A DNA stretch of 64,000 nt from Caulobacter sp. RHG1 (lineage in GTDB: Bacteria > Pseudomonadota > Alphaproteobacteria > Caulobacterales > Caulobacteraceae). The stretch lies in NCBI RefSeq assembly GCF_013181195.1, contig NZ_SMZP01000007.1, positions 124,001-188,000 of the forward strand, written 5' to 3'. Each line of letters begins with the position of its first letter. Within the stretch, counting starts at the first letter, position 1. The position numbers and the translations under genes are program-made. Positions 1 through 64,000 of the stretch are shown piece after piece. Under the pieces are notes generated by a model that did not search any database, was not told the DNA's origin, and worked only from the letters and a program-made list of their open reading frames with translations.

Positions 1-396
1 GAGAGCCGCGCCCTCGGCGCCGACGCCATCCTGGTCATCCTGGCGATGATCGACGATGTCCTCGCCGCCGAACTGATGGCCGAAGCCAAGCGCCTGGGCA
101 TGGACGCCCTGGTCGAGGTGCATGACGAGGCCGAAATGGCCCGCGCCGGCACCCTGGGCTCGGATCTGGTCGGGATCAACAACCGCGACCTCAAGAGCTT
201 CGTCGTCGACCTGGCGGTCACCGAGCGGCTGTCGGCCCAGGCTCCGGCCGGCGCCCTGCTGGTCACCGAGAGCGGCGTCTTCACCCACGAGGACGTCGTG
301 CGGATGGAGAAGACCGGCGCCAAGGCCATGCTGGTCGGCGAAAGCCTGATGCGCCAAGCCGACGTCACCGCCGCCACCAAGACGCTGATTGGCTGA
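1..396 (+). CDS. trpC: Indole-3-glycerol phosphate synthase, C-terminal part (5' end outside window)
   Basis: This is the last 131 codons of TrpC, the tryptophan-pathway enzyme that closes the indole ring of CdRP to give indole-3-glycerol phosphate. The frame is open from base 1 and stops with TGA. Hallmarks of the C-terminal half of its TIM barrel are visible: LVEVHD, then GINNRDL, then TESGV, and finally MLVGESLM, the phosphate-binding loop of the last strand. The family is about 260 residues long, so roughly half is missing upstream. The likely trpD neighbour lies outside the window. The next gene starts 86 bases downstream on the same strand. Confidence 0.95.
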
Positions 397-409
397 CGGA
401 TCGGGGACG

Positions 410-425
410 CGCCACCTGGCGTTTT
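410..425 (+). terminator. Weak hairpin plus T run after trpC
   Basis: A 4-bp stem (CGCC/GGCG, loop ACCT) is followed directly by TTTT. It sits 14 bases after the trpC stop. The stem is short, so this could be chance; position and T run are the only support. Confidence 0.25.
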
Positions 426-481
426 CCCCCTCGTCCGCTCAAAGTTGTCTCAACAAGAAGCCGCCAGGCGAGGAAACGCGT

Positions 482-1048
482 ATGCATTGGGTCGCCCGCC
501 TGGTGAATTGGTCCCTCGTGGCCTTCTTCAAGCGCGAGGGCTGGACGATCGAGGGCTCGGCCCCGACGACGACCCGCAAGTTCGTGATCATCGCCGCGCC
601 GCACACCAGCAACTGGGACTTCGTCTATTTTCTGGGCGCGGCCGACGCGCTGAACTTGAAGCTCAGCTTCATGGGCAAGGCCTCGCTGTTCCGCTGGCCG
701 TTCGAAAAGCTGATGAAGGACCTGGGGGGCGTGCCGATCGACCGCTCGCAATCGCGCGACACCGTCCAGGCCATGGCGGACGAGTTCGCCCGTCGCGACG
801 AGTTCATGCTGACGATCGCGCCCGAAGGCACCCGCGGCAAGGCGGGCGGCTGGAAGACCGGCTTCTACAACATCGCCCTGAAGGCCGGCGTGCCGATGGT
901 GCCTGGCTTCATGGACTATGAGCGCAAGGTGGTGGGCCTGGGCCCGGCGATGATGCCCAGCGGCGACTATGAGAAGGATCTGGCGATCCTGGCGGCGTTC
1001 TATGCGCCGGTGACGCCCAAGCACCCGGAATTGAAGACCGTTCTCTAG
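482..1048 (+). CDS. PlsC-like 1-acyl-glycerol-phosphate acyltransferase family protein
   Basis: A 188-residue protein of the glycerolipid acyltransferase superfamily. The catalytic HX4D motif is HTSNWD (His41/Asp46) and the acceptor-binding motif is EGTR at residues 115-118, with GVPIDRS between them, in the usual order. There is no long N-terminal membrane anchor, only a hydrophobic stretch around residues 5-16, so it is a short member of the family. Such proteins move an acyl chain from acyl-ACP or acyl-CoA to lysophosphatidate or related lipids at the inner membrane. The exact acceptor cannot be told from sequence. I chose the ATG at 482 over an upstream TTG because the conserved region starts just after it. 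Confidence 0.8.
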   Translation: MHWVARLVNWSLVAFFKREGWTIEGSAPTTTRKFVIIAAPHTSNWDFVYFLGAADALNLKLSFMGKASLFRWPFEKLMKDLGGVPIDRSQSRDTVQAMADEFARRDEFMLTIAPEGTRGKAGGWKTGFYNIALKAGVPMVPGFMDYERKVVGLGPAMMPSGDYEKDLAILAAFYAPVTPKHPELKTVL

Positions 1049-1118
1049 GCCGGGCCGACGCCACGATTTGGCCAAGCTTGCCATCCTACCCTGGCGCGAA
1101 CTTGGAGGGGCGACCACC

Positions 1119-1916
1119 ATGAGCAAGCCGCGCTGGGCCCAAGGCCTTGTCGAGACCGCCAGGACGGTCGGTCTGGTCATGGCCATCGCTCTCGTCCCGC
1201 GCGCGGTCTTCTGCCAGCCGTTCACGATCCCGTCGGAGTCGATGCAGCCCACCCTGCTGGTCGGCGACTACATCCTGGTCTCGAAGTATCCTTATGGCTG
1301 GAGCCGCCACTCGCTGACCTTCAGCCCGCCGGTCGGTCATGGCCGATTTATGGAACAAGCCCCTGAGCGCGGCGACATCGTCGTGTTCAAGAAGCCTGCC
1401 GACGGACGCACCGACGTGATTAAGCGCGTCATCGGCCTTCCGGGCGACCACATCCAGATGCGCGGCGGCGTGGTCCACATCAACGGCGCGCCGGTCCAGC
1501 AGACCCTGACCGGTATCGACACCGACGGCGCCCCCGGGCCCTATCCAATCCCGGTCCGCCACCTGCGCGAGACCCTGCCCAATGGCCGGACCTACGCCAC
1601 CAACAGCTTCGGCGCCGACACCCAGGCGGCCAACACCGGCGCCTATACCGTGCCCGCCGGGTGCTTCTTCGTGATGGGCGACAACCGCGACAACTCGCTG
1701 GACAGCCGTTTCAACCCCGGTTCGACGGCCAAGGGCTACGCTTCCTGCGCCTGGGATGTGGCCCGCGACGCCGACCTGCCGCCCGAGCTGGGCATGGGTT
1801 TCATACCGGCCGAGAACCTGGTCGGCCGCGCCGAGCGGATCCTGTTCTCGTGGGACGGCTGCGGCCTGCGCCCGGACCGCATCTTCCGCAAGCTTGCGGC
1901 CCCCAAGGTTGGCTGA
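1119..1916 (+). CDS. lepB: Signal peptidase I
   Basis: Type I signal peptidase, 265 residues. It cuts signal peptides from exported proteins on the periplasmic face of the inner membrane with a Ser/Lys dyad. The Ser box SESMQPT puts the nucleophile at Ser41, and the Lys box KRVIGLPGD puts the general base at Lys102. The later box FVMGDNRDNSLDSR is also intact. One membrane segment (about residues 16-32) precedes the Ser box. The ATG was chosen because GGAGGGG lies 8 bases upstream; an in-frame TTG at 1068 has no such site. A second lepB may exist elsewhere in the genome, so the symbol denotes the family. Confidence 0.93.
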   Translation: MSKPRWAQGLVETARTVGLVMAIALVPRAVFCQPFTIPSESMQPTLLVGDYILVSKYPYGWSRHSLTFSPPVGHGRFMEQAPERGDIVVFKKPADGRTDVIKRVIGLPGDHIQMRGGVVHINGAPVQQTLTGIDTDGAPGPYPIPVRHLRETLPNGRTYATNSFGADTQAANTGAYTVPAGCFFVMGDNRDNSLDSRFNPGSTAKGYASCAWDVARDADLPPELGMGFIPAENLVGRAERILFSWDGCGLRPDRIFRKLAAPKVG

Positions 1917-1967
1917 AGCCCTTCGCATCGCTAGGGTCCGCGCGCTTTTGTGCCGAAAGGGAATCGG

Positions 1968-2762
1968 ATGCGGGCCTTCCTGAGTAAACTGCGTCGTGCG
2001 CTGTCGCCCGCGCCTGTATCTTCCATTGACCCGGCCGCCGTCGCCGCCCCGCAAGCCCTGTGGCACCTGGTCGGCGCCGCTGACGCCGACTTCGTCCGCG
2101 TGGGCCAGGAGTTCAAGCAGTTGTTCCTGCAGGCTGGCCTTCAGCCGCATCACGCCATCCTGGACGTCGGCTGCGGCATCGGCCGCGCCGCTGCGCCGCT
2201 GGTGGACTATCTGGACGAGAACGGCCGCTACTGCGGCTTCGACGTGATGGCCCAGGCCATCGACTGGTGCAAAGCCAACATCGCCGTCGGCGACCCGCGC
2301 TTCGACTTCGTCCATGCCGACATGCATAGCGACCGGTACAATCCGGAAGGCTCGCAGCCGGCCAGCGCCTTTGTCTTCCCCTATCCCGACAACAGCTTCG
2401 ACTATGTCTGGCTGGGCTCGGTGTTCACCCACCTGCTCTCGGCCGACCAGGCCCAATTCGCGCGCGAGATCGCCCGGGTGCTGAAGCCTGGCGGCATCAG
2501 CCTCGTTTCCTGGTACCTGATCGACGAGGAAGCCCACGCCAACACTGGCAACGGCCTGATCGCCTTCGACTTCGTCCACCCGCTGGACGGCTGCTGGACA
2601 GCGACCCCGGACCTGCCCGAGGCCGTGATCGGCTACGACCTGGCGCCGATCCAGGCCCAGTACGACGCCCTGGGTCTCGAGATCGTCAACCTGGCGCTGG
2701 GCGTCTGGCGGCGCGAACCGATCCAGGACCAGGACATCGTCGTGGCGCGCAAGCGGGACTGA
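1968..2762 (+). CDS. Class I SAM-dependent methyltransferase
   Basis: A 264-residue methyltransferase. Motif I (SAM-binding glycine loop) is DVGCGIG at residues 66-72, motif II ends in the acidic residue of GFDV, and the post-motif region carries FDYVWLGSVFTHL and ARVLKPGG. This is the pattern of the Methyltransf_11/25 group that acts on small molecules or lipids, but the substrate is unknown. ATG at 1968 is preferred because AAGGGAA precedes it; a GTG 18 bases earlier is in frame. It sits 51 bases after lepB and could share its transcript. Confidence 0.8.
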   Translation: MRAFLSKLRRALSPAPVSSIDPAAVAAPQALWHLVGAADADFVRVGQEFKQLFLQAGLQPHHAILDVGCGIGRAAAPLVDYLDENGRYCGFDVMAQAIDWCKANIAVGDPRFDFVHADMHSDRYNPEGSQPASAFVFPYPDNSFDYVWLGSVFTHLLSADQAQFAREIARVLKPGGISLVSWYLIDEEAHANTGNGLIAFDFVHPLDGCWTATPDLPEAVIGYDLAPIQAQYDALGLEIVNLALGVWRREPIQDQDIVVARKRD

Positions 2763-2783
2763 AAGCTTTCGTTAAGCTTTTGA
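2762..2783 (+). terminator. Possible terminator of the methyltransferase gene
   Basis: A 7-bp stem AAAGCTT / AAGCTTT with loop TCGTT begins at the stop codon and ends in a short T tract. The stem is AT-rich and therefore weak. Confidence 0.35.
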
Positions 2784-2859
2784 TTCTGAGCGACATTTGT
2801 CTGCTCGCCCAAGCTAGACCTTGTTTTTGCTGGCTTTTCCGAGCCGAGCGCTGCTCGAC

Positions 2860-2912
2860 TTGACATTAACGCGGAACGCCTTGAGAACATTCAAAAGGTT
2901 TGCGGTTTGTTC
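2860..2912 (+). promoter_or_regulatory. lexA promoter with one perfect and one near-perfect LexA (SOS) box
   Basis: TTGACA at 2860-2865 is a -35 match; the -10 would fall at 2883-2888. GAAC-N7-GAAC at 2874-2888 is the reverse complement of the alphaproteobacterial SOS box GTTC-N7-GTTC and covers the -10 position. A second copy in the other orientation, GTTT-N7-GTTC with one mismatch, lies at 2898-2912, only 9 bases further on. Repressor bound here would block RNA polymerase, which implies autorepression of lexA. The box consensus is established knowledge; occupancy is inferred. Confidence 0.8.
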
Positions 2913-2933
2913 CGCGCTCCAGCCGAGGTCGTC

Positions 2934-3635
2934 ATGCTCACGCGCAAGCAGCACGAACTGCTGATGTTCATCCACGAACGCATCAAGGAGACTGGCGTCT
3001 CGCCCTCGTTCGACGAGATGAAGGAGGCGCTGGATCTGGCGTCCAAGTCCGGAATTCACCGCCTGATCACGGCGCTGGAGGAACGTGGCTTCATTCGCCG
3101 CCTGGCTCACCGGGCCAGAGCGCTGGAAGTCGTCAAGCTGCCGCAGCAAGCGACGACGGCCGCGCCGCCCAAGGGCCGCGGTTCGTTCCGTCCGCAGGTG
3201 TTCGAAGGCGGCGGCGCCCCGCCCGCCCCTGCCACGACGGCGCCCGCCAATGACAGCCGCGAACTGCCGATCCTGGGCAAGATCGCCGCCGGCACGCCGA
3301 TCGACGCCATCCAGCACGAGCGCGAGCGCCTGCCGGTGCCCGAGGCCATGCTGGGTGGCGGCGAGCACTACGTCTTGGAAGTGCAAGGCGACTCGATGAT
3401 CGAGGCCGGCATCCTCGACGGCGACTACGTGATCATCAAGAAGGGCGACACCGCCACTTCTGGCGAGATCGTCGTCGCCCTGGTCGGCGAGGAAGCCACC
3501 CTCAAGCGCCTGCGCAAGAAGGGTGGTTCGATCGCCCTGGAAGCCGCCAACCCCAAGTACGAGACCCGCATCTTTGGCCCCGATCAGGTCGAGGTGCAGG
3601 GCAAGTTGGTCGGCCTGATCCGCCGCTACCACTAG
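2934..3635 (+). CDS. lexA: LexA SOS repressor / self-cleaving S24 protease
   Basis: LexA, 233 residues. An N-terminal winged-helix DNA-binding domain (about 1-68) is followed by a long Pro/Ala/Gly-rich linker (about 71-108) and the S24 peptidase domain. The self-cleavage bond is Ala119-Gly120 in KIAAGTP, the nucleophile is Ser154 in GDSMIEAG, and the general base is Lys191 in EATLKR. RecA-ssDNA filaments trigger the cut. The protein is longer than E. coli LexA (202) because of the linker. The ATG at 2934 starts the conserved MLTRKQ; a TTG at 2907 lies inside the operator region and is rejected. Its own SOS boxes lie just upstream, and another lies before sidA in this window. Confidence 0.97.
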
Positions 3636-3656
3636 CCCTTCGCAGGCTCGGAAATC

Positions 3657-3689
3657 GGCCCCGACCTCGCTTGAGGATCGGGGCCTTTT
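3657..3689 (+). terminator. Rho-independent terminator of lexA
   Basis: Long GC stem: GGCCCCGA pairs with TCGGGGCC, and inside it CCTC pairs with GAGG around a GCTT loop. TTTT follows. It lies 22 bases after the lexA stop and just before the stop of the convergent gene. Confidence 0.88.
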
Positions 3690-3693
3690 CGTA

Positions 3694-4446
3694 TCAGGCG
3701 CCCTGCTCCGCCAGCGCCTTGGCGGCGGTATCGAAGCCCGCCCAGGCCGCAGCCGCCAAGGCCGCGCCGGTGCTGACCCGGCGTACGCCCAGGGCGGCCA
3801 GGCTCTGGACGGTCATGTCCGGTCCCCACTGCAGGACATTCACCGGCTTGGGCGCAATGGCCTCGACAATGGCGCGGATATCGTCTTCCGCAGTGACCGC
3901 CGGCGCATACAGGCAGTCGGCTCCGGCCTCGGCATAGGCCTTGAGGCGCTCGATCGTCGCCGCCAGGTCCGGCGCGCCGCGCAGATAACCTTCGCTACGG
4001 CCGACCAACATCACGTCCTGGCCGGAGACGTCGATAGCGGCGCGGGCGGCCTTGATCCGCGCCACGGCGGTCGGCAGGTCGTAGAGCGCCGAGCCCGACC
4101 AGTCCTCGATCGAAATCCCAGCGACGCCAGCCTCGATCGCCAGGGTCACGCTCTCGCCCACGCCCTGCGCCGTCTCAGCAAAGCCCGCCTCGAAATCGGC
4201 GTTCACCGGCAGGTTGGTGGCGGCGCACAGCATCCGCAGATGGTCGATGACCTCGTCGCGGGTCACCTCGCCGTCGTCCCTGCCCAGCGCCCAGGCCATG
4301 CCGGCGCTGGTCGAGGCGAGAGCCTTGAAGCCCATTTTCTCCAGTCGCCGCGCGCTGCCGGCGTCCCACGGATTGGGCAGGGCGAAACAGCCTTCGGCAT
4401 GCAGGGCGCGAAAGGCGGCTCGACGAGCGGCAAACGAATGGGTCAT
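3694..4446 (-). CDS. Isocitrate lyase / PEP mutase family protein
   Basis: A 250-residue member of the ICL/PEP-mutase superfamily, a TIM-barrel fold acting on 2-oxo acids or cutting C-C bonds next to a carboxylate. Visible landmarks are LPNPWDAGSARRLE near the N terminus, LPVNADFEAGFA (metal-binding acidic strand) and GISIEDWSG. The barrel runs to the C terminus. The KKCGH cysteine motif of true isocitrate lyase is absent; VGRSEGYLR occupies the equivalent strand, as in many uncharacterised members of the PF13714 type. The reaction is unknown. ATG is preceded by GGAGA at good spacing. It converges on lexA and has comEC 31 bases upstream on the same strand. Confidence 0.75.
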   Translation of the reverse strand: MTHSFAARRAAFRALHAEGCFALPNPWDAGSARRLEKMGFKALASTSAGMAWALGRDDGEVTRDEVIDHLRMLCAATNLPVNADFEAGFAETAQGVGESVTLAIEAGVAGISIEDWSGSALYDLPTAVARIKAARAAIDVSGQDVMLVGRSEGYLRGAPDLAATIERLKAYAEAGADCLYAPAVTAEDDIRAIVEAIAPKPVNVLQWGPDMTVQSLAALGVRRVSTGAALAAAAWAGFDTAAKALAEQGA

Positions 4447-4477
4447 GGCGGCGTCTCCAGATGGCGCTGCTGAAGAT

Positions 4478-6646
4478 CTAGCGGGCGCTGATGACAGCGG
4501 ATGTCAGCATGTGGCTCCAGGGCCGGTCGCCACGCAGCGGCTGGGCCCAGACGATGCGCCAGCCGTCAGGCCGGCGATAGAGTTCGGCCGCTCCGCCGCG
4601 CGAAAAGTCTTCGGCGGTCAGCAGCACGGTCTCCGCGCATAACGGTGGAACGCGTTCGGGCGCTGGGCCTCGAATGACCACCACCTCGCTCTTCACGCAC
4701 AGGCCGGCCAGGGTTTCGGCGTCAGGTGTTCGACGGCTCCAGGCCAGCGAAAGCTGAACGGGCGCACCCAGGGACGGCGCGCAGATCCGTTTGTCGCAAG
4801 CGTAGAGGCTCCAGGTGGCTGGCTCCAGACCGCGCCGGCGGGCCCACAGCTCGGCCCCGAACCGCTTGGCGTCGGTGCGCAGTAGGATGGCTGCATCGCC
4901 CGAGCGGACGGCGGCGGCAGCGCCGTCGTTGGCGATCCAGGCGTCGGGCGGCGCGGGCCTTGGCCATAGCGCGACCGCCAGCGCTATCGGCGCGCCGATC
5001 CAGCGCAAGCGGCCCCGCCACAGGCACAGGATCATCAGGCCCAGGAACGCCACGATCAGCACCTGCGGCGGCGCGCTGGCCACGATCCTCTGCGCGCCGT
5101 GGGCGTCGGCGAACCCATTGGCGATACCGACCATGCCGTCCACGCCCCATCCGGCCACCGCCAGGAACGGCCCGCCGAGCCCAAAGGGTTCAAGCAGCGT
5201 GCCGAGCGCCAGGAACGGCATGATGACGAACGACGACAGCGGCGCGACCGCCAGATTGGCCGGCAAACCCCATACGGCGACGCGGTTGAAGTGCTGCATG
5301 GCGAACGGCGCGGTGGCCAGACCTGCCACCAGGCTCGCCGCGACACTGGCCGCCAGCCAGGTCATCGCCGCTTGCGGCCAGCGAATCCACCAGGGCGTGG
5401 AGATCTCCTTCACCGGCTGCGGCCAGGATTCGGCCAGCGCCACCAGAGCCGCCGTGGCGGCGAACGACATCTGAAAGCCCGGCTCGCCGGCAGTCTCGGG
5501 TTTCAGCACCAGAATCAGCAACGCCGCCAGCGCCAGGCCATGCAGAGTGATGGCCCGCCTGTCGAACAGGATGGCCAGGAAGGCGACACTGGCGGTGATC
5601 GCCGCCCGCTCGGCCGGCGGCGGCGCGCCCGAGATCACCAGATAGCCCAGCACCGCGATCAGCCCCGCCATGGCGGCGATCTTCTTGCCGGGCGCCCGCA
5701 ACGCCAACCACGGCCAGGCCGCGACGCCCAGGCGAATAGCGGCGAACACGAAGCCGCCGACAATGGCCATGTGCAGGCCCGAGATCGAGATGATGTGCGC
5801 CAGACCCGATGCCCGCATGGCCTCGGTCTGGTCCTCGCTGATCCAGGCTTCGTGACCGGTGACCATGGCCGCGCCCAGGCCGCCGCTGCGGGGTCCCATC
5901 CGCGCCAGGATTCGCTGGGCGAGACTCCATCGGAAGGCGTTGACCGCCATCGTGATCCGCAGACGCAGGGGCGCCGGATCCAATCGCGCAGGCCCGATGT
6001 CTCCGATCACGAAGCCGACCCCGCCGATCGAGTCGAACCAGGCGTCGCGGGCGAAGTCGTAGGAGCCCGGCGCAGCCGGTGGCGGCGGCTGGCCCAGCAT
6101 GGCCCTCAGTCGCACTGCCTGTCCCGGCGCGGGCGTCTCGTTCTCGCCGATGGTCACACGGATCCGGCGCGGCGTCGCCTCGGCCGCCAGCCCGGAGATC
6201 GCCACCGGCGCGATGACCAGCCGCGTCCCGCCTGCGCCGGGACTGACGACGTCGACGACGAAGCCCTCGACGCGCCGCACGATCCGCTCGCCTCCCATCA
6301 GGGGCGCGGCGACACGATCGCTACGGATCTTGGCGGCCAAGCCACCCGCCGCGCCAAACGCTATCAGGCCAAGCAGGACAACCAGCCCGGACGCCGCAGC
6401 CCAGCGTCGCGCCATCCACCACATCGTCGCCAACACAAGTCCGACGCCCGACAGGATCCAGATCGAGGGCTCGACGGGCGCCTCAAGATAGCCGGCCGCC
6501 CCCAGCCCAAAGGCCACCGGGCTCCACAGAAACACCCGCTCCCGGTTGATGGAAAGCTGGGCGCGCGCCGATTCTGCCAGCGCCCGCCAGGACAATCCCG
6601 ACGGCGTCGCCGCCAGCGGCGTTTCGACAAGTTCCGCGCCTAACAT
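4478..6646 (-). CDS. ComEC/Rec2-family multi-pass membrane protein
   Basis: A 722-residue polytopic membrane protein. After about 30 soluble residues come hydrophobic segments and a DUF4131-like soluble region (about 100-220). The Competence domain follows, with the family stretch GLAHIISISGLHMAIVGG and many membrane helices to about residue 560. The C-terminal 150 residues sit where ComEC proteins carry a metallo-beta-lactamase domain, but no HXHXDH motif is present. In the family, ComEC forms the inner-membrane channel for single-stranded DNA in natural transformation. No comEA or pilin gene is adjacent, so a role in DNA uptake is inferred only. It is divergent from gltX. Confidence 0.8.
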   Translation of the reverse strand: MLGAELVETPLAATPSGLSWRALAESARAQLSINRERVFLWSPVAFGLGAAGYLEAPVEPSIWILSGVGLVLATMWWMARRWAAASGLVVLLGLIAFGAAGGLAAKIRSDRVAAPLMGGERIVRRVEGFVVDVVSPGAGGTRLVIAPVAISGLAAEATPRRIRVTIGENETPAPGQAVRLRAMLGQPPPPAAPGSYDFARDAWFDSIGGVGFVIGDIGPARLDPAPLRLRITMAVNAFRWSLAQRILARMGPRSGGLGAAMVTGHEAWISEDQTEAMRASGLAHIISISGLHMAIVGGFVFAAIRLGVAAWPWLALRAPGKKIAAMAGLIAVLGYLVISGAPPPAERAAITASVAFLAILFDRRAITLHGLALAALLILVLKPETAGEPGFQMSFAATAALVALAESWPQPVKEISTPWWIRWPQAAMTWLAASVAASLVAGLATAPFAMQHFNRVAVWGLPANLAVAPLSSFVIMPFLALGTLLEPFGLGGPFLAVAGWGVDGMVGIANGFADAHGAQRIVASAPPQVLIVAFLGLMILCLWRGRLRWIGAPIALAVALWPRPAPPDAWIANDGAAAAVRSGDAAILLRTDAKRFGAELWARRRGLEPATWSLYACDKRICAPSLGAPVQLSLAWSRRTPDAETLAGLCVKSEVVVIRGPAPERVPPLCAETVLLTAEDFSRGGAAELYRRPDGWRIVWAQPLRGDRPWSHMLTSAVISAR

Positions 6647-6808
6647 TCAGAAACCGCTGGATTTTTGACAGTTAAGCCAAGTTCGCCGCAATGCGGAAAA
6701 CCGCTGGTCCCACGCCGAACCGCCGTGCTAAGACGCCCCGCCCAAGCCGTTTTGCGGCTCGCGTTTTCCGCCGCCGTTCCGGCGCTCCGTCCTGAAGCCG
6801 TGAAGTCC

Positions 6809-8221
6809 ATGTCGAACTCCTCCCCCACCGGTGTCGTCACGCGCTTCGCGCCCTCGCCCACCGGCTTCCTGCATATCGGCGGCGCCCGCACGGCGCTGTT
6901 CAACTGGTTATATGCGCGCCATACGGGTGGGAAGTTTCTTGTTCGCGTCGAGGACACCGATCGCGAACGTTCGACCGAAGCCGCCGTCGCCGCCATCTTC
7001 GAAGGCCTGGACTGGCTTGGCCTGAAGTCGGACGAAGAGGTCGTCTTCCAGCACACCCGCGCCCCGCGCCACGTCGAGGCCGTCCAGCAGATGCTGGACG
7101 CCGGCCGCGCCTATCGCTGCTGGATGACCGTCGAGGAACTGGAAGTGGCTCGCGAGAAGGCCCGCGCCGAAGGCCGCGCCATCCGCTCGCCCTGGCGCGA
7201 CGCGCCGGAAGGTGACCTGTCGGCCCCGCACGTGATCCGCTTCAAGGGTCCGCTGGACGGCGAGACCGTGGTCAACGACCTTGTGAAGGGCCCCGTGACC
7301 TTCAAGAACATCGAGCTGGACGATCTGGTCTTGCTGCGCGCCGACGGCGCCCCGACCTACAATCTGGCCGTGGTCGTCGACGACCACGACATGGGCGTCA
7401 CCCACGTGATCCGCGGCGACGACCACCTCAACAACGCCGCCCGCCAGAGCCTGATCTATTCGGCGCTGGGCTGGGACGTGCCGGCCTTCGCTCACATCCC
7501 GCTGATTCATGGACCGGACGGCGCCAAGCTTTCCAAGCGCCACGGCGCTCAGGCCGTCGGCGAGTTCGCCGACCTGGGCTACATCGCCGAGGGCATGCGC
7601 AACTACCTGGCCCGCCTGGGCTGGGGCCACGGCGACGATGAGGTCTTCAACGACGAGCAGGCGATCAGCTGGTTCGACGTCAAGGACGTGGTCAAGGCGC
7701 CGGCGCGTCTGGACTGGGCCAAGCTGAATCACATCAACGCCCAGCACCTGCGGCAGGCCGACGACGCCCGCCTGACGGATCTGGCGTTCGACGCCGCCCA
7801 GAAGCGCGGCGAGCCCCTGCCCGACGACGCCAAGGCGCGCATCGCCCGCACCGTCCCGCAGGTCAAGGAAGGCGCCAAGACCATCCTGGAGCTGGTCGAT
7901 CACTGCGCATTCGCCCTCAAAACGCGTCCATTCCCGCTGGAGGAAAAGACGCAGAAGCAGCTGACCGAAGAGACGGTCGAGCGCCTGAAACGCCTGCGCG
8001 ACCAGTTGGCCGCCGCGCCGGCGTTCGATGCCGACACCCTGGACACCGTGTTGAAATCCTTCGCGGAATCCGAAGGCGTCGGTTTCGGCAAGTTCGGCCC
8101 GGCCCTGCGTGGCGTCCTGACGGGCGGCGCTCAGGCCCCGGATCTGAACAAGACCATGGCCGCCCTCACGCGCGAAGAGAGTTTGGGCCGTCTTGACGAC
8201 GCCCTGGCGCCGCGCGCATGA
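6809..8221 (+). CDS. gltX: Glutamyl-tRNA synthetase
   Basis: Class I aminoacyl-tRNA synthetase, 470 residues, charging tRNA-Glu (many alphaproteobacteria also mischarge tRNA-Gln for GatCAB amidation). The HIGH motif appears as HIGG at residues 22-25 after RFAPSPTG, and the KMSKS loop as KLSKR near residue 241. Length fits the family. The frame is open upstream to a TTG-like start at 6665, but ATG 6809 begins the conserved sequence. A TTGACA at 6665-6670 may be a -35 element; the -10 is unclear. The 162-base gap to the divergent comEC must hold both promoters. Confidence 0.95.
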   Translation: MSNSSPTGVVTRFAPSPTGFLHIGGARTALFNWLYARHTGGKFLVRVEDTDRERSTEAAVAAIFEGLDWLGLKSDEEVVFQHTRAPRHVEAVQQMLDAGRAYRCWMTVEELEVAREKARAEGRAIRSPWRDAPEGDLSAPHVIRFKGPLDGETVVNDLVKGPVTFKNIELDDLVLLRADGAPTYNLAVVVDDHDMGVTHVIRGDDHLNNAARQSLIYSALGWDVPAFAHIPLIHGPDGAKLSKRHGAQAVGEFADLGYIAEGMRNYLARLGWGHGDDEVFNDEQAISWFDVKDVVKAPARLDWAKLNHINAQHLRQADDARLTDLAFDAAQKRGEPLPDDAKARIARTVPQVKEGAKTILELVDHCAFALKTRPFPLEEKTQKQLTEETVERLKRLRDQLAAAPAFDADTLDTVLKSFAESEGVGFGKFGPALRGVLTGGAQAPDLNKTMAALTREESLGRLDDALAPRA

Positions 8222-8224
8222 GGC

Positions 8225-8232
8225 GCTATAAC
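8225..8232 (+). promoter_or_regulatory. Candidate -10 element for gltA
   Basis: GCTATAAC is a full match to the Caulobacter housekeeping -10 consensus GCTANAWC as I remember it. It is 57 bases before the gltA start. No clear -35 (TTGAC) is seen at the right distance, so this rests on the -10 alone. Confidence 0.35.
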
Positions 8233-8288
8233 GCACCCGCGAAAAGCGAAAGTTGGACTGACCGTTCCAATTATGAAGGGGTCTAAGT

Positions 8289-9569
<1,281 letters not shown>

Positions 9570-9596
9570 GCGCTTCGTCATCGCGACAACGGATCA

Positions 9597-9621
9597 GGCC
9601 CCGCTGCGGCGGGGCCTTTTT
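9597..9621 (+). terminator. Rho-independent terminator of gltA
   Basis: Perfect 8-bp stem GGCCCCGC/GCGGGGCC with loop TGCG followed by TTTTT, 28 bases after the gltA stop. Confidence 0.92.
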
Positions 9622-9626
9622 CGTTT

Positions 9627-9890
9627 CTATCGACGCAGGATAAAGCTGAGGACCTCGGCGACGGCGCGGTAGAGGTCCTCGGGGATCTCCTCGTCGACCT
9701 CCAGGGTCGACAGGGCCTGGGCCAGGACCGGGTTCTCCTCGATCGGTACGCCGTGTTCGCGCGCCGTCTCGATGATCTTCTCGCCGATGAAGCCCTGGCC
9801 CGAGGCCACGACCTTGGGGGCGTTAGGCTCCTCGTAAAGCAAGGCGACGGCGATGCGCGGCCGCGCCGAAGGTCCGCTGATCCCGCTCAT
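9627..9890 (-). CDS. Free-standing FlhB C-terminal (EscU/YscU-type) domain protein
   Basis: An 87-residue protein equal to the cytoplasmic domain of FlhB after its autocleavage site. It shows the family signature IAVALLYEE...APKVVASGQGF, then IIETAREHGVPIEENPVLAQAL, and ends near EDLYRAVAEVLSFILRR. There are no membrane helices and no NPTH motif. In full FlhB this domain is part of the flagellar export gate and the contact for FliK during the switch from rod/hook to filament export. Such small FlhB-like proteins (FlhX type) are known but poorly understood. Its ATG overlaps the stop of the FliK-like gene (ATGA), implying translational coupling. Confidence 0.85.
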   Translation of the reverse strand: MSGISGPSARPRIAVALLYEEPNAPKVVASGQGFIGEKIIETAREHGVPIEENPVLAQALSTLEVDEEIPEDLYRAVAEVLSFILRR

Positions 9891-11644
9891 GACGCCTGGT
9901 CCACGAAATGGCCCAGCGGGCTGGCGCCCTGCGTCGACGGTGCGCCGGAATGGACGGCGACCTCGGGGACCAGCTCGGCCTCACGCAGGGCCGCACCCAG
10001 AACCTCTTCGCTCGCACGCAGGCGGGCGATGGTCTCGGCCCGCTCGGCCCACAGAGAGACGCGGGTGCGAGAGCCCGTCAGGGTGACCAGGGCGTGGACG
10101 GGACCCATGGGCTCCAGATCAATCGAGAAGCGCGCCTTGTAGGTGCGCTCGATCGGGCCGCCCGCATAGCCGCCGGAGCCGCCGCCGTCGTGACCGATCT
10201 CGAACTGTGCGACCGCCACGCCCTGCGGCGTCACGAACGGAAGGTCCAGGTTCAAGCGCGCGCCCTGTTGCCGGATCTCGGGACTATCGACGTCGGGTCG
10301 GGCGCTGTCAGGCAGCGAGGCAATCTGCATCAGATCCTGACGCGCCAAGGCGCCGCCGGTGGCTTTGAGGAGGTTGCGCACTGCGTCGGCGATCGGCAGG
10401 TCCGGCGCCAACGTCATCGCCGCCGGCTTCTGCCCCGCCATCGGACCGCCGGCATAAGGCGGCGGCGGTGTCGTCGCGCGAGCTGTCTCGGCAGGCGCGC
10501 CATAGCCGCGCGGGACCAAAATCTTGGGCTCGGCTGCCGGCGTGTTCGGCATCTGTGTCGCGACGGCCTCTTCGGCGATCAGCCCCAGTTGCACGAGCGC
10601 CGACAGGGCGGCGCGAACCGGCTGCTGAGCGGTCGGCGCGGCTTTGGGTGCGGCGACGAAGGCGCCGAAGCGGGCTTCCAGGGCCTCATCCTCGGCCGGC
10701 GGAGCCTGGGTCGTAACGGCGCGCGGCGCAGCCTCGACCATCTCGGGTTCGGCTGAGATCGCCGGCGCGACAGCGGGCTGTGAAGCCTTGGTCTCGACTT
10801 GCGACGCAGGAGGCGCAGCGGGCGCGCTCGTCTGTGCTGGCGCGCTGGACGGCATGCTGGACTGGGCGCGTGGCGCAGCCTGAGCCGTTGGCGCCGTGGT
10901 CGGCCTGGCGCGAGTCGCTAAGTCCGGCGTCTTGGCGAGGTCCGGGTCGGCTTCAGGCGCGCTGGACGATGCCTCCGCCGGCGGGCCGTCGGCTGTAGCC
11001 GGGGTGGTCGCCTTGCCCAGCCACGCTGACAGCGCGCCGCGGAAGACCAGGAGGGCGGCCTTCATGTCGGTGGATCGGAGCGGCGTATCGGCGTCCGGGG
11101 CCGCAGCCGCCCGGGCCATGTTGGCTTCCAGAAAGGCGCCGGAGCGCTCCACGGCGCGGCGCAGCCCCTGCGGACTGGTCAGGTCGGCGATGGGTGGCGC
11201 GCTGGCCAGCAGCGCCCTGCCCGCCTCGCGCACGGGCGCAGGCGTATCGGGACGTTCGACGACCGCGCGAACGTTGGCCATCAGCGGCGCCAGCCCCGAC
11301 TGACGCGGCGCGGCCTCGGCGGCGGCGACGCGGACGGCGCGAGCCATCAGGGTCTCGGGGGCCTCACGGACGACCGCGCCCTGCACTGGCGCCTGCGGCG
11401 TGGCCTTGGCCTGGCTGGTGTCGAGGTTGGCGATCTGGGAGCCGGTCTGGCCGGCTTCCTCGATCGGCGCGCTGGCCTGAGCCGTCGCGCCCGCGGAGCG
11501 GCCGACGAGTTCGCTCAGTTGCTGGGTGGTGTTAGCGATGGCCTGGCGCGCCATGGCCTGCAGAAGAGCCACGGAGTCCGGCGACTTCCCGACCGGCAGG
11601 GCCGGAAGCACTGGGGTCAGGGGCGTGGTCGGGTCGATGGCCAC
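9887..11644 (-). CDS. FliK-like protein with C-terminal Flg_hook domain
   Basis: A 585-residue protein with a long, low-complexity Ala/Pro/Thr-rich region (about residues 50-430) and a folded C-terminal domain (about 440-560). The C-terminal domain looks like Flg_hook: LNLDLPFVTPQGVAVAQFEIGHD, then ARFSIDLEPMGPVHALVTLTGSRTRVSLWAER. FliK is the secreted hook-length ruler whose C-terminal domain contacts FlhB. The neighbouring FlhB-C-like gene fits this, but whether this is the true hook ruler is not shown. The start is GTG, with CGGAG 7 bases upstream; an ATG with equal support was not found. No secretion signal can be read. Confidence 0.7.
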   Translation of the reverse strand: MAIDPTTPLTPVLPALPVGKSPDSVALLQAMARQAIANTTQQLSELVGRSAGATAQASAPIEEAGQTGSQIANLDTSQAKATPQAPVQGAVVREAPETLMARAVRVAAAEAAPRQSGLAPLMANVRAVVERPDTPAPVREAGRALLASAPPIADLTSPQGLRRAVERSGAFLEANMARAAAAPDADTPLRSTDMKAALLVFRGALSAWLGKATTPATADGPPAEASSSAPEADPDLAKTPDLATRARPTTAPTAQAAPRAQSSMPSSAPAQTSAPAAPPASQVETKASQPAVAPAISAEPEMVEAAPRAVTTQAPPAEDEALEARFGAFVAAPKAAPTAQQPVRAALSALVQLGLIAEEAVATQMPNTPAAEPKILVPRGYGAPAETARATTPPPPYAGGPMAGQKPAAMTLAPDLPIADAVRNLLKATGGALARQDLMQIASLPDSARPDVDSPEIRQQGARLNLDLPFVTPQGVAVAQFEIGHDGGGSGGYAGGPIERTYKARFSIDLEPMGPVHALVTLTGSRTRVSLWAERAETIARLRASEEVLGAALREAELVPEVAVHSGAPSTQGASPLGHFVDQAS

Positions 11645-11689
11645 GACGCGGCTCCGAGCGGAAGATGATTAGAGACTGAGGCCGAGTCG

Positions 11690-11704
11690 TAAATCAGGCG
11701 TTAA
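11690..11704 (-). promoter_or_regulatory. CtrA-like half-site upstream of the FliK-like gene
   Basis: On the minus strand TTAA-N7-TTTA, one mismatch from the CtrA box TTAA-N7-TTAA, lies 46 bases before the GTG start. A GAGTC (CcrM GANTC) site is at 11684-11688. One-mismatch boxes occur by chance; the flagellar-type downstream gene is the only further support. Confidence 0.25.
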
Positions 11705-11736
11705 GCCTCGTCGCGCCCATTGGTCGCGCACCAAGC

Positions 11737-12909
11737 TTAACTATTGGAAATTCCGCGTGTTTTCAAAAAGGCCAACAGGGCGTCTGCAGCCGCCTCGGAC
11801 GGGTCGGGCATGCCGCGCCCCATCTTGTCCAGCGCGACGGATTGCTCGGTCGCCTGACTGCGACGGAGGGCTGGATCGTCCAGCAGGCGCCCAATCTCAC
11901 GCGCCAGACCCTCGCCCTCACAGGCGTCCTGCAGCAGTTCGGGCGCCACGGACTTGTTGGCGGCGATGTTGAACAGCGTCACCCACTTGGGCTTCATCAG
12001 GCGGCGCATGATGGCGTAGGTGATCGCGCCAGTCCTGTAGCCGACCACCATCGGGACGCCGGCCAAGGCCAGCTCCGTGGTGACGGTGCCGCTGCAGGCC
12101 AGGGCGACGTCGGCGGCGACGAAGGCGTCGTCCTTCAGGCCCTCGTCCTCGATGACGTGAGCGCGGAACGGCCAGCCGGCGACGCGAGCCCTCACCGCTT
12201 CGGCGACGGTATAGGCAGCGGGTACGACGATGGCGAGCTCCGGCCGGTCGGCCTTCAGCCGCTTCACCGCATCCTCGAAGGCAGGCAGCACCCGCTCGAT
12301 CTCGGACGGACGGCTGCCGGGCAGGACCAGCAGGATCGGGTCGCCAGCCGCAACGCCGATCGGCGATCGCAGCCGTCCGGCGTCAGCGGCGTCGAAGCGC
12401 TTGGCCAGGGCGGAGTTGCCGACGAAGACGTTCCTCAGCCCCACGGCGTCGAAATAGGCCTTGTCCATGGGCTGGATCGACAGCAGCAGATCAACGGCCT
12501 TGGCCAGCACGCCAGCGCGTTTCGCGCTGTGGGCCCAGACCTGAGGCGCCACGTATTTCACCAGGGCTAGCTCGGGATCCAGTTTCCGCAACGCCTTGGC
12601 CAAGCGGATGGTGAAGCCCCAGCTGTCGATCAGGATCGCCACATCGGGCTTTTCCCGGGCCGCCAGAGCCACAGTGTCATCCAGGCGGGCCTTGACCGTC
12701 GGATAGGCCTTCAAGCCCTCCCAGATACCCAGGATCGACAGCTGGGCGATGTCGAAGGGGCTCTGCACCCCCTGCTCGGCCATCTTGGCCCCGCCGACGC
12801 CGACGAACGTCACCTGGTCGCCCAACCGAGCCCGCAGCGCCTTGGCCAGGCTGGCGCCCAGGGCGTCGCCGGAGGCCTCCGCGGCCACCAGCATGATCTT
12901 CAGCGGCAC
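11737..12909 (-). CDS. lpxB: Lipid-A-disaccharide synthase
   Basis: LpxB, 390 residues, a GT19-type glycosyltransferase. It joins lipid X with UDP-diacylglucosamine to give the tetra-acyl disaccharide of lipid A at the inner face of the inner membrane. N-terminal AAEASGDALGASL and GVGGAKMAEQG, and the C-terminal GTVTTELALAGVPMVVGYR and QDACEGEGLA, are family hallmarks. The GTG start at 12909 overlaps the lpxI stop (TAGTG); an ATG 15 bases further in is the alternative. It is the last gene of the lpxD-fabZ-lpxA-lpxI-lpxB run. The 92 bases beyond it before the next gene show no clear terminator. Confidence 0.95.
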   Translation of the reverse strand: MPLKIMLVAAEASGDALGASLAKALRARLGDQVTFVGVGGAKMAEQGVQSPFDIAQLSILGIWEGLKAYPTVKARLDDTVALAAREKPDVAILIDSWGFTIRLAKALRKLDPELALVKYVAPQVWAHSAKRAGVLAKAVDLLLSIQPMDKAYFDAVGLRNVFVGNSALAKRFDAADAGRLRSPIGVAAGDPILLVLPGSRPSEIERVLPAFEDAVKRLKADRPELAIVVPAAYTVAEAVRARVAGWPFRAHVIEDEGLKDDAFVAADVALACSGTVTTELALAGVPMVVGYRTGAITYAIMRRLMKPKWVTLFNIAANKSVAPELLQDACEGEGLAREIGRLLDDPALRRSQATEQSVALDKMGRGMPDPSEAAADALLAFLKTRGISNS

Positions 12910-13751
12910 TAGACCCGCCCCTGCGGATCGACCCCCAGCACGAAGAGGCCCAGTTCGTCGGCGCAGGCGATGACCGCGTCGCGATCGACAACCAGCAGGC
13001 GGCCGGTCTCGCCGACCACCCCGGCCAGACCCGCGCGAGCGGCGCGCTGGATGGTCGCTACGCCGATAGTCGGCAAATCGACCTTGGTCTCCTGGATCGG
13101 CTTGGGCGCCTTGGCCAACACGCCGCGAGGGCGTTCGGCCGAGCCGCGGATCGTCTGAGGCAGTTGCTCGACCCGGCGCAGCATGGCGTCGGTGCCTTCC
13201 TGGGCCTCCACGGCCAGGACCAGGCCTTCGCAGACCACGGCGCCCTGCCCGACATCCAGCCGGCCGATCTCGCGCGCCACCAGCAGCGCCTTGTCGATAT
13301 CGGCCATGTGGGCGTCGGCTGGCGACCACTTGCCCAGGCGCCCCTGAGGCAGGGTCATCTCGCCCATCACCTCGTGGGCGCCCTCGATGTCGAAGCCTTC
13401 CTTCTCGAACTCGTCCAGCACCCGGCGCAGCAGGGCGTCGTCGCCCTTGCGCGCGGCGACGATCAGGCCCGGCAGGACCTTGATGCCACGGCCATCGGGC
13501 ATCAGGGTCGCAAAGTCGGGACGGCTGACATTGCCGGCGAAGCAGACGACGTCGCAGCCCTGCTCTCGCAGCGCCTTGAACACCTTGCCGAACTCGCCCA
13601 GGCCGACCTCGACGCCCGGGTAGCGGGCCAAGGATGGCTCGGCGAAGCTCTTCAGCCGCATGACCGAAAAGGCGCGGCCGGCGGCCTCGCAATGGGCCGC
13701 CAGTTCGACGGGCAGCGAACCGCCGCCGGCGATGAGGCCAAGCTTACGCAT
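12909..13751 (-). CDS. lpxI: UDP-2,3-diacylglucosamine pyrophosphatase LpxI
   Basis: LpxI, 280 residues. It hydrolyses UDP-2,3-diacylglucosamine to lipid X (2,3-diacylglucosamine 1-phosphate), the step done by LpxH in E. coli. The activity was originally characterised with the Caulobacter protein. Features are the N-terminal LGLIAGGGSLPVELA, the DUF1009 signatures FAGNVSRPDF and ARKGDDALLR, and the C-terminal catalytic region KVDLPTIGVATIQRAARAG. It sits between lpxA and lpxB as in other lpxI organisms. ATG 13751 is chosen; a GTG codon directly before it is in frame. No good ribosome site is seen, which suits coupling to lpxA. Confidence 0.95.
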   Translation of the reverse strand: MRKLGLIAGGGSLPVELAAHCEAAGRAFSVMRLKSFAEPSLARYPGVEVGLGEFGKVFKALREQGCDVVCFAGNVSRPDFATLMPDGRGIKVLPGLIVAARKGDDALLRRVLDEFEKEGFDIEGAHEVMGEMTLPQGRLGKWSPADAHMADIDKALLVAREIGRLDVGQGAVVCEGLVLAVEAQEGTDAMLRRVEQLPQTIRGSAERPRGVLAKAPKPIQETKVDLPTIGVATIQRAARAGLAGVVGETGRLLVVDRDAVIACADELGLFVLGVDPQGRV

Positions 13752-13760
13752 CACAGGAGA

Positions 13761-14552
13761 CTAGACCTCGCGCTCGGGCAGGCAAAGCGGCCGGTTGGCG
13801 TCGGCGCGAATGAAGTCGACGATCTCCATCACTTCGGGATTGCCGGCATGGATCTCGGCCACGTCGTCCAGGCGTTCCTGGAAGGTGCCTTCGTCGGCGA
13901 ACATCAAGCGATAGGCCGCGCGCAGGGCGTTGATCGTCTCGCGCGAGAAGCCCCGCCGCTTCAGGCCCACGAGGTTCAGGCCCTCGAGGTGGGCGTGATT
14001 GCCCCAGACCGAGCCGTACGGAATGACGTCCTTGGTCACCGCAGCCAGGCCGCCGATGAAGCTGTAGCGGCCGATGCGGGAGAACTGGTGCGCGGCGGCC
14101 AGACCGCCCATGAACACGTAGTCGCCGACCGACACGTGGCCGCCCAGGGTCGCGCCCTTGGCCATGACCACGAAGTCGCCCAGCTCGCAGTCGTGCGCCA
14201 CGTGCGAGCCGACCATGTAGAGGCCGTCCGAACCGATCCGGGTCACGCCCTTACCCGAGGCCGTGCCGGTATGCATGGTCACGTGCTCGCGGATGATGTT
14301 GCGCGGGCCGATCAGGAGTTCGGTGCGCTCGCCCTTGTGACCCAGGTGCTGGGGCGGACCGCCGAGGTTGGCGAAGGGGTGGACGATGCAGTTCTCGCCG
14401 ATCGTCGTCGCGCCCTCGATAACCACGTGCGACAGCAGCCGCACGCCAGCTTCCAGCGTCACGTCGGGACCGACGATGCTGAACGGACCGATCTCGACGT
14501 CCGAGGCGATCTTGGCGGCGGGATCGACGATCGCGCTGGGGTGGATCGTCAT
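13761..14552 (-). CDS. lpxA: UDP-N-acetylglucosamine O-acyltransferase
   Basis: LpxA, 263 residues, the first lipid A enzyme. It moves a 3-hydroxyacyl chain from ACP to UDP-GlcNAc. The N-terminal two thirds is a left-handed beta-helix of hexapeptide repeats beginning [13 protein letters not shown]. The catalytic His lies in [12 protein letters not shown], and an alpha-helical C-terminal part ([16 protein letters not shown]) follows. ATG 14552 overlaps the fabZ stop by four bases. The frame stays open upstream inside fabZ, but nothing there resembles LpxA. Confidence 0.96.
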
Positions 14553-15028
14553 GCCTTGGGCCCCGTCTCGACGACCATGGCCGCGAACTCGACCTCGGCG
14601 GCGACCTTGTCGCCCACCTTGGCCACGCCCTTGAACTTGAAGATCGTCGAGCGCGCGCGCACGACCTCGACTTCCATGCGGATCACGTCGCCCGGACGCA
14701 CCGGATTGCGGAAGCGGGCGTTGTCCACCGACATGAAGAAGATGGTCTTGCCCTCGGTGTCGACCTCCAGGCTCTTGCTCATCAGCACCGCGCCGGTCTG
14801 GGCCAGGGCCTCGATGATCAGCACGCCCGGCATCACCGGATTGCCCGGGAAGTGGCCCTGGAAGAACGGTTCGTTGACCGTCACGCACTTGATGCCGACG
14901 ATCGACTTGTGCGGGTTGTAGTCCTCGGCCCGGTCGACCAGCAGGAACGGATAGCGATGCGGGATGCGCGCCAGGATTTCCGCGATGTCGATGTTGGTCT
15001 GCACCGTTTGCTCGGCGTTCTCGCTCAT
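14549..15028 (-). CDS. fabZ: (3R)-hydroxyacyl-ACP dehydratase FabZ
   Basis: FabZ, 159 residues, hot-dog fold. It dehydrates 3-hydroxyacyl-ACP in fatty acid synthesis and so competes with LpxA and LpxD for the same substrate, which explains its place between them. The active-site stretch [14 protein letters not shown] gives His59, and Glu73 lies in LIIEALAQ. The N terminus has the usual [13 protein letters not shown]. It starts 4 bases after lpxD and overlaps lpxA. Confidence 0.97.
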
Positions 15029-15032
15029 GATC

Positions 15033-16052
15033 CTAGTCCTTCGTCCCTCGGCTGCGCGCCATGCGCGACAGCCATGCGGTCTCCCGGAGCCACCGCTTCA
15101 GCGGTCGCGCGGGGAAGCCCGTCCAAGTTTCACCGTCCGGCACGTCCTTGAACACCGAGGCGGCCGCCCCGACGCTCGCGCCCGAGCCGATCTTCAAATG
15201 GTCGGCCACGCCAGCCTTGCCGCCGAAGGCCACGCCGTCGCCGACGATCGTGCTGCCCGAGATGCCCGTATAGGCGGCCAATACACAATTGCGCCCGATA
15301 CGGACGTTGTGCGCGACATGCACGAGGTTGTCGATCTTGGTGTTCTCGCCGACCACCGTGTCGGAGAACGCCCCCCGGTCGACGCAGCTGTTGGCGCCGA
15401 TCGTGACATTGTCCTGGATCACCACCCGGCCCAGCTGCGGCAGGTCGACCATGCCTTTCGGGCCGGGGGCGGCGCCGAAGCCCGCCTCGCCCAGCACAGC
15501 GCCGGCCGAAATCGACACGCGATCACCCAGCAGGGCGAAGCCGATCACGGCATTGGGGCCGATCACGCAGTCGCGGCCGATCAACACGCCCGGACCGATG
15601 ACGACTCCGGGCGCAATCCGCGTACCCCGGCCAATCCGCGCACCTTGGCCGATCGTTGCGTTAGGCGACAGCAGAACGCCCTCTTCCAGCACCGCGTCAG
15701 GATGCACGGCGGCCGCGGACGGGTCATGGCGGCGCGGCGTCAGCAGCAGACCGACAGCGGCGGCCCAGGCGGCCTGAGGATGGCGGGTCAGCAGCGCGGC
15801 GCAGCCGGGCGGCAGTGCGTCGGCATGCTCGTGACGCACGAAACAGGCGCCGGCCTGGGTGGTGGCGGCGGCGTCCTTGCGCTTGGCGTCGGAGAAAAAG
15901 GTGATCGCGTCAGGGCCGGCCGTATCGAGCGGCGCAGCGGTGGCGATCGAGAGATCAGCCGAGGCCGGATCCGCCAATTCGGCGGCGCCGGCCCGGGCCA
16001 ACTCGGAAAGCGATGCCGGACCCAGGCTGTCAAAAAAACGCGGGTCCGGCAT
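15033..16052 (-). CDS. lpxD: UDP-3-O-(3-hydroxyacyl)glucosamine N-acyltransferase
   Basis: LpxD, 339 residues, adds the second hydroxyacyl chain in lipid A synthesis. The N-terminal uridine-binding domain (about 1-110, with DAITFFSDAKRKD) precedes a hexapeptide-repeat beta-helix (about 115-310). The catalytic His is in VHVAHNVRIG. The C-terminal tail RWLRETAWLSRM forms the ACP-binding helix of the family. It follows skp by 53 bases and precedes fabZ by 4. Confidence 0.96.
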   Translation of the reverse strand: MPDPRFFDSLGPASLSELARAGAAELADPASADLSIATAAPLDTAGPDAITFFSDAKRKDAAATTQAGACFVRHEHADALPPGCAALLTRHPQAAWAAAVGLLLTPRRHDPSAAAVHPDAVLEEGVLLSPNATIGQGARIGRGTRIAPGVVIGPGVLIGRDCVIGPNAVIGFALLGDRVSISAGAVLGEAGFGAAPGPKGMVDLPQLGRVVIQDNVTIGANSCVDRGAFSDTVVGENTKIDNLVHVAHNVRIGRNCVLAAYTGISGSTIVGDGVAFGGKAGVADHLKIGSGASVGAAASVFKDVPDGETWTGFPARPLKRWLRETAWLSRMARSRGTKD

Positions 16053-16105
16053 GGTTCCTCACGGCGAATTCATTCCCCTAGGTAAACCTAAAGGACGCGA
16101 TTCGC

Positions 16106-16738
16106 TTACTTATTGGTCGGTTGCAGGGCGCCGGCGGCCGGGGCCTGGTCCAGACGTTCGCGGTCGAAGGTCAGGGTCTTGATGCGGGCGTCGAGGGCGG
16201 CGACCACGGCGGCCGTGATGTCCATCGACGGGTTGGCCAGCATGACCGACTCGCGATCCAGCAGGATGCCGCACTTCTGGGCCTGGTAGACCTGCTTGAT
16301 CGGCGTATCCAGCTCTTGATAGACGCGCGAGAGCGCCTTTTGCTCGGTCGCCTCGACTTCCTTCTGGCGCAGCTGGCCCTTGCGCTGCCAGGCGTTCGCC
16401 TTGACTTGCAGCGCGCTGGCCTGTTGCTCCAGGGCGTCCTGAGCCAGCGTGGCCTTCTTGGCGTCCAGAGCCTTGGCTTCGTTGTCGAGCGAGGTGCGCT
16501 CGGCGGTCAGCTCGGCGTTCACCTGCTGGATGATGGTCTTCAGGCGCGTATCGACGGCCTTGCCGACCAGCGAGCCGCCAACGGCGCCTTGGCTGGAGAA
16601 GATGCAGACGCCAGCGATGGCCGGGCCGTGGGTGACGGCCGGCGCAGCGGCGGCGGCCGGAGCCGTCTGAGCCGAAGCGCTGGTCGCGAGAGCAAGGGCG
16701 ACGACGCTGGTAGCGGCCGCAGACAGGAACTTAGACAT
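16106..16738 (-). CDS. skp: Skp/OmpH-family periplasmic chaperone
   Basis: A 210-residue OmpH-family protein. The signal peptide runs to about residue 23 (SASA before QTA) and is followed by an Ala/Pro spacer. Then comes the Skp fold: a strand, a long charged coiled-coil hairpin (about 70-160, rich in Glu, Lys and Ala), and the returning strand CGILLDRESVMLANPSMDIT. Skp holds unfolded outer-membrane proteins for the Bam complex. It lies 2 bases after bamA, the usual order bamA-skp-lpxD. It is longer than E. coli Skp (161) because of both tails. Confidence 0.9.
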   Translation of the reverse strand: MSKFLSAAATSVVALALATSASAQTAPAAAAAPAVTHGPAIAGVCIFSSQGAVGGSLVGKAVDTRLKTIIQQVNAELTAERTSLDNEAKALDAKKATLAQDALEQQASALQVKANAWQRKGQLRQKEVEATEQKALSRVYQELDTPIKQVYQAQKCGILLDRESVMLANPSMDITAAVVAALDARIKTLTFDRERLDQAPAAGALQPTNK

Positions 16739-16740
16739 GA

Positions 16741-19101
16741 TTATTGGAACCTTGTGGAGGTGGAGAACCGGAACGTTTCGACTCGGTCGTAGCTTTCCTT
16801 GGCCAAAATACGGCTGATATCGAAGCGAATGGGACCCATGGGGGACTTCCAGTCGATCGAGATGCCCGCCGAGGCGCGCAGGCCAAGATTGTCCTTGATG
16901 TTCGGATCGAAGACGCCAGGCGACCTCTGACGATCTACATCATCCAGAAGACCGGCCGTACCCACGTCGCTGAACAGGGCGGCCTTGATGCCGTACTGCT
17001 CAGGCAAGAAGGTCGGGACGGTCAATTCGAAGGTGCTGATGGCGTAAAGCTTGGCGCCCATCGAGTTGTTCGTGCTCGAGATGTCGCGCGGGCCGATACC
17101 GGCGATCTCGAAGCCGCGGAACGAGGTGCCGCCGCGATAGAAGCGGTCGTTGATGCGGACGTTGTCGCCGCCCCAACCCTGGATGTAGCCCACCGAGCCG
17201 GTAGCGCTGAACACCAGGTCCTTGGTGAAGCCGTAGTACATGCCGGCGTCGGCCTCGGTCTTTAGATACTTCACGTCGCCGCCGATGCCGGCCAGATCCT
17301 GATTCAGGTCGGCGAACCAGCCGCGGGTCGGGTTGATCGGGTCGTTCCGCTTGTCGATGCGCAGGCCGTAGCCGATCATCGAGGTGATGTAGGCGCCGCG
17401 CTGCAGGCAGAGGATCTGCGAGACCGAACCGCTGGTGCAGAGGCTGTCGGCCACGCTCACGTCGTCCTGGCGGACCGTGTAGCGCAGGCTCATCGACGAG
17501 TTCTGGGTCAGCGGGAAGCCGAAGCGGATGTCGCCGCCCACCGACTTGGTGTCGTAGGCCGCGAACTGCGAAAGGTCATAGCGGAAGGTATACAGGTTCA
17601 GGCCGCCGACCAGGTTGCGCCCCAGGAAGCGCGGCTCGCTGAAGCCGAAGTCGATCTGCTGGCGCAGCGAGCCCATCGAAGCGCGGGCGCGCAGGTTCTG
17701 ACCGCGGCCGCGGAAGTTGCGCTCGGTGATGCCGACGTCCAGCACCAGCTTGTCGATCGAGCTGTAGCCGGCGCTGAACGACAGTTCGCCCGTCGGCTGC
17801 TCCTCGACCTTGACCCGCAGGCTGGTGCGGTCGGGCGCGCCGCCGGGGGTGTCCTCGATATTGACTTCCTTGAAGAAGCCCAGGCGACGGATGTTGTTCT
17901 TCGAGCGGTCGACCAGCACGCGATTGTAGGCGTCGCCTTCGGCCACTTCCAGCTCGCGGCGCAGGACGTAGTCCAGCGTGCGGGTGTTGCCGACGATGTC
18001 GATGCGATCGACGTAGACGCGCGGGCCTTCACGGACCTGGAAGACGACGTCGACGGTCTTGGTTTCGCGATTGGGCACGTAGCGCGGGCGCACGTCCACG
18101 AAAGCGAAGCCCGCCGCGCCCGCCGCGAAGGTCAGGGCGTCGGTGGCCTGCTCGATACGTTCGTCTTCGTACAGCTGACCGGCGCGGATCGGCAGGATCT
18201 GCGACAGCAGGTTGCCGTCCAGCTTCTTCAGCTCGGTTTCGACGGTGACCTTCCCGAACTTATACTTGGGGCCCTCGTCGAGCGTGTAGGTGACGGCGAA
18301 GCCGTTCTTGTCGGTCGCCAGTTCGGCCACCGACGACACGACGCGGAAATCGAAGAAGCCGCGGTTGCGATAGTGCTTACGCAGTTGCTCGCGGTCGTAC
18401 TCGATGCGGTCAGGGTCGTAATTGTCGTTGCTGGTCAGGAACTTGTACCAGTGACTTTCCTTCGTCACGACCACGTCGCGCAGGTCGTTGTCCGAGTACT
18501 CGCTGTTGCCCAGGAAGTTGATGCCCAGAACGCCGCTCTTGGGGCCTTCGGCGATTTCGAACACCAGGTCGACGCGCTTTTGCGGCAGCTCGACCACCTT
18601 GGGCGTCACCGTCGCCGAGATGCGGCCCGAACGGCGATACAGCTCGATGATGCGCTGGACGTCGGCCTGCACCTTGGCGCGGGTGAAGATGCCGCGGGGG
18701 CGGATCTGCACTTCGTCCTTCAGCTTGTCCTCTTTCAGAGACGAATTTCCCTCGAAGACGACCTGGTTGATGATCGGGTTTTCGACCACCTTCACGACGA
18801 GGTCGCCGGCCTGCATCTCGATCTTCACGTCGGCGAACAGATCGGTGCGCGCCAGGGTCTTCAGCGCCAGGTCGAGGCGCTGGGAGTCGACCGTGTCGCC
18901 CGGCTGGATCGGCAGATAGGACAGCACCGTGCCCTGCTCGATGCGCTCATTGCCCTGGACGACGATGCGCTGGACGACGCCGGTCTGCGCCTGGGCGTAG
19001 GCCTGCTGAGGCGCCGTCAGGGCCGTCGAGCCGAGGAGTAGCGCCACGCCGGTGGCGAAGGCGGCGCTTTGGGCGCGTAGTTTGCTCATTTGACCAATCA
19101 T
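16741..19101 (-). CDS. bamA: Outer membrane protein assembly factor BamA
   Basis: BamA, 786 residues, the central pore of the machine that folds and inserts outer-membrane beta-barrels. A signal peptide ends near AYAQAQ. Five POTRA domains follow (to about residue 440; e.g. IVVQGNERIEQGTVLSYL), then a 16-strand Omp85 barrel with the conserved RGGTSFRGFE (lid-lock RGF) in its last third. The last residue is Gln after Phe, where most barrels end in Phe or Trp. I start at ATG 19101; ATG 19089 (MSKLR) is equally possible. It follows rseP by 17 bases. Confidence 0.96.
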   Translation of the reverse strand: MIGQMSKLRAQSAAFATGVALLLGSTALTAPQQAYAQAQTGVVQRIVVQGNERIEQGTVLSYLPIQPGDTVDSQRLDLALKTLARTDLFADVKIEMQAGDLVVKVVENPIINQVVFEGNSSLKEDKLKDEVQIRPRGIFTRAKVQADVQRIIELYRRSGRISATVTPKVVELPQKRVDLVFEIAEGPKSGVLGINFLGNSEYSDNDLRDVVVTKESHWYKFLTSNDNYDPDRIEYDREQLRKHYRNRGFFDFRVVSSVAELATDKNGFAVTYTLDEGPKYKFGKVTVETELKKLDGNLLSQILPIRAGQLYEDERIEQATDALTFAAGAAGFAFVDVRPRYVPNRETKTVDVVFQVREGPRVYVDRIDIVGNTRTLDYVLRRELEVAEGDAYNRVLVDRSKNNIRRLGFFKEVNIEDTPGGAPDRTSLRVKVEEQPTGELSFSAGYSSIDKLVLDVGITERNFRGRGQNLRARASMGSLRQQIDFGFSEPRFLGRNLVGGLNLYTFRYDLSQFAAYDTKSVGGDIRFGFPLTQNSSMSLRYTVRQDDVSVADSLCTSGSVSQILCLQRGAYITSMIGYGLRIDKRNDPINPTRGWFADLNQDLAGIGGDVKYLKTEADAGMYYGFTKDLVFSATGSVGYIQGWGGDNVRINDRFYRGGTSFRGFEIAGIGPRDISSTNNSMGAKLYAISTFELTVPTFLPEQYGIKAALFSDVGTAGLLDDVDRQRSPGVFDPNIKDNLGLRASAGISIDWKSPMGPIRFDISRILAKESYDRVETFRFSTSTRFQ

Positions 19102-19118
19102 GGACGGAGGACGGGCGT

Positions 19119-20315
19119 TCACGTGAAGAGCCCGCCGATGAATTTGAACACGTCGTAGCGGTTGAGGTCGTTCCACGCCGCGAACAGCATGAAACACAGG
19201 ATGAAGGCAAGCCCCGCACGGAAGCCAGCCGCCTGGAAGTCCGCGCGCAGCGGGCGTTTGGCGATGGCCTCATACGCGTACATCAGCAAGTGGCCGCCAT
19301 CGAGAACCGGAATCGGCAACAGGTTCATGAAGCCGATGCTGACCGACAGGCTGGCGATCATGACCATGGATGAGGTGAAGACCCGCAGCGCCATGGTCGC
19401 AAGATCAGGCGCGCCCTGGACGCTGGCCTTGGTGACCGCGCCGGCGGTGTGGCCGATGCCGATGATGCCGCTGATCTGGTCGGCCGGCATCTGACCGGTG
19501 ACGAGGCGCCCGAGATAGAAGGCGATCGTCTTGATCATCTTCCAGATCTCGACGGTGGCGTCGGGGATGGCGCTCAGCAGCGTGGAGCGCTTGAATTTCG
19601 AGACCGAAGCGCTTTCGAGGCCCAGCTGACCGGTCTTCATGCGGCCGCTGATCTTGTCCTGGATCTCGACCAGTCGCGGCGTGGCCTTCAGGTGAAGATT
19701 CGCATCGCCGCGCTTGACCGTGAAGTCGATGGGCATGTTGGCGCGCAGCGACACATAGCCCTGTAGATCCTGGAAGGTGGCGATCTTCTTTCCGTCCGCG
19801 GCGACGATCATGTCGCCCTTCTGGAAGCCGGCCGCTTCAGCCGCGCTGCCGGGCGAGACATTGCTGACCGTGGTCGCGCGCTGGGGTAGGCCCAGGGTGA
19901 CCATGAAGACGGCCATGATCAGGATCGCCAGGACGAAATTGGCGACGGGGCCGGCGACGGCGATGATCGCCCGCTGCCAGACCGGCTTGAAATGGAAGTA
20001 GCGCGAAAGGGCCGCCTCCCCTTCCCGCTCGGCGATCGACCGGCGCATGGCGGCCAGGTCGTCCTGGTCCGGAACACTGGCAGCGTTCTCGTCGCCTGAG
20101 AACCGGACGTAGCCGCCCAGCGGGATCGAGGCGATCCGCCATTCGACGCCCTGCTTGTCGCGCCACGAGATCAGCGGCGCGCCGAAGCCGATGGAGAAGC
20201 AGTCGATGGCCACGCCGCACGCGCGAGCGGCCCAGTAGTGCCCCAGCTCGTGGATCGTCACCACGACGGACAGCACGAAAACCGTGGACAGGACGAAGAT
20301 CAAAACGTCGGTCAT
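19119..20315 (-). CDS. rseP: RseP-type site-2 metalloprotease (MmpA in Caulobacter)
   Basis: An M50 intramembrane zinc protease, 398 residues. HELGH at residues 22-26 lies in the first membrane helix and gives the two zinc His and the catalytic Glu. One PDZ domain (about 120-210, GSAAEAAGFQKGDMIVAADG) faces the periplasm, and the third zinc ligand is the Asp of PVLDGGH near residue 340. The Caulobacter member of this family, MmpA, is known to cut the polarity factor PodJ after a first periplasmic cut; the family also activates sigma E-type factors. It lies between dxr and bamA, the standard order. Confidence 0.94.
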   Translation of the reverse strand: MTDVLIFVLSTVFVLSVVVTIHELGHYWAARACGVAIDCFSIGFGAPLISWRDKQGVEWRIASIPLGGYVRFSGDENAASVPDQDDLAAMRRSIAEREGEAALSRYFHFKPVWQRAIIAVAGPVANFVLAILIMAVFMVTLGLPQRATTVSNVSPGSAAEAAGFQKGDMIVAADGKKIATFQDLQGYVSLRANMPIDFTVKRGDANLHLKATPRLVEIQDKISGRMKTGQLGLESASVSKFKRSTLLSAIPDATVEIWKMIKTIAFYLGRLVTGQMPADQISGIIGIGHTAGAVTKASVQGAPDLATMALRVFTSSMVMIASLSVSIGFMNLLPIPVLDGGHLLMYAYEAIAKRPLRADFQAAGFRAGLAFILCFMLFAAWNDLNRYDVFKFIGGLFT

Positions 20316-20336
20316 TTGGTGGCCGGGTCCCCCGGA

Positions 20337-21536
20337 TCAGAGCCGGCGATGCTTTTGCGCGACAACCTCGGCCGCAATGCGGCGAGCGCTGGCGTCGATC
20401 ATCATCGCGTTTTCGACCGCATCACTTTGTGCGACGGCGAGATTGCCCAGACTGTTCATACGCTCGAGGGTCCCCGCCACTGCGGCGGCAATATCGAGAA
20501 AGCCAATCCGCCGGTCAAGGAAGGCCGCAACGGCGACCTCATTGGCGGCGTTCATCGCTGTCGGGGCCCCGCCTTCCAGGCGCAGCGCTTCACGGGCGAT
20601 GTCCAACAGCGGGAAGCGATCCAGGTCCGGCGATTCGAAGGTGAGCTGGCCGTAGGCGGCCAGGTCCAGCCGAGCGGCCGGCCATTCCAGGCGATCGGGC
20701 CAGGCGAAGGCGCAGGAGATCGGGCTGCGCATATCCGGAGGGCCGAGCTGGGCCAGGGTGGAACCGTCCGTGTACTCGACCAGGCTGTGGATCACCGACT
20801 GCGGGTGAACCACGACATCGATCTTCGCCTCGGGCGTGTCGAACAGATAGGACGCCTCGATCATCTCGAGGCCCTTGTTCATCATCGTCGCGGAATCGAC
20901 CGAAATCTTCGCGCCCATCGACCAGTTGGGATGGGCGATAGCCTGCTCGGGTGTCGCCGCAGCCATGGCGGCCTTGTCCCAGGTGCGGAACGGGCCGCCC
21001 GATGCGGTCAAAATCAGCCGCGCGACCCGGTGTGCGCAGTCGGGTTGCAGCACCTGGAAGATCGCCGAATGCTCGGAATCCACCGGAATCACCGAACCGC
21101 CGGCCGCCTTGGCGATCGCCAGCAGGGCCGGCCCCGCGCAGACCAGGCTTTCCTTGTTGGCCAGAGCGATGACCGCGCCGGTCTCGGCAGCGGCGACGGT
21201 GGGCGCCAGGCCGGCCGCGCCGACGATGGCTGACATCACCCAGTCTGCGCCCATGGCCGCGGCCTCGGCCACAGCGGCCGCCCCGGCGGCGGCGCGCACC
21301 CCGGTCCCCGCCAGGCCGTCCTTCAGAGCGGCCAGCTTGGTCTCGTCCTCGATCACCGCCACTGCGGGACGCCACTGGCGCGCCTGCGCGATCAACCGCT
21401 CGACGTTACGCCCAGCCGTCAAGGCCAGGATCTCGACCGGGACGCCGGACTCCTCGAAGAGGCTCAAGGTCGAAAGGCCGATCGATCCCGTCGAGCCCAG
21501 CACCACCACCTTACGGGGTAAGGTCAATGAGCCCAT
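20337..21536 (-). CDS. dxr: 1-deoxy-D-xylulose 5-phosphate reductoisomerase
   Basis: DXR (IspC), 399 residues, makes 2-C-methyl-erythritol 4-phosphate with NADPH in the non-mevalonate isoprenoid pathway. The NADPH loop is GSTGSIG at residues 14-20. The metal and substrate site includes [11 protein letters not shown] and LTASGGPFR, and [18 protein letters not shown] is the family signature. The ATG lies inside the end of cdsA, a 13-base overlap. The open frame upstream belongs to a shadow of cdsA. The product feeds UppS, encoded two genes upstream. Confidence 0.96.
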
Positions 21537-22351
21537 CCCCAGTGGTCCACCAGGCGGATAGCGGCCACGACGATCACGGCGAACATCAGGCCGTCGACAC
21601 GATCCAACAGGCCGCCATGGCCCGGAATGATGTCGCCGCTGTCCTTGACGCCGAAGCGGCGCTTGAGGATCGATTCCCACAGATCGCCAGCCATGGTGGC
21701 CAGGCCGCCCAGAAAGCCGACCAGGGCGGCCGCCGGCCAGACCAGGCGCAGATGGGCCAGATAAGCGACGGCGACGGCGCCCAGGGTGGCGGCGATCAGG
21801 CCGCCGATGAAGCCCGACCAGGTCTTATTCGGCGAGATCTGGGGCCACAGCTTCGGGCCCTTCAGCAGGCTGCCGACCACATAGGCGAAGATATCGGCGA
21901 ACCAGGTGACCACGAACAATAGCAGGGTCCACCACAGGCCGTCCGGCAGCGAACGCAGCCAGACCAGGGCGATGACCGCCGGCGCGATATAGACGACGCC
22001 ATAAGCCGCGTCCGCCCGACGATCGACGGCCCCGCGCGCGATCAAGCCCGCCAGGAAGGCTCCCGCCAGGACGACGGACCAGGCGATGAAGAAGAAATGC
22101 AGGAAGGCGGCGACGACGGCGACTGCGCAGAAAACGCCGACCACGGCGCCGACGGCGCGCGGCGCCTTGGGCGCGCTGATCTTGCCCCACTCGCGCGCCA
22201 GCAGCGCGACACAGACCAGGGCGAGGGCCAGGAACCAGAAGCCGCCCAGCCAGACGGCGGCCACGACCGTAGGCACGAGCACGGTGGCCGAAACCACACG
22301 CATCCGCAGATTGCCCCAGTTGAAGCGCTTAGCCGGCGACGGCGACGTCAT
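21524..22351 (-). CDS. cdsA: Phosphatidate cytidylyltransferase
   Basis: CdsA, 275 residues, a polytopic inner-membrane enzyme making CDP-diacylglycerol from phosphatidate and CTP, the branch point of phospholipid synthesis. About eight hydrophobic segments are visible. The C-terminal signature ([18 protein letters not shown], then [12 protein letters not shown]) carries the conserved Asp residues. ATG 22351 was chosen because GGAGGGA lies 9 bases before it; this makes a 23-base overlap with uppS. ATG 22369 is the alternative. Confidence 0.93.
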
Positions 22352-23108
22352 CGGCCGCGATCCCTCCATAGCGTCGGTCACGACGGCGATACTCGGCAAT
22401 GGCCGCAGCCAGGGCCTCGGGTCCGTAGTCCGGCCACAACACGTCCTGGAAGATCAGCTCGGCGTAGGCGCATTCCCACAGCAGGAAGTTCGAGATCCGG
22501 CGCTCGCCGCTGGTGCGAACGATCAGATCCGGCGCCGGCGCGGCAGCCGTCGAAAGATAACGCTCGAACGTCGCCTCGGTCAGGTCCGCCGGCTGGACCT
22601 CGCCTCGCACGGCCGCTTCGGCAAAAGCCCGCGCCGCGTCGGTGAGGTCGGCCTGGCCGCCATAGTTGAACGCCACCTGCAGGGTGAAATCGCTGTTCTG
22701 GGCGGTGCGCTGCTCCGCACGCTCGATCACCTCGGCGAGGTCGGCCGACAGGCCGGTGCGACGACCGATGATCCGCACGCGAACGCCAGCCCGGGCCAGG
22801 CGCTCAAGGTCAGATTCGACATAGGCCTTCAGCAGGCTCATCAGCTCGGACACTTCGTGCGCCGGACGACGCCAGTTCTCGGTCGAGAAACCGAAAACCG
22901 TCAGCACGCCGACATTCTGGCTCTGCGCGCCCTCGACGGTGCGCTTCAGGGCGTTGACACCGGCGCGATGGCCCAGGACGCGCGGCATCCCCCGCTGCTT
23001 TGCCCAGCGGCCGTTGCCATCCATGATAATGGCCACATGCAGCCGATCCTCCGGCGCGTCGCCCCCAGCGCGCGCCGAAACGTTCTGCAGGCCGGTGGTC
23101 AGCGGCAT
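22329..23108 (-). CDS. uppS: Isoprenyl transferase (undecaprenyl diphosphate synthase)
   Basis: UppS, 259 residues, adds cis-isoprene units to farnesyl diphosphate to build the C55 carrier for peptidoglycan and O-antigen. The catalytic Asp30 is in IIMDGNGRWAKQRG, followed by GHRAGV; FGFSTENWRRP and the C-terminal RTSGERRISNFLLWECAYAE and FQDVLWPDY complete the family set. The ATG has GAGGGAAGG 7-9 bases upstream. An in-frame TTG three codons earlier is less likely. Confidence 0.95.
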   Translation of the reverse strand: MPLTTGLQNVSARAGGDAPEDRLHVAIIMDGNGRWAKQRGMPRVLGHRAGVNALKRTVEGAQSQNVGVLTVFGFSTENWRRPAHEVSELMSLLKAYVESDLERLARAGVRVRIIGRRTGLSADLAEVIERAEQRTAQNSDFTLQVAFNYGGQADLTDAARAFAEAAVRGEVQPADLTEATFERYLSTAAAPAPDLIVRTSGERRISNFLLWECAYAELIFQDVLWPDYGPEALAAAIAEYRRRDRRYGGIAADDVAVAG

Positions 23109-23128
23109 TCGCTTCAACCTTCCCTCGT

Positions 23129-23156
23129 CGTCTTCCCCAATCCCACCAGGAAGACG
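23129..23156 (-). other. Hairpin between frr and uppS
   Basis: An exact 8-bp inverted repeat, CGTCTTCC / GGAAGACG with a 12-base loop, fills the gap between the frr stop and the uppS ribosome site. No T run follows, so it is not a classic terminator. It could affect uppS translation or mRNA processing; that is inference. Confidence 0.4.
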
Positions 23157-23157
23157 A

Positions 23158-23724
23158 TCAAACCTGCATGATCTCTTGTTCCTTGATTTTCAAGGCCTCG
23201 TCGATGCGCTTGATGGCTTCGTCGGTCATCTTCTGGACCTCGGTCTCCATCTTCTTCAGGTCGTCCTCGCTGATGACGCTGGCCTTCTCGGCCTTCTTGA
23301 GGTCGTCATTGGCGTCGCGACGGATGTTGCGCACGGCGACCTTTTGCGTTTCCGCGTACTTGCCGGCGATCTTCGACAGGTCCTTGCGGCGCTCTTCGGT
23401 CAGCGGCGGGATCGGGATTCGCAGGTTGTTGCCTTCGACGACCGGATTCAGGCCAAGATCCGAACTGCGGATCGCCTTCTCGACGGCCGAGACGACGCCC
23501 TTGTCCCAGATGTTGACGTTGATCTGGCGCGGCTCAGGTACGCTGACCGAGGCGACCGTGTTCAACTGCACCATCGAGCCGTAGGCATTGACCAGGATCT
23601 GGTCGAGCAGGTTCGAGGACGCGCGCCCGGTGCGCAGACCGGCGAAGTCTTCCTTCAGCGACAGCACGGACTTTTCCATGCGGTCCTTGTATCCGGACAG
23701 AACGGGCTTTTCGGGAGCGGCCAT
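23158..23724 (-). CDS. frr: Ribosome recycling factor
   Basis: RRF, 188 residues, splits the post-termination ribosome together with EF-G. It has the typical long helical bundle with the signature LRTGRASSNLLDQI (Arg-rich 50S contact), NVNIWDKG and PPLTEERRKDLSK. Length matches the family (about 185). It lies 24 bases after pyrH in the conserved tsf-pyrH-frr-uppS-cdsA order. Confidence 0.97.
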   Translation of the reverse strand: MAAPEKPVLSGYKDRMEKSVLSLKEDFAGLRTGRASSNLLDQILVNAYGSMVQLNTVASVSVPEPRQINVNIWDKGVVSAVEKAIRSSDLGLNPVVEGNNLRIPIPPLTEERRKDLSKIAGKYAETQKVAVRNIRRDANDDLKKAEKASVISEDDLKKMETEVQKMTDEAIKRIDEALKIKEQEIMQV

Positions 23725-23748
23725 GGGTCGGGCTCTCTTCTTTGGAGT

Positions 23749-24489
23749 TTAAGCGGCGCGGTCTTCGGCGACCACGGTGTGGGTCCCCTCGCCTCGCAGG
23801 ACGTTCAGCAGGTTGCCGCGCCCCTTGATCGAGAAGACCACGATCGGAATATTGCTGTCGCGCATCAGCGCCACGGCCGAGGCGTCCATGACCCGCAGGT
23901 CCTTGGCCAGCACGTCCATGTAGGTCAGGCGGTCGTAGCGTTCGGCCGACGGATCCTTCTTGGGGTCGGCGGTGTAAACGCCATCGACGCTGGTGCCCTT
24001 GAACAGGGCGTCACACTGCATCTCGGCGGCGCGCAGGGCCGCGGCGGTGTCGGTGGTGAAGAACGGGTTGCCGGTGCCGGCGGCGAAGATCACGACGCGC
24101 CCCTTCTCGAGGTGACGCTGGGCGCGACGGCGGATGTAGGGTTCGCAGACCGTCGCCATCGGAATGGCCGACTGCACGCGCGTCTGGACGCCGATGCGCT
24201 CGAGCGCGTCCTGCATGGCTAGGGCGTTCATGACCGTGGCCAGCATGCCCATGTAGTCGGCGCTTGAACGCTCCATGCCCTTGGCTGCGCCGGCCATGCC
24301 GCGGAAGATGTTGCCGCCGCCGATCACCAGGCACAGCTCGACGCCGGACTTGACGATCTCAGCGACGTCGTCGGCCACCGACTGCACCGTCTTGGTGTCG
24401 ATGCCGTAGCCCGTATCGCCCATCAGCACTTCGCCGGAGACCTTCAGCAGGATGCGGCGGTATTTCGAGGGTGCGCTGGTATCGGACAT
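23749..24489 (-). CDS. pyrH: UMP kinase
   Basis: Bacterial UMP kinase of the amino-acid-kinase fold, 246 residues. It phosphorylates UMP to UDP. The N-terminal phosphate loop is [11 protein letters not shown], the UMP site is [10 protein letters not shown], and the later [20 protein letters not shown] and [13 protein letters not shown] are diagnostic. The ATG at 24489 has AGGAAC 9 bases upstream. The frame remains open for 34 further codons without family similarity. Its upstream neighbour tsf ends in a strong terminator, so pyrH probably has its own promoter in the 191-base gap. Confidence 0.96.
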
Positions 24490-24600
24490 GGACCGCTGTT
24501 CCTGAGTCGTCGGCACGCACATTACGGTGCGTTCTACAAAAGTGGGATGTGTTTTGCCAACCCGGGCGCGCCTTCTGACGAAGCGCTGCACGGCAGGCGC

Positions 24601-24638
24601 AAAAAGGGCGCGGCGCGCGCTGAATGCGCGCCGCGCCC
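24601..24638 (-). terminator. Rho-independent terminator of tsf
   Basis: Perfect 13-bp stem GGGCGCGGCGCGC/GCGCGCCGCGCCC with a 7-base loop, followed on the minus strand by TTTTT. It is 42 bases after the tsf stop. Confidence 0.93.
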
Positions 24639-24680
24639 TGATTGTCGATCCAGGGCGTTAGAGCCCCGGAGGCAAGGCGA

Positions 24681-25619
24681 TTAGGCCTGGCCGGTCATCG
24701 AGGCGACTTCGGCGGCGAAGTCGTCCTGCTTCTTTTCAACGCCTTCACCCAGGGCCAGACGCGTGAAGCCCTTGATGGTGATCGGGGCGCCCAGGGTCTT
24801 GCCGGTTTCGGCGACCAGCTGCTCGACGGTCTGGTCCGGGTTCATGACGAAGGCTTGCTTCAGCAGCACGACTTCTTCCAGGAACTTGCGGATACGACCT
24901 TCGATCATCTTTTCGATGACCGCCGGGGGCTTGCCCGATTCCAGGGCCTGCTCGGTGAACACGGCCTTTTCACGCTCGATGGCGGCCGGGTCCAGATCGT
25001 CCGGCGACAGCGACAGCGGAGCGGTCGCGGCCACGTGCATGGCGATCTTGCGGCCCAGGTCGCGCAGGGCGGCCTTGTCGCCGGTCGACTCGACGGCCAC
25101 CAGCACGCCGATGCGGCCGAGGTCCGGCGCGGTGGCGTTGTGGATGTACGAGGCGACGACGCCGTTCTCGACCGTGTGCTTGGCGGCGCGACGGACCATC
25201 ATGTTCTCGCCGATCGTGGCGATCAGGTTGGTCAGGTGGTCCTGCACGCTCTCGCCGCCGGCCAGCTTGGCGGCGGTGATGGCGTCGATCGAGCCGTCGG
25301 TGGCCAGAGCCGCGCCGGCGATCTGACGAGCAGCGCCCTGGAACAGGTCGTTGCGCGACACGAAGTCGGTTTCGGCGTTCACTTCGACGGCGGTAGCGGT
25401 TTCACCCGCGCCCTGCTCGGCGGTGGCGACGGCCACCAGGCCTTCGGCGGCGGCGCGGTCAGCCTTCTTGGCGGCCTTGGACAGGCCCTTGGCGCGCAGC
25501 CAGTCGATGGACGCTTCGATGTCGCCGTTGTTTTCCGACAGCGCCTTCTTGCAGTCCATCATGCCGACGCCGGACTTTTCGCGCAGTTCCTTGACCAGCG
25601 CAGCCGTGATCTCAGCCAT
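24681..25619 (-). CDS. tsf: Translation elongation factor Ts
   Basis: EF-Ts, 312 residues, the nucleotide exchange factor for EF-Tu. The N-terminal UBA-like module ([20 protein letters not shown]) is followed by the core with ETDFVSRND, then [10 protein letters not shown] and the C-terminal module with [12 protein letters not shown]. Length is slightly above E. coli (283). It follows rpsB by 149 bases, with a hairpin terminator or attenuator between. Confidence 0.97.
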
Positions 25620-25674
25620 GGAAAATCTCCAGATTCAAACGGTTAGGACCGGGCATGCAGCCCGCCATACTCAT

Positions 25675-25708
25675 AAAAACGTAGCGACCGGGCTTGTAGC
25701 CCGGTCGC
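25675..25708 (-). terminator. Terminator/attenuator between rpsB and tsf
   Basis: An 11-bp perfect stem GCGACCGGGCT/AGCCCGGTCGC (25684-25708, 3-base loop) is followed on the minus strand by TACG and TTTTT (25679-25675). It lies 60 bases after rpsB and 55 before tsf, so it may partly uncouple tsf from rpsB. Confidence 0.75.
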
Positions 25709-25768
25709 ATGTCAGGGTCGCGACGGTTCCCGCGGCGGGCCGTGAGGCCGCGCGGGAACACGTAGGAA

Positions 25769-26644
25769 TCAGCCTTCGGCCGATTCCGGAGCAGCTTCGG
25801 CAGCGTCCGGGGCTTCCGGAGCGGCTTCGGCGGCAGCCTCGACGGCGGCTTCCGGAGCAGCTTCAGCAACCGGCGCGGCTTCCGGAGCCAGAGCGCGGGC
25901 CAGGGCCGGCTCGGTCGGGTTGACGGCGGCGCCCAGGTCGACGCCCGAACCGGCTTGGCCAGCGGCCAGACCGTCCAGGACGGCGTCGGCGATCAGGTCG
26001 CAGTACAGTTGCAGCGCGCGGGCGGCGTCATCGTTACCCGGGATCGGATAGGTGATGCCGTCCGGATCGCAGTTGGTGTCGAGGATGGCGACGACCGGGA
26101 TGTTCAGCTTGCGGGCTTCCAGGATCGCGATCGCTTCCTTGTTGGTGTCGATCACGAACATGATGTCGGGGATGCCGCCCATGTCCTTGATGCCGCCCAG
26201 CGACAGTTCCAGCTTGTCGCGCTCGCGCGTCAGCTGCAGCAGTTCCTTCTTGGAACGACCCAGGGCTTCGCCGCCCAGGACGCCTTCCAGCTCGCGCAGA
26301 CGAGCGATCGAGCCCGAGACGGTGCGCCAGTTGGTCAGGGTGCCGCCGAGCCAGCGGTGATTCACGTAGTACTGGGCGCAGCGCTTGGCGGCCGTGGCGA
26401 CCGGGTCGCTGGCCTGGCGCTTGGTGCCGACGAACAGCACGCGACCGCCAGCAGCCGCGACTTCACGGACCTTCACCAGAGCCTGGTGCAGCAGCGGAAT
26501 CGACTGCGACAGGTCGATGATGTGGATGTTCGAGCGCGAACCGAAGATGTAGCGGTCCATCTTCGGGTTCCAGCGGTGCGTCTGGTGACCGAAGTGGGCG
26601 CCGGCTTCCAGGAGCTGACGCATGGAGAATTCGGGAAGAGCCAT
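25769..26644 (-). CDS. rpsB: 30S ribosomal protein S2
   Basis: S2, 291 residues. The core (1-235) has the family start [17 protein letters not shown] and RWNPKM, then [21 protein letters not shown] and [11 protein letters not shown]. About 45 C-terminal residues form an Ala/Pro/Glu-rich low-complexity tail missing from E. coli S2 (241 residues). S2 is the last protein to join the small subunit and in E. coli represses its own mRNA. A structured leader precedes it. Confidence 0.97.
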
Positions 26645-26675
26645 CGGGCCTTAATCCTTTTTCCGGTTGAACCTC

Positions 26676-26762
26676 CGTGGACACCCCCGCTCCAGACCAT
26701 TCTGGAAGCGGGACCGGAACGGCGACGTCGGGATGTCTCCCCGATGCTGCCGAACGTCCACG
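26676..26762 (-). ncRNA. Structured rpsB 5' leader (three-way junction)
   Basis: Three nested pairings are exact in the sequence. A closing stem CGTGGAC (26676-26682) pairs with GTCCACG (26756-26762). Inside it, hairpin one pairs CCCGCTCCAGA (26686-26696) with TCTGGA-A-GCGGG (26701-26712, one bulged base). Hairpin two pairs TCGGG (26728-26732) with CCCGA (26740-26744). Together they form a three-way junction ending about 31 bases before the rpsB start. Autoregulatory leaders for S2 are known in other bacteria; that this one binds S2 is inference. Confidence 0.55.
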
Positions 26763-26777
26763 TGTGGAATGGCGGCG

Positions 26778-26806
26778 CAGATAGTCCCTTACGGGCCTGA
26801 TTGCAA
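26778..26806 (-). promoter_or_regulatory. rpsB promoter
   Basis: On the minus strand TTGCAA, a 17-base spacer and TATCTG match a housekeeping promoter. Transcription would start near 26771 and give a leader of about 127 bases containing the junction above. The remaining bases of this 378-base gene-free stretch (26807-27022) hold only an imperfect GC hairpin near 26880-26905; I see no gene there. Confidence 0.6.
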
Positions 26807-27022
26807 GTCCTAGTCGTCCGGAGCGGTTTCAGCGCACGGGTTATGCGCCGGCATGGCGAGCACCGGACAATCTATTCGGGGGCGGCTTCTCCCGCGCCCC
26901 TCAGCCACCGAGCAGGCCATGTTTGCAGTCTGCCCGGCCCCAACGAAGCAGCAAAACAGATATCAGCAGCGCACGCCTTCGATCGCTCCAGCCCAACACT
27001 GTTTAAAGCGACAGGAAATCGA

Positions 27023-27373
27023 TCAGAACGATTTGCCGTCCACCTGCTGCGGCTGCAGTGCGAATACGTCCACTCCATCCAGGCAGCGGACATTGACCGC
27101 CACCATCTCCGCGCCGTTCGGCGCCACGCCCCGGCCGAACGATTGGATGCCGCAGGTTTCGCAGAACAGGTGCGAAATCTTGTGGCTGTTGAACTGGTAG
27201 GCCGTCAGAGCGTCCTCGCCGCTCTTCAGATCGAAGGCGTCGGCGGGCGCAAAGGCCAGGATCGAGCCTAGCTTCCCGCAGCGCGAACAGTTGCAGCTGA
27301 TCACCTCATCCAATCCGACATCGACCGCGAAACGCACGCGTCCGCACTGACAGCCGCCTTCATGCTGAGCCAT
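27023..27373 (-). CDS. GFA-family (CENP-V/Gfa) zinc-binding protein
   Basis: A 116-residue protein of the glutathione-dependent formaldehyde-activating enzyme family. Zinc ligands are arranged as in the family: GGCQCGRVRF (CXC), SCNCSRCGK (CXXC-type) and LFCETCGIQSFGRG. The family is named for one enzyme that helps S-hydroxymethyl-glutathione form, but most members have no proven reaction, so no substrate is assigned. ATG 27373 has GGAGAGG just upstream. It is 37 bases downstream of dnaE on the same strand. Confidence 0.8.
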   Translation of the reverse strand: MAQHEGGCQCGRVRFAVDVGLDEVISCNCSRCGKLGSILAFAPADAFDLKSGEDALTAYQFNSHKISHLFCETCGIQSFGRGVAPNGAEMVAVNVRCLDGVDVFALQPQQVDGKSF

Positions 27374-27410
27374 AACCTCTCCCCTCGCCAACAAGTATAG
27401 GAAAATATTC

Positions 27411-30400
27411 CTACACGTCTTCCAGCAGCGCCACCCCCGGCGCGGTCTTCAATGCGCCTCGCAGCGCCGCATCAAGGGTGTAGCGCCCCGGCAAGCGCAG
27501 CTCGATCTCGCGACCGCCGCCAATCGCGGCGACAAAGGTCACCTCACCGCCCTTCTGGCCCTGGGCAGGCTCAAGGCGACGCTTCAGCGCCTCCATCTCG
27601 GTCGCCGACGGCGACAGGTGAACGCGCAGACCGGCCACGACGTTCTCGATGGCCTTCTCGATCGGCTCGGCATCGTCGCCGAAGAAGCGAACCTCGCCGT
27701 CGCGCGCCTTGGCGCGAACCTTGATAACCACGGCCTTGCCCGGCTCCAGCACATCGCGGCACTTCCGCAAGCTCTCTGGCGGGAACAATACCTCGTATTC
27801 GCCGGACGGGTCCGACAGCGACACGAAGGCGAACTTCTCACCGCTCTGCGATGCGCGCTCCTGGCGGCGCCGCACGACACCGCACATGCGCAGCGCCTCC
27901 ATGCCGGCCTCGGCTTGGGCCATGGCCTCGGTCAACAAGGCCACGCGCTTGCGGCGCAGCATGCCGACCACATCCTCCAGCGGGTGACCGGTCAGGTAGA
28001 AACCGACAGCCGACAGCTCCTCGTCCAGCAGGTCGACCTGGTTCCAGTTCTCGGTCTTGGCCAGGCGAGGACGGCCAGCGCCCGGATCCGAACCGAACAG
28101 GCCGCCCTGCCCGCCCTGGCGGTCGGCATGGCAGCTCTGGGCGTGGGCGATCAGCACGTCGGCCGAGGCCACGATCTGAGCGCGGTTCTTGTGAATCTGG
28201 TCGAAGGCCCCGGCCCGCGCCAGGTTTTCGATAGCGCGCTTGTTGACCTGCTTGGGATCGATGCGCTCGACGAAATTGAAGATGTCGCGGAATGGCCCGC
28301 CCTCTTCACGGACGGCCACCAGATGCTTCATAGCCTCCAGGCCCACGTTGCGGATGGCGCCCAAGGCGTACAGCACCTCACCGTTCTCGACCTCGAAGTC
28401 GGCGCCGGAGACATTGACGTCCGGGGCCCGGACATTGATCTCGAACTTACGCGCGTCCTGATGGAAAACGGCCAGCTTGTCGGTGTTCGACAAGTCCAGG
28501 CTCATCGAGGCGGCAAAGAACTCGACCGGCGTGTTCGCCTTCAGCCAGCCCGTCTGGTACGAAATGAAGGCGTAGGCGGCGGCGTGCGACTTGTTGAAGC
28601 CATAGCCGGCGAACTTGGCCACGAGCTCGAAGATCGATCCCGACTGTTCCTCGGGAACGTTCTTTTCCTTGGCCCCGGAGACGAAACGGATCTTCTGGAG
28701 ATCCATCTCCTCCTTCTTCTTCTTACCCATGGCGCGACGCAGAAGGTCAGCTTCACCCAGGCTGTAGCCCGCCAGGATCTGGGCGATCTGCATCACCTGT
28801 TCCTGGTAGACGATGACGCCGTAGGTCTCCTTCAGCACCGTTTCCAGCGACGGGTGCAGGGTGTCGACGGGCTTTCGGCCGAACTTACAGTCGACGAAGG
28901 TGTCGATGTTATCCATCGGGCCAGGCCGATAGAGCGAGATCAGCGCGGTGATCTCCTCGATCGAGCCGCAGCGCATCTTGCGTAGGGTGTCGCGCATGCC
29001 CTGGCTTTCCAGCTGGAACACACCGACCGTCTGGCCCGAAGCCAACAGCTCGTAGGTCTTGGTGTCGTCGAACGACAACTTGCCCAGATCGACCTCGAAG
29101 CCGCGCTTCTTCAGATGCTTCACCGCCCGGTCCAGGACGGTCAGAGTCTTCAGGCCCAGGAAGTCGAACTTCACCAGGCCGGCGCTCTCGACCCATTTCA
29201 TGTTGAACTGGGTGGCCGGCAGGTCCGAGCGCGGATCCTTGTAGAGCGGAGTCAGCTGGGTCAGCGGCCGGTCGCCGATGACCACGCCGGCGGCGTGGGT
29301 CGAGGCGTTGCGGAACAGGCCTTCAAGCTGCAGGGCCACATCCAGACAGGCCGAGACGTTGGCGTCTTCCTTCTTGGCCTGCTTGAGGCGCGGCTCGAGA
29401 TCGATGGCCTGGGCCAGGGTCACCGGCGCGGCCGGGTTGTTGGGCACCATCTTGCAGAGACGGTCGACCAGACCCAGCGGCAGCTGCATCACCCGGCCGA
29501 CGTCACGCAGCACGGCGCGCGCCTGCAACGAACCGAAGGTGATGATCTGGGCCACGCGATCGCGGCCGTACTTCTCCTGAACGTAGGAGATCACCTCTTC
29601 GCGTCGCTCCTGGCAGAAGTCGACGTCGAAGTCGGGCATGGAGACCCGCTCGGGATTGAGGAAGCGCTCGAACAGCAGGCCGAAGCGCAGTGGGTCCAGG
29701 TCGGTGATGGTCAGCACCCAAGCAACCAGCGAGCCGGCGCCCGAACCCCGCCCCGGACCGACCGGAATGCCGTGGGTCTTGCCCCACTTGATGAAGTCCG
29801 AAACGATCAGGAAGTAGCCTGGGAAGCCCATCTTCTTGATGATGTCGAGCTCGAACTTGAGCCGCTTCCAGTACTCGTCCACGGGCGCGGCCAGGGTCAG
29901 GCCATCAAGCCGCATACGCAGACCTTCTTCAGCCTGGTGCGTCAGCTCCTCACCCTCGTCGCGGCCGTCGCCGGTCGGGAAGCGGGGCAGGATGGGCGCG
30001 CGCTTGTGGACCATGAAGGCGCAGCGGCGGGCGATATCGAGGGTATTGTCGCAGGCTTCCGGCAGGTCGGAGAACAGCTTGCGCATGTCAGCCGCCGGCT
30101 TGAACCAGTGCTCGGGCGTAACGCGGCGACGTTCGTCCTGGCCGACGAACGAGCCGTCGGAGATGCACAACAGCGCATCGTGGGCGTCGTAGAAGCCTTC
30201 CTTGACGAAATAGACGTCGTTGGTGGCGACCAGCGGAACATCGTGGTCATAAGCCCAGTTGACCAGGCCCGGCTCAGCCGCCGCCTGCTTGGGCAGCCCG
30301 TGGCGCTGCAGTTCGACATAGAAGCGGTCGCCGAACACCCGCTGCATTTCGGCCAGGGCGGTCGATGCCTCGGCGGTCTTGCCGGCGGCGAACAGCGCGT

Positions 30401-30842
30401 CGACCGGACCGTCCGTGCCGCCCGATAGCAGGATCAGGCCCTCGCTATATTCGATGACCTTGGCCCAGGGCACGATCGGCTCGGGCAGTTCGGCGCTGTC
30501 GAGATAGGCGATCGACGACAGCTCGGAGAGATTGAGGTAGCCCTGTTCACTCTGGGCCAGCAGCATGATCGTCGGCGCCCGAGCCCAGCGCTCGGTCGGG
30601 CCGCCGCCGATGCCGGTGATAGGAATGGCGCAGCCGATGATCGGCTGGACCCCCGCATCCTTGGCGTAGGACGAATATTCCAACGCCCCGAACAGATTGG
30701 CGCGGTCGGCGATGCCCGCCGCCGGCATGCCCGCAGCGGCGGCGAGCTTGCCGATCTGATCGGCCTTGATGGCACCTTCCAGCAGCGAATAGGCCGAACG
30801 GACCCGCAGGTGGACGAAGCCCTGTCCTTCCGCGTCCGCCAT
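27411..30842 (-). CDS. dnaE: DNA polymerase III alpha subunit
   Basis: Replicative polymerase, 1143 residues. The order is PHP domain (1-275), C-family catalytic core with the metal-binding [12 protein letters not shown] (near residue 400), tandem helix-hairpin-helix, OB fold (about 990-1070, [16 protein letters not shown]) and C-terminal tau-binding domain. In the PHP domain the usual HLHVHSEYS is HLRVRSAYS, so two metal-binding His (residues 13 and 15) are Arg, and a proofreading role there is unlikely. ATG 30842 is chosen from GGAGGA upstream and conservation; the frame is open for 25 more codons. It follows sidA by 47 bases. Confidence 0.96.
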
Positions 30843-30889
30843 GACCGATCCTCCGCTACGCCTGTCGACAGACAGGCCTTCTACATGAT

Positions 30890-30979
30890 TCAGGCCACGA
30901 GCTGGGCGACCGTGCACATCATCCAGACGAAGCTGGCGACCGACACAAGGGCCAAAGACTCACGCGCGATACGGATCAT
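30890..30979 (-). CDS. sidA: SidA, SOS-induced cell division inhibitor (29-residue membrane protein)
   Basis: A 29-codon gene on the minus strand: ATG at 30979-30977, TGA at 30892-30890, with GGAGGT 4 bases before the start. The peptide begins [12 protein letters not shown] and ends VAQLVA. A charged N terminus (two Arg, one Glu) is followed by a hydrophobic helix of about 20 residues that could cross the inner membrane. In Caulobacter crescentus SidA is a 29-residue inner-membrane protein made in the SOS response that binds FtsW/FtsN and stops division. Size, membrane helix, the perfect LexA box and the dnaE neighbour all fit. I had no reference sequence to align, so identity rests on these points. 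Confidence 0.85.
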
Positions 30980-31007
30980 CGGAACCTCCACAGATTTCTT
31001 GTTTTGT

Positions 31008-31043
31008 TCCATATTCCGCTTTTGTTCTGTTCACAAGATGTTC
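31008..31043 (-). promoter_or_regulatory. sidA promoter with perfect LexA (SOS) box
   Basis: GTTC-ACAAGAT-GTTC at 31029-31043 is an exact GTTC-N7-GTTC box. On the minus strand a -35 TTGTGA (31036-31031) lies within it, and after 17 bases comes TATGGA (31013-31008) as -10. LexA binding would therefore cover the -35. The box ends 49 bases before the sidA start and 86 bases before the divergent nucleoside hydrolase start, so it might also affect that gene. Confidence 0.82.
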
Positions 31044-31129
31044 CGCGACGTTCCACCGCATTTTCTTTCCGCGAGTCATTCGCTTGGCGCCCTCTGGCCA
31101 AGCCTGGCGGATCGGTTCAGATCGTCTCC

Positions 31130-32089
31130 ATGCGCTTGATCATCGATACTGACACTGCTGGCGACGACGTCTTCTCGCTGATGCTGGCTCTCACCCGACC
31201 CGGCGTCACGGTGGAGGCCATTACCATCGCCCACGGCAATGTCGGCTTCGTCCAACACGCCGAGAACGCGCTGGTCACGCTGGATCGCTGCGGCAAGGGC
31301 GACCAGGTTCCGGTCTATCTCGGCGCTCAAGCGCCGTTCAGCCGCGCGCCACTGGATGCGGCCTATGTGTTCGGCCACGACGGCATGAGCGACAGCGCCT
31401 TCGCCAAGGCCGCTCAGCGCCCCGCCGACGGCCACGCGGTCGACGAACTGGTGCGGCGGATCATGGATGCGCCCGGCGAAATCACCCTGATCGCTCAAGC
31501 GCCTCTGACCAACATCGCCCTCGCCTACCTGCGCGAACCACGCATCGCCAAGGCCCTGAAGCACCTGTGGGTGATGGGCGGCACGGACAATGGGGTCGGC
31601 AACGTCACCCCGGCGGCCGAGTATAATTTCTATGTCGATCCCGAAGCGGCCAAGATCGTCGTCAACGCCGGTTTCAACCTATCGATCGCCACCTGGACGC
31701 TGACGCTCAAGGACGGCCTCTGGAGCGGCGCGCAGTTGGCCGAACTGGAAGCGCTGGGCACAGACAAGGCGCGCTTCTTCACCGATGTGAACCGCGCCTC
31801 TCTGGCCTTCGCTCGCGAGACTGAAGGCCTGGACGGCAGCTTGCACCCCGACGCCCTCACCTGCGCCATCGCCCTGGACGAGAGCCTGATCCTCGAGGCC
31901 GAGGACTGCGTCGTGGACGTCGAGACCATGGGTGAGCTGACACGTGGATATTTGTCGGTGTCGCACTCGATCCTGCCTGATATCGAGATCGCAGATCCAG
32001 CGCTGAAACGTCGACTACCCAACGCAAGAGTCGTCAAGAAGATCGACCAGGCTGGGTTCTTCGCCGCGATGAAGACTGCGCTGCTTTAA
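31130..32089 (+). CDS. Nucleoside hydrolase (IunH/RihA family)
   Basis: A 319-residue inosine-uridine-preferring nucleoside hydrolase. It cleaves the N-glycosidic bond of ribonucleosides for salvage. The calcium-binding signature DTDTAGDD is at residues 6-13, the loop AHGNVG follows, and NFYVDPEAAKIV and the later Asp-rich C terminus (DALTCAIALDES) fit the family. The base preference cannot be read. ATG 31130 opens the conserved sequence; the frame is open upstream without similarity. It is divergent from sidA and precedes an outer-membrane protein by 35 bases. Confidence 0.88.
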   Translation: MRLIIDTDTAGDDVFSLMLALTRPGVTVEAITIAHGNVGFVQHAENALVTLDRCGKGDQVPVYLGAQAPFSRAPLDAAYVFGHDGMSDSAFAKAAQRPADGHAVDELVRRIMDAPGEITLIAQAPLTNIALAYLREPRIAKALKHLWVMGGTDNGVGNVTPAAEYNFYVDPEAAKIVVNAGFNLSIATWTLTLKDGLWSGAQLAELEALGTDKARFFTDVNRASLAFARETEGLDGSLHPDALTCAIALDESLILEAEDCVVDVETMGELTRGYLSVSHSILPDIEIADPALKRRLPNARVVKKIDQAGFFAAMKTALL

Positions 32090-32124
32090 CCTATTTTCAG
32101 CGGTCCCGCCCCAGAGTTCGTCTC

Positions 32125-33366
32125 ATGGGGAGAACCAAAACCACGGCCTTGAGCCTGGGACTGATCTTGGCGAGCGCCGGCGGCGCGCACGCCCAGGCCG
32201 ACCTGTTCTCCCGCCAGACCTTCTCCGGCCTGATCGACCTTCGTCTGGCCGCCGCCGACGGCGAGCCTTCGTGGGTTGACGGCCGCCTGGGCAAGGCGCG
32301 GTTCGGCAAGGGCCGTCAGGGCCTACGCCTCGGCGAAGCCGCCCTGGTCTGGAACCCGCGCCTTTCCGACACCCTGTCGGCCGTGGTCGTGGCCGAAAGC
32401 CAGGACGGCCAACGGCATCTGGTCGATCTGGGCGAAGGCTATCTGGCCTATCGCTCGCGGCCGGGCTCGGCCTTGCGGCTATCGGCCCGGGCCGGCGTAT
32501 TCTATCCGCCGATCTCGCTGGAGCACGATGGCCTCGACTGGTCTGTGCCGGACACCATCACGCCCTCGGCGGTCAACACCTGGGTGGCCGAGGAGGCCAA
32601 GGTCCTGGGGCTGGAGGCCACGGTGCGGCGCACGATCGGCGGTCAGACCTTCAGCCTGACGGCTGGCGCCTTCACCAACGGCGACACGTCGGGCACGGAG
32701 CTGACCTTCCGCGGCTGGGCGCTGCACGACATCAAGTCGCCGGTATTTGGCCGCTTCCCGCTGGCGCCGCTCAGCAACTACATGGTTCGCAAGCAGGCCC
32801 CGTCGACGACGCCGCTGGCCGAGATCGACGGCCATGTCGGCTATTACGGTCGGCTGGAATGGCGCCCCTCGTCGACGCTGGCCTTCGACCTGTTCGGCTA
32901 TGACAACGCCGGCGACCGGACCAGCGTCGACGCCAATCGCGAGTGGTCGTGGGAGACCCGGTTCTGGAACCTGGGAATGCGGCTGGACCTGCCGGTCGCC
33001 GCCATCAAGGCCCAGGTCATGACCGGCGAGACCCTGATGGGCTATTCGAACGCCAACGGGATCTGGGCGGACATGGGCTTCGAGGCCGCCTACGTCTCGG
33101 CCAGCAAAACACTGGGGCCGGGTTCGGCGACCGTGCGCTACGATCGCTTCTCCACGACCGGCCGGACCAACAAGGCGCTGGACAACAACGCTGAACACGG
33201 CCGGTCAGGCATGGCCGCCTATCGCTGGGACGTGCGGCCGGACAGTCAAATCGTCTTCGAGGCTTTGCACATCGACAGCTTCCGCCGCGATCGCGCGCGG
33301 CTGGGCCTGGCGCCCCAGCAGCGTCAGACCGTACTGCAGGCCGCGTTTCGCCGGCAGTTCTACTAG
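32125..33366 (+). CDS. Outer-membrane beta-barrel protein of unknown function
   Basis: A 413-residue exported protein. A signal peptide of about 23 residues ends GGAHA before QAD. The rest is alternating strands rich in Tyr, Trp and Gly with aromatic girdle patterns (LVDLGEGYLAYRSR, GHVGYYGRLEWRP), and it ends in QFY, the terminal aromatic pattern recognised by the Bam machine. A porin or porin-like channel is likely, but I recognise no specific family. The adjoining nucleoside hydrolase suggests, weakly, nucleoside uptake. Its stop abuts that of convergent lolD with no terminator. Confidence 0.65.
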   Translation: MGRTKTTALSLGLILASAGGAHAQADLFSRQTFSGLIDLRLAAADGEPSWVDGRLGKARFGKGRQGLRLGEAALVWNPRLSDTLSAVVVAESQDGQRHLVDLGEGYLAYRSRPGSALRLSARAGVFYPPISLEHDGLDWSVPDTITPSAVNTWVAEEAKVLGLEATVRRTIGGQTFSLTAGAFTNGDTSGTELTFRGWALHDIKSPVFGRFPLAPLSNYMVRKQAPSTTPLAEIDGHVGYYGRLEWRPSSTLAFDLFGYDNAGDRTSVDANREWSWETRFWNLGMRLDLPVAAIKAQVMTGETLMGYSNANGIWADMGFEAAYVSASKTLGPGSATVRYDRFSTTGRTNKALDNNAEHGRSGMAAYRWDVRPDSQIVFEALHIDSFRRDRARLGLAPQQRQTVLQAAFRRQFY

Positions 33367-34068
33367 CTAGAAGGTCTGCGCTTCCAAGTGCCCGTCCTTC
33401 AGGGCCAGGACGCGATCCATGTAGCGGGCCAGTTCCATGTTGTGTGTGGCGATCACGGCCGCGACGCCCTGCTCACGGCAGATCTGATACAGCGCCTGGA
33501 ACACCGCCGAGGAGGTCGCCGGGTCGAGGTTGCCAGTCGGCTCGTCGGCCAGCAGCAGCTTGGGACGATTGGCCAAAGCGCGGGCGATGGCCACGCGCTG
33601 TTGCTCGCCACCCGACATCTGGGCCGGCTGGTGGTCGAGGCGGTGACCCAGGCCCAGACCTTCCAGCAGTTCCTTGGCGCGCGCCTCGGCCTCCTTGCGG
33701 CTTTTGCCGGAGATGGTCAGCGGCATGGCCACGTTCTCGAGCGCCGAGAACTCGGGCAGCAAATGGTGGAACTGGTAGACGAAGCCGACCGTGCCCAGAC
33801 GGATGCGGGTGCGTATGCGCTCGGACAGCTTCGAGCAGTCGCGGCCCTCCAGGGCCACGAGCCCGGCGTCCGGGTGCTCCAGGAGGCCCGCCGAATGCAG
33901 CAGCGACGACTTGCCCGAACCCGAAGGGCCGATCAGGCCGACGACTTCGCCCGGATAGACATCGATATCGACGCCGCGCAGCACCGGCAGCGGGCCTGCT
34001 TCGGTCTTGTAGACGCGCTCGACCCCACGCAGGGCCAGGATCGGTGAGGACTGTATCGGATCACTCAT
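33367..34068 (-). CDS. lolD: Lipoprotein-releasing ABC transporter ATPase LolD
   Basis: ABC ATPase, 233 residues. Walker [10 protein letters not shown] is at 47-55, the ABC signature is [14 protein letters not shown], and Walker B is [12 protein letters not shown] followed by the His switch ATHNMEL. LolD powers release of outer-membrane lipoproteins from the inner membrane to LolA. The family [15 protein letters not shown] also fits LolD rather than other MacB-like ATPases. The ATG overlaps the lolC stop by 8 bases, as expected for a coupled pair. Confidence 0.93.
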
Positions 34069-35341
34069 AACGAAGCGCCTCCACCGGATCGAGGCGCGAG
34101 GCGCGCCAAGCGGGCGGCAGGGTCGCCAGGATGCTCATCAGCGCGGAGGCCGTGACGATGCCGCCAACCTCCGTCCAGTCGATCTTCGCCGGGATATGCG
34201 AGAGCATGTAGACGTCGGCGCTGAACACGGCGGTGCCGGTGGCCCACTCCACGAAATTCTGGATCGGGGTGATGTAGGTGCAGAACAGCGCGCCCAGCGC
34301 TAGGCCGCACAAAGTGCCGGCGACGCCGATCGAGGCGCCGGCCATCAGGAAGATGCGCAGGATGGCCCCCTGCCCGGCGCCCATGGTGCGCAGGATGGCG
34401 ATGTCCTTGCCCTTGTTCTTCACCAGCATGACCAGGCTGGAAATGATGTTCAGGGTGGCGATGGCGACGATGCAGAACAGGATCAGCCGCATCACCTTTC
34501 GCTCCACCTGGAGCGCCGTGAAGTAGCTGTGGTTCTTGTCCATCCAGTCGCTGACCAGCGAACCTGGGCCAGCGGCGATCTCGACCGCGCGCTTCAGCTC
34601 CTTGGCCTTATCGGGATCGTCCAGCTTGATCTCGACATAGTCGATGGAGGTGTCGCGGCCGAAGAACAGCTGAGCCTGTTCCAGCGGCATGTAGACGAAG
34701 GCCTCGTCGAACTGGCTCATGCCGACGCTGAAGACGCCGCCGACGATATAGTTCTTTTCCTGGGTCGAGCTGCCGAACGCCGTCGACGGGCCCGAAGGGG
34801 AAATCAGGGTGATGGCGTCGCCGACCTGCACGCCCACGCTCTGGGCCATGCGCTCGCCGATCAGCACGATGTCGCCGCCGTACTCGCCCTGACCGAAGCC
34901 GTCGATCGTGCCCTTCTTGATGTTCCCGGCGATCAGCGACATGTGCCGAAGATCGGAGGTGGAGACGCCTCGCACGATGGCGCCCGTCACCTGTGTCGGA
35001 CCCAGCACCATGGCCTGAGCCTCGACCATCGGCGCGGCCTGGATGACGCCGGGCGCGGCCCGGATGCGACGGATTATGCCGTCACGGTCCGGGCCATTGA
35101 TGAGTGGCGACTGGGCATAGAGGTGACCGTTGAAGCCGAGGATCCGGCCCAGCAGCTCGGCTCGGAAGCCGTTCATCACGCTCATCACGGTGATCAGGGC
35201 GAAGACCGCCAGCGTCACCGCGCAGAACGAGATGATCGAGATCAGCGCCACGCCGCCGTTCTTGCGCTTGGCGAACAGGTACCGGCGAGCGACGGAGCGC
35301 TCCCAGCGACTGAAGGGACCGGCGGCGCGGGTGTCTGGCAT
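34061..35341 (-). CDS. lolC: Lipoprotein-releasing permease LolC/E
   Basis: A 426-residue membrane permease of the LolC/E (FtsX/MacB) fold. One membrane helix lies near residues 30-52 ([24 protein letters not shown]), then a large periplasmic domain (about 55-275) and three C-terminal helices; it ends [15 protein letters not shown], the typical tail. In alphaproteobacteria a single LolF-type permease often replaces the LolC-LolE pair; only one is present here, so it may act as a homodimer. ATG 35341 overlaps the proS stop by one base (TGATG). Confidence 0.92.
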
Positions 35342-36672
35342 CAGGCGTTCTTGCTCTTGGTCAGGCCGTCGAGAACCGACTCCAGCGAGGCGGTGTGGCG
35401 TTCGCCGGTCTTGCGGTTCTTGATCTCGACCACGCCCTCGGCGATGCCCTTGGGGCCGACGATCAGCTGCCAGGGCAGACCAATCAGGTCCATGGTGGCG
35501 AACTTGGCGCCGCCACGAGCATCGGTGTCGTCGTACAGCACGTCCTTGCCGGCGGCGTTGAGCGCGGCATAGGCCGTCTCGCAGGCCGCGTCGCAAGCCG
35601 CATCGCCCTGACGCATGTTGACGATGCCGACCTGGAACGGCGCGACGCTTTCCGGCCAGATGATGCCACCCTCGTCGTGGCTGGCCTCGATGATCGCACC
35701 CAGCAGGCGCGAGACGCCGACGCCGTAGCTGCCCATCTGGACCGGCGTCTGCTGACCGTCCGGCCCCTGAACCGTGGCCTTCATCGGCTCGGAATATTTC
35801 GTGCCGAACGAGAAGATGTGGCCGACCTCGATGCCGCGCGCCGACAGACGGTCGCCTTCCGGCAGCGCGTTGAAGGCGGCTTCGTCGTGCATTTCCTCGG
35901 TCGCGGCGTAAAGCGCCGTGCGCTGGTTCACCAGCGGCTGCAGGTCGCCGTTGATCCAATCCAGATCCGGGCCCGGGGCCGGCATCTCGACCAGATCCTT
36001 GTGGCAGAAGACGGCGCTTTCGCCCGTCTCGGCCAGGACGATGAACTCGTGGCTCAGGTCACCGCCGATCGGACCGGTGTCCGCGCGCATCGGCACGGCC
36101 TTCAGGCCCATCCGCGCGAACAGGTTCAGATAGGCCACGAACATGCGGTTGTAGGACTTGCGCGCGCCCTCGGCGTCGAGGTCGAAGCTGTAGGCGTCCT
36201 TCATCAGGAACTCACGCCCGCGCATCACGCCAAAGCGCGGACGGCGCTCGTCGCGGAACTTCCACTGGATGTTGTAGAGGTTCTTGGGCAGGTCCTTGTA
36301 GCTCTTGACCGAGGCGCGGAAGATGTCGGTGACGACCTCTTCGGCCGTGGGGCCGAACAGCAGCTCGCGCTTGTGGCGGTCGGTGATGCGCAGCATCTCG
36401 TCGCCGTAGTCGTCGTAACGGCCGCTCTCACGCCACAGCTCGGCCAGCTGAATGGTCGGCATCAGCAGTTCGATGGCGCCGGCGCGGTCCATTTCCTCAC
36501 GGACGATCTGCTCGATCTTGTTGAGCACGCGCAGACCCAGTGGCAGCCAGGCATAGATGCCCGCGGCTTCCTGACGGATCATGCCGGCGCGAAGCATCAG
36601 CTGATGCGAAACGATCTGGGCGTCGGACGGTGCTTCCTTCAGCACCGGCAGGAAATAGCGCGACATGCGCAT
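35341..36672 (-). CDS. proS: Prolyl-tRNA synthetase, short alphaproteobacterial type
   Basis: Class II synthetase, 443 residues, charging tRNA-Pro. Motif 1 lies in [17 protein letters not shown], motif 2 in [23 protein letters not shown] and motif 3 in [13 protein letters not shown], followed by the anticodon-binding domain (about 340-440). The INS editing domain of E. coli ProS (572 residues) is missing, as is normal in this class. ATG 36672 or ATG 36666 could be the start. Own promoter and an upstream terminator separate it from the mce operon; lolC and lolD follow. Confidence 0.95.
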
Positions 36673-36706
36673 GCGCGTGAAAACTCCGGGAATTCAAGGA
36701 GGCCTG

Positions 36707-36735
36707 AGATAGCCTCTCGTCCGACAGCTTGGCAA
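36707..36735 (-). promoter_or_regulatory. proS-lolCD promoter
   Basis: On the minus strand TTGCCA, 17 bases, then CTATCT (within GCTATCTC, close to the Caulobacter -10 consensus). It is 35 bases before the proS start and directly downstream of a terminator. Confidence 0.55.
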
Positions 36736-36766
36736 CGCGCGAGGCTAAACTAAGGCTCCACCGTAG

Positions 36767-36800
36767 AAAAAAGAGAGGCCGCGCGGATCGCCGCGCGGCC
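36767..36800 (-). terminator. Rho-independent terminator upstream of proS
   Basis: Perfect 10-bp stem GGCCGCGCGG/CCGCGCGGCC with a 4-base loop; on the minus strand TCTC and TTTTTT follow. It would end transcripts coming from the DUF1467 gene side, 195 bases after that gene's stop. Confidence 0.85.
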
Positions 36801-36994
36801 TTGTCAGTCATCGTCGGGGAAGACGCCACAGAGCGAGACCGGCAAGGCCGATCTCCTGAAGTCACCTTACCCATCGAACGAATGTTGGGGCACGGTCATG
36901 CGACGGCAGCGCTAACATCGGACCATTTCGCCCAAGACTTGGGCGAAAGCAGGCAAATCGCCCACGCCGCGCCCAAGGCTTGTGCAGTTGCACG
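36801..36994 (-). other. Gene-free stretch between DUF1467 gene and terminator, with inverted repeat
   Basis: Part of a 322-base stretch (36673-36994) that also holds the proS promoter and a terminator. It contains a 10-bp inverted repeat TTTCGCCCAA/TTGGGCGAAA (36926-36948, 3-base loop), 46 bases after the DUF1467 stop, with no T run. Short open frames exist on the minus strand but none has a convincing start or family. It could be a 3' UTR or a small RNA ending at the 36767 terminator. Confidence 0.4.
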
Positions 36995-37255
36995 TCAGGC
37001 GGCAGCCGGGAGGTCGGGCAGACGGATCAAGTGGAAGTGCATGACGAGGAACAGCACCACGAACACCGCCGCCGACACCCAGGTCGTGGTGATGAACTTG
37101 CGCTTCAGGTTCGGATTCATCGGCACGCCGGGATCCACACCCGTCGGCGGCGTGACGCCGGCGTCGTAGTAGCTGCGCGTCCCCAGCGGCAGGACGGCGA
37201 ACAGCACCGTCCACCAGATGGTCATGTAGATGGCGAACCAGGTGATGGGGCTCAT
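36995..37255 (-). CDS. DUF1467 small membrane protein
   Basis: An 86-residue inner-membrane protein with two hydrophobic helices (about 3-23 and 57-76) joined by a short Gly/Pro-rich loop with GVTPPTGVDPGVPMNP. This pattern (FAIYMTIWWTVLFAVLPLG at the start) is that of DUF1467, a family often found next to mce and proS in alphaproteobacteria. Function unknown. It starts 1 base after the mce stop, so the two are surely cotranscribed. Confidence 0.75.
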   Translation of the reverse strand: MSPITWFAIYMTIWWTVLFAVLPLGTRSYYDAGVTPPTGVDPGVPMNPNLKRKFITTTWVSAAVFVVLFLVMHFHLIRLPDLPAAA

Positions 37256-37256
37256 A

Positions 37257-37673
37257 TCAGTGAGCTTCCTTTGGAGTCTCCATGAGCTCGACCAGCAGGC
37301 CGCCCATGTCCTTGGGGTGTACGAAGATGATCATCGTGCCGTGGGCGCCGATGCGGGGCTCGCCCAGCACGGTCGCGCCCTTGGCCACCAGATCGTCACG
37401 CGCTTCGTAGATGTTCTCGACCTCGAAGCAAATGTGGTGCTGGCCGCCTTTCGGGTTCTTGGCCAGAAAGCCGTGGATCGGCGAGGTCTCGCCATAGGGC
37501 TCGATCAGCTCGATCTGGCTGTTGGGCAGATTGACGAAGCAGACCCAGACGCCCTGCTCCGGCATCGCCCACTTCTCGGTCACCGAGGTGGCGCCCAGCA
37601 GGTCGCGGTACATCTTCAGCGACTCGTCGATGGATGGCGTAGCGACGCCGACGTGATTGAGCTTGCCGATCAT
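37257..37673 (-). CDS. mce: Methylmalonyl-CoA epimerase
   Basis: A 138-residue vicinal-oxygen-chelate protein that interconverts (2S)- and (2R)-methylmalonyl-CoA in propionate breakdown. The metal-binding set is visible: His of LNHVGVATPS, His/Glu pattern of GGQHHICFEVENI and the final Glu of GGLLVELMETP. INDELs and length agree with the epimerase rather than glyoxalase I. It is followed by the DUF1467 gene with one base between, and preceded by a radical SAM gene. Confidence 0.88.
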   Translation of the reverse strand: MIGKLNHVGVATPSIDESLKMYRDLLGATSVTEKWAMPEQGVWVCFVNLPNSQIELIEPYGETSPIHGFLAKNPKGGQHHICFEVENIYEARDDLVAKGATVLGEPRIGAHGTMIIFVHPKDMGGLLVELMETPKEAH

Positions 37674-37693
37674 TTCCTACCCCTTCTTGTTTT

Positions 37694-38929
37694 CTAGCCG
37701 CCGAACGTACCCAGCGGATCCGGGAAAGCCGAGGGCAGCTGCGCCAGCTTGCTGATCGGCATGTAGAAGCTGCAGCCCTTGCAGGGCTCGGGCACGCCGC
37801 AGCCTTGCCAGTCCCACAGGTGACGCACCTTCTCCGAGTTCAGCAGTTCGGCCAAGCTGGCGTCGCGGATGTCCCCCAGCATCAGGGCCGTCTTGCCGTC
37901 GAAATCGGCGCAGCCGCAGAACGACACCTTGCCGCTCGACAGCACCTGCAGGCTGATCAAGGGCAGCGCGCATTGTTCGGTGTTCTGCTGCGGCGGCATC
38001 CACTCGGCGTCCAGCGGCAGCGGCTTGGAGGTGTCGAACACCGTCCAGTTGGCGTAGGTGCTTGTACCTGGGAGCGACAGCCTGGCCGCGTCGACGCCGG
38101 CGCGCTGGGCCACCTGCGCCAGCCAGCCGTCGATCTCTTCGGAGGTGCGGGCGCGCAGGTGGCGGGCGCCCAGGCCGACCTTGTCGACGCCGAAGATCCG
38201 GATCAGCCGGCCCAGCGACTCCATGAACTGGTCGTACTGATCCTTGCGGGTCATCAGCGCGAACTCTTCGGCGTCCAGGCCGTAGACCGACACCGTCACC
38301 CGATCGAAATAGCCGGCCAGTTCGGCCAATTCCTCGTCGGAATAGAGATAGGCCATGGTGGCGTTGGTGATCGCCGAGACGCGGGTGATCGCCGGGGTGG
38401 CGCGCAGCAGCTTCAGGCGCTCCAGGAGCTGCTTGTCCAGCAGCATCTCGCCAACCATTGGGGTCAGGGTGATCGGGCCGCCGCCCAGCGCTGCGTAGTC
38501 GGACACGATTTTGGCGAAGATCGCCATGTCCATGCCCTGCTTCTTGCGGGTCTGGATCGAGTACGGGCAGATCACGCAGTCGTTGTTGCAGATGTTGACC
38601 GTCTCGATGCTCAACGCCAGCGGCCGGAAACGCCCGCGGTGCGTGAAGTACGAGATGTTCTCCGGCGTGTAGATGGCCGGAAACTTGGCGATCGGATGGC
38701 TTCCGAGCTTCTGGCGATACTCCGGCGAGCCGACGATCTCGGCCTTGATGTCGTCGATCGTCGCGCCGTTGGCCATCCAAGCCACGCAGGCGGCCAGGGA
38801 GTCGGGGTCAGGCTCGCGCTTCAGCAGCTCGCGATAGAGATGCTGGACGATCTGGGCCGCGTAGCCGTTCCCGTCCGCCGCAGCGGCGGTTGAGGCCGCC
38901 TCTGGCTTCTGGGAACGGCGGAAGATCAC
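37694..38929 (-). CDS. Radical SAM/SPASM protein with N-terminal DUF4214 region
   Basis: A 411-residue protein. Residues about 25-75 (YRELLKREPDPDSLAACV...VGSPEYRQKLG) match the DUF4214 repeat seen in secreted and glycan-related proteins. The radical SAM cluster motif is Cys114-Cys118-Cys121 (CX3CX2C), followed by a TIM-barrel pattern (GGGPITLTPMVGE). The C terminus has a SPASM-like Cys cluster (FCGCADFDGK, then GCGVPEPCKGCSFY) that could bind extra Fe-S clusters. It resembles peptide- or sugar-modifying radical SAM enzymes, but no substrate can be named. The ATG overlaps the RNase J stop by four bases. Confidence 0.75.
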   Translation of the reverse strand: MIFRRSQKPEAASTAAAADGNGYAAQIVQHLYRELLKREPDPDSLAACVAWMANGATIDDIKAEIVGSPEYRQKLGSHPIAKFPAIYTPENISYFTHRGRFRPLALSIETVNICNNDCVICPYSIQTRKKQGMDMAIFAKIVSDYAALGGGPITLTPMVGEMLLDKQLLERLKLLRATPAITRVSAITNATMAYLYSDEELAELAGYFDRVTVSVYGLDAEEFALMTRKDQYDQFMESLGRLIRIFGVDKVGLGARHLRARTSEEIDGWLAQVAQRAGVDAARLSLPGTSTYANWTVFDTSKPLPLDAEWMPPQQNTEQCALPLISLQVLSSGKVSFCGCADFDGKTALMLGDIRDASLAELLNSEKVRHLWDWQGCGVPEPCKGCSFYMPISKLAQLPSAFPDPLGTFGG

Positions 38930-40605
38930 AGGCGCAGAACCGTCGTCTCGACGACCGGCTTGCGTTCCCAGATGCGGAACGCGGCCTTCTTCACCGCGCG
39001 AGAGATGGCGCTCTCAATATTCTCGTCCATTTCGCGCGCGTCGCCCTGCAGCTTCTTGTAGGCGGTCTCGGCTTCTTCAGCGAGATCGTCCAGGGCGTCG
39101 TCCAGCGTGTACTCGTCGTCGCCGGTCATGCCGATGCCGCGGACCTGCGGGCCAGAGACGATGCGGTTACGGCCATCGAGCACGATCGACACGGCCAGCA
39201 TGCCGTTAAACGCCGCGTGACGCCGCTCGCGCAGGGCCTCGCCGTTCTCGGGCGTCATGACGCCGCCGTCGACGTACAGACGCCCGGCCGGCACCTCGTC
39301 GATGATCTCCGGATGGCCCGGCGCCAGGCGCACCATGTCGCCGTTGCGCGGGCTGACAGCGTGCGGGACCTGCAGGTCCTTGGCGAAGGCGGCGTGCTCG
39401 ATCAGGTGGCGACGCTCGCCGTGGGTAGGGACCGCGATCTGCGGACGCACCCAAGCATACATCTGGCGCAGCTCTTCACGGCACGGGTGACCCGAGACGT
39501 GGATGCCGGGGGTGTCGCGCTCGGTGTGCAGGCGCACGCCGCGGTCGGCCAGCTTGTTCTGCAGATTGCGGATCGGGATCTCGTTACCCGGGATGACCCG
39601 CGAGCTGAAGATCACGTGGTCGCCCTGCCCCAGCTTGACGTGCGGATGGCTGCCGTCGGCGATGCGCGACAAGGCCGCACGGGCCTCACCCTGGCTGCCG
39701 GTGCAGAGGAACAGGACCTCGTTCTCCGGCAGGTGCTTGGCCTGGTCGTCGTTGATGAAGGCCTCAAGCCCCTGCAGCAGACCGACCGAACGGGCGGCTG
39801 CGGCCATGCGATGCATCGAGCGGCCGGCCAGGCAGACCTTGCGGCCGCACGCTTGAGCCGCGCGGATCACGGTGTCCATGCGCGCCACGTTCGAGGCGAA
39901 GCAGGCCACGGCGATCTTGCCCGACAGGCTCTGGATCAGGTTGCCCAGCGCCTTGCGCACATCGGCCTCGGAGCCGGCCTCGCCTTCCTGGAAGACGTTG
40001 GTGCTGTCGCAGACCATGGCCAACACGCCCTCGTCGCCGAGGCGGCGGATGGCGGCTTCGTCGGTCGGCGCGCCCAGCTGGGGCTCGGGATCGATCTTCC
40101 AGTCGCCGGTGTGCAGGATCGTGCCCAGCGGCGTCTTGATCGCCAGGCCGTTCGGCTCGGGGATCGAGTGCGTCAGGGTGATCAGCTCCAGCTCGAACGG
40201 GCCGAGCGAGAACTTGCCGCCCAGAGGCACTTCGGTGATCGGCACGTCGTCCAGGATACCGGCGTCGCGCAGCTTCTCGCGCAGCAGGAAGGCGGTGAAC
40301 GGCGTGGCGTAGACCGGCGCCTTCAGGCGCGGCCACAGCCAGTGCACGGCGCCGAGGTGATCCTCGTGGGCGTGGGTCAGGACGATGCCGACGATGTCCT
40401 TGGCATAGGGCTCGATGTACGACGGATCGGGCAGGATGATCTCGACGCCGGGCGTCGTCTGGTCGCCGAAGGTCACGCCGAGGTCGACGACGATCCACTT
40501 ACGATCATGCGCCGGGCCGAAGCCATACAGATTGAAGTTCATGCCGATCTCGTTCGACCCGCCCAGCGGCAGGAAGACGAGCTCGTCGCTCTTGGATTTT
40601 TTCAT
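38926..40605 (-). CDS. rnj: Ribonuclease J
   Basis: RNase J, 559 residues, a metallo-beta-lactamase/beta-CASP nuclease acting as 5'-3' exonuclease and endonuclease in RNA decay and rRNA maturation. The zinc motif HAHEDH is at residues 78-83, HTGDWKIDPEP supplies later ligands, and the beta-CASP region has SGHPCREEL and the C-terminal VPTHGE. Length matches RNase J1/J2. It overlaps coaX by one base upstream and the radical SAM gene by four downstream. Confidence 0.94.
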   Translation of the reverse strand: MKKSKSDELVFLPLGGSNEIGMNFNLYGFGPAHDRKWIVVDLGVTFGDQTTPGVEIILPDPSYIEPYAKDIVGIVLTHAHEDHLGAVHWLWPRLKAPVYATPFTAFLLREKLRDAGILDDVPITEVPLGGKFSLGPFELELITLTHSIPEPNGLAIKTPLGTILHTGDWKIDPEPQLGAPTDEAAIRRLGDEGVLAMVCDSTNVFQEGEAGSEADVRKALGNLIQSLSGKIAVACFASNVARMDTVIRAAQACGRKVCLAGRSMHRMAAAARSVGLLQGLEAFINDDQAKHLPENEVLFLCTGSQGEARAALSRIADGSHPHVKLGQGDHVIFSSRVIPGNEIPIRNLQNKLADRGVRLHTERDTPGIHVSGHPCREELRQMYAWVRPQIAVPTHGERRHLIEHAAFAKDLQVPHAVSPRNGDMVRLAPGHPEIIDEVPAGRLYVDGGVMTPENGEALRERRHAAFNGMLAVSIVLDGRNRIVSGPQVRGIGMTGDDEYTLDDALDDLAEEAETAYKKLQGDAREMDENIESAISRAVKKAAFRIWERKPVVETTVLRL

Positions 40606-41387
40606 CAGGTCTCAGAAATGGTGTTTCGACGATAGATTTCGAGAAGACCCCGTATCGTCAGGTCGGAGTCGAAGTGGTCGATGCTGTCGGTGGCGCCCTC
40701 GAACAGGGAGGCGACGCCGCCGGTGGCGATTACGGTCATGGGCTCGCCGCGCTCAGCCTTGATGCGCGAGACGAGACCCTCGATCAGGGAGATATACCCC
40801 CAGAAGACGCCCGATTGCATGGCCGACACGGTGTCGGTGCCCACGATCCTGTTACCGGCCGGACGCTGAATGGCGATCCGGGGCAGCTTGGCCGCCGCCT
40901 CGTGCAGGGCCTGCATGGAAAGATTGATGCCGGGCGCGATGATGCCGCCCTCGAAGCCGCCGTCCGGCGCCACGATGTCGAAGGTCGTGGCCGTGCCGCT
41001 GTCGATGACGATCAGCGGGCCGGGATAGACCATGTTGGCGCCGATGGCGTTGACCAGCCGGTCGGCGCCGGCCTCGGACGGCTTCTGGATCCTGACCTCG
41101 ACGCCCAGCTTGGCGTTCTCGCCGATCACCAGAGGCTCGACGTTGAAATAGCGGCGGGACAGGTTCCGCAGGTTGAAGATCGACTGCGGCACGACGCTGG
41201 AGATGATCACAGCGTCGATGGCCCGGAACCCCAGGCCCTGCATCGACAGCAGCTGCGACAGCCACACCACGTACTCGTCGGCGGTGCGGGTGCTCTCGGT
41301 CGCCGAGCGCCACTGCGCCACCCAGGACACGCCATCATGGATGGCGAACATGGTGTTGGTGTTACCCTGCTCGATGGCCAGCAGCAT
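40605..41387 (-). CDS. coaX: Type III pantothenate kinase
   Basis: CoaX, 260 residues, an ASKHA-fold kinase catalysing the first step of coenzyme A synthesis. The phosphate-1 motif, usually DXGNT, reads EQGNT at residues 6-10 (Glu for Asp). [11 protein letters not shown], then [13 protein letters not shown], then GGIIAPGI are the family motifs. Stop and start codons overlap with birA and rnj by one base each (TAATG, TGATG), so all three are probably translationally coupled. birA-coaX pairing is common. Confidence 0.93.
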
Positions 41388-42127
41388 TACGCGACTCCGA
41401 AGAAGACGTCGCCAGCGGTAATCCGGCGAACGCGGCCGTCGTCAAGCCTCAGTCTCAGCGCGCCGTCATTATCCAGCCCTTCGGCGATGCCCTCGACGGT
41501 CTCGTTGCCAAGACGGGCAGTGCAGGCTTCGCCCAAGCCGTGGGCGCGCGCCGTCCAGGCGTTGGCGATGGCGGGAAAGCCCAGAGCGGTCCAGGTGCGA
41601 TACCAACGCTCGAACGCGCCGGCCAGAGCCTCGACGGCCTCGGTCGGATGCGGCGGCGGAACTTCTCGATAGGTGGCGATCGAGGTCGCCGGTCGCTCGC
41701 TGTCGATCGGCTTGCGGGCCAGGTTCACGCCGATGCCGACGGCCAGCCACAGACCGCCCTGGGGCGAGGCGCCCGACTCGATCAGGATGCCGCTGACCTT
41801 CAGTCCGCCCAGCAGCGGATCATTGGGCCATTTCAGGCTGACCAGCGACGCCGGCACGTAATTGGCCAGCATATCGGCTACGGCCAAGGCGGCGACGAAC
41901 GAGACCTGCGCGGCCTCGGCCGGCGGCTTGTCGGTGCGGAGGAGCAAGGTGGCGGCGAGGTTGCCCTCGCCCGTCTCCCAGGCGCGACCGCGACGGCCGC
42001 GCCCTGAAGTCTGGCGCAGGCCGAGCAGCCAAACCGGCCCGGCCTCGCCCGCCTCGGCCCGGCGACGGGCTTCGGCGTTGGTGGAGTCGATCTCGTCGAG
42101 GACGACGACGGGCGGGACGCCCGTCAC
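41387..42127 (-). CDS. birA: Biotin-[acetyl-CoA-carboxylase] ligase, without DNA-binding domain
   Basis: A 246-residue biotin protein ligase that activates biotin as the adenylate and attaches it to the carboxylase carrier. The biotin/ATP loop is GRGRRGRAW (42-50), followed by [21 protein letters not shown], the catalytic Lys region. The N-terminal helix-turn-helix of E. coli BirA is absent, so it should not repress transcription. The start is GTG at 42127, two bases after the nuoN stop; a TTG 15 bases upstream is in frame. It is the first non-nuo gene of the operon. Confidence 0.9.
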
Positions 42128-42128
42128 G

Positions 42129-43574
42129 TCACGCGTGACCAAAGGCGGCCGCAGCGGCCTTGGCGGCCGGATCCAGCCAGACCAGGGCCACGAGAACGAC
42201 CGGGAACGAGAACAGCGCAGCCGCGAAGCCGACGGCGCGGGCCGAGGGCGACGGCGCATCGACCGAACCGACCGGCGCGTCGAACCACATCGCCTTGATC
42301 AGGCGCAGGTAATAGAACGCGGCGACGACCGAGCCGACCAGACCGAGGACGGCGGCCCACTGCAGCATCACGTCACCCGTGCCGAGCGCGGCCTTGAAGA
42401 CGTAGTACTTCGACCAGAAGCCCGAGAACGGCGGCAGACCCAGGGCCGACAGCGAGAACGCGGTCATGGCCAGGGCGATGCCGGGACGTTCCTTGATCAG
42501 GCCGGCCATGTCCTCGATGGTTTCCATCGGACGGCCGTCGCGGTTCAGCGCCTGCAGGCAGGCGAAGAAGCCGGTGACGTCGACCATGTACAGCACCATG
42601 AAGACCAGCATCGATTGCAGGCCGACCTCGCCGCCGGCCGCGACGCCCAGCAGGGCGTAGCCGACATTGGCGATCGAGGAATAGGCCCACAGGCGCTTGA
42701 GGTTGATCTGGGCCAGGCCGGCGAAGGCGCCGACGAAGACCGACAGCAGGGCGGCGATGACCAGGACCTGGCGCCATTGCTCGACCGAGGCCGGGAAGGC
42801 GTCGCCCAGCACGCGGGCGAACATCATCATGGCGGCCAGCTTCGGCGCGGCGGCGAAGAAGCCGACGACCGGGGTCGGGGCGCCTTCGTAGACGTCCGGG
42901 GTCCACATGTGGAACGGCGCGGCCGAGACCTTGAACGCCAGGCCGCAGATCAGGAACACCAGGCCAAACAGCAGGCCCGTGCCGTGCGTACCGCCGTGGG
43001 CGGCGGCCAGGGCGATCTGGTCGAAGCGGGTCGAGCCGGTGAAGCCGTAGATCAGCGACGAACCGTACAGCAGCAGGCCCGACGACAGCGCGCCCAGCAC
43101 GAAGTACTTCAGGCCGGCTTCCGAGGCCTTGGCGTCGTCACGGCGGAAGGCCGCCAGGACGTACAGGGCCAGCGACTGCAGTTCGACGCCGACATAGAGG
43201 CTGATCAGGTCGCCGGCCGAGGCGGTGACGCCCATGCCCAGGGCGGCCAGGATCACCAGGACGGCGTATTCGAACTTCTGGTCGTCGCGCTGGGCCAGCC
43301 AGCGGTCGCCCAGCACGATGGCGATGGCGCTCGACAGATAGATGGCGACCTTGGCGTAGGTCGCTGCGGCGTCGGCCGCATAGACGCCGTTGAAGGCCGA
43401 ACCGTGCGGACCCAGCACCGCCGTGGCGGCCGCCGCGATCAGCGCGGCGACGGCGGCCAGGGTGAAGATGCCCCCGACCTTGCCCCGGAAGGCGCCGGCG
43501 ACCAGCAGGACGAGCGCCGCGATCGCCAGGACGATCTCAGGCAGGACGAGCGTGAAGTTGGCGGAAAAGGTCAT
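42129..43574 (-). CDS. nuoN: NADH-quinone oxidoreductase subunit N
   Basis: NuoN, 481 residues, about 14 membrane helices, one of the three Mrp antiporter-like proton-pumping subunits of complex I. The core SLYVGVELQSLALYVLAAF carries the conserved Glu of TM5, and FKVSAAPFHMWTPDVYEGAPTP carries the conserved Lys and the discontinuous helix. It is the last nuo gene, 7 bases after nuoM. Confidence 0.96.
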   Translation of the reverse strand: MTFSANFTLVLPEIVLAIAALVLLVAGAFRGKVGGIFTLAAVAALIAAAATAVLGPHGSAFNGVYAADAAATYAKVAIYLSSAIAIVLGDRWLAQRDDQKFEYAVLVILAALGMGVTASAGDLISLYVGVELQSLALYVLAAFRRDDAKASEAGLKYFVLGALSSGLLLYGSSLIYGFTGSTRFDQIALAAAHGGTHGTGLLFGLVFLICGLAFKVSAAPFHMWTPDVYEGAPTPVVGFFAAAPKLAAMMMFARVLGDAFPASVEQWRQVLVIAALLSVFVGAFAGLAQINLKRLWAYSSIANVGYALLGVAAGGEVGLQSMLVFMVLYMVDVTGFFACLQALNRDGRPMETIEDMAGLIKERPGIALAMTAFSLSALGLPPFSGFWSKYYVFKAALGTGDVMLQWAAVLGLVGSVVAAFYYLRLIKAMWFDAPVGSVDAPSPSARAVGFAAALFSFPVVLVALVWLDPAAKAAAAAFGHA

Positions 43575-43581
43575 AGGCTCC

Positions 43582-45066
43582 TCACCCGCCCACGGCGGCG
43601 CGCCAGGCGCCGACGAGGCCGTCGACGGACGTCGCGGTCAGGTTGAACACGAGATTGGGATAGATGCCCAGCACCAGGGTCATGATGATGAGCGGCACGA
43701 ACAGCGTGATCTCGCGAGCGTCCAGATCCTTGATGGTCTTCAGCTCGGGATTGGTGATCTCGCCGTACATAACCCGGCGGTACAGGGTCAGGGCGTACAT
43801 GGCCGACAGGATGACGCCCGAGGCCGACACGATCGCCGTCCAGGTCGAGGCCTGGTAGACGCCGGTCATCGTCAGGATTTCACCGACGAAGCCCGAGGTG
43901 CCCGGCAGGCCGACATTGCCCATCGTGAACAGCAGGAACACGAAGGCGTAGTGCGGCATGCGGTTGGTCAGGCCGCCGTAGAAGGCGATCTCGCGGGTGT
44001 GCATGCGGTCGTAGACGACGCCGACGCAGAGGAAGAGCGCGCCGGAGATCACCCCGTGGCTCAGCATCTGGAACAGAGCGCCCTGCTCGCCTGCCGCATT
44101 GCCCGAGAAGATGCCCATGGTCACGAAGCCCATGTGGGCCACCGACGAATAGGCGATCAGCTTCTTGATGTCGGTCTGACGGAAGGCCACCAGCGAGGTG
44201 TAGACGATGGCGATGGCCGACATCGCGAACACCAGGGGCTGGAACAGCTCCGAGGCGTTGGGGAACATCGGCAGGCTGAAGCGCATGAAGCCGTAGCCGC
44301 CCATCTTCAGCAGCACGCCGGCCAGGATGACCGAACCGGCCGTCGGGGCCTCGACGTGAGCGTCGGGCAGCCAGGTGTGCACCGGCCACATCGGCATCTT
44401 CACCGCGAACGAGGCGAAGAAGGCCAGCCACAGCCAGGTCTGCAGCCACGGGGCGAACTTGAACGTCATCAGCACCGGGATCGACGAGGTGCCGGCGATG
44501 CTGATCATCGCCAGGATGGCGGCCAGCATCAGCACCGAGCCGAGCAGCGTGTAGAGGAAGAACTTGTAGGCCGCGTAGATCCGGCGCTTGCCGCCCCAGA
44601 TCCCGATGATCAGGAACATCGGGACCAGGCCGAACTCGAAGAACAGGTAGAACAGCACCAGGTCCAGCGCCGCGAACACGCCGATCACCAGGGTCTCCAG
44701 GACCAGGAAGGCGATCAGGTACTCGACGACCCGCTTCTCGACCGACTTCCAGCTGGCCACGATGCAGATCGGCAGCAGGAAGGCGGTCAGCAGGACGAAC
44801 AGCACCGAGATGCCGTCGACGCCCATACGGTAGTGGATGCCCGCGAACCAGGCGAAGTCTTCCACGAACTGGAAGCCCGGGTTCTTCGGATCGAACTGGA
44901 GGGTCAGGACGAGCGACAGAACGAACGTGACCAGGGTCGCGACGAGCGCGATCCATTTGGCCAGGGTGTCGGTCTTTGCGCTCTCGCCCTTGAAGGCGCG
45001 CGCGGCGAGGATCACCGCGACGCCGACGATGGGCGCGAAGGTCGTAAGGCTGAGAAGGCCGCTCAT
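43582..45066 (-). CDS. nuoM: NADH-quinone oxidoreductase subunit M
   Basis: NuoM, 494 residues, about 14 membrane helices, a proton-pumping antiporter-like subunit. Key stretches are [17 protein letters not shown] (conserved Glu helix), [27 protein letters not shown] (Lys and broken helix) and [15 protein letters not shown]. The ATG at 45066 is chosen over an upstream in-frame codon. It follows nuoL by 14 bases. Confidence 0.96.
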
Positions 45067-45080
45067 TAGCTCCGTCCCCC

Positions 45081-47159
45081 TCAACGGAAGGCGTACAGGG
45101 CGAAGGTCAGCAGGCCGGCGACGCCGAGCAGCATGACAAACGCGTAGTGATAGACGTAGCCGGTCTGCAGCTTACCGGTGCGCTTGCCGACCTCGTAAGA
45201 GACCGCGCTGACGCCATCCGGGCCGAGGCCGTCGATGATCTTCTGGTCGCCGCCCTTCCAGAACAGGTCGCCGAGGAACTTGGCGAACCGCACGAAGGTG
45301 GCCGCGTAGAGTTCGTCGAAGAACCACTTGTTGTAGAAGAAGACGTAGAGCGGACCCTTGCGCTCGGCCAGTTTCAGGCCCAGGCGCTCGTTGCCCTTGA
45401 TCAGGTAGACATAGACCGCGATCAGCAGGCCCAGCAGCGAGGCGATCAGCGGGCTCCACTTCACCCAATTCGCAACCTCGTGCGCTTCATGCAGCACGTG
45501 GTTGGTCGGGGCGGTGTAGATCGCACCGCGCCAGAACTCTTCCTGGTGGTGGCCGACGAAGTAGCCGGTGAACACGAAGCCGGCGGCGACCGCGCCGATC
45601 GACAGCACGACCAGCGGGAACAGCATCACCCACGGGCTTTCATGCGGCTTGTGATCGTGGCCGTGGCCGTGATCGTCATGGGCCGCGTGGTCGTCATGAG
45701 CGTGCGCGTCGGCGGCATGAGCGTCGTGACCATGAGCATCATGGGCGTGAGCGTCATGGCCGTGGTCGTCGTGACCCCAGCGCGCCGTGCCGTTGAAGGT
45801 GAAGAAGGCCAGGCGCCACGAGTAGAACGAGGTCAGGCCCGCCACCAACACGCCGATCACCCAGGCGAACATCGCCAGCGAATTGTGACCGCCCGCCGCG
45901 AACGCGGCTTCGATGATGGTGTCCTTCGAGTAGAAGCCGGCGAAGCCCAGGTGCAGCGGCGGGAAGCCGAGGCCCGTGATGGCGATCGTGCCGATCGTCA
46001 TGGCGATGAAGGTCACCGGCAGCAGCTTGGCCAGGGCGCCGTAGCGACGCATGTCCTGCTCATGGTGCATGCCGTGGATCACCGAACCGGCGCCCAGGAA
46101 CAGCAGCGCCTTGAAGAAGGCGTGCGTGAACAGGTGGAACATGGCCGCCTGGTAGGCGCCGACGCCGGCCGCGAAGAACATGTAGCCCAGCTGCGAACAG
46201 GTCGAGTAGGCGATGACGCGCTTGATGTCGTTCTGGGTCAGGCCGACGGTCGCAGCGAACAGGGCCGTGATCGCGCCGATGACCGTGACGATGTTCTTGG
46301 CGACGGGCGCGTATTCGAACATCGGCGACAGCAGGCACAGCATGTAGACGCCGGCGGTGACCATGGTCGCCGCGTGGATCAGCGCCGACACAGGGGTCGG
46401 GCCTTCCATGGCGTCCGGCAGCCAGGTGTGCAGGAAGAACTGCGCCGACTTGCCCATCGCGCCGATGAACAGCAGGAAGCAGGCGATGTCGATCAGCGGC
46501 CAGGTGTGGCCGGCGAACTCCCAGGTGCGGCTCGCGCCGGCCTGGATCATCGGGAACAGCTCGGCGAACTGGATGGTGCCGAAGGCCCAGTAGACGGTCA
46601 TGATGCCGAGGGCGAAACCGAAGTCGCCGACCCGGTTGACGACGAAGGCCTTGATGGCCGCGGCGCTGGCCGAGGGCTTCTTGAACCAGAAGCCGATCAG
46701 CAGGTACGAGGCCAGGCCCACGCCTTCCCAGCCGAAGAACAGCTGCATGAAGTCGGCGGCGGTGACCAGCGACAGCATGGCGAAGGTGAACAGCGACAGA
46801 TACGCGAAGAAGCGCGGCTTGCTGTCGTCCTCGGCCATGTAGCCCCAGGAATAGATGTGCACGAGGGCCGAGACCGTCGTGACCACGATCAGCATGGTGG
46901 CCGACAGGGCGTCGATGCGGATCGACCAGTTGGCGACGAAGTCGCCGACGTGGATGAACGGCAGCAGGTGGACCGTAAAGGCCTCCATGTGCCCCCAGGT
47001 CCACTGGCTGAACGTGTACCACGACAGGCCGCAGGCCAGGATCAGCGCGCCGGTGGTGACCGACTGCGAGGCCACGTTGCCGATACGACGGCCGAACAGG
47101 CCGGCGATGATTGCGGCGATGACCGGCGCGAATACGAGGATGGTTACAAGCGTCTGCAT
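45081..47159 (-). CDS. nuoL: NADH-quinone oxidoreductase subunit L, with histidine-rich loop
   Basis: NuoL, 692 residues, the distal proton-pumping subunit with about 16 membrane helices and the long lateral helix near the C terminus. [18 protein letters not shown] and [26 protein letters not shown] are the core motifs, and [15 protein letters not shown] follows. Unusually, residues 462-506 form a loop with about 17 His plus many Asp and Ala ([18 protein letters not shown] and similar), placed between two membrane helices. It is an insertion relative to typical NuoL and might bind metal. Confidence 0.96.
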
Positions 47160-47167
47160 GACGTCGC

Positions 47168-47473
47168 TTAGCCCTTCATCATGCTGGCGTCGTCAACCGC
47201 GATGTCGCCACGGTTGCGGAAGAAGGTGACGAGGATCGCCAGACCCACGGCCGCCTCGGCGGCGGCGACGGTCAGGACGAACATGGCGAAGATCTGGCCC
47301 GCCACGTCGTGCAGGAAGGCCGAGAACGCCACCAGATTGATGTTCACCGCCAGCAGGATCAGCTCGATCGACATCAGGATGACGATGATGTTCTTGCGGT
47401 TCACGAAGATGCCGAAGACGCCGATCGTGAAGAGGATCGCGGCGACGACGAGATAGTGCGGAAGGCCGATCAT
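47168..47473 (-). CDS. nuoK: NADH-quinone oxidoreductase subunit K
   Basis: NuoK, 101 residues, three membrane helices. The two conserved buried Glu of the proton channel are in [11 protein letters not shown] and in [12 protein letters not shown]. It overlaps nuoJ by four bases and precedes nuoL by 8. Confidence 0.96.
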
Positions 47474-48087
47474 TCGGAGATCCCCTCACCCGGCTTGATC
47501 TGAACCAGCTCCATGCCGGTCTTGGGCGTGCGGGCGACCTGAGCGCCGATGTCCTGGCGCTTGACGCCCGGCTTGTGGCGCAGGGTCAGGACGATGGCGC
47601 CGATCATGGCGACCAGCAGCACCAAGCCCGCCAGTTGGAAGAAGAAGACGTAGTCGGTGTAGAGCACGCGACCGATCGCTTCGGTGTTGGGGACGCCGCC
47701 CGGCGAGGCGTTCGGCAGCGGGTTCTTCGAGGCCGCGCCGTTGTTGGCCACCGTGGCGGCGACGAACACCATCTCCAGCGTCAGAATGCCCCCGACCAGA
47801 CCGCCGATCGGCAGGTACTGGGCGAAGCCCTGGCGGAGCTCGGCGAAGTCGACGTCCAGCATCATGACGACGAACAGGAACAGCACCGCCACCGCACCGA
47901 CGTAGACGACGATCAGCAGCATCGCCAGGAACTCCGCGCCCAACAGGACGAAGAGGCCGGCGGCCGAGAAGAAGGCGGTGATCAGGAAGAGCACCGAGTG
48001 CACGGGATTGCGCGCCGACACGACGAGAAGACCCGCCGCGATGGTCACGAATGCCAGCAGATAGAAAGCGATCGCCTGCAAGGCCAT
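47470..48087 (-). CDS. nuoJ: NADH-quinone oxidoreductase subunit J
   Basis: NuoJ, 205 residues, five membrane helices, next to the quinone-site E channel. [58 protein letters not shown] is the conserved core with its pi-bulge helix; the tail [19 protein letters not shown] is typical of alphaproteobacteria. It lies 82 bases after nuoI, the largest gap but one in the nuo run. Confidence 0.95.
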
Positions 48088-48169
48088 TGGCCCAGGTGCT
48101 CCCCTGAAAACTTAAGTCCAATGACGAAAAACCGAGTGGTCAATCGCCGCCTAGGATTCGTCCGACCGT

Positions 48170-48661
48170 TTAGCGGTAGGGCGCGTCCAACTCCAGATTC
48201 TTCGCGATCAGGCGCTCCCAACGGTCGCCGTTATCGAGAAGGCGTTCCTTGTCGTAGTAGAGCTCTTCGCGGGTCTCGGTCGCGAACTCGATGTTCGGAC
48301 CTTCGACGATGGCGTCGACCGGACAGGCCTCCTGGCACAGACCGCAGTAGATGCACTTGACCATGTCGATGTCGTAGCGGGTCGTGCGGCGGCTGCCGTC
48401 CTCGCGCGGTTCGGCTTCGATGGTGATGGCCTGGGCCGGGCAGATGGCTTCGCACAGCTTGCAGGCGATGCAGCGCTCTTCGCCCGACGGATAGCGGCGC
48501 AGCGCGTGTTCGCCCCGGAAGCGCGGCGACTGCGGGCCGCGCTCGTTCGGGTAGATCACCGTCTTCTTCGGCGCGATCAGGTACTTCATGGCAAGGCCAA
48601 AAGCCCCCGCGAAGTCCAGAAGGGCCGCGCCCTTGGCCGCTTGAGTGATGCGCTGGAACAC
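48170..48661 (-). CDS. nuoI: NADH-quinone oxidoreductase subunit I
   Basis: NuoI, 163 residues, peripheral-arm subunit carrying the two 4Fe-4S clusters N6a and N6b. The cluster motifs are [12 protein letters not shown] and [16 protein letters not shown], each CXXCXXCXXXCP. An amphipathic N-terminal helix docks it on the membrane arm. Length equals mitochondrial TYKY-type subunits. Confidence 0.97.
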
Positions 48662-48729
48662 CAGAGCTCTCCTAAAACTTTAAACGAGGGAGGAGGCGAC
48701 GCCCCTTCCCTGCTCTCTATTCGACTGCC

Positions 48730-48972
48730 TCAGGTCCCCGGGCGGGGAATGACGCAGGTGTAGTTCGACAGCTGGGCGGGATCTCCCCCGTCCTGCTTGG
48801 CCCGGATCGCCCCGCCTTCGGACTGGCACTTCTCGCCAGCGCGTCGCAGGTCGTCATAGGCCACCACCCCTTCGCCCAGAGAGTATGAGCGGACCGGCGC
48901 CGGACCTGTCGTTGCACAGGCACAAAGCGCCAGGCCCGTCAGGCCCAGGGTTATGAGGGCGGGAAGGCGCAT
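48730..48972 (-). CDS. Small predicted lipoprotein or secreted protein within the nuo operon
   Basis: An 80-residue protein that starts on the last base of nuoH (TGATG, one-base overlap) and ends 68 bases before nuoI. The N terminus is a signal peptide (RLPALITLGLTGLALCACATTG) with Cys17 and Cys19 as possible lipidation sites, though the lipobox is imperfect. The mature part has two more Cys, in EKCQSEGG and NYTCVIPRPG, that could form a disulfide in the periplasm. I recognise no family. Placement implies cotranscription with complex I. Confidence 0.65.
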   Translation of the reverse strand: MRLPALITLGLTGLALCACATTGPAPVRSYSLGEGVVAYDDLRRAGEKCQSEGGAIRAKQDGGDPAQLSNYTCVIPRPGT

Positions 48973-50033
48973 CAGGCCGCCGGACCGAACACGCGCCAGG
49001 CGGCGACCGCGGCCACCAGCACCAGCGAGGTCGGCAGGAACACCTTCCAACCCAGGCGCATCAGCTGGTCGTAGCGGTAGCGAGGCACGATGGCCTTCGC
49101 CATGGCGAACATGAAGAACCAGAAGCAGATCTTGGCGTAGAACACCAAGGCCAGCATGAAGTTGACCAGGAACGGCGGCCAGTTGGCGGCGAAGTCGATC
49201 GGGAAACCGGGGTTCCAGCCGCCGAAGAACAGCACGCTGATCATGGCGCACATCAGGACGATGTTCGAATACTCGGCGACCATGAACAGCAGGTACGGCG
49301 TCGAGCTGTACTCGACCTGGTAACCCGCCACGAGTTCGGATTCGGCTTCCGGAAGGTCGAACGGCGGGCGGTTCGTTTCGGCCAGGGCCGAGATGTAGAA
49401 CATGCCCATCGAGACGATCATCACCGGCAGCAGCACGATGTTGTGCAGGCCGCCGCCGAAGACGTTCCAGTTCCAGATCCAGCCCGACTGCTTCTCGACG
49501 ATGGTCGAGAGGTTCATCGAACCGGCCAGCAGGATCACCGTGATGATGATCAGGCCGATGGAGACTTCATACGACACCATCTGCGCCGCCGAACGCAGCG
49601 CGCCCAGGAACGGATACTTCGAGTTCGAAGCCCAACCGCCCATGATGATGCCGTAGACGCCCAGCGAGCTCATCGCCAGCAGATAGAGAATGCCGACGTT
49701 GAGGTTCGACACGACCCAGCCCGGTGCGAAGGGCACGACGGCCCAACCCACGAAGCCCAGGATCAGACTGACCAGCGGCGCCAGCAGGAAGATCGCCTTG
49801 TCGGCGCCGGCCGGAATGACGATTTCCTTCAGCACGAACTTGAAGAAGTCGGCGAAGGACTGCAGCAGACCGAAAGGACCCACGACGTTGGGGCCTTTGC
49901 GCATCTGGACGCCGGCCCAGATCTTGCGGTCGGCCAGCAGCAGGAAGGCCAGGCTGAGCAGAACCCAGATCACGACCAGCAGAATGCCGCCGGTCGTCAG
50001 GCCAAACCAGAGAAGCGGAGAAGTCGAGCCCAC
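48972..50033 (-). CDS. nuoH: NADH-quinone oxidoreductase subunit H
   Basis: NuoH, 353 residues, eight or more membrane helices, forming the quinone-binding cavity with NuoB and NuoD. Diagnostic stretches are [56 protein letters not shown] and [20 protein letters not shown]. It lies 3 bases after nuoG. Confidence 0.97.
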
Positions 50034-50036
50034 GGT

Positions 50037-52100
50037 CTACTCCGCAGCGATCTTGGCGGCGCCGGAAGCCACGGCCGCGCATTCGGCCATGGTCACGCTG
50101 GCGCGCGCGACAGGATTGGTCAGGTGGAAGGCCTTGATGGCGCTTTCGAACGGCGCGTCCGAAACCTCGCCAGCAACGCCCAGGGCGTCGATATCGAACG
50201 AGGTTGCGACCGAGCCCGGCGCGAAGTCGATCTGGCCGAAGGTCGGGTGGTCGGCGAACAGCTTGGCCCGCAGTTGGTCCAGGCTGTCGTAAGGCAGCTT
50301 GTGGCCCAGCACTTCCGACAGCGCCCGCAGGATCGACCAGTCTTCCTTGGCCTCGCCCTTCGGGAACACGGCCCGCTTGCCCATTTGCACGCGACCTTCG
50401 AGGTTCACGTACAGACCGTTCTTCTCGGTGTAGGCGGCTCCCGGCAGGATCACGTCGGCCTTGTGCGCGCCGGCGTCGCCGTGCGTGCCCAGATAAATCT
50501 TGAAGGCGCCGGTGGCCGCCGTTTCGCACTCGTCGGCGCCCAGCAGGAACAGCACGTCCAGCGCGCCCGGCTTCAGCATGTCGGCCGTTGCCAGACCGCC
50601 CTCGGCCGGGACGAAGCCCATGTCGAGGCCGGCGACGCGCGCGGCGGCGGTGTGCAGGACGTTCCAGCCGTTCCAGCCGTCACGGACGACCTTGATGGTC
50701 TTGCCCAGGCCGGCCGCGGCCTTGAGGATCGCCGCGCCATCGGCGCGGGCCAGAGCGCCCTGGCCGATGATGATGGCGGGACGCTCGGCGGCCTTCAGGG
50801 CGGCGACGAAGTCGCTCTTGCTCTTGGCCAGGCCCGACAGGGTCTGGGCGCCAGCGCCGAGATAGTCGTAGTCGAACGTCAGGTCGGCCTTTTCGCCGAT
50901 GACGCCGAAGCGGGTCTTGCCGGCGATCCACTGCTTGCGGAAGCGGGCGTTCAGGACCGGCGCCTCGAGGCGCGGATTGGCGCCGACAAACAGGACGACG
51001 TCAGCGTTCTCGATGCCGGCGATCGTCGAGTTGAACAGCCAGCCCTCGCGCGGGCCTTGGCCCAGGGCCGCGCCGTCCTGGCGGCTGTCCAGGTTCTTCA
51101 CGCCCAGGGCGGTGAAGAGGTCCTTGGTCGCCTTCAGGCTTTCGGCGTCCTGCAGGTCGCCGGCGATGACGCCGATGCGCTCAGGCGCAGTCGTCTTGAT
51201 CTTGGCGGCGACGGCGGCGAAGGCTTCCGACCACGTGGCGGGCGCCAAACGACCGGCGGCGTCGCGGACGTATGGACGGTCCAGGCGCTGACGACCCAGG
51301 CCGTCGACGGCGTAGCGCGTCTTGTCCGAGATCCACTCTTCGTTGACGTCGTCGTTGTTGCGCGGCAGCACGCGCAGCACGGCCGAGCCGCGGGCGTCAA
51401 CGCGGATCCACGAACCCAGGGCGTCCATGACGTCGACGCTCTCGGTCTTCTTCAGTTCCCACGGACGGGCTTCGAAGGCGTAGGGCTTGGAGGTCAGGGC
51501 GCCGACCGGGCACAGGTCGATGACGTTCGCGCTGAGCTCCGACGTCACCGCAGCGCCCAGATAGGTCGTGATTTCAACGTCTTCGCCGCGCGAGATCAGG
51601 CCGATTTCCGGCGAGCCGGCGACTTCGGTGATGAAGCGGACGCAGCGCGTGCACTGAATGCAGCGCGTCATCACGGTCTTGATGAGCGGGCCCATGGCCT
51701 TCTCTTCGACCGCGCGCTTGTTCTCTTCGTAGCGGCTGTCGTCGCGGCCGTAGCCGACGGCCTGGTCCTGAAGGTCGCACTCGCCGCCTTGGTCGCAGAT
51801 CGGGCAATCCAGCGGGTGGTTGATGAGCAAGAACTCCATCACCCCTTCGCGGGCCTTCTTGACCATCGGAGTCTTGGTGAAGATCTCCTGGCCCTCGGCA
51901 GCCGGCAGGGCGCAAGACGCCTGCGGCTTCGGCGGGCCGGGCTTAACCTCGACCAGGCACATGCGGCAGTTGCCGGCGATGGACAGGCGTTCGTGGTAGC
52001 AGAAGCGCGGGATCTCTTCCCCAGCCAGTTCCGCGACCTGCAGAACCGTCATGCCGGGTTCGAACTCGACCTCGACGCCGTTGACCTTGGCGATAGCCAT
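50037..52100 (-). CDS. nuoG: NADH-quinone oxidoreductase subunit G
   Basis: NuoG, 687 residues, the large Fe-S subunit. The N-terminal 2Fe-2S ferredoxin domain has CYHERLSIAGNCRMC with a later Cys, then the HX3CX2CX5C cluster region (CPICDQGGECDLQD) and a 4Fe-4S motif CIQCTRCVRF. A molybdopterin-oxidoreductase-like domain without cofactor fills residues 220-600. The length fits the mitochondrial-type (75-kDa) subunit rather than the longer E. coli form. It lies 5 bases after nuoF. Confidence 0.97.
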   Translation of the reverse strand: MAIAKVNGVEVEFEPGMTVLQVAELAGEEIPRFCYHERLSIAGNCRMCLVEVKPGPPKPQASCALPAAEGQEIFTKTPMVKKAREGVMEFLLINHPLDCPICDQGGECDLQDQAVGYGRDDSRYEENKRAVEEKAMGPLIKTVMTRCIQCTRCVRFITEVAGSPEIGLISRGEDVEITTYLGAAVTSELSANVIDLCPVGALTSKPYAFEARPWELKKTESVDVMDALGSWIRVDARGSAVLRVLPRNNDDVNEEWISDKTRYAVDGLGRQRLDRPYVRDAAGRLAPATWSEAFAAVAAKIKTTAPERIGVIAGDLQDAESLKATKDLFTALGVKNLDSRQDGAALGQGPREGWLFNSTIAGIENADVVLFVGANPRLEAPVLNARFRKQWIAGKTRFGVIGEKADLTFDYDYLGAGAQTLSGLAKSKSDFVAALKAAERPAIIIGQGALARADGAAILKAAAGLGKTIKVVRDGWNGWNVLHTAAARVAGLDMGFVPAEGGLATADMLKPGALDVLFLLGADECETAATGAFKIYLGTHGDAGAHKADVILPGAAYTEKNGLYVNLEGRVQMGKRAVFPKGEAKEDWSILRALSEVLGHKLPYDSLDQLRAKLFADHPTFGQIDFAPGSVATSFDIDALGVAGEVSDAPFESAIKAFHLTNPVARASVTMAECAAVASGAAKIAAE

Positions 52101-52105
52101 TCTTG

Positions 52106-53425
52106 TTACTCCGCCGCGATCAGCTTGGCGCCCTGCACGTGCAGGCGACCGCTACGATAGGAAGCGATCCGCTCCTCCACCTCGTGGCGGAAGTGGCGGA
52201 ACAGGCCCTGGATCGGCCAGGCGGCCGCGTCGCCCAGGGCGCAGATGGTGTGACCCTCGACCTGGGTCGTGACGTCCAGCAGGGTGTCGATCTCTTTCGG
52301 ATCGGCCTCGCCGGTCGCCATGCGTTCCATGACGCGCCACATCCAGCCGGTGCCTTCGCGGCACGGCGTGCACTGGCCGCAGCTCTCGTGCTTGTAGAAG
52401 TACGACAGACGGGCGATGGCGCGGACCAGATCGGTGTCCTTGTCCATGACGATGACGGCCGCGGTGCCGAGGCCCGAGCGCAGGTTGCGCAGGGCGTCGA
52501 AGTCCATCGGCAGGTCTTCGCACTGCTCGGCCGGGATCATCGGAACGGACGAGCCGCCCGGGATGACGGCCTTGAGGTTGCCCCAGCCGCCGCGAATGCC
52601 GCCGCAGTGATCTTCCATCAGCTGACGGAAGGGGATGCTCATGGCTTCTTCGACGTTGCAGGGCAGGTTCACGTGGCCCGAGACGCAGAACAGCTTGGTG
52701 CCGGCGTTGTTGGGACGGCCAAAGCCCGCGAACCACTCGGCGCCGCGACGCAGAATGGTGCCGGCGACGGCGATGCTCTCGACGTTGTTGACCGTGGTCG
52801 GCATGCCGTACAGGCCCGCGCCGGCCGGGAACGGCGGCTTCAGGCGCGGCTGGCCCTTCTTGCCTTCCAGGCTTTCCAGCAGGGCCGTCTCTTCGCCGCA
52901 GATATAGGCGCCGGCGCCGTGGTGGACGTAGATGTCGAAGTCCCAGCCGTGCACGTTGTTCTTGCCCACGAGGTTGGCCTCGTAGGCCTGCTTGATCGCC
53001 GCTTCCAGGCGCTCACGCTCGAACACGTACTCGCCGCGGATGTAGATGTAGCAGGCGTGAGCCAGCATGGCGCGCGAGGCGATCAGGCAGCCCTCGATCA
53101 GGAGGTGCGGGTCATGCCGCATGATCTCCCGGTCCTTGCAGGTGCCCGGCTCGGATTCGTCGGCGTTGACCACGAGGTAGTGCGGACGACCGTCCTTCAC
53201 TTCCTTGGGCATGAACGACCACTTCAGCCCGGTCGAGAAACCGGCGCCGCCCCGGCCGCGCAGGCCGGAGTTCTTCATGTTGTCGATAATCCAGTCGCGC
53301 CCGGCGTCCAGGATGTCCTTGGTGCCATTCCAGCAGCCGCGCTTCTTCGCGCCCTCGAGGCCCCAATCCTGGAGACCGTAGAGGTTCGTGAAGATGCGGT
53401 CCTTGTCTTCGAGGATACCGACCAT
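52106..53425 (-). CDS. nuoF: NADH-quinone oxidoreductase subunit F
   Basis: NuoF, 439 residues, the NADH dehydrogenase subunit with FMN and cluster N3. The NADH/FMN loop is [16 protein letters not shown], the FMN site includes [15 protein letters not shown], and [15 protein letters not shown] holds the 4Fe-4S cysteines. It is followed 5 bases later by nuoG and preceded by two small membrane protein genes that separate it from nuoE. Confidence 0.97.
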
Positions 53426-53428
53426 GAC

Positions 53429-53695
53429 TCAGCTTTGCGGATCGAATGGATGGGCGCGCACATAGCTCGCCCGACGAATGATGACATAGACGAAAAGCAG
53501 CCAAGCCACGCCGATGATGACGAGGCCGGCGCCAACCGCCAGAGGCGGCGCGCCCTCAACGGTGCGGCCCCAGATCAGCAGGAGCACACCCATCAGGCTC
53601 GCCACGAAGCCGACGCCGCGTTCGCGACGACCGATGCTCCGGATAGTGTCGGCATAGGCCGCCCGGCGCAGGTTCAGGGCGCTGTCGTCGATCAT
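53429..53695 (-). CDS. Small two-helix membrane protein within the nuo operon
   Basis: An 88-residue protein. A charged N-terminal region (LNLRRAAYADTIRSIGRRERG) is followed by two hydrophobic helices at about 27-45 and 51-72, then a basic tail RRASYVRAHPFDPQS. I recognise no family. It overlaps the next upstream small gene by four bases (ATGA) and ends 3 bases before nuoF, so it is translated with complex I genes. A role in assembly or a chance resident are both possible. Confidence 0.65.
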   Translation of the reverse strand: MIDDSALNLRRAAYADTIRSIGRRERGVGFVASLMGVLLLIWGRTVEGAPPLAVGAGLVIIGVAWLLFVYVIIRRASYVRAHPFDPQS

Positions 53696-53916
53696 GACGA
53701 GGCCCCTTCCCGCTTGGTCGCGCGCATCCAGCCCAGAATGAACCAGATCTGCGCGCCCAGGCCGCCGGCGACCGCCAGAAGGAAGACCGGCAGCAGCCAG
53801 TCGACCTTCAGCGACACCGCGCCAAAGATCGCCGCGCCGGCCAGCACGAAGCAGACGACGGTGATGGCGAGCATCACGGTCAGGCGCTTCTTCTGGATGG
53901 CGGCATCGGCGGTCAT
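53692..53916 (-). CDS. Small two-helix membrane protein within the nuo operon
   Basis: A 74-residue protein with two hydrophobic helices (about 13-33 and 40-63) and short basic ends (KKRLTV, MRATKREGASS). No family recognised. The start lies 1 base after the nuoE stop, and the end overlaps the following small membrane gene by four bases. Both small genes sit exactly between nuoE and nuoF, which are normally adjacent. Confidence 0.65.
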   Translation of the reverse strand: MTADAAIQKKRLTVMLAITVVCFVLAGAAIFGAVSLKVDWLLPVFLLAVAGGLGAQIWFILGWMRATKREGASS

Positions 53917-53917
53917 G

Positions 53918-54607
53918 TTAGGCGGTCGGCTCCGGCTTTGCCTTCGTCGCCTTCGGCTTCTCGGGCAGGTTCGGAATCTTGATCTTCTTGGCGTACGAGC
54001 CGTCGTACAGCTTCGGATCCGTCAGGGTGTGGATGGTGCCCTTCGGCTCCGACGCACCGCGGCCATCGTAGCTGCCCGGCTTCGGGGCCTTGCCGGCCGC
54101 GAAGTCGTCGAGGATCTGGGCCAGGCTCTCCGGCGTCAGGTCTTCGTAGTAGTAGTCGTTGATGGCGGCCATCGGCGCATTGCAGCACGCGCCCAGACAC
54201 TCGACCTCTTCCCAGCTGAACTTGCCGTCCGCCGAGACGTGGTTGGCGTCGCCGATCTTGTCCTTCAGCACTTGCTTCAGGTCCAGCGCGCCGCGCAGCT
54301 GGCACGGCGTGGTGCCGCACAACTGCACGAAGGCGACCTTGCCGACCGGCTGCAGCTGGAACATCACGTAGAAGGTGGCCACTTCCAGCACGCGGATGAC
54401 CGGCATCTCGAGCTGCTTGGCGATCTCCTGGATCGCCGGCTCGGAAATCCAGCCTTCCTGCTTCTGGGCCAGCCACAGCATCGGGATCACCGCCGACTGC
54501 TTGCGGACGGCGGGATACTTGGCTTTCCACCAGTCGGCCTTGGCCTGGCTGTCGGCCGAGAAGGCGAAGCTGGCGGGCTGTTCCTTGGCGAGACGACGTA
54601 CGCTCAT
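53918..54607 (-). CDS. nuoE: NADH-quinone oxidoreductase subunit E, with C-terminal extension
   Basis: NuoE, 229 residues, a thioredoxin-like 2Fe-2S subunit (cluster N1a) next to NuoF. The four cluster Cys are in QLCGTTPCQLRGA and VECLGACCNAP. The family core ends near residue 165; the last 60 residues are a Lys/Pro-rich tail (NLPEKPKATKAKPEP) longer than in E. coli NuoE (166). It overlaps the SnoaL-like gene upstream by four bases. Confidence 0.96.
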   Translation of the reverse strand: MSVRRLAKEQPASFAFSADSQAKADWWKAKYPAVRKQSAVIPMLWLAQKQEGWISEPAIQEIAKQLEMPVIRVLEVATFYVMFQLQPVGKVAFVQLCGTTPCQLRGALDLKQVLKDKIGDANHVSADGKFSWEEVECLGACCNAPMAAINDYYYEDLTPESLAQILDDFAAGKAPKPGSYDGRGASEPKGTIHTLTDPKLYDGSYAKKIKIPNLPEKPKATKAKPEPTA

Positions 54608-54936
54608 CGTGCGAAATCCACGCGGACGATCTTGTCGTCCTTGAAGGTGTAGATGGCGGCGACCTGGAACGGCGCATCGCCGTTGCCGCGGTCGACATGC
54701 TCGTGGTCGATGACGGTCGAGCCGACCACGATGCGGTTCAGGAGCTTGGCGTTGTTCTTGGGGAACTCGGCGAAGGTCTTGGCGTAGAAGGCGCGGTAGG
54801 CGTCGAGGCCCGTGCGCGCCACGTCGCCGTTCAGGCCCGCGACGACGACGTCGTCGGCGAAGTGGGCGCAGTGCGCATCCAGATCCTGGGCGTTGTAGGC
54901 GTCGAGTTGCGCCTGGGCGATCGTCTCATAGCTCAT
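54604..54936 (-). CDS. NTF2/SnoaL-like protein within the nuo operon
   Basis: A 110-residue cone-shaped (NTF2-like) protein: N-terminal helices [22 protein letters not shown] followed by strands including [17 protein letters not shown]. This fold binds small hydrophobic ligands and includes SnoaL cyclases and steroid isomerases, but most members have no known role. Four-base overlaps with both nuoD (upstream) and nuoE (downstream) place it firmly inside the operon. There is no signal peptide, so it is cytoplasmic. Confidence 0.8.
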
Positions 54937-56183
54937 CGGTCGACCTCGCCGAACACGATGTCGAGCGAACCCAGGATGGCCGAGACGTCGGCCAGCTGGT
55001 GGCCGCGGTTCATCCAGTCCATCGCCGCTAGGTGCGAGAAGCCCGGAGCCTTGATCTTGCAGCGGTACGGCTTGTTGGTGCCGTTGCTGACGACATAGAC
55101 GCCGAACTCGCCCTTGGGCGCTTCGACAGCCGCGTAGACCTCGCCTTCCGGCGTCTTGAAGCCCTCGGTGTAGAGCTTGAAGTGGTGGATCAGGGCTTCC
55201 ATCGAGCGCTTCATCTCGGCGCGGCGCGGCGGGCTGACCTTGTTGTCCTCGGTCAGCACCGGGCCCGGCGTGCCGCGCAGCATGGCGACGGCCTGCAGGA
55301 TGATCTTCGTCGACTCACGCATTTCCTGCATGCGGCAGAGATAGCGATCGTAGCAGTCGCCGTTCTTGCCCAGCGGGATGTCGAACTCGAACTCGTTGTA
55401 GTTCTCGTACGGCTGGTTGCGGCGCAGGTCCCAGGCGATGCCCGAACCGCGCACCATCACGCCCGAGAAACCCCAGGCCCAGGCGTCTTCCTTGCTCACG
55501 ACGCCGATGTCGACGTTGCGTTGCTTGAAGATGCGGTTGTCGGTGATCAGGCCTTCGATGTCGTCGCAGATCTTGGGGAAAGCCTTCGCCCAGGTCTCGA
55601 TGTCGTCGATCAGTTCGGGCGTCAGGTCCTGGTGGACGCCGCCCGGACGGAAGTAGTTGGCGTGCAGACGAGCGCCGCAAGCGCGCTCGTAGAAGATCAT
55701 CAGCTTCTCGCGTTCCTCGAAGCCCCAGAGCGGCGGCGTCAGGGCGCCGACGTCCATGGCCTGGGTCGTCACGTTCAGCAGGTGATTCAGGATACGGCCG
55801 ATCTCGCAGAACAGCACGCGCACGATCTGACCGCGCTTGGGCACTTCGACGCCCAGCAGTTTCTCGATGGCCAGGCAGAACGCATGCTCCTGGTTCATCG
55901 GCGCCACGTAGTCGAGGCGGTCGAAGTACGGGATGTTCTGCAGATAGGTCCGCGCTTCCATCAGCTTCTCGGTGCCGCGGTGCAGCAGGCCGATGTGCGG
56001 GTCGACGCGTTCGACGATTTCGCCGTCCAGCTCCAGCACCAGGCGCAGCACGCCGTGCGCGGCCGGGTGTTGCGGGCCGAAGTTGATGTTGAACTTGCGG
56101 ACGGGCGTTTCCGGGATCGCCGGAACCGTCGGTTCGTCGCGGAAGAAGTCGGTGGATGCCGCCGGAGCGTTCGTACCAGTCAT
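54933..56183 (-). CDS. nuoD: NADH-quinone oxidoreductase subunit D
   Basis: NuoD, 416 residues, the 49-kDa subunit forming the quinone site with NuoB. Hallmarks are [22 protein letters not shown] (quinone-site His), [28 protein letters not shown] and the C-terminal [16 protein letters not shown]. It is a separate protein here, not fused to NuoC as in E. coli. It lies 4 bases after nuoC. Confidence 0.97.
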
Positions 56184-56187
56184 GGCT

Positions 56188-56787
56188 TTATGCCTTCTCC
56201 GCCTTCTCGTCGCCCGGCAGGGCGTACTTGGCGCCTTCCCACGGAGACAGGAAATCGAAGGCGCGGAACTCGGTGATCTTCACAGGTTCGTACACGACGC
56301 GCTTCAGCTCGTCGTCGTAGCGGACCTCGACATAGCCGGTCATCGGGAAGTCTTTCCGCAGCGGATGGCCGTGGAATCCGTAGTCCGTCAGGATCCGGCG
56401 CAGGTCCGGGTGGCCGTCGAAGAACACGCCGTACATGTCGAAGGCTTCGCGCTCGAACCAGTCGGCGACCGGGAACACCGGCGTGACGCTGGGAACGGGC
56501 GTGTCTTCGTCGGTCTGCACCTTCAGGCGGATGCGGACGTTCTTCACCATCGACAGCAGGTGATAGACGACGTCGAAGCGCTGGGCGCGCTCCGGATAGT
56601 CGACCGCCGTCAGGTCCACCAGCTGGTGGAAGCGGCAGGCCGCGTCGTCCCGCAGGAAGGTCAGGATCGCGACGACATCAGCGGCCTTGGCCGTGATGTT
56701 CAGCTCGCCGAAGGCCACCGAATGACCCAGCGCGCCAGGCGCGCGGGCGACGATGTCCAGGCCCAGGGTTTCGAGGTCTTGGCTCAT
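56188..56787 (-). CDS. nuoC: NADH-quinone oxidoreductase subunit C
   Basis: NuoC, 199 residues, the 30-kDa subunit. The signature [14 protein letters not shown] and [36 protein letters not shown] match the family. ATG 56787 overlaps the nuoB stop by four bases; the frame is open upstream only as a shadow of nuoB. Confidence 0.96.
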
Positions 56788-57365
56788 CGCTCGATCGTGC
56801 CCATGCGACGGATCTTCTTCTGAAGCTGCAGCACGCCGTAGACCAGAGCTTCGGCCGTGGGCGGGCAGCCCGGCACGTAGATGTCGATCGGCACGACGCG
56901 GTCGCAGCCGCGCACGACGCTGTAGCTGTAATAGTAGTAGCCGCCGCCATTGGCGCAGCTGCCCATCGAGATGACGTAGCGGGGCTCCGGCATCTGGTCG
57001 TAGACCTTGCGCAGGGCCGGAGCCATCTTGTTGGTCAGCGTGCCGGCGACGATCATCACGTCCGACTGACGCGGGCTGGCGCGCGGCGCGAAGCCGTAAC
57101 GCTCCAGGTCGTAGCGCGGCATGGCCGAGTGCATCATCTCGACGGCGCAGCACGCCAGGCCGAACGTCATCCACATCAGCGAGCCGGTGCGGGCCCAGGT
57201 GATCAGATCGTCGGCGGCGGCCGTGATGAAGCCCTTGTCGGCCAGCTGTTGCGAGACGCCGTCGAAGAACGGGTCGTGCAGCTTGGGGTCATAGCCCTGG
57301 ACCGTCGAGCGGCCGCCCGACAGCGCGGGGACCGAAGAGGCGTTGGCGGGAACGATCACTCCCAT
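56784..57365 (-). CDS. nuoB: NADH-quinone oxidoreductase subunit B
   Basis: NuoB, 193 residues, the PSST subunit with cluster N2, the last Fe-S centre before quinone. The cluster Cys are in [21 protein letters not shown] and [15 protein letters not shown] 57365 overlaps the end of nuoA by 10 bases; a GTG at 57359 is the alternative start. Confidence 0.96.
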
Positions 57366-57733
57366 TCGAGGGCGCCCTTCTTCCATTCATAGATAAAGCC
57401 GACGGTCAGTACGCCCAGGAAGGTCATCATCGACCAGAAGGCGAATTGCGCCGCTTCCTGCGGCAGCTTCATCAGCGTGACCGCCCAGGGGAACAGGAAC
57501 GCCACTTCCAAGTCGAAGATGATGAACAGGATCGACACCAGATAGAACCGGACGTCGAACTTCATGCGCGCGTCGTCGAACGCATTGAAACCGCATTCGT
57601 ATGCGGACAGTTTTTCCGGGTCCGGAGCCTTGGGCGCGAAGATGGCCGCGGCCAGGATGAAGACGATGCCGATAATGGCCGCGATCCCTAGGAAGATCAC
57701 GATCGGCAGGTACTGGAGAAGGAAGGCGGTCAT
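57356..57733 (-). CDS. nuoA: NADH-quinone oxidoreductase subunit A
   Basis: NuoA, 125 residues, three membrane helices. [42 protein letters not shown] is the diagnostic core, with the Cys-containing loop by the quinone cavity. It is the first gene of the operon; the promoter should lie in the gene-free region upstream (57734 onward). Confidence 0.96.
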
Positions 57734-58045
57734 GACAGCCCTTGGCTTGAATCGAGCGGGTTGTAGCCCAGTGTCGCCAAGGCTTCAAACGCCCGAAGCA
57801 CATTGAGAAACGATCGCAACTAGTGACGCTTTCCGTAACGTCGATCGTCCGAAATCCTTTGCAACGAATGCGCCCGTAACGCGCCCGCGAAGTCGCGCGC
57901 ACGCGTAAGGCCAAGCTCGATCCAAAGGCGTCCACAGCCCTAATTGTCGCTTCTTCGATATGGCCGTTGACACGAGTCTTCGGTCGACATATCAGACGCC
58001 CCTCGCCGCAGGGCGGGTCGCACTTTCGCTTCGGCGAAGGGATAT
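57734..58045. other. Intergenic region between nuoA and tRNA-Asp
   Basis: A gene-free 312-base stretch with divergent outputs: nuoA to the left and tRNA-Asp to the right. The octamer CCGTAACG or close variants occur twice (near 57833 and 57874). A candidate tRNA promoter is listed separately. I could not fix the nuo promoter with confidence, and no open frame here looks real. Confidence 0.5.
57967..57995 (+). promoter_or_regulatory. Candidate promoter of the tRNA-Asp pair
   Basis: TTGACA at 57967-57972, 17-base spacer, TATCAG at 57990-57995. It ends 50 bases before the first tRNA. Confidence 0.5.
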
Positions 58046-58122
<77 letters not shown>

Positions 58123-58197
58123 CCCCTTTTAAATAAGGGGTTCGGAAAGCGCCCTCCCCTCGGTTTACGGACGACCGTCGCGCCAAGGCGCAACGAT

Positions 58198-58274
<77 letters not shown>

Positions 58275-58356
58275 CCGTCCGGTGGTTCTTCTCCTCAAAT
58301 CGATATTGGTCGAAGCAACGTCTTGAGTTGCCGTCCTTGCGCGCCATCTAGCGCCT

Positions 58357-59355
58357 ATGACCAGCACCGCTTTCCCGCCGTTCTCCGTCCTCGACCTCGC
58401 GCCCGTTCCGGACGGTACGCCCGTCGGCCAAGCGCTCCAGAATAGCCTGGATCTCGCACAGCACGCCGAATCTCTCGACTTCCATCGCTATTGGCTGGCC
58501 GAGCATCACAGCATGCCGGGAATCGCCTCAGCCGCGACAGCCGTCGTGATCGGTCATGTGGCCGGCGGCACGAAGACGATTCGAGTCGGGTCGGGCGGGG
58601 TCATGCTGCCCAATCACGCCCCGCTGATGGTCGCCGAGCAGTTCGGCACCCTGGCCGCGCTCTATCCCGGCCGCATCGATCTGGGTCTTGGCCGTGCGCC
58701 CGGCACCGACCAGGCCACCATGCGCGCCCTGCGCCGCTATGCCGGGGCGGTCGATTCGTTCGCCCAGGACGTCGTCGAGCTGCAGCACTGGTTCAAGCCG
58801 GCCGATCCGAACCAAAGCGTTCGTGCGATTCCCGGCGAGGGCCAGGACGTGCCGATCTGGATGCTGGGCTCCTCGACCTGGGGCGCGCAGCTGGCCGCAG
58901 CCCTGGGGCTGCCCTACGCCTTCGCCGCCCACTTCGCGCCGGACGCCCTGCTGGACGCCCTCCTCCTCTATCGCCGCAACTTTAAGCCGTCGGAGACCCT
59001 GGACAAGCCCTACGCCATGGTCTGCATTGGCGTCTGTGCGGCCGACACCGACAAGGAAGCGACTCGTCTGGCGACCTCGACCCAGCAGCAGTTCCTGGCC
59101 CTGCGCCGCGGCCGCCCGGGCCTGCTGCCGCCGCCGGTCGACGACATCCGTGAGATCGCCTCCGAGGCCGAGCTGGCCGGCCTGGACCACACCTTCCAGT
59201 ACTCGGCCATCGGTTCGCCAGAGGCCGTGAAGCGCAAGATCGAGCAAGTGCTGGCTCTGACAGAGGCTGACGAGCTGATGTTCGCCTCGCAGATCTACGA
59301 TCACGGCGCGCGCAAGCGCAGCTACGAGATCCTGGCCGACATCAAGAAGGGCTAG
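58357..59355 (+). CDS. LLM-class flavin-dependent oxidoreductase
   Basis: A 332-residue luciferase-like monooxygenase. The N-terminal [18 protein letters not shown] and [27 protein letters not shown] mark the subgroup that includes E. coli YhbW-like proteins. [24 protein letters not shown] and [14 protein letters not shown] build the flavin site. These enzymes use FMNH2 and oxygen on unknown substrates. It follows the tRNA pair. Its TAG stop shares CTAG with the stop of the convergent glycosyltransferase. Confidence 0.88.
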
Positions 59356-60563
59356 TGGTCGCGCAGCGGGATCTGGCCGCCAAACGCCGCGTTGCCCGTC
59401 AGCCCGCCATAGATCGCACACAGCTGACGGAACACCGCCTCCCAGCCGTGCCGCTCAACGGCGCGCAGGCGCGCGGCAGCGCCCACCGCGGCGAGATCCC
59501 GCGCGAATAGCGCCTCGATGGCTTCGGCGAAGGCGGCGGGCTCGGAAGCCGTCGCCAGCTGGCCGACCTCTTCATCGACCGACTCGGCCACGCCGCCGGC
59601 GGCGACGCCCACCACGGGCAGGCCGCAGGCCATGGCCTCCAGCACGATCAGGCCGAACGGCTCGTTGTCGTTGGCGTGGACAAAGGCGTCGCAGCTGGCC
59701 AGCACGCCCGCCAACTCGGCCGGGTCGCGGACATAGTCCAGGCACAGTGCGCGATCGCTGACCGGCGCCCCGCCGCCGGCGCCGACGAACAACAGCTTGT
59801 AGGGCGCGCCCAGGCGCTCCACGGCCCCGACCAGCACATCGAGCCGCTTCTCGCGGGCCGGACGACCGGCGAAGACCAGCAGGCGTTCATCGGGCGCCAC
59901 GCCCAGGCGGCGACGAAGGCCGTCGCGATCGGCGCGCGAGGGATGGAAGATGTCGGTGTCGACGCCCAACGGGAGGCCGATGGCGTTGTGGACACCGGCC
60001 TCGATCAGCCGGCCGGCGATGAAGCGGCTGGGGGCCACGGCCTGGTCGAACTGGCGATAGATCGCCGCCCAGCGCTTCTGGACCGGCTTCTCGGCCCATT
60101 CGCCGATGTGCAGCGCCGCGAGGGCGCCGAGATCCGTGTGGCAGAAGCCGACGACGGGAACGCCCAAGGCGTCGCCGGCCCGCAAAGCCGCCAGGCCGGG
60201 AGTATAGGGATCGCCAGCTTCGATGATGTCCGGGCGCTGACGAATCAAACGCTCCATCCAGGCCGCCTTGACCACCGGCCAGCGATAGCCGGCCCCAAAC
60301 GGCAAAGGCGCCGCATAGATCGAGACCCTGCCCTGCCCGTCGTAGGAATCGCGGGCGCCCGGCACCACCAGCGTGTGGCGGACCTCCGGACGATTGGCCG
60401 CCAGCCAGGCGCGCTTGGACGCCAGATAGCGACGCACCCCGCCGCTGCGCGGCGCGTAGAGCATGGTGGTGTCGACAAGCCGGGCGCTGCCGTCAGACGG
60501 CGGATCGACTCGCAGAGAAAAACCGCGCGGGCCGAACGGCCGGGTCAATCTCGTGTCGGTCAC
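59352..60563 (-). CDS. Glycosyltransferase, family 4 (GT-B fold)
   Basis: A 403-residue cytoplasmic glycosyltransferase. The C-terminal donor domain has [19 protein letters not shown], and [30 protein letters not shown] carries the EX7E motif. The N-terminal acceptor domain has [14 protein letters not shown]. Donor and acceptor are unknown; members build surface glycans or glycolipids. The start is GTG with GAGGA 7 bases upstream. It is downstream of the SPFH/RHH pair by 66 bases on the same strand and could share its transcript. Confidence 0.85.
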
Positions 60564-60629
60564 GCCGAATCCTCATCGGTACTGCAGGCCGCCCCATTCG
60601 GCCTCGGAACGATAAAGCTTTTGCGACAA

Positions 60630-60842
60630 TCAGGGTTCCTCGCCGTCCCCGGACGATTTTAGGGAAACGCCGCGACGCCCAAGAGCCTCTCGCAACAACA
60701 CTTCTACCTGAGCATTCACGCTGCGCAACTCGGCGCCGGCCAGCCGCTCGACGGCGGCCAGCACCTCGGGGCGGACGCGCATCAGGAACGCGCGCCGTCC
60801 ACCCCCCACTCCTTTTGGAGCGCTGTCTGGATCGCTCGCCAC
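60630..60842 (-). CDS. Arc-like ribbon-helix-helix protein
   Basis: A 70-residue protein with a GTG start 1 base after the SPFH gene stop. Residues 18-24 (AFLMRVR) would form the DNA-contacting strand and 25-36 and 41-56 (SVNAQVEVLLREALGR) the two helices of a ribbon-helix-helix fold, as in Arc and MetJ. Such small RHH proteins often follow SPFH genes. It is the natural candidate to bind the palindrome before the operon, which is inference. Confidence 0.75.
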   Translation of the reverse strand: MASDPDSAPKGVGGGRRAFLMRVRPEVLAAVERLAGAELRSVNAQVEVLLREALGRRGVSLKSSGDGEEP

Positions 60843-60843
60843 G

Positions 60844-61737
60844 TCAGCCGTACAGCGTGCCGGTGTTGACCACGGGTTGGGCCTCGCGGTCGGCGCACAG
60901 CACCACCAGCAGGTTGGAGACCATCGAAGCGCGACGCTCGTCGTCCAGATTGACGACGCCTCGCTCACTCAGCTGGCCCAGCGCGCTTTCGACCATGTCG
61001 ACGGCGCCGGCCACGATCGTGCGGCGCGCGGCCAGGACAGCCTCGGCCTGCTGACGCTTCAGCATCGAGCCCGCGATCTCGGGCGCATAGGCCAGGTGCA
61101 TCAGGTGCGCCTCATCGATCGCAACGCCCGCCACCGCGGTGCGCTGCTGCAGATCCTTGCGCAGACGATCGCCGACCTCTTCGGCGTCGGCGCGCAAGGT
61201 GGGCTCGCCCTCCTCCGCGTGGTCATAGGCATAGTGAGTGGCGACCTCGCGCAGGCCCGTCTCGATCTGGATGTTCACGAAGGTCGCATAGTCGTCGACG
61301 TCGAACAGGGCCTGGGCCGAGTCCTTCACGCGCCAGACGATGTTGGCGGCGATCTCGATCGGGTTGCCGCGCTTGTCGTTGACCTTCAGCGTCTCACTGG
61401 TGACGTTGCGCACCCGCAGGCTGATCTTCTTGCGTCCGTACCAGGGCAGGATCCAGCGCAGCCCGGTCTTGCGGTCTGTGCCGACATACGAGCCGAACAG
61501 CGTGATGACATAGCCCTCGTTCGGCTGCAGCGTATAGAAGCCGCCGAAGATCAGCAGAGCCAGCGTCAGGAGCACCGCCCCCGACACACCGAAGAGCGCG
61601 CCGCCACCGCTCTTGGCCTGCACGATCATCCAGACGCCCGCAGCCAGGATCAGGGGCGCGGCAACCAACGCTATACTGCCGTTCATGCCGCCATGGGCGC
61701 GCTCGACAGTGGGGTTGATGGTGCGAACGTCAGTCAT
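60844..61737 (-). CDS. SPFH/Band-7 domain membrane protein
   Basis: A 297-residue SPFH (stomatin/prohibitin/flotillin/HflK-C) protein. Two hydrophobic helices occupy about residues 20-40 and 46-66, then the SPFH domain (about 70-230; GYVITLFGSYVGTDRKTGLRWILPWYGRKKISLR, VKDSAQALFDVDDYATFVNIQIETGLREV) and a helical C terminus. SPFH proteins form membrane microdomain scaffolds. The substrate or partner is unknown. GGAGGGA lies 6-10 bases before the ATG. It is the first gene of a pair with the RHH gene, behind a palindromic operator. Confidence 0.9.
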   Translation of the reverse strand: MTDVRTINPTVERAHGGMNGSIALVAAPLILAAGVWMIVQAKSGGGALFGVSGAVLLTLALLIFGGFYTLQPNEGYVITLFGSYVGTDRKTGLRWILPWYGRKKISLRVRNVTSETLKVNDKRGNPIEIAANIVWRVKDSAQALFDVDDYATFVNIQIETGLREVATHYAYDHAEEGEPTLRADAEEVGDRLRKDLQQRTAVAGVAIDEAHLMHLAYAPEIAGSMLKRQQAEAVLAARRTIVAGAVDMVESALGQLSERGVVNLDDERRASMVSNLLVVLCADREAQPVVNTGTLYG

Positions 61738-61755
61738 GGGGCTCCCTCCAGATTT

Positions 61756-61792
61756 GCGATCAAAGTGATATCACTTTGATCGCACACTTCAA
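61756..61792 (-). promoter_or_regulatory. SPFH-RHH operator: perfect 28-bp palindrome over a promoter
   Basis: Bases 61756-61783 read the same on both strands (half-site GCGATCAAAGTGAT). On the minus strand TTGAAG (61792-61787), a 16-base spacer and TATCAC (61770-61765) form a candidate promoter, so the palindrome covers the -10 and most of the spacer. It ends 19 bases before the SPFH start. A dimeric or tetrameric repressor is implied. Confidence 0.7.
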
Positions 61793-61856
61793 CCCTGAGG
61801 GCGCGCAGACGCGCCGCGCGGACGAACCGCGACACAGGATGCTGACTGGAAGGGGG

Positions 61857-61931
61857 TGGTGGGCAGTGAGGGGATCGAACCCCCGACCCTCTCCGTGTAA
61901 AGGAGACGCTCTACCGCTGAGCTAACTGCCC
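61857..61931 (-). tRNA. tRNA-Val (TAC)
   Basis: A 75-base cloverleaf on the minus strand with encoded CCA. Acceptor GGGCAGT/ACTGCCC, D arm GCTCAGCGGTAGAGC, anticodon stem CTCCT/... with loop TTTACAC (anticodon TAC), and T arm GGGGG TTCGATC CCCTC. Confidence 0.96.
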
Positions 61932-61998
61932 TACTGGGAGGCCGCTTCTAGCGGGCCGGTAAGCTTGCGCCTAGTTCGAAAAGAGCGGCGCGACAACG

Positions 61999-62030
61999 AA
62001 AAGGCGGAACGCCGACCATGGCGCCCCGCC
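61999..62030 (-). terminator. Possible terminator of the HU gene
   Basis: On the minus strand GGCGG-GG-CGCC pairs with GGCG-TT-CCGCC (2+2 internal mismatch) and TTTT follows. It lies 23 bases after the HU stop. Confidence 0.5.
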
Positions 62031-62052
62031 CGTTCTGGACGCGGAAACTGGA

Positions 62053-62331
62053 TCAGCCGTTCAGCGACGACTTCAGGCCTTCGCCAACCTGGAAGCGCGC
62101 GGTCTTGGACGCAGGGCGATTCACGGTCTCGCCGGTACGCGGATTGCGGGCGGTGCCGGCGGCGCGGGCGACAGCCTTGAACGTGCCGAAACCGACGAGC
62201 CGAACGTCTTGCCCCGATTTCAGGGAGTCGGTCACCGCGTCGATAAACGCTTCCAGAGCGTCCTTGGCCTGGTTCTTGTTGATGCCCGCCTTCTCGGCGA
62301 TCGCCGTAACGAGTTCGGCTTTTGTGGTCAT
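62053..62331 (-). CDS. hup: HU-family DNA-binding protein
   Basis: A 92-residue HU-type nucleoid protein. The N-terminal helices MTTKAELVTAIAEKAGINKNQAKDALEAFIDAV are followed by the beta-arm region VGFGTFKAVARAAGTARNPRTGE and the C-terminal strand with TARFQVGEGLKS. It lacks the IHF-type C terminus. ATG 62331 has GGGAGA upstream. The hup gene next to lon is the usual bacterial order. It bends and compacts DNA as a dimer. Confidence 0.95.
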   Translation of the reverse strand: MTTKAELVTAIAEKAGINKNQAKDALEAFIDAVTDSLKSGQDVRLVGFGTFKAVARAAGTARNPRTGETVNRPASKTARFQVGEGLKSSLNG

Positions 62332-62389
62332 GTTTTTCTCCCAGCCGAGCGGCGACGTGTTTTCGCTTACGGCGCTTCGCTCTGCGGGG

Positions 62390-62417
62390 ATTATGGCTGT
62401 TGAAAAATTGTCGTCAA
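62390..62417 (-). promoter_or_regulatory. hup promoter
   Basis: On the minus strand TTGACG, a 16-base spacer and CATAAT (17 bases if the -10 is read ATAATC). It lies 59 bases before the HU start, just past the lon terminator stem. Confidence 0.65.
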
Positions 62418-62423
62418 ACGAGA

Positions 62424-62448
62424 GCGGCGCGGGAAACTCCCGCGCCGC
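62424..62448 (-). terminator. Terminator hairpin of lon
   Basis: Perfect 10-bp stem GCGGCGCGGG/CCCGCGCCGC with a 5-base loop, 25 bases after the lon stop. The T run (TTTTT at 62409-62405) comes only about 15 bases later, so termination may be partial. Confidence 0.6.
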
Positions 62449-62473
62449 ACAAGTTATCACCAATAAGTTACAA

Positions 62474-64000
62474 TCAGTGGGTCAGGACGGCGTCGCTGTC
62501 GCCATCGTCCTTCTTGGAAGACCCGCCGATCGGCTCCTCGGCTTCGTTCCATTCGACCGGCGTCAGAGGCCCGGTTAGAGCCAGCTTCAGCACTTCGTCC
62601 ATGGTCGAGACCGGGATGATCTCCAGGCCGTCCTTCACGCTCTGAGGGACGTCCGCGAGATCCTTCTCGTTCTCCTGCGGGATCAGCACCGTCTTCACGC
62701 CCGAGCGCAGAGCCGCCAGCAGCTTCTCCTTCAGGCCGCCGATGGCGGTGACCCGGCCGCGCAGGGTGATCTCGCCGGTCATGGCGATGTCCTTGCGGAT
62801 CGGAATGCCCGTCAGCACCGACACGATGGCCAGACCCATGGCCGCGCCGGCGGACGGACCGTCCTTGGGCGTGGCGCCGTCCGGCACGTGGATGTGCACG
62901 TCCATCTTCTCGAACACCGGCGGCTTGATGCCGAACTGCAGCGAGCGCGAACGGACGTAGCTGTTGGCCGCCGCGATCGACTCCTTCATCACCTCCTTGA
63001 GGTTGCCGGTGATCTGCATCCGACCCTTGCCCGGCATCTTCACGGCTTCGATGGTCAGGATGTCGCCGCCGAACTCCGTCCAGGCCAGACCCGTGACGAT
63101 GCCGACCTGATCGACCTCGTCGGTCTCGCCGTAGCGGTACTTCTTGACGCCCGCGTACTTGGCCAAGCGCTCGTCGTCGATGGTGATCGTGGTCAGCTTT
63201 TCGCGGGCCAGATCACGCACCGTCTTGCGCGCCAGGGCGCCCAGTTCCCGCTCCAGCGACCGCACGCCGGCTTCCCGGGTGTAGTAGCGGATCAGGTCGC
63301 GGATCGCCTTGTCCGGGACGATGAACTCGGCCGGCTTCAGGCCGTGATCCTTGGCCAGCTTCGGCAGGACGTGGCGCTTGGCGATCTCCAGCTTCTCATC
63401 CTCGGTGTAGCCGGGGATGCGGATGATCTCCATGCGGTCCAGCAGCGGCTGGGGCATGTTCAGGCTGTTGGCCGTCGTGACGAACATTACCTGCGACAGG
63501 TCGTAGTCGACCTCCAGATAGTGGTCGCCGAAGGTCGAGTTCTGCGACGGGTCCAGCACCTCAAGCAGCGCCGAGGCGGGGTCGCCGCGGTAGTCGCTGC
63601 CCATCTTGTCGATCTCGTCCAGCAGGACGAAGGCGTTGGTCGTCTTGGCCTTTTTCATCGACTGGACGACCTTGCCAGGCATCGAGCCGATATAGGTGCG
63701 GCGGTGACCGCGGATCTCGGCCTCGTCACGTACGCCGCCGAGGCTCATGCGTACGAACTCGCGGCCGGTCGCCTTGGCCAGCGACTTGCCCAACGAGGTC
63801 TTGCCGACGCCGGGAGGGCCGACGAGGCACAGGATCGGGCCCTTCAACGAGTTGGTCCGGGCCTGGACGGCCAGATACTCGAGAATGCGTTCCTTGACCT
63901 TGTCCAGACCGTAGTGGTCGGCGTCGAGGATGCCCTCGGCCTCGACCATGTCGATCTTCTTGGTCTTGGCCTTGCCCCACGGGATCGACAGCAGCCAGTC
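62474..64000 (-). CDS. lon: ATP-dependent protease La (Lon), N-terminal part outside window
   Basis: The C-terminal 508 residues of Lon; the frame is open to the window edge, where it reads [14 protein letters not shown]. The AAA+ Walker A is [13 protein letters not shown], Walker B is [11 protein letters not shown], and sensor residues lie before [16 protein letters not shown]. The protease domain has the catalytic Ser of [10 protein letters not shown] and the Lys of [16 protein letters not shown]. Lon is about 800 residues, so roughly 290 are missing. In Caulobacter Lon degrades DnaA, CcrM and other regulators. Confidence 0.97.

Follow-up and report, generated by a model that had tools for sequence, protein, structure and literature searches.

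Which product, if any, is encoded by the short minus-strand reading frame between dnaE and a perfect LexA box in the 64-kb window, i.e. the whole stretch of Caulobacter sp. DNA that was analysed? The original prediction held that it is sidA, the gene of an SOS division inhibitor. The frame runs over exactly the 29 codons that had been claimed, plus a TGA stop (30979..30890, minus strand), and a ribosome-binding site, GGAGG (30985..30989, minus strand), is placed 5 nt 5′ of its ATG; similar sites are seen by eye in relatives of the gene. A charged N terminus and one membrane helix had likewise been described, and the peptide indeed starts with MIRIARES and continues as a single hydrophobic stretch, its 29 amino acids holding one hydrophobic helix that passes the 17-residue hydrophobicity threshold. 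Directly downstream, 47 nt after the stop codon, follows dnaE (27411..30842, minus strand; start taken as the ATG at 30842), which encodes the alpha subunit of the replicative DNA polymerase III, and the perfect box, GTTCACAAGATGTTC on the plus strand, stands at 31029-31043, in agreement with the arrangement originally described. An in-frame ATG at 31012 would yield a product of 40 amino acids; this candidate was rejected because the codon sits inside the predicted -10 element (31013-31008), and 29 amino acids are thus the likelier product.

The NCBIfam equivalog model NF033228.1 (div_inhib_SidA) matches the peptide over 29/29 positions with 74 bits, more than double its curated cut-off of 35 bits, and Pfam gave no family for the peptide at E<=0.01. 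Judged by its sequence, the gene is SidA, already known in kind, which bears out the proposed identity. SidA of C. crescentus, as represented by NF033228, shares with the window gene the length of 29 residues, the full-length model match, the LexA box and the single helix; the two were compared through this model rather than through the NA1000 peptide, and no difference at the sequence level was found. Among 41 distinct relatives from two genera, pN/pS is 0.24 in the sidA frame vs 0.90 and 3.05 when the two remaining frames are read, and this selection in frame supports a real coding gene. The value of the result for the window itself is one of annotation, in that usual gene calling passes over a known checkpoint gene of such small size.

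Small hydrophobic ORFs are common, and a perfect LexA box alone is unremarkable (2 observed in 64 kb vs 1.88 expected from shuffling). The sidA frame might accordingly be a chance frame, with the box serving the divergent nucleoside hydrolase gene (31130-32089) that adjoins the LexA boxes and whose start codon at 31130 is 86 nt from the end of the box. The NF033228 match is decisive against this explanation, to which we assign a negligible chance, and the coding selection argues in the same direction, as does the lack of a second such combination: box, ribosome site and small hydrophobic ORF coincide in 5/2544 overlapping 400-nt segments on both strands, all five being sidA, and under the rule used the combination occurs nowhere else in the window.

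A promoter is predicted upstream of the gene, with a -35 element TTGTGA (31031..31036, minus strand) 17 nt before a -10 element TATGGA (31008..31013, minus strand). Three LexA-like sites are stacked on it, all on the minus strand: the perfect box GAACATCTTGTGAAC (31029..31043) overlaps the -35 element, an imperfect box GAACAAAAGCGGAAT (31013..31027) occupies the spacer between -35 and -10, and another imperfect one, GAACAAAACAAGAAA (30995..31009), covers the expected transcription start. By eye, the spacer box has a counterpart throughout the family, and many loci of other genera have a perfect counterpart of the third box. In three groups of the family, the promoter pattern (TTGnnn-16..18-TAnn[AG]n) occurs in 43/46, 17/19 and 25/25 promoters vs 7.9% of letter shuffles. 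At least two LexA-like boxes, for which GAACN7GAAC was allowed a single mismatch within the second half and which are judged by sequence only, are present in 45/46, 19/19 and 25/25 of these promoters vs 0.06% of letter shuffles. Outside the family the promoter pattern is weaker (10/24 in family f4 and 9/24 in family f5 of the same order, 5/27 in other orders, letter shuffles again 7.9%), and two or more boxes are found in 18/24, 21/24 and 4/27 promoters, respectively.

A perfect box that covers the -35 element is present in 20/39 loci of the window's genus vs 0/56 other loci of the family, and because of this distribution it looks like a gain within part of the genus. The operator set of the window gene thus includes a box that just part of its genus has, whereas the two imperfect boxes in the spacer and at the start look like the older, family-wide ones. 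The perfect box of the original prediction is present alongside two further operator-like sites, and its distribution makes it unlikely to be the ancestral one of the three. At the level of sequence, the one perfect and two imperfect predicted boxes point to LexA control of the sidA promoter. About 97% of the SOS promoters of C. crescentus have a single box, and sidA is an early SOS gene there, with a promoter activity above that of uvrA, according to the available text of a 2025 study (PMC12700426). With several predicted LexA sites stacked on it, a strong promoter could be tightly repressed.

The gene, the selection on its codons, its family, the anatomy of its promoter and its synteny are established in the present analysis. 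We estimate a probability of about 95% for the combined reading that 30890-30979 is sidA, with a LexA-switched promoter, a messenger that carries sidA first and probably extends into dnaE, and a peptide that holds back the divisome at FtsW and FtsN. Upon DNA damage, RecA would become active, and LexA would be cleaved and leave its operators, which cover the -35 element, spacer and transcription start of a single promoter. The resulting messenger would carry sidA first and then dnaE, the two genes sharing one transcript probably by read-through from the sidA promoter. The 29-residue SidA would insert into the membrane as one helix whose short and charged N-terminal end probably lies inside. Within the assembled divisome it would act on FtsW (and FtsN), such that septal wall synthesis may be held back until repair. 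Induction and the targets FtsW and FtsN are carried over to the window gene from work in C. crescentus. There, SidA is a DNA-damage-induced division inhibitor, a 29-amino-acid protein of the inner membrane that acts on FtsW, binds FtsN to some extent and leaves FtsZ ring assembly unaffected (PMC4211646, available text), and the filamentation of a lexA mutant is due to sidA (PMC12700426, available text). The term dnaE is absent from the main text of these two Caulobacter SOS papers (PMC4211646, PMC12700426).

The proximity to dnaE allows for another explanation, by which the micro-ORF would be a leader peptide or attenuator that tunes dnaE, the LexA box would induce the polymerase, and the membrane helix would be incidental. 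The gene lies directly before dnaE in 95/95 loci of the family, and in some loci of family f3 and in L337 a LexA-like box precedes dnaE with no hydrophobic ORF in between, both of which speak for a regulatory leader. Selection acts on the amino acids, however, the lineages retain a helix bordered by an acidic residue, and the spacing to the dnaE motif varies from 39 to 254 nt; moreover, SidA is an established division inhibitor (PMC4211646, available text). A GC-rich hairpin without a T run (GCCTGTC-TGTC-GACAGGC, 30860-30877) lies between sidA and dnaE of the window and was rejected as a conserved attenuator, being present in 1/90 family loci, the window's own. We regard a mere leader peptide as very unlikely, and retain the reading of the gene as sidA in what follows.

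Within Caulobacteraceae, the window peptide matches 343/390 genomes at the loose limit of E<=10. NF033228.1 is above its cut-off in 43/398 sampled genomes of the order, all 43 of them in the window's family; on 14 named control genomes the model gives matches in seven, Caulobacter vibrioides among them, and we infer that this species is the one control genome that passes the cut-off. The 95 family loci mentioned above comprise 70 collected by SidA match and 25, from genus g4, collected by dnaE. The dnaE start motif is found downstream of the sidA stop in all of them, at a distance of 39-254 nt in 90/90 loci and of 51-141 nt in five further ones. Loci L032, L037, L043, L050 and L066 are included in the synteny and -35-box counts and are outside the pN/pS and model sets, and L040 is a duplicate of L025. 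In genus g4, a relative of 28-29 amino acids precedes dnaE in 25/25 genomes. The sidA genes of g6 (L055-L069; most of those listed) and g4 (L122-L146; one representative tested, 26.5 bits) are below the cut-off of NF033228.1, and automatic annotation will therefore miss them.

Does the arrangement extend beyond this family? As the sequence of SidA changes fast, the survey was anchored on dnaE. The gene was located in 158/160 genomes, of which at least 125 do not belong to the window's family, and upstream DNA was taken from 60 of these 125, hand-picked from four families of the order (f4 25, f5 25, f3 5, f2 5). In a second set, dnaE was located in 131/142 genomes, and 80 were taken from the 129 that fall outside the window's family, hand-picked with a tendency towards larger genomes. 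The layout of a LexA box, a single-helix ORF of ~25-46 amino acids and dnaE is present in 25/25 genomes of f4, in 24/25 of f5 and, partly judged by eye, in 14/80 genomes of the class that belong to other orders; it is absent in f2 (0/5) and f3 (0/5), both thinly sampled. Under a strict rule, which demands a perfect box 15-80 nt ahead of a hydrophobic ATG or GTG ORF of 22-40 amino acids with a ribosome site, at most 400 nt from dnaE, the layout is accepted in 43/100 loci (f4 16/25, f5 19/25, f2 0/5, f3 0/5, other orders 8/40) vs 0/100 reverse strands and 0/5000 dinucleotide shuffles. The fuller counts of 25/25, 24/25 and 14/80 add imperfect boxes, longer distances and lower hydrophobicity by eye and include the weaker cases L256 and L199; start codons are uncertain for the longer ORFs, e.g. 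L167, L169, L188 and L281-L283. By reading, the apparent end of an ABC-type ATPase gene takes the place of the nucleoside hydrolase gene before dnaE or the micro-ORF slot in g4, in f2 and in some f4 loci.

Among the best 80 of 586 matches of a dnaE scan in named loci, 18 have the layout. They include two Rhodobiaceae bins and the Hyphomicrobiales Tepidicaulis marinus, Ancylobacter polymorphus, A. aquaticus and Kaistia soli, as well as a Sneathiella bin, a Sneathiellales bin and further bins assigned to Bauldia, Maricaulis, Oceanicaulis, Rhodospirillales, Caulobacterales or left unclassified. In Kaistia, TTGACG is followed four bases on by GAACAAAACGTGAAC. The layout is absent in those loci of Rhodobacteraceae, Azospirillum, Bartonella, Skermanella and Pelagibius that are within the best 80 of 586, two Rhodobacteraceae loci having just 556 and 208 nt of upstream DNA and belonging to the seven of 80 with less than 800 nt; it is also absent in L324, one of three loci titled Rhodobiaceae. 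Four of the 18 (L322, L333, L338, L340) were assigned to the window's order, either through their names or because their peptides resemble those of f4, and Maricaulis, which NCBI places in Maricaulales, is counted with the window's order. The named set and the other-order set partly overlap (L284 = L187, with the same peptide).

In the groups tested, namely f4, f5, g4 and the two SidA genera, the reading frames are under protein selection, with pN/pS of 0.22-0.60. In-frame values are 0.22 and 0.56 for two f4 groups, 0.33 for f5, and 0.34 and 0.60 for g4, and out-of-frame values in these groups range from 0.90 to 4.10; in the two weakest, 0.56 compares with 1.06-1.39 and 0.60 with 0.96-1.11 out of frame. 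Related sequences in the pN/pS, homology-model and promoter counts are not independent events. Side by side with these loci, three f3 loci (L108, L110, L111; one perfect and two imperfect boxes) and a Methyloceanibacter bin (L337) have LexA-like boxes immediately in front of dnaE but lack a hydrophobic micro-ORF. Possibly, the peptide was lost in these four and SOS control of dnaE was kept; since the box persists there in the absence of the ORF, this control may matter by itself.

Are these micro-ORFs, then, of common descent with SidA? We lean towards the view that SidA is one named branch of an old alphaproteobacterial set of LexA-switched division inhibitors, single-helix peptides of ~25-46 amino acids in the dnaE leader, which would put division arrest and the supply of replicative polymerase on one promoter. 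Size, helix position and an acidic helix border are common to the lineages. Ahead of the helix, the final polar residue is acidic (D or E) in 74/75 unique slot peptides (54/55, and 20/20 added later) and in 48/48 SidA peptides of the family outside g4, and in 0/17 of g4, where N or H takes this position; among 128 decoy ORFs, 71 have such a border, and it is acidic in 26 of the 71. A homology model was built from the 48 family and 17 g4 peptides, and each of the 75 slot peptides was compared with 500 versions of itself in which N terminus and helix had been shuffled. The model recognises 20/75 at p<=0.05 and 13/75 at p<=0.01, the latter comprising f8, f14, Rhodobiaceae/Tepidicaulis, Ancylobacter, Kaistia, L256 and three of f4.

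Alternatively, the ORFs outside Caulobacteraceae might be separate inventions, unrelated membrane peptides that emerged more than once downstream of an ancestral LexA operator before dnaE, short hydrophobic peptides arising easily. The Caulobacteraceae-only model misses 14/24 f4 peptides, 17/27 of other orders and 24/24 of f5 (0/24 recognised) at p<=0.05. In a pooled iterated test against 128 real ORFs (137 minus nine, of which eight were SidA copies absent from the gene list and one was a slot peptide of f5) and 2200 composition-matched shuffles, 2/55 peptides, from f8 and f14, outscore every decoy in the first round; five f4 peptides and one of f125 do so in later rounds, and those of f5 never. 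With a first-round success of just 2/55, this general model was rejected as proof of homology everywhere. Against repeated invention stand 10/27 peptides of other orders and 3/24 of f4 recognised at p<=0.01, including f8, f14, Ancylobacter, Kaistia and Tepidicaulis, along with the features common to the lineages, and for the Ancylobacter peptide SidA is the sole model reported among 18,950 NCBIfam models, though below its cut-off (E 0.067). We consider separate origins rather unlikely as a general account, and prefer shared descent: several lineages probably have a common origin with SidA, which is unproven for the remaining ones. Of ten representatives compared with NF033228.1, eight of them from outside the family, three match, all with less than 35 bits and two of the three from the window's family, so that the ORFs outside Caulobacteraceae fall below curated membership in NF033228. 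A SidA-like action outside Caulobacter is a prediction.

If this broader reading of the micro-ORFs holds, Hyphomicrobiales (Ancylobacter, Kaistia, Tepidicaulis) would gain an SOS division inhibitor, as would Sneathiellales and the families that are sister to Caulobacteraceae, and Rhodobacteraceae and many others would need another one. The search anchored on dnaE exposes candidate inhibitors, each encoded by ~30 codons behind a predicted operator, in orders for which none is named in the available text of the literature searched; that literature likewise describes neither SidA relatives outside Caulobacter nor an SOS micro-ORF before dnaE, an earlier mention being possible. Should FtsW be the target of these peptides, as for SidA, they would form a natural series of minimal FtsW inhibitors. 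With this layout also comes the question of why a peptide for division arrest should be coupled to the gene of the replicative polymerase.

Other known division inhibitors provide points of comparison. YneA, ChiZ and SosA of Gram-positive bacteria are larger than SidA and unrelated to it, and SulA of E. coli is unrelated to it as well. Like SidA, YneA, ChiZ and SosA are damage-induced small membrane inhibitors, and low-confidence models put all four on FtsW TM7, with SidA predicted on the face opposite to the other three (PMC13396833, available text). SulA is LexA-controlled like SidA but blocks FtsZ polymerisation (PMC4211646, available text). DidA of C. crescentus resembles SidA as a small membrane inhibitor directed at the same late divisome proteins (PMC4211646, available text). 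Unlike SidA, DidA is SOS-independent and works through FtsN.

Carriage of SidA by mobile elements was considered and rejected: 48 pattern matches in viral contigs yielded no confirmed case and there was no phage match, and the one plasmid match (E 4, Streptomyces) was taken as chance. One genome of the window's genus carries a second SidA-like peptide, beginning RLIRETLAFAAAATFVWAVC (L376, G235:C3:315105-315185, minus strand), with no GAACN7GAAC box within 130 nt upstream. Finally, the SidA model weakly matches (E 0.03-0.05) a helix in an ORF of 451-515 amino acids about 2 kb upstream of sidA in G330:C2, G353:C65 and G299:C22, which probably reflects a chance likeness of membrane helices.
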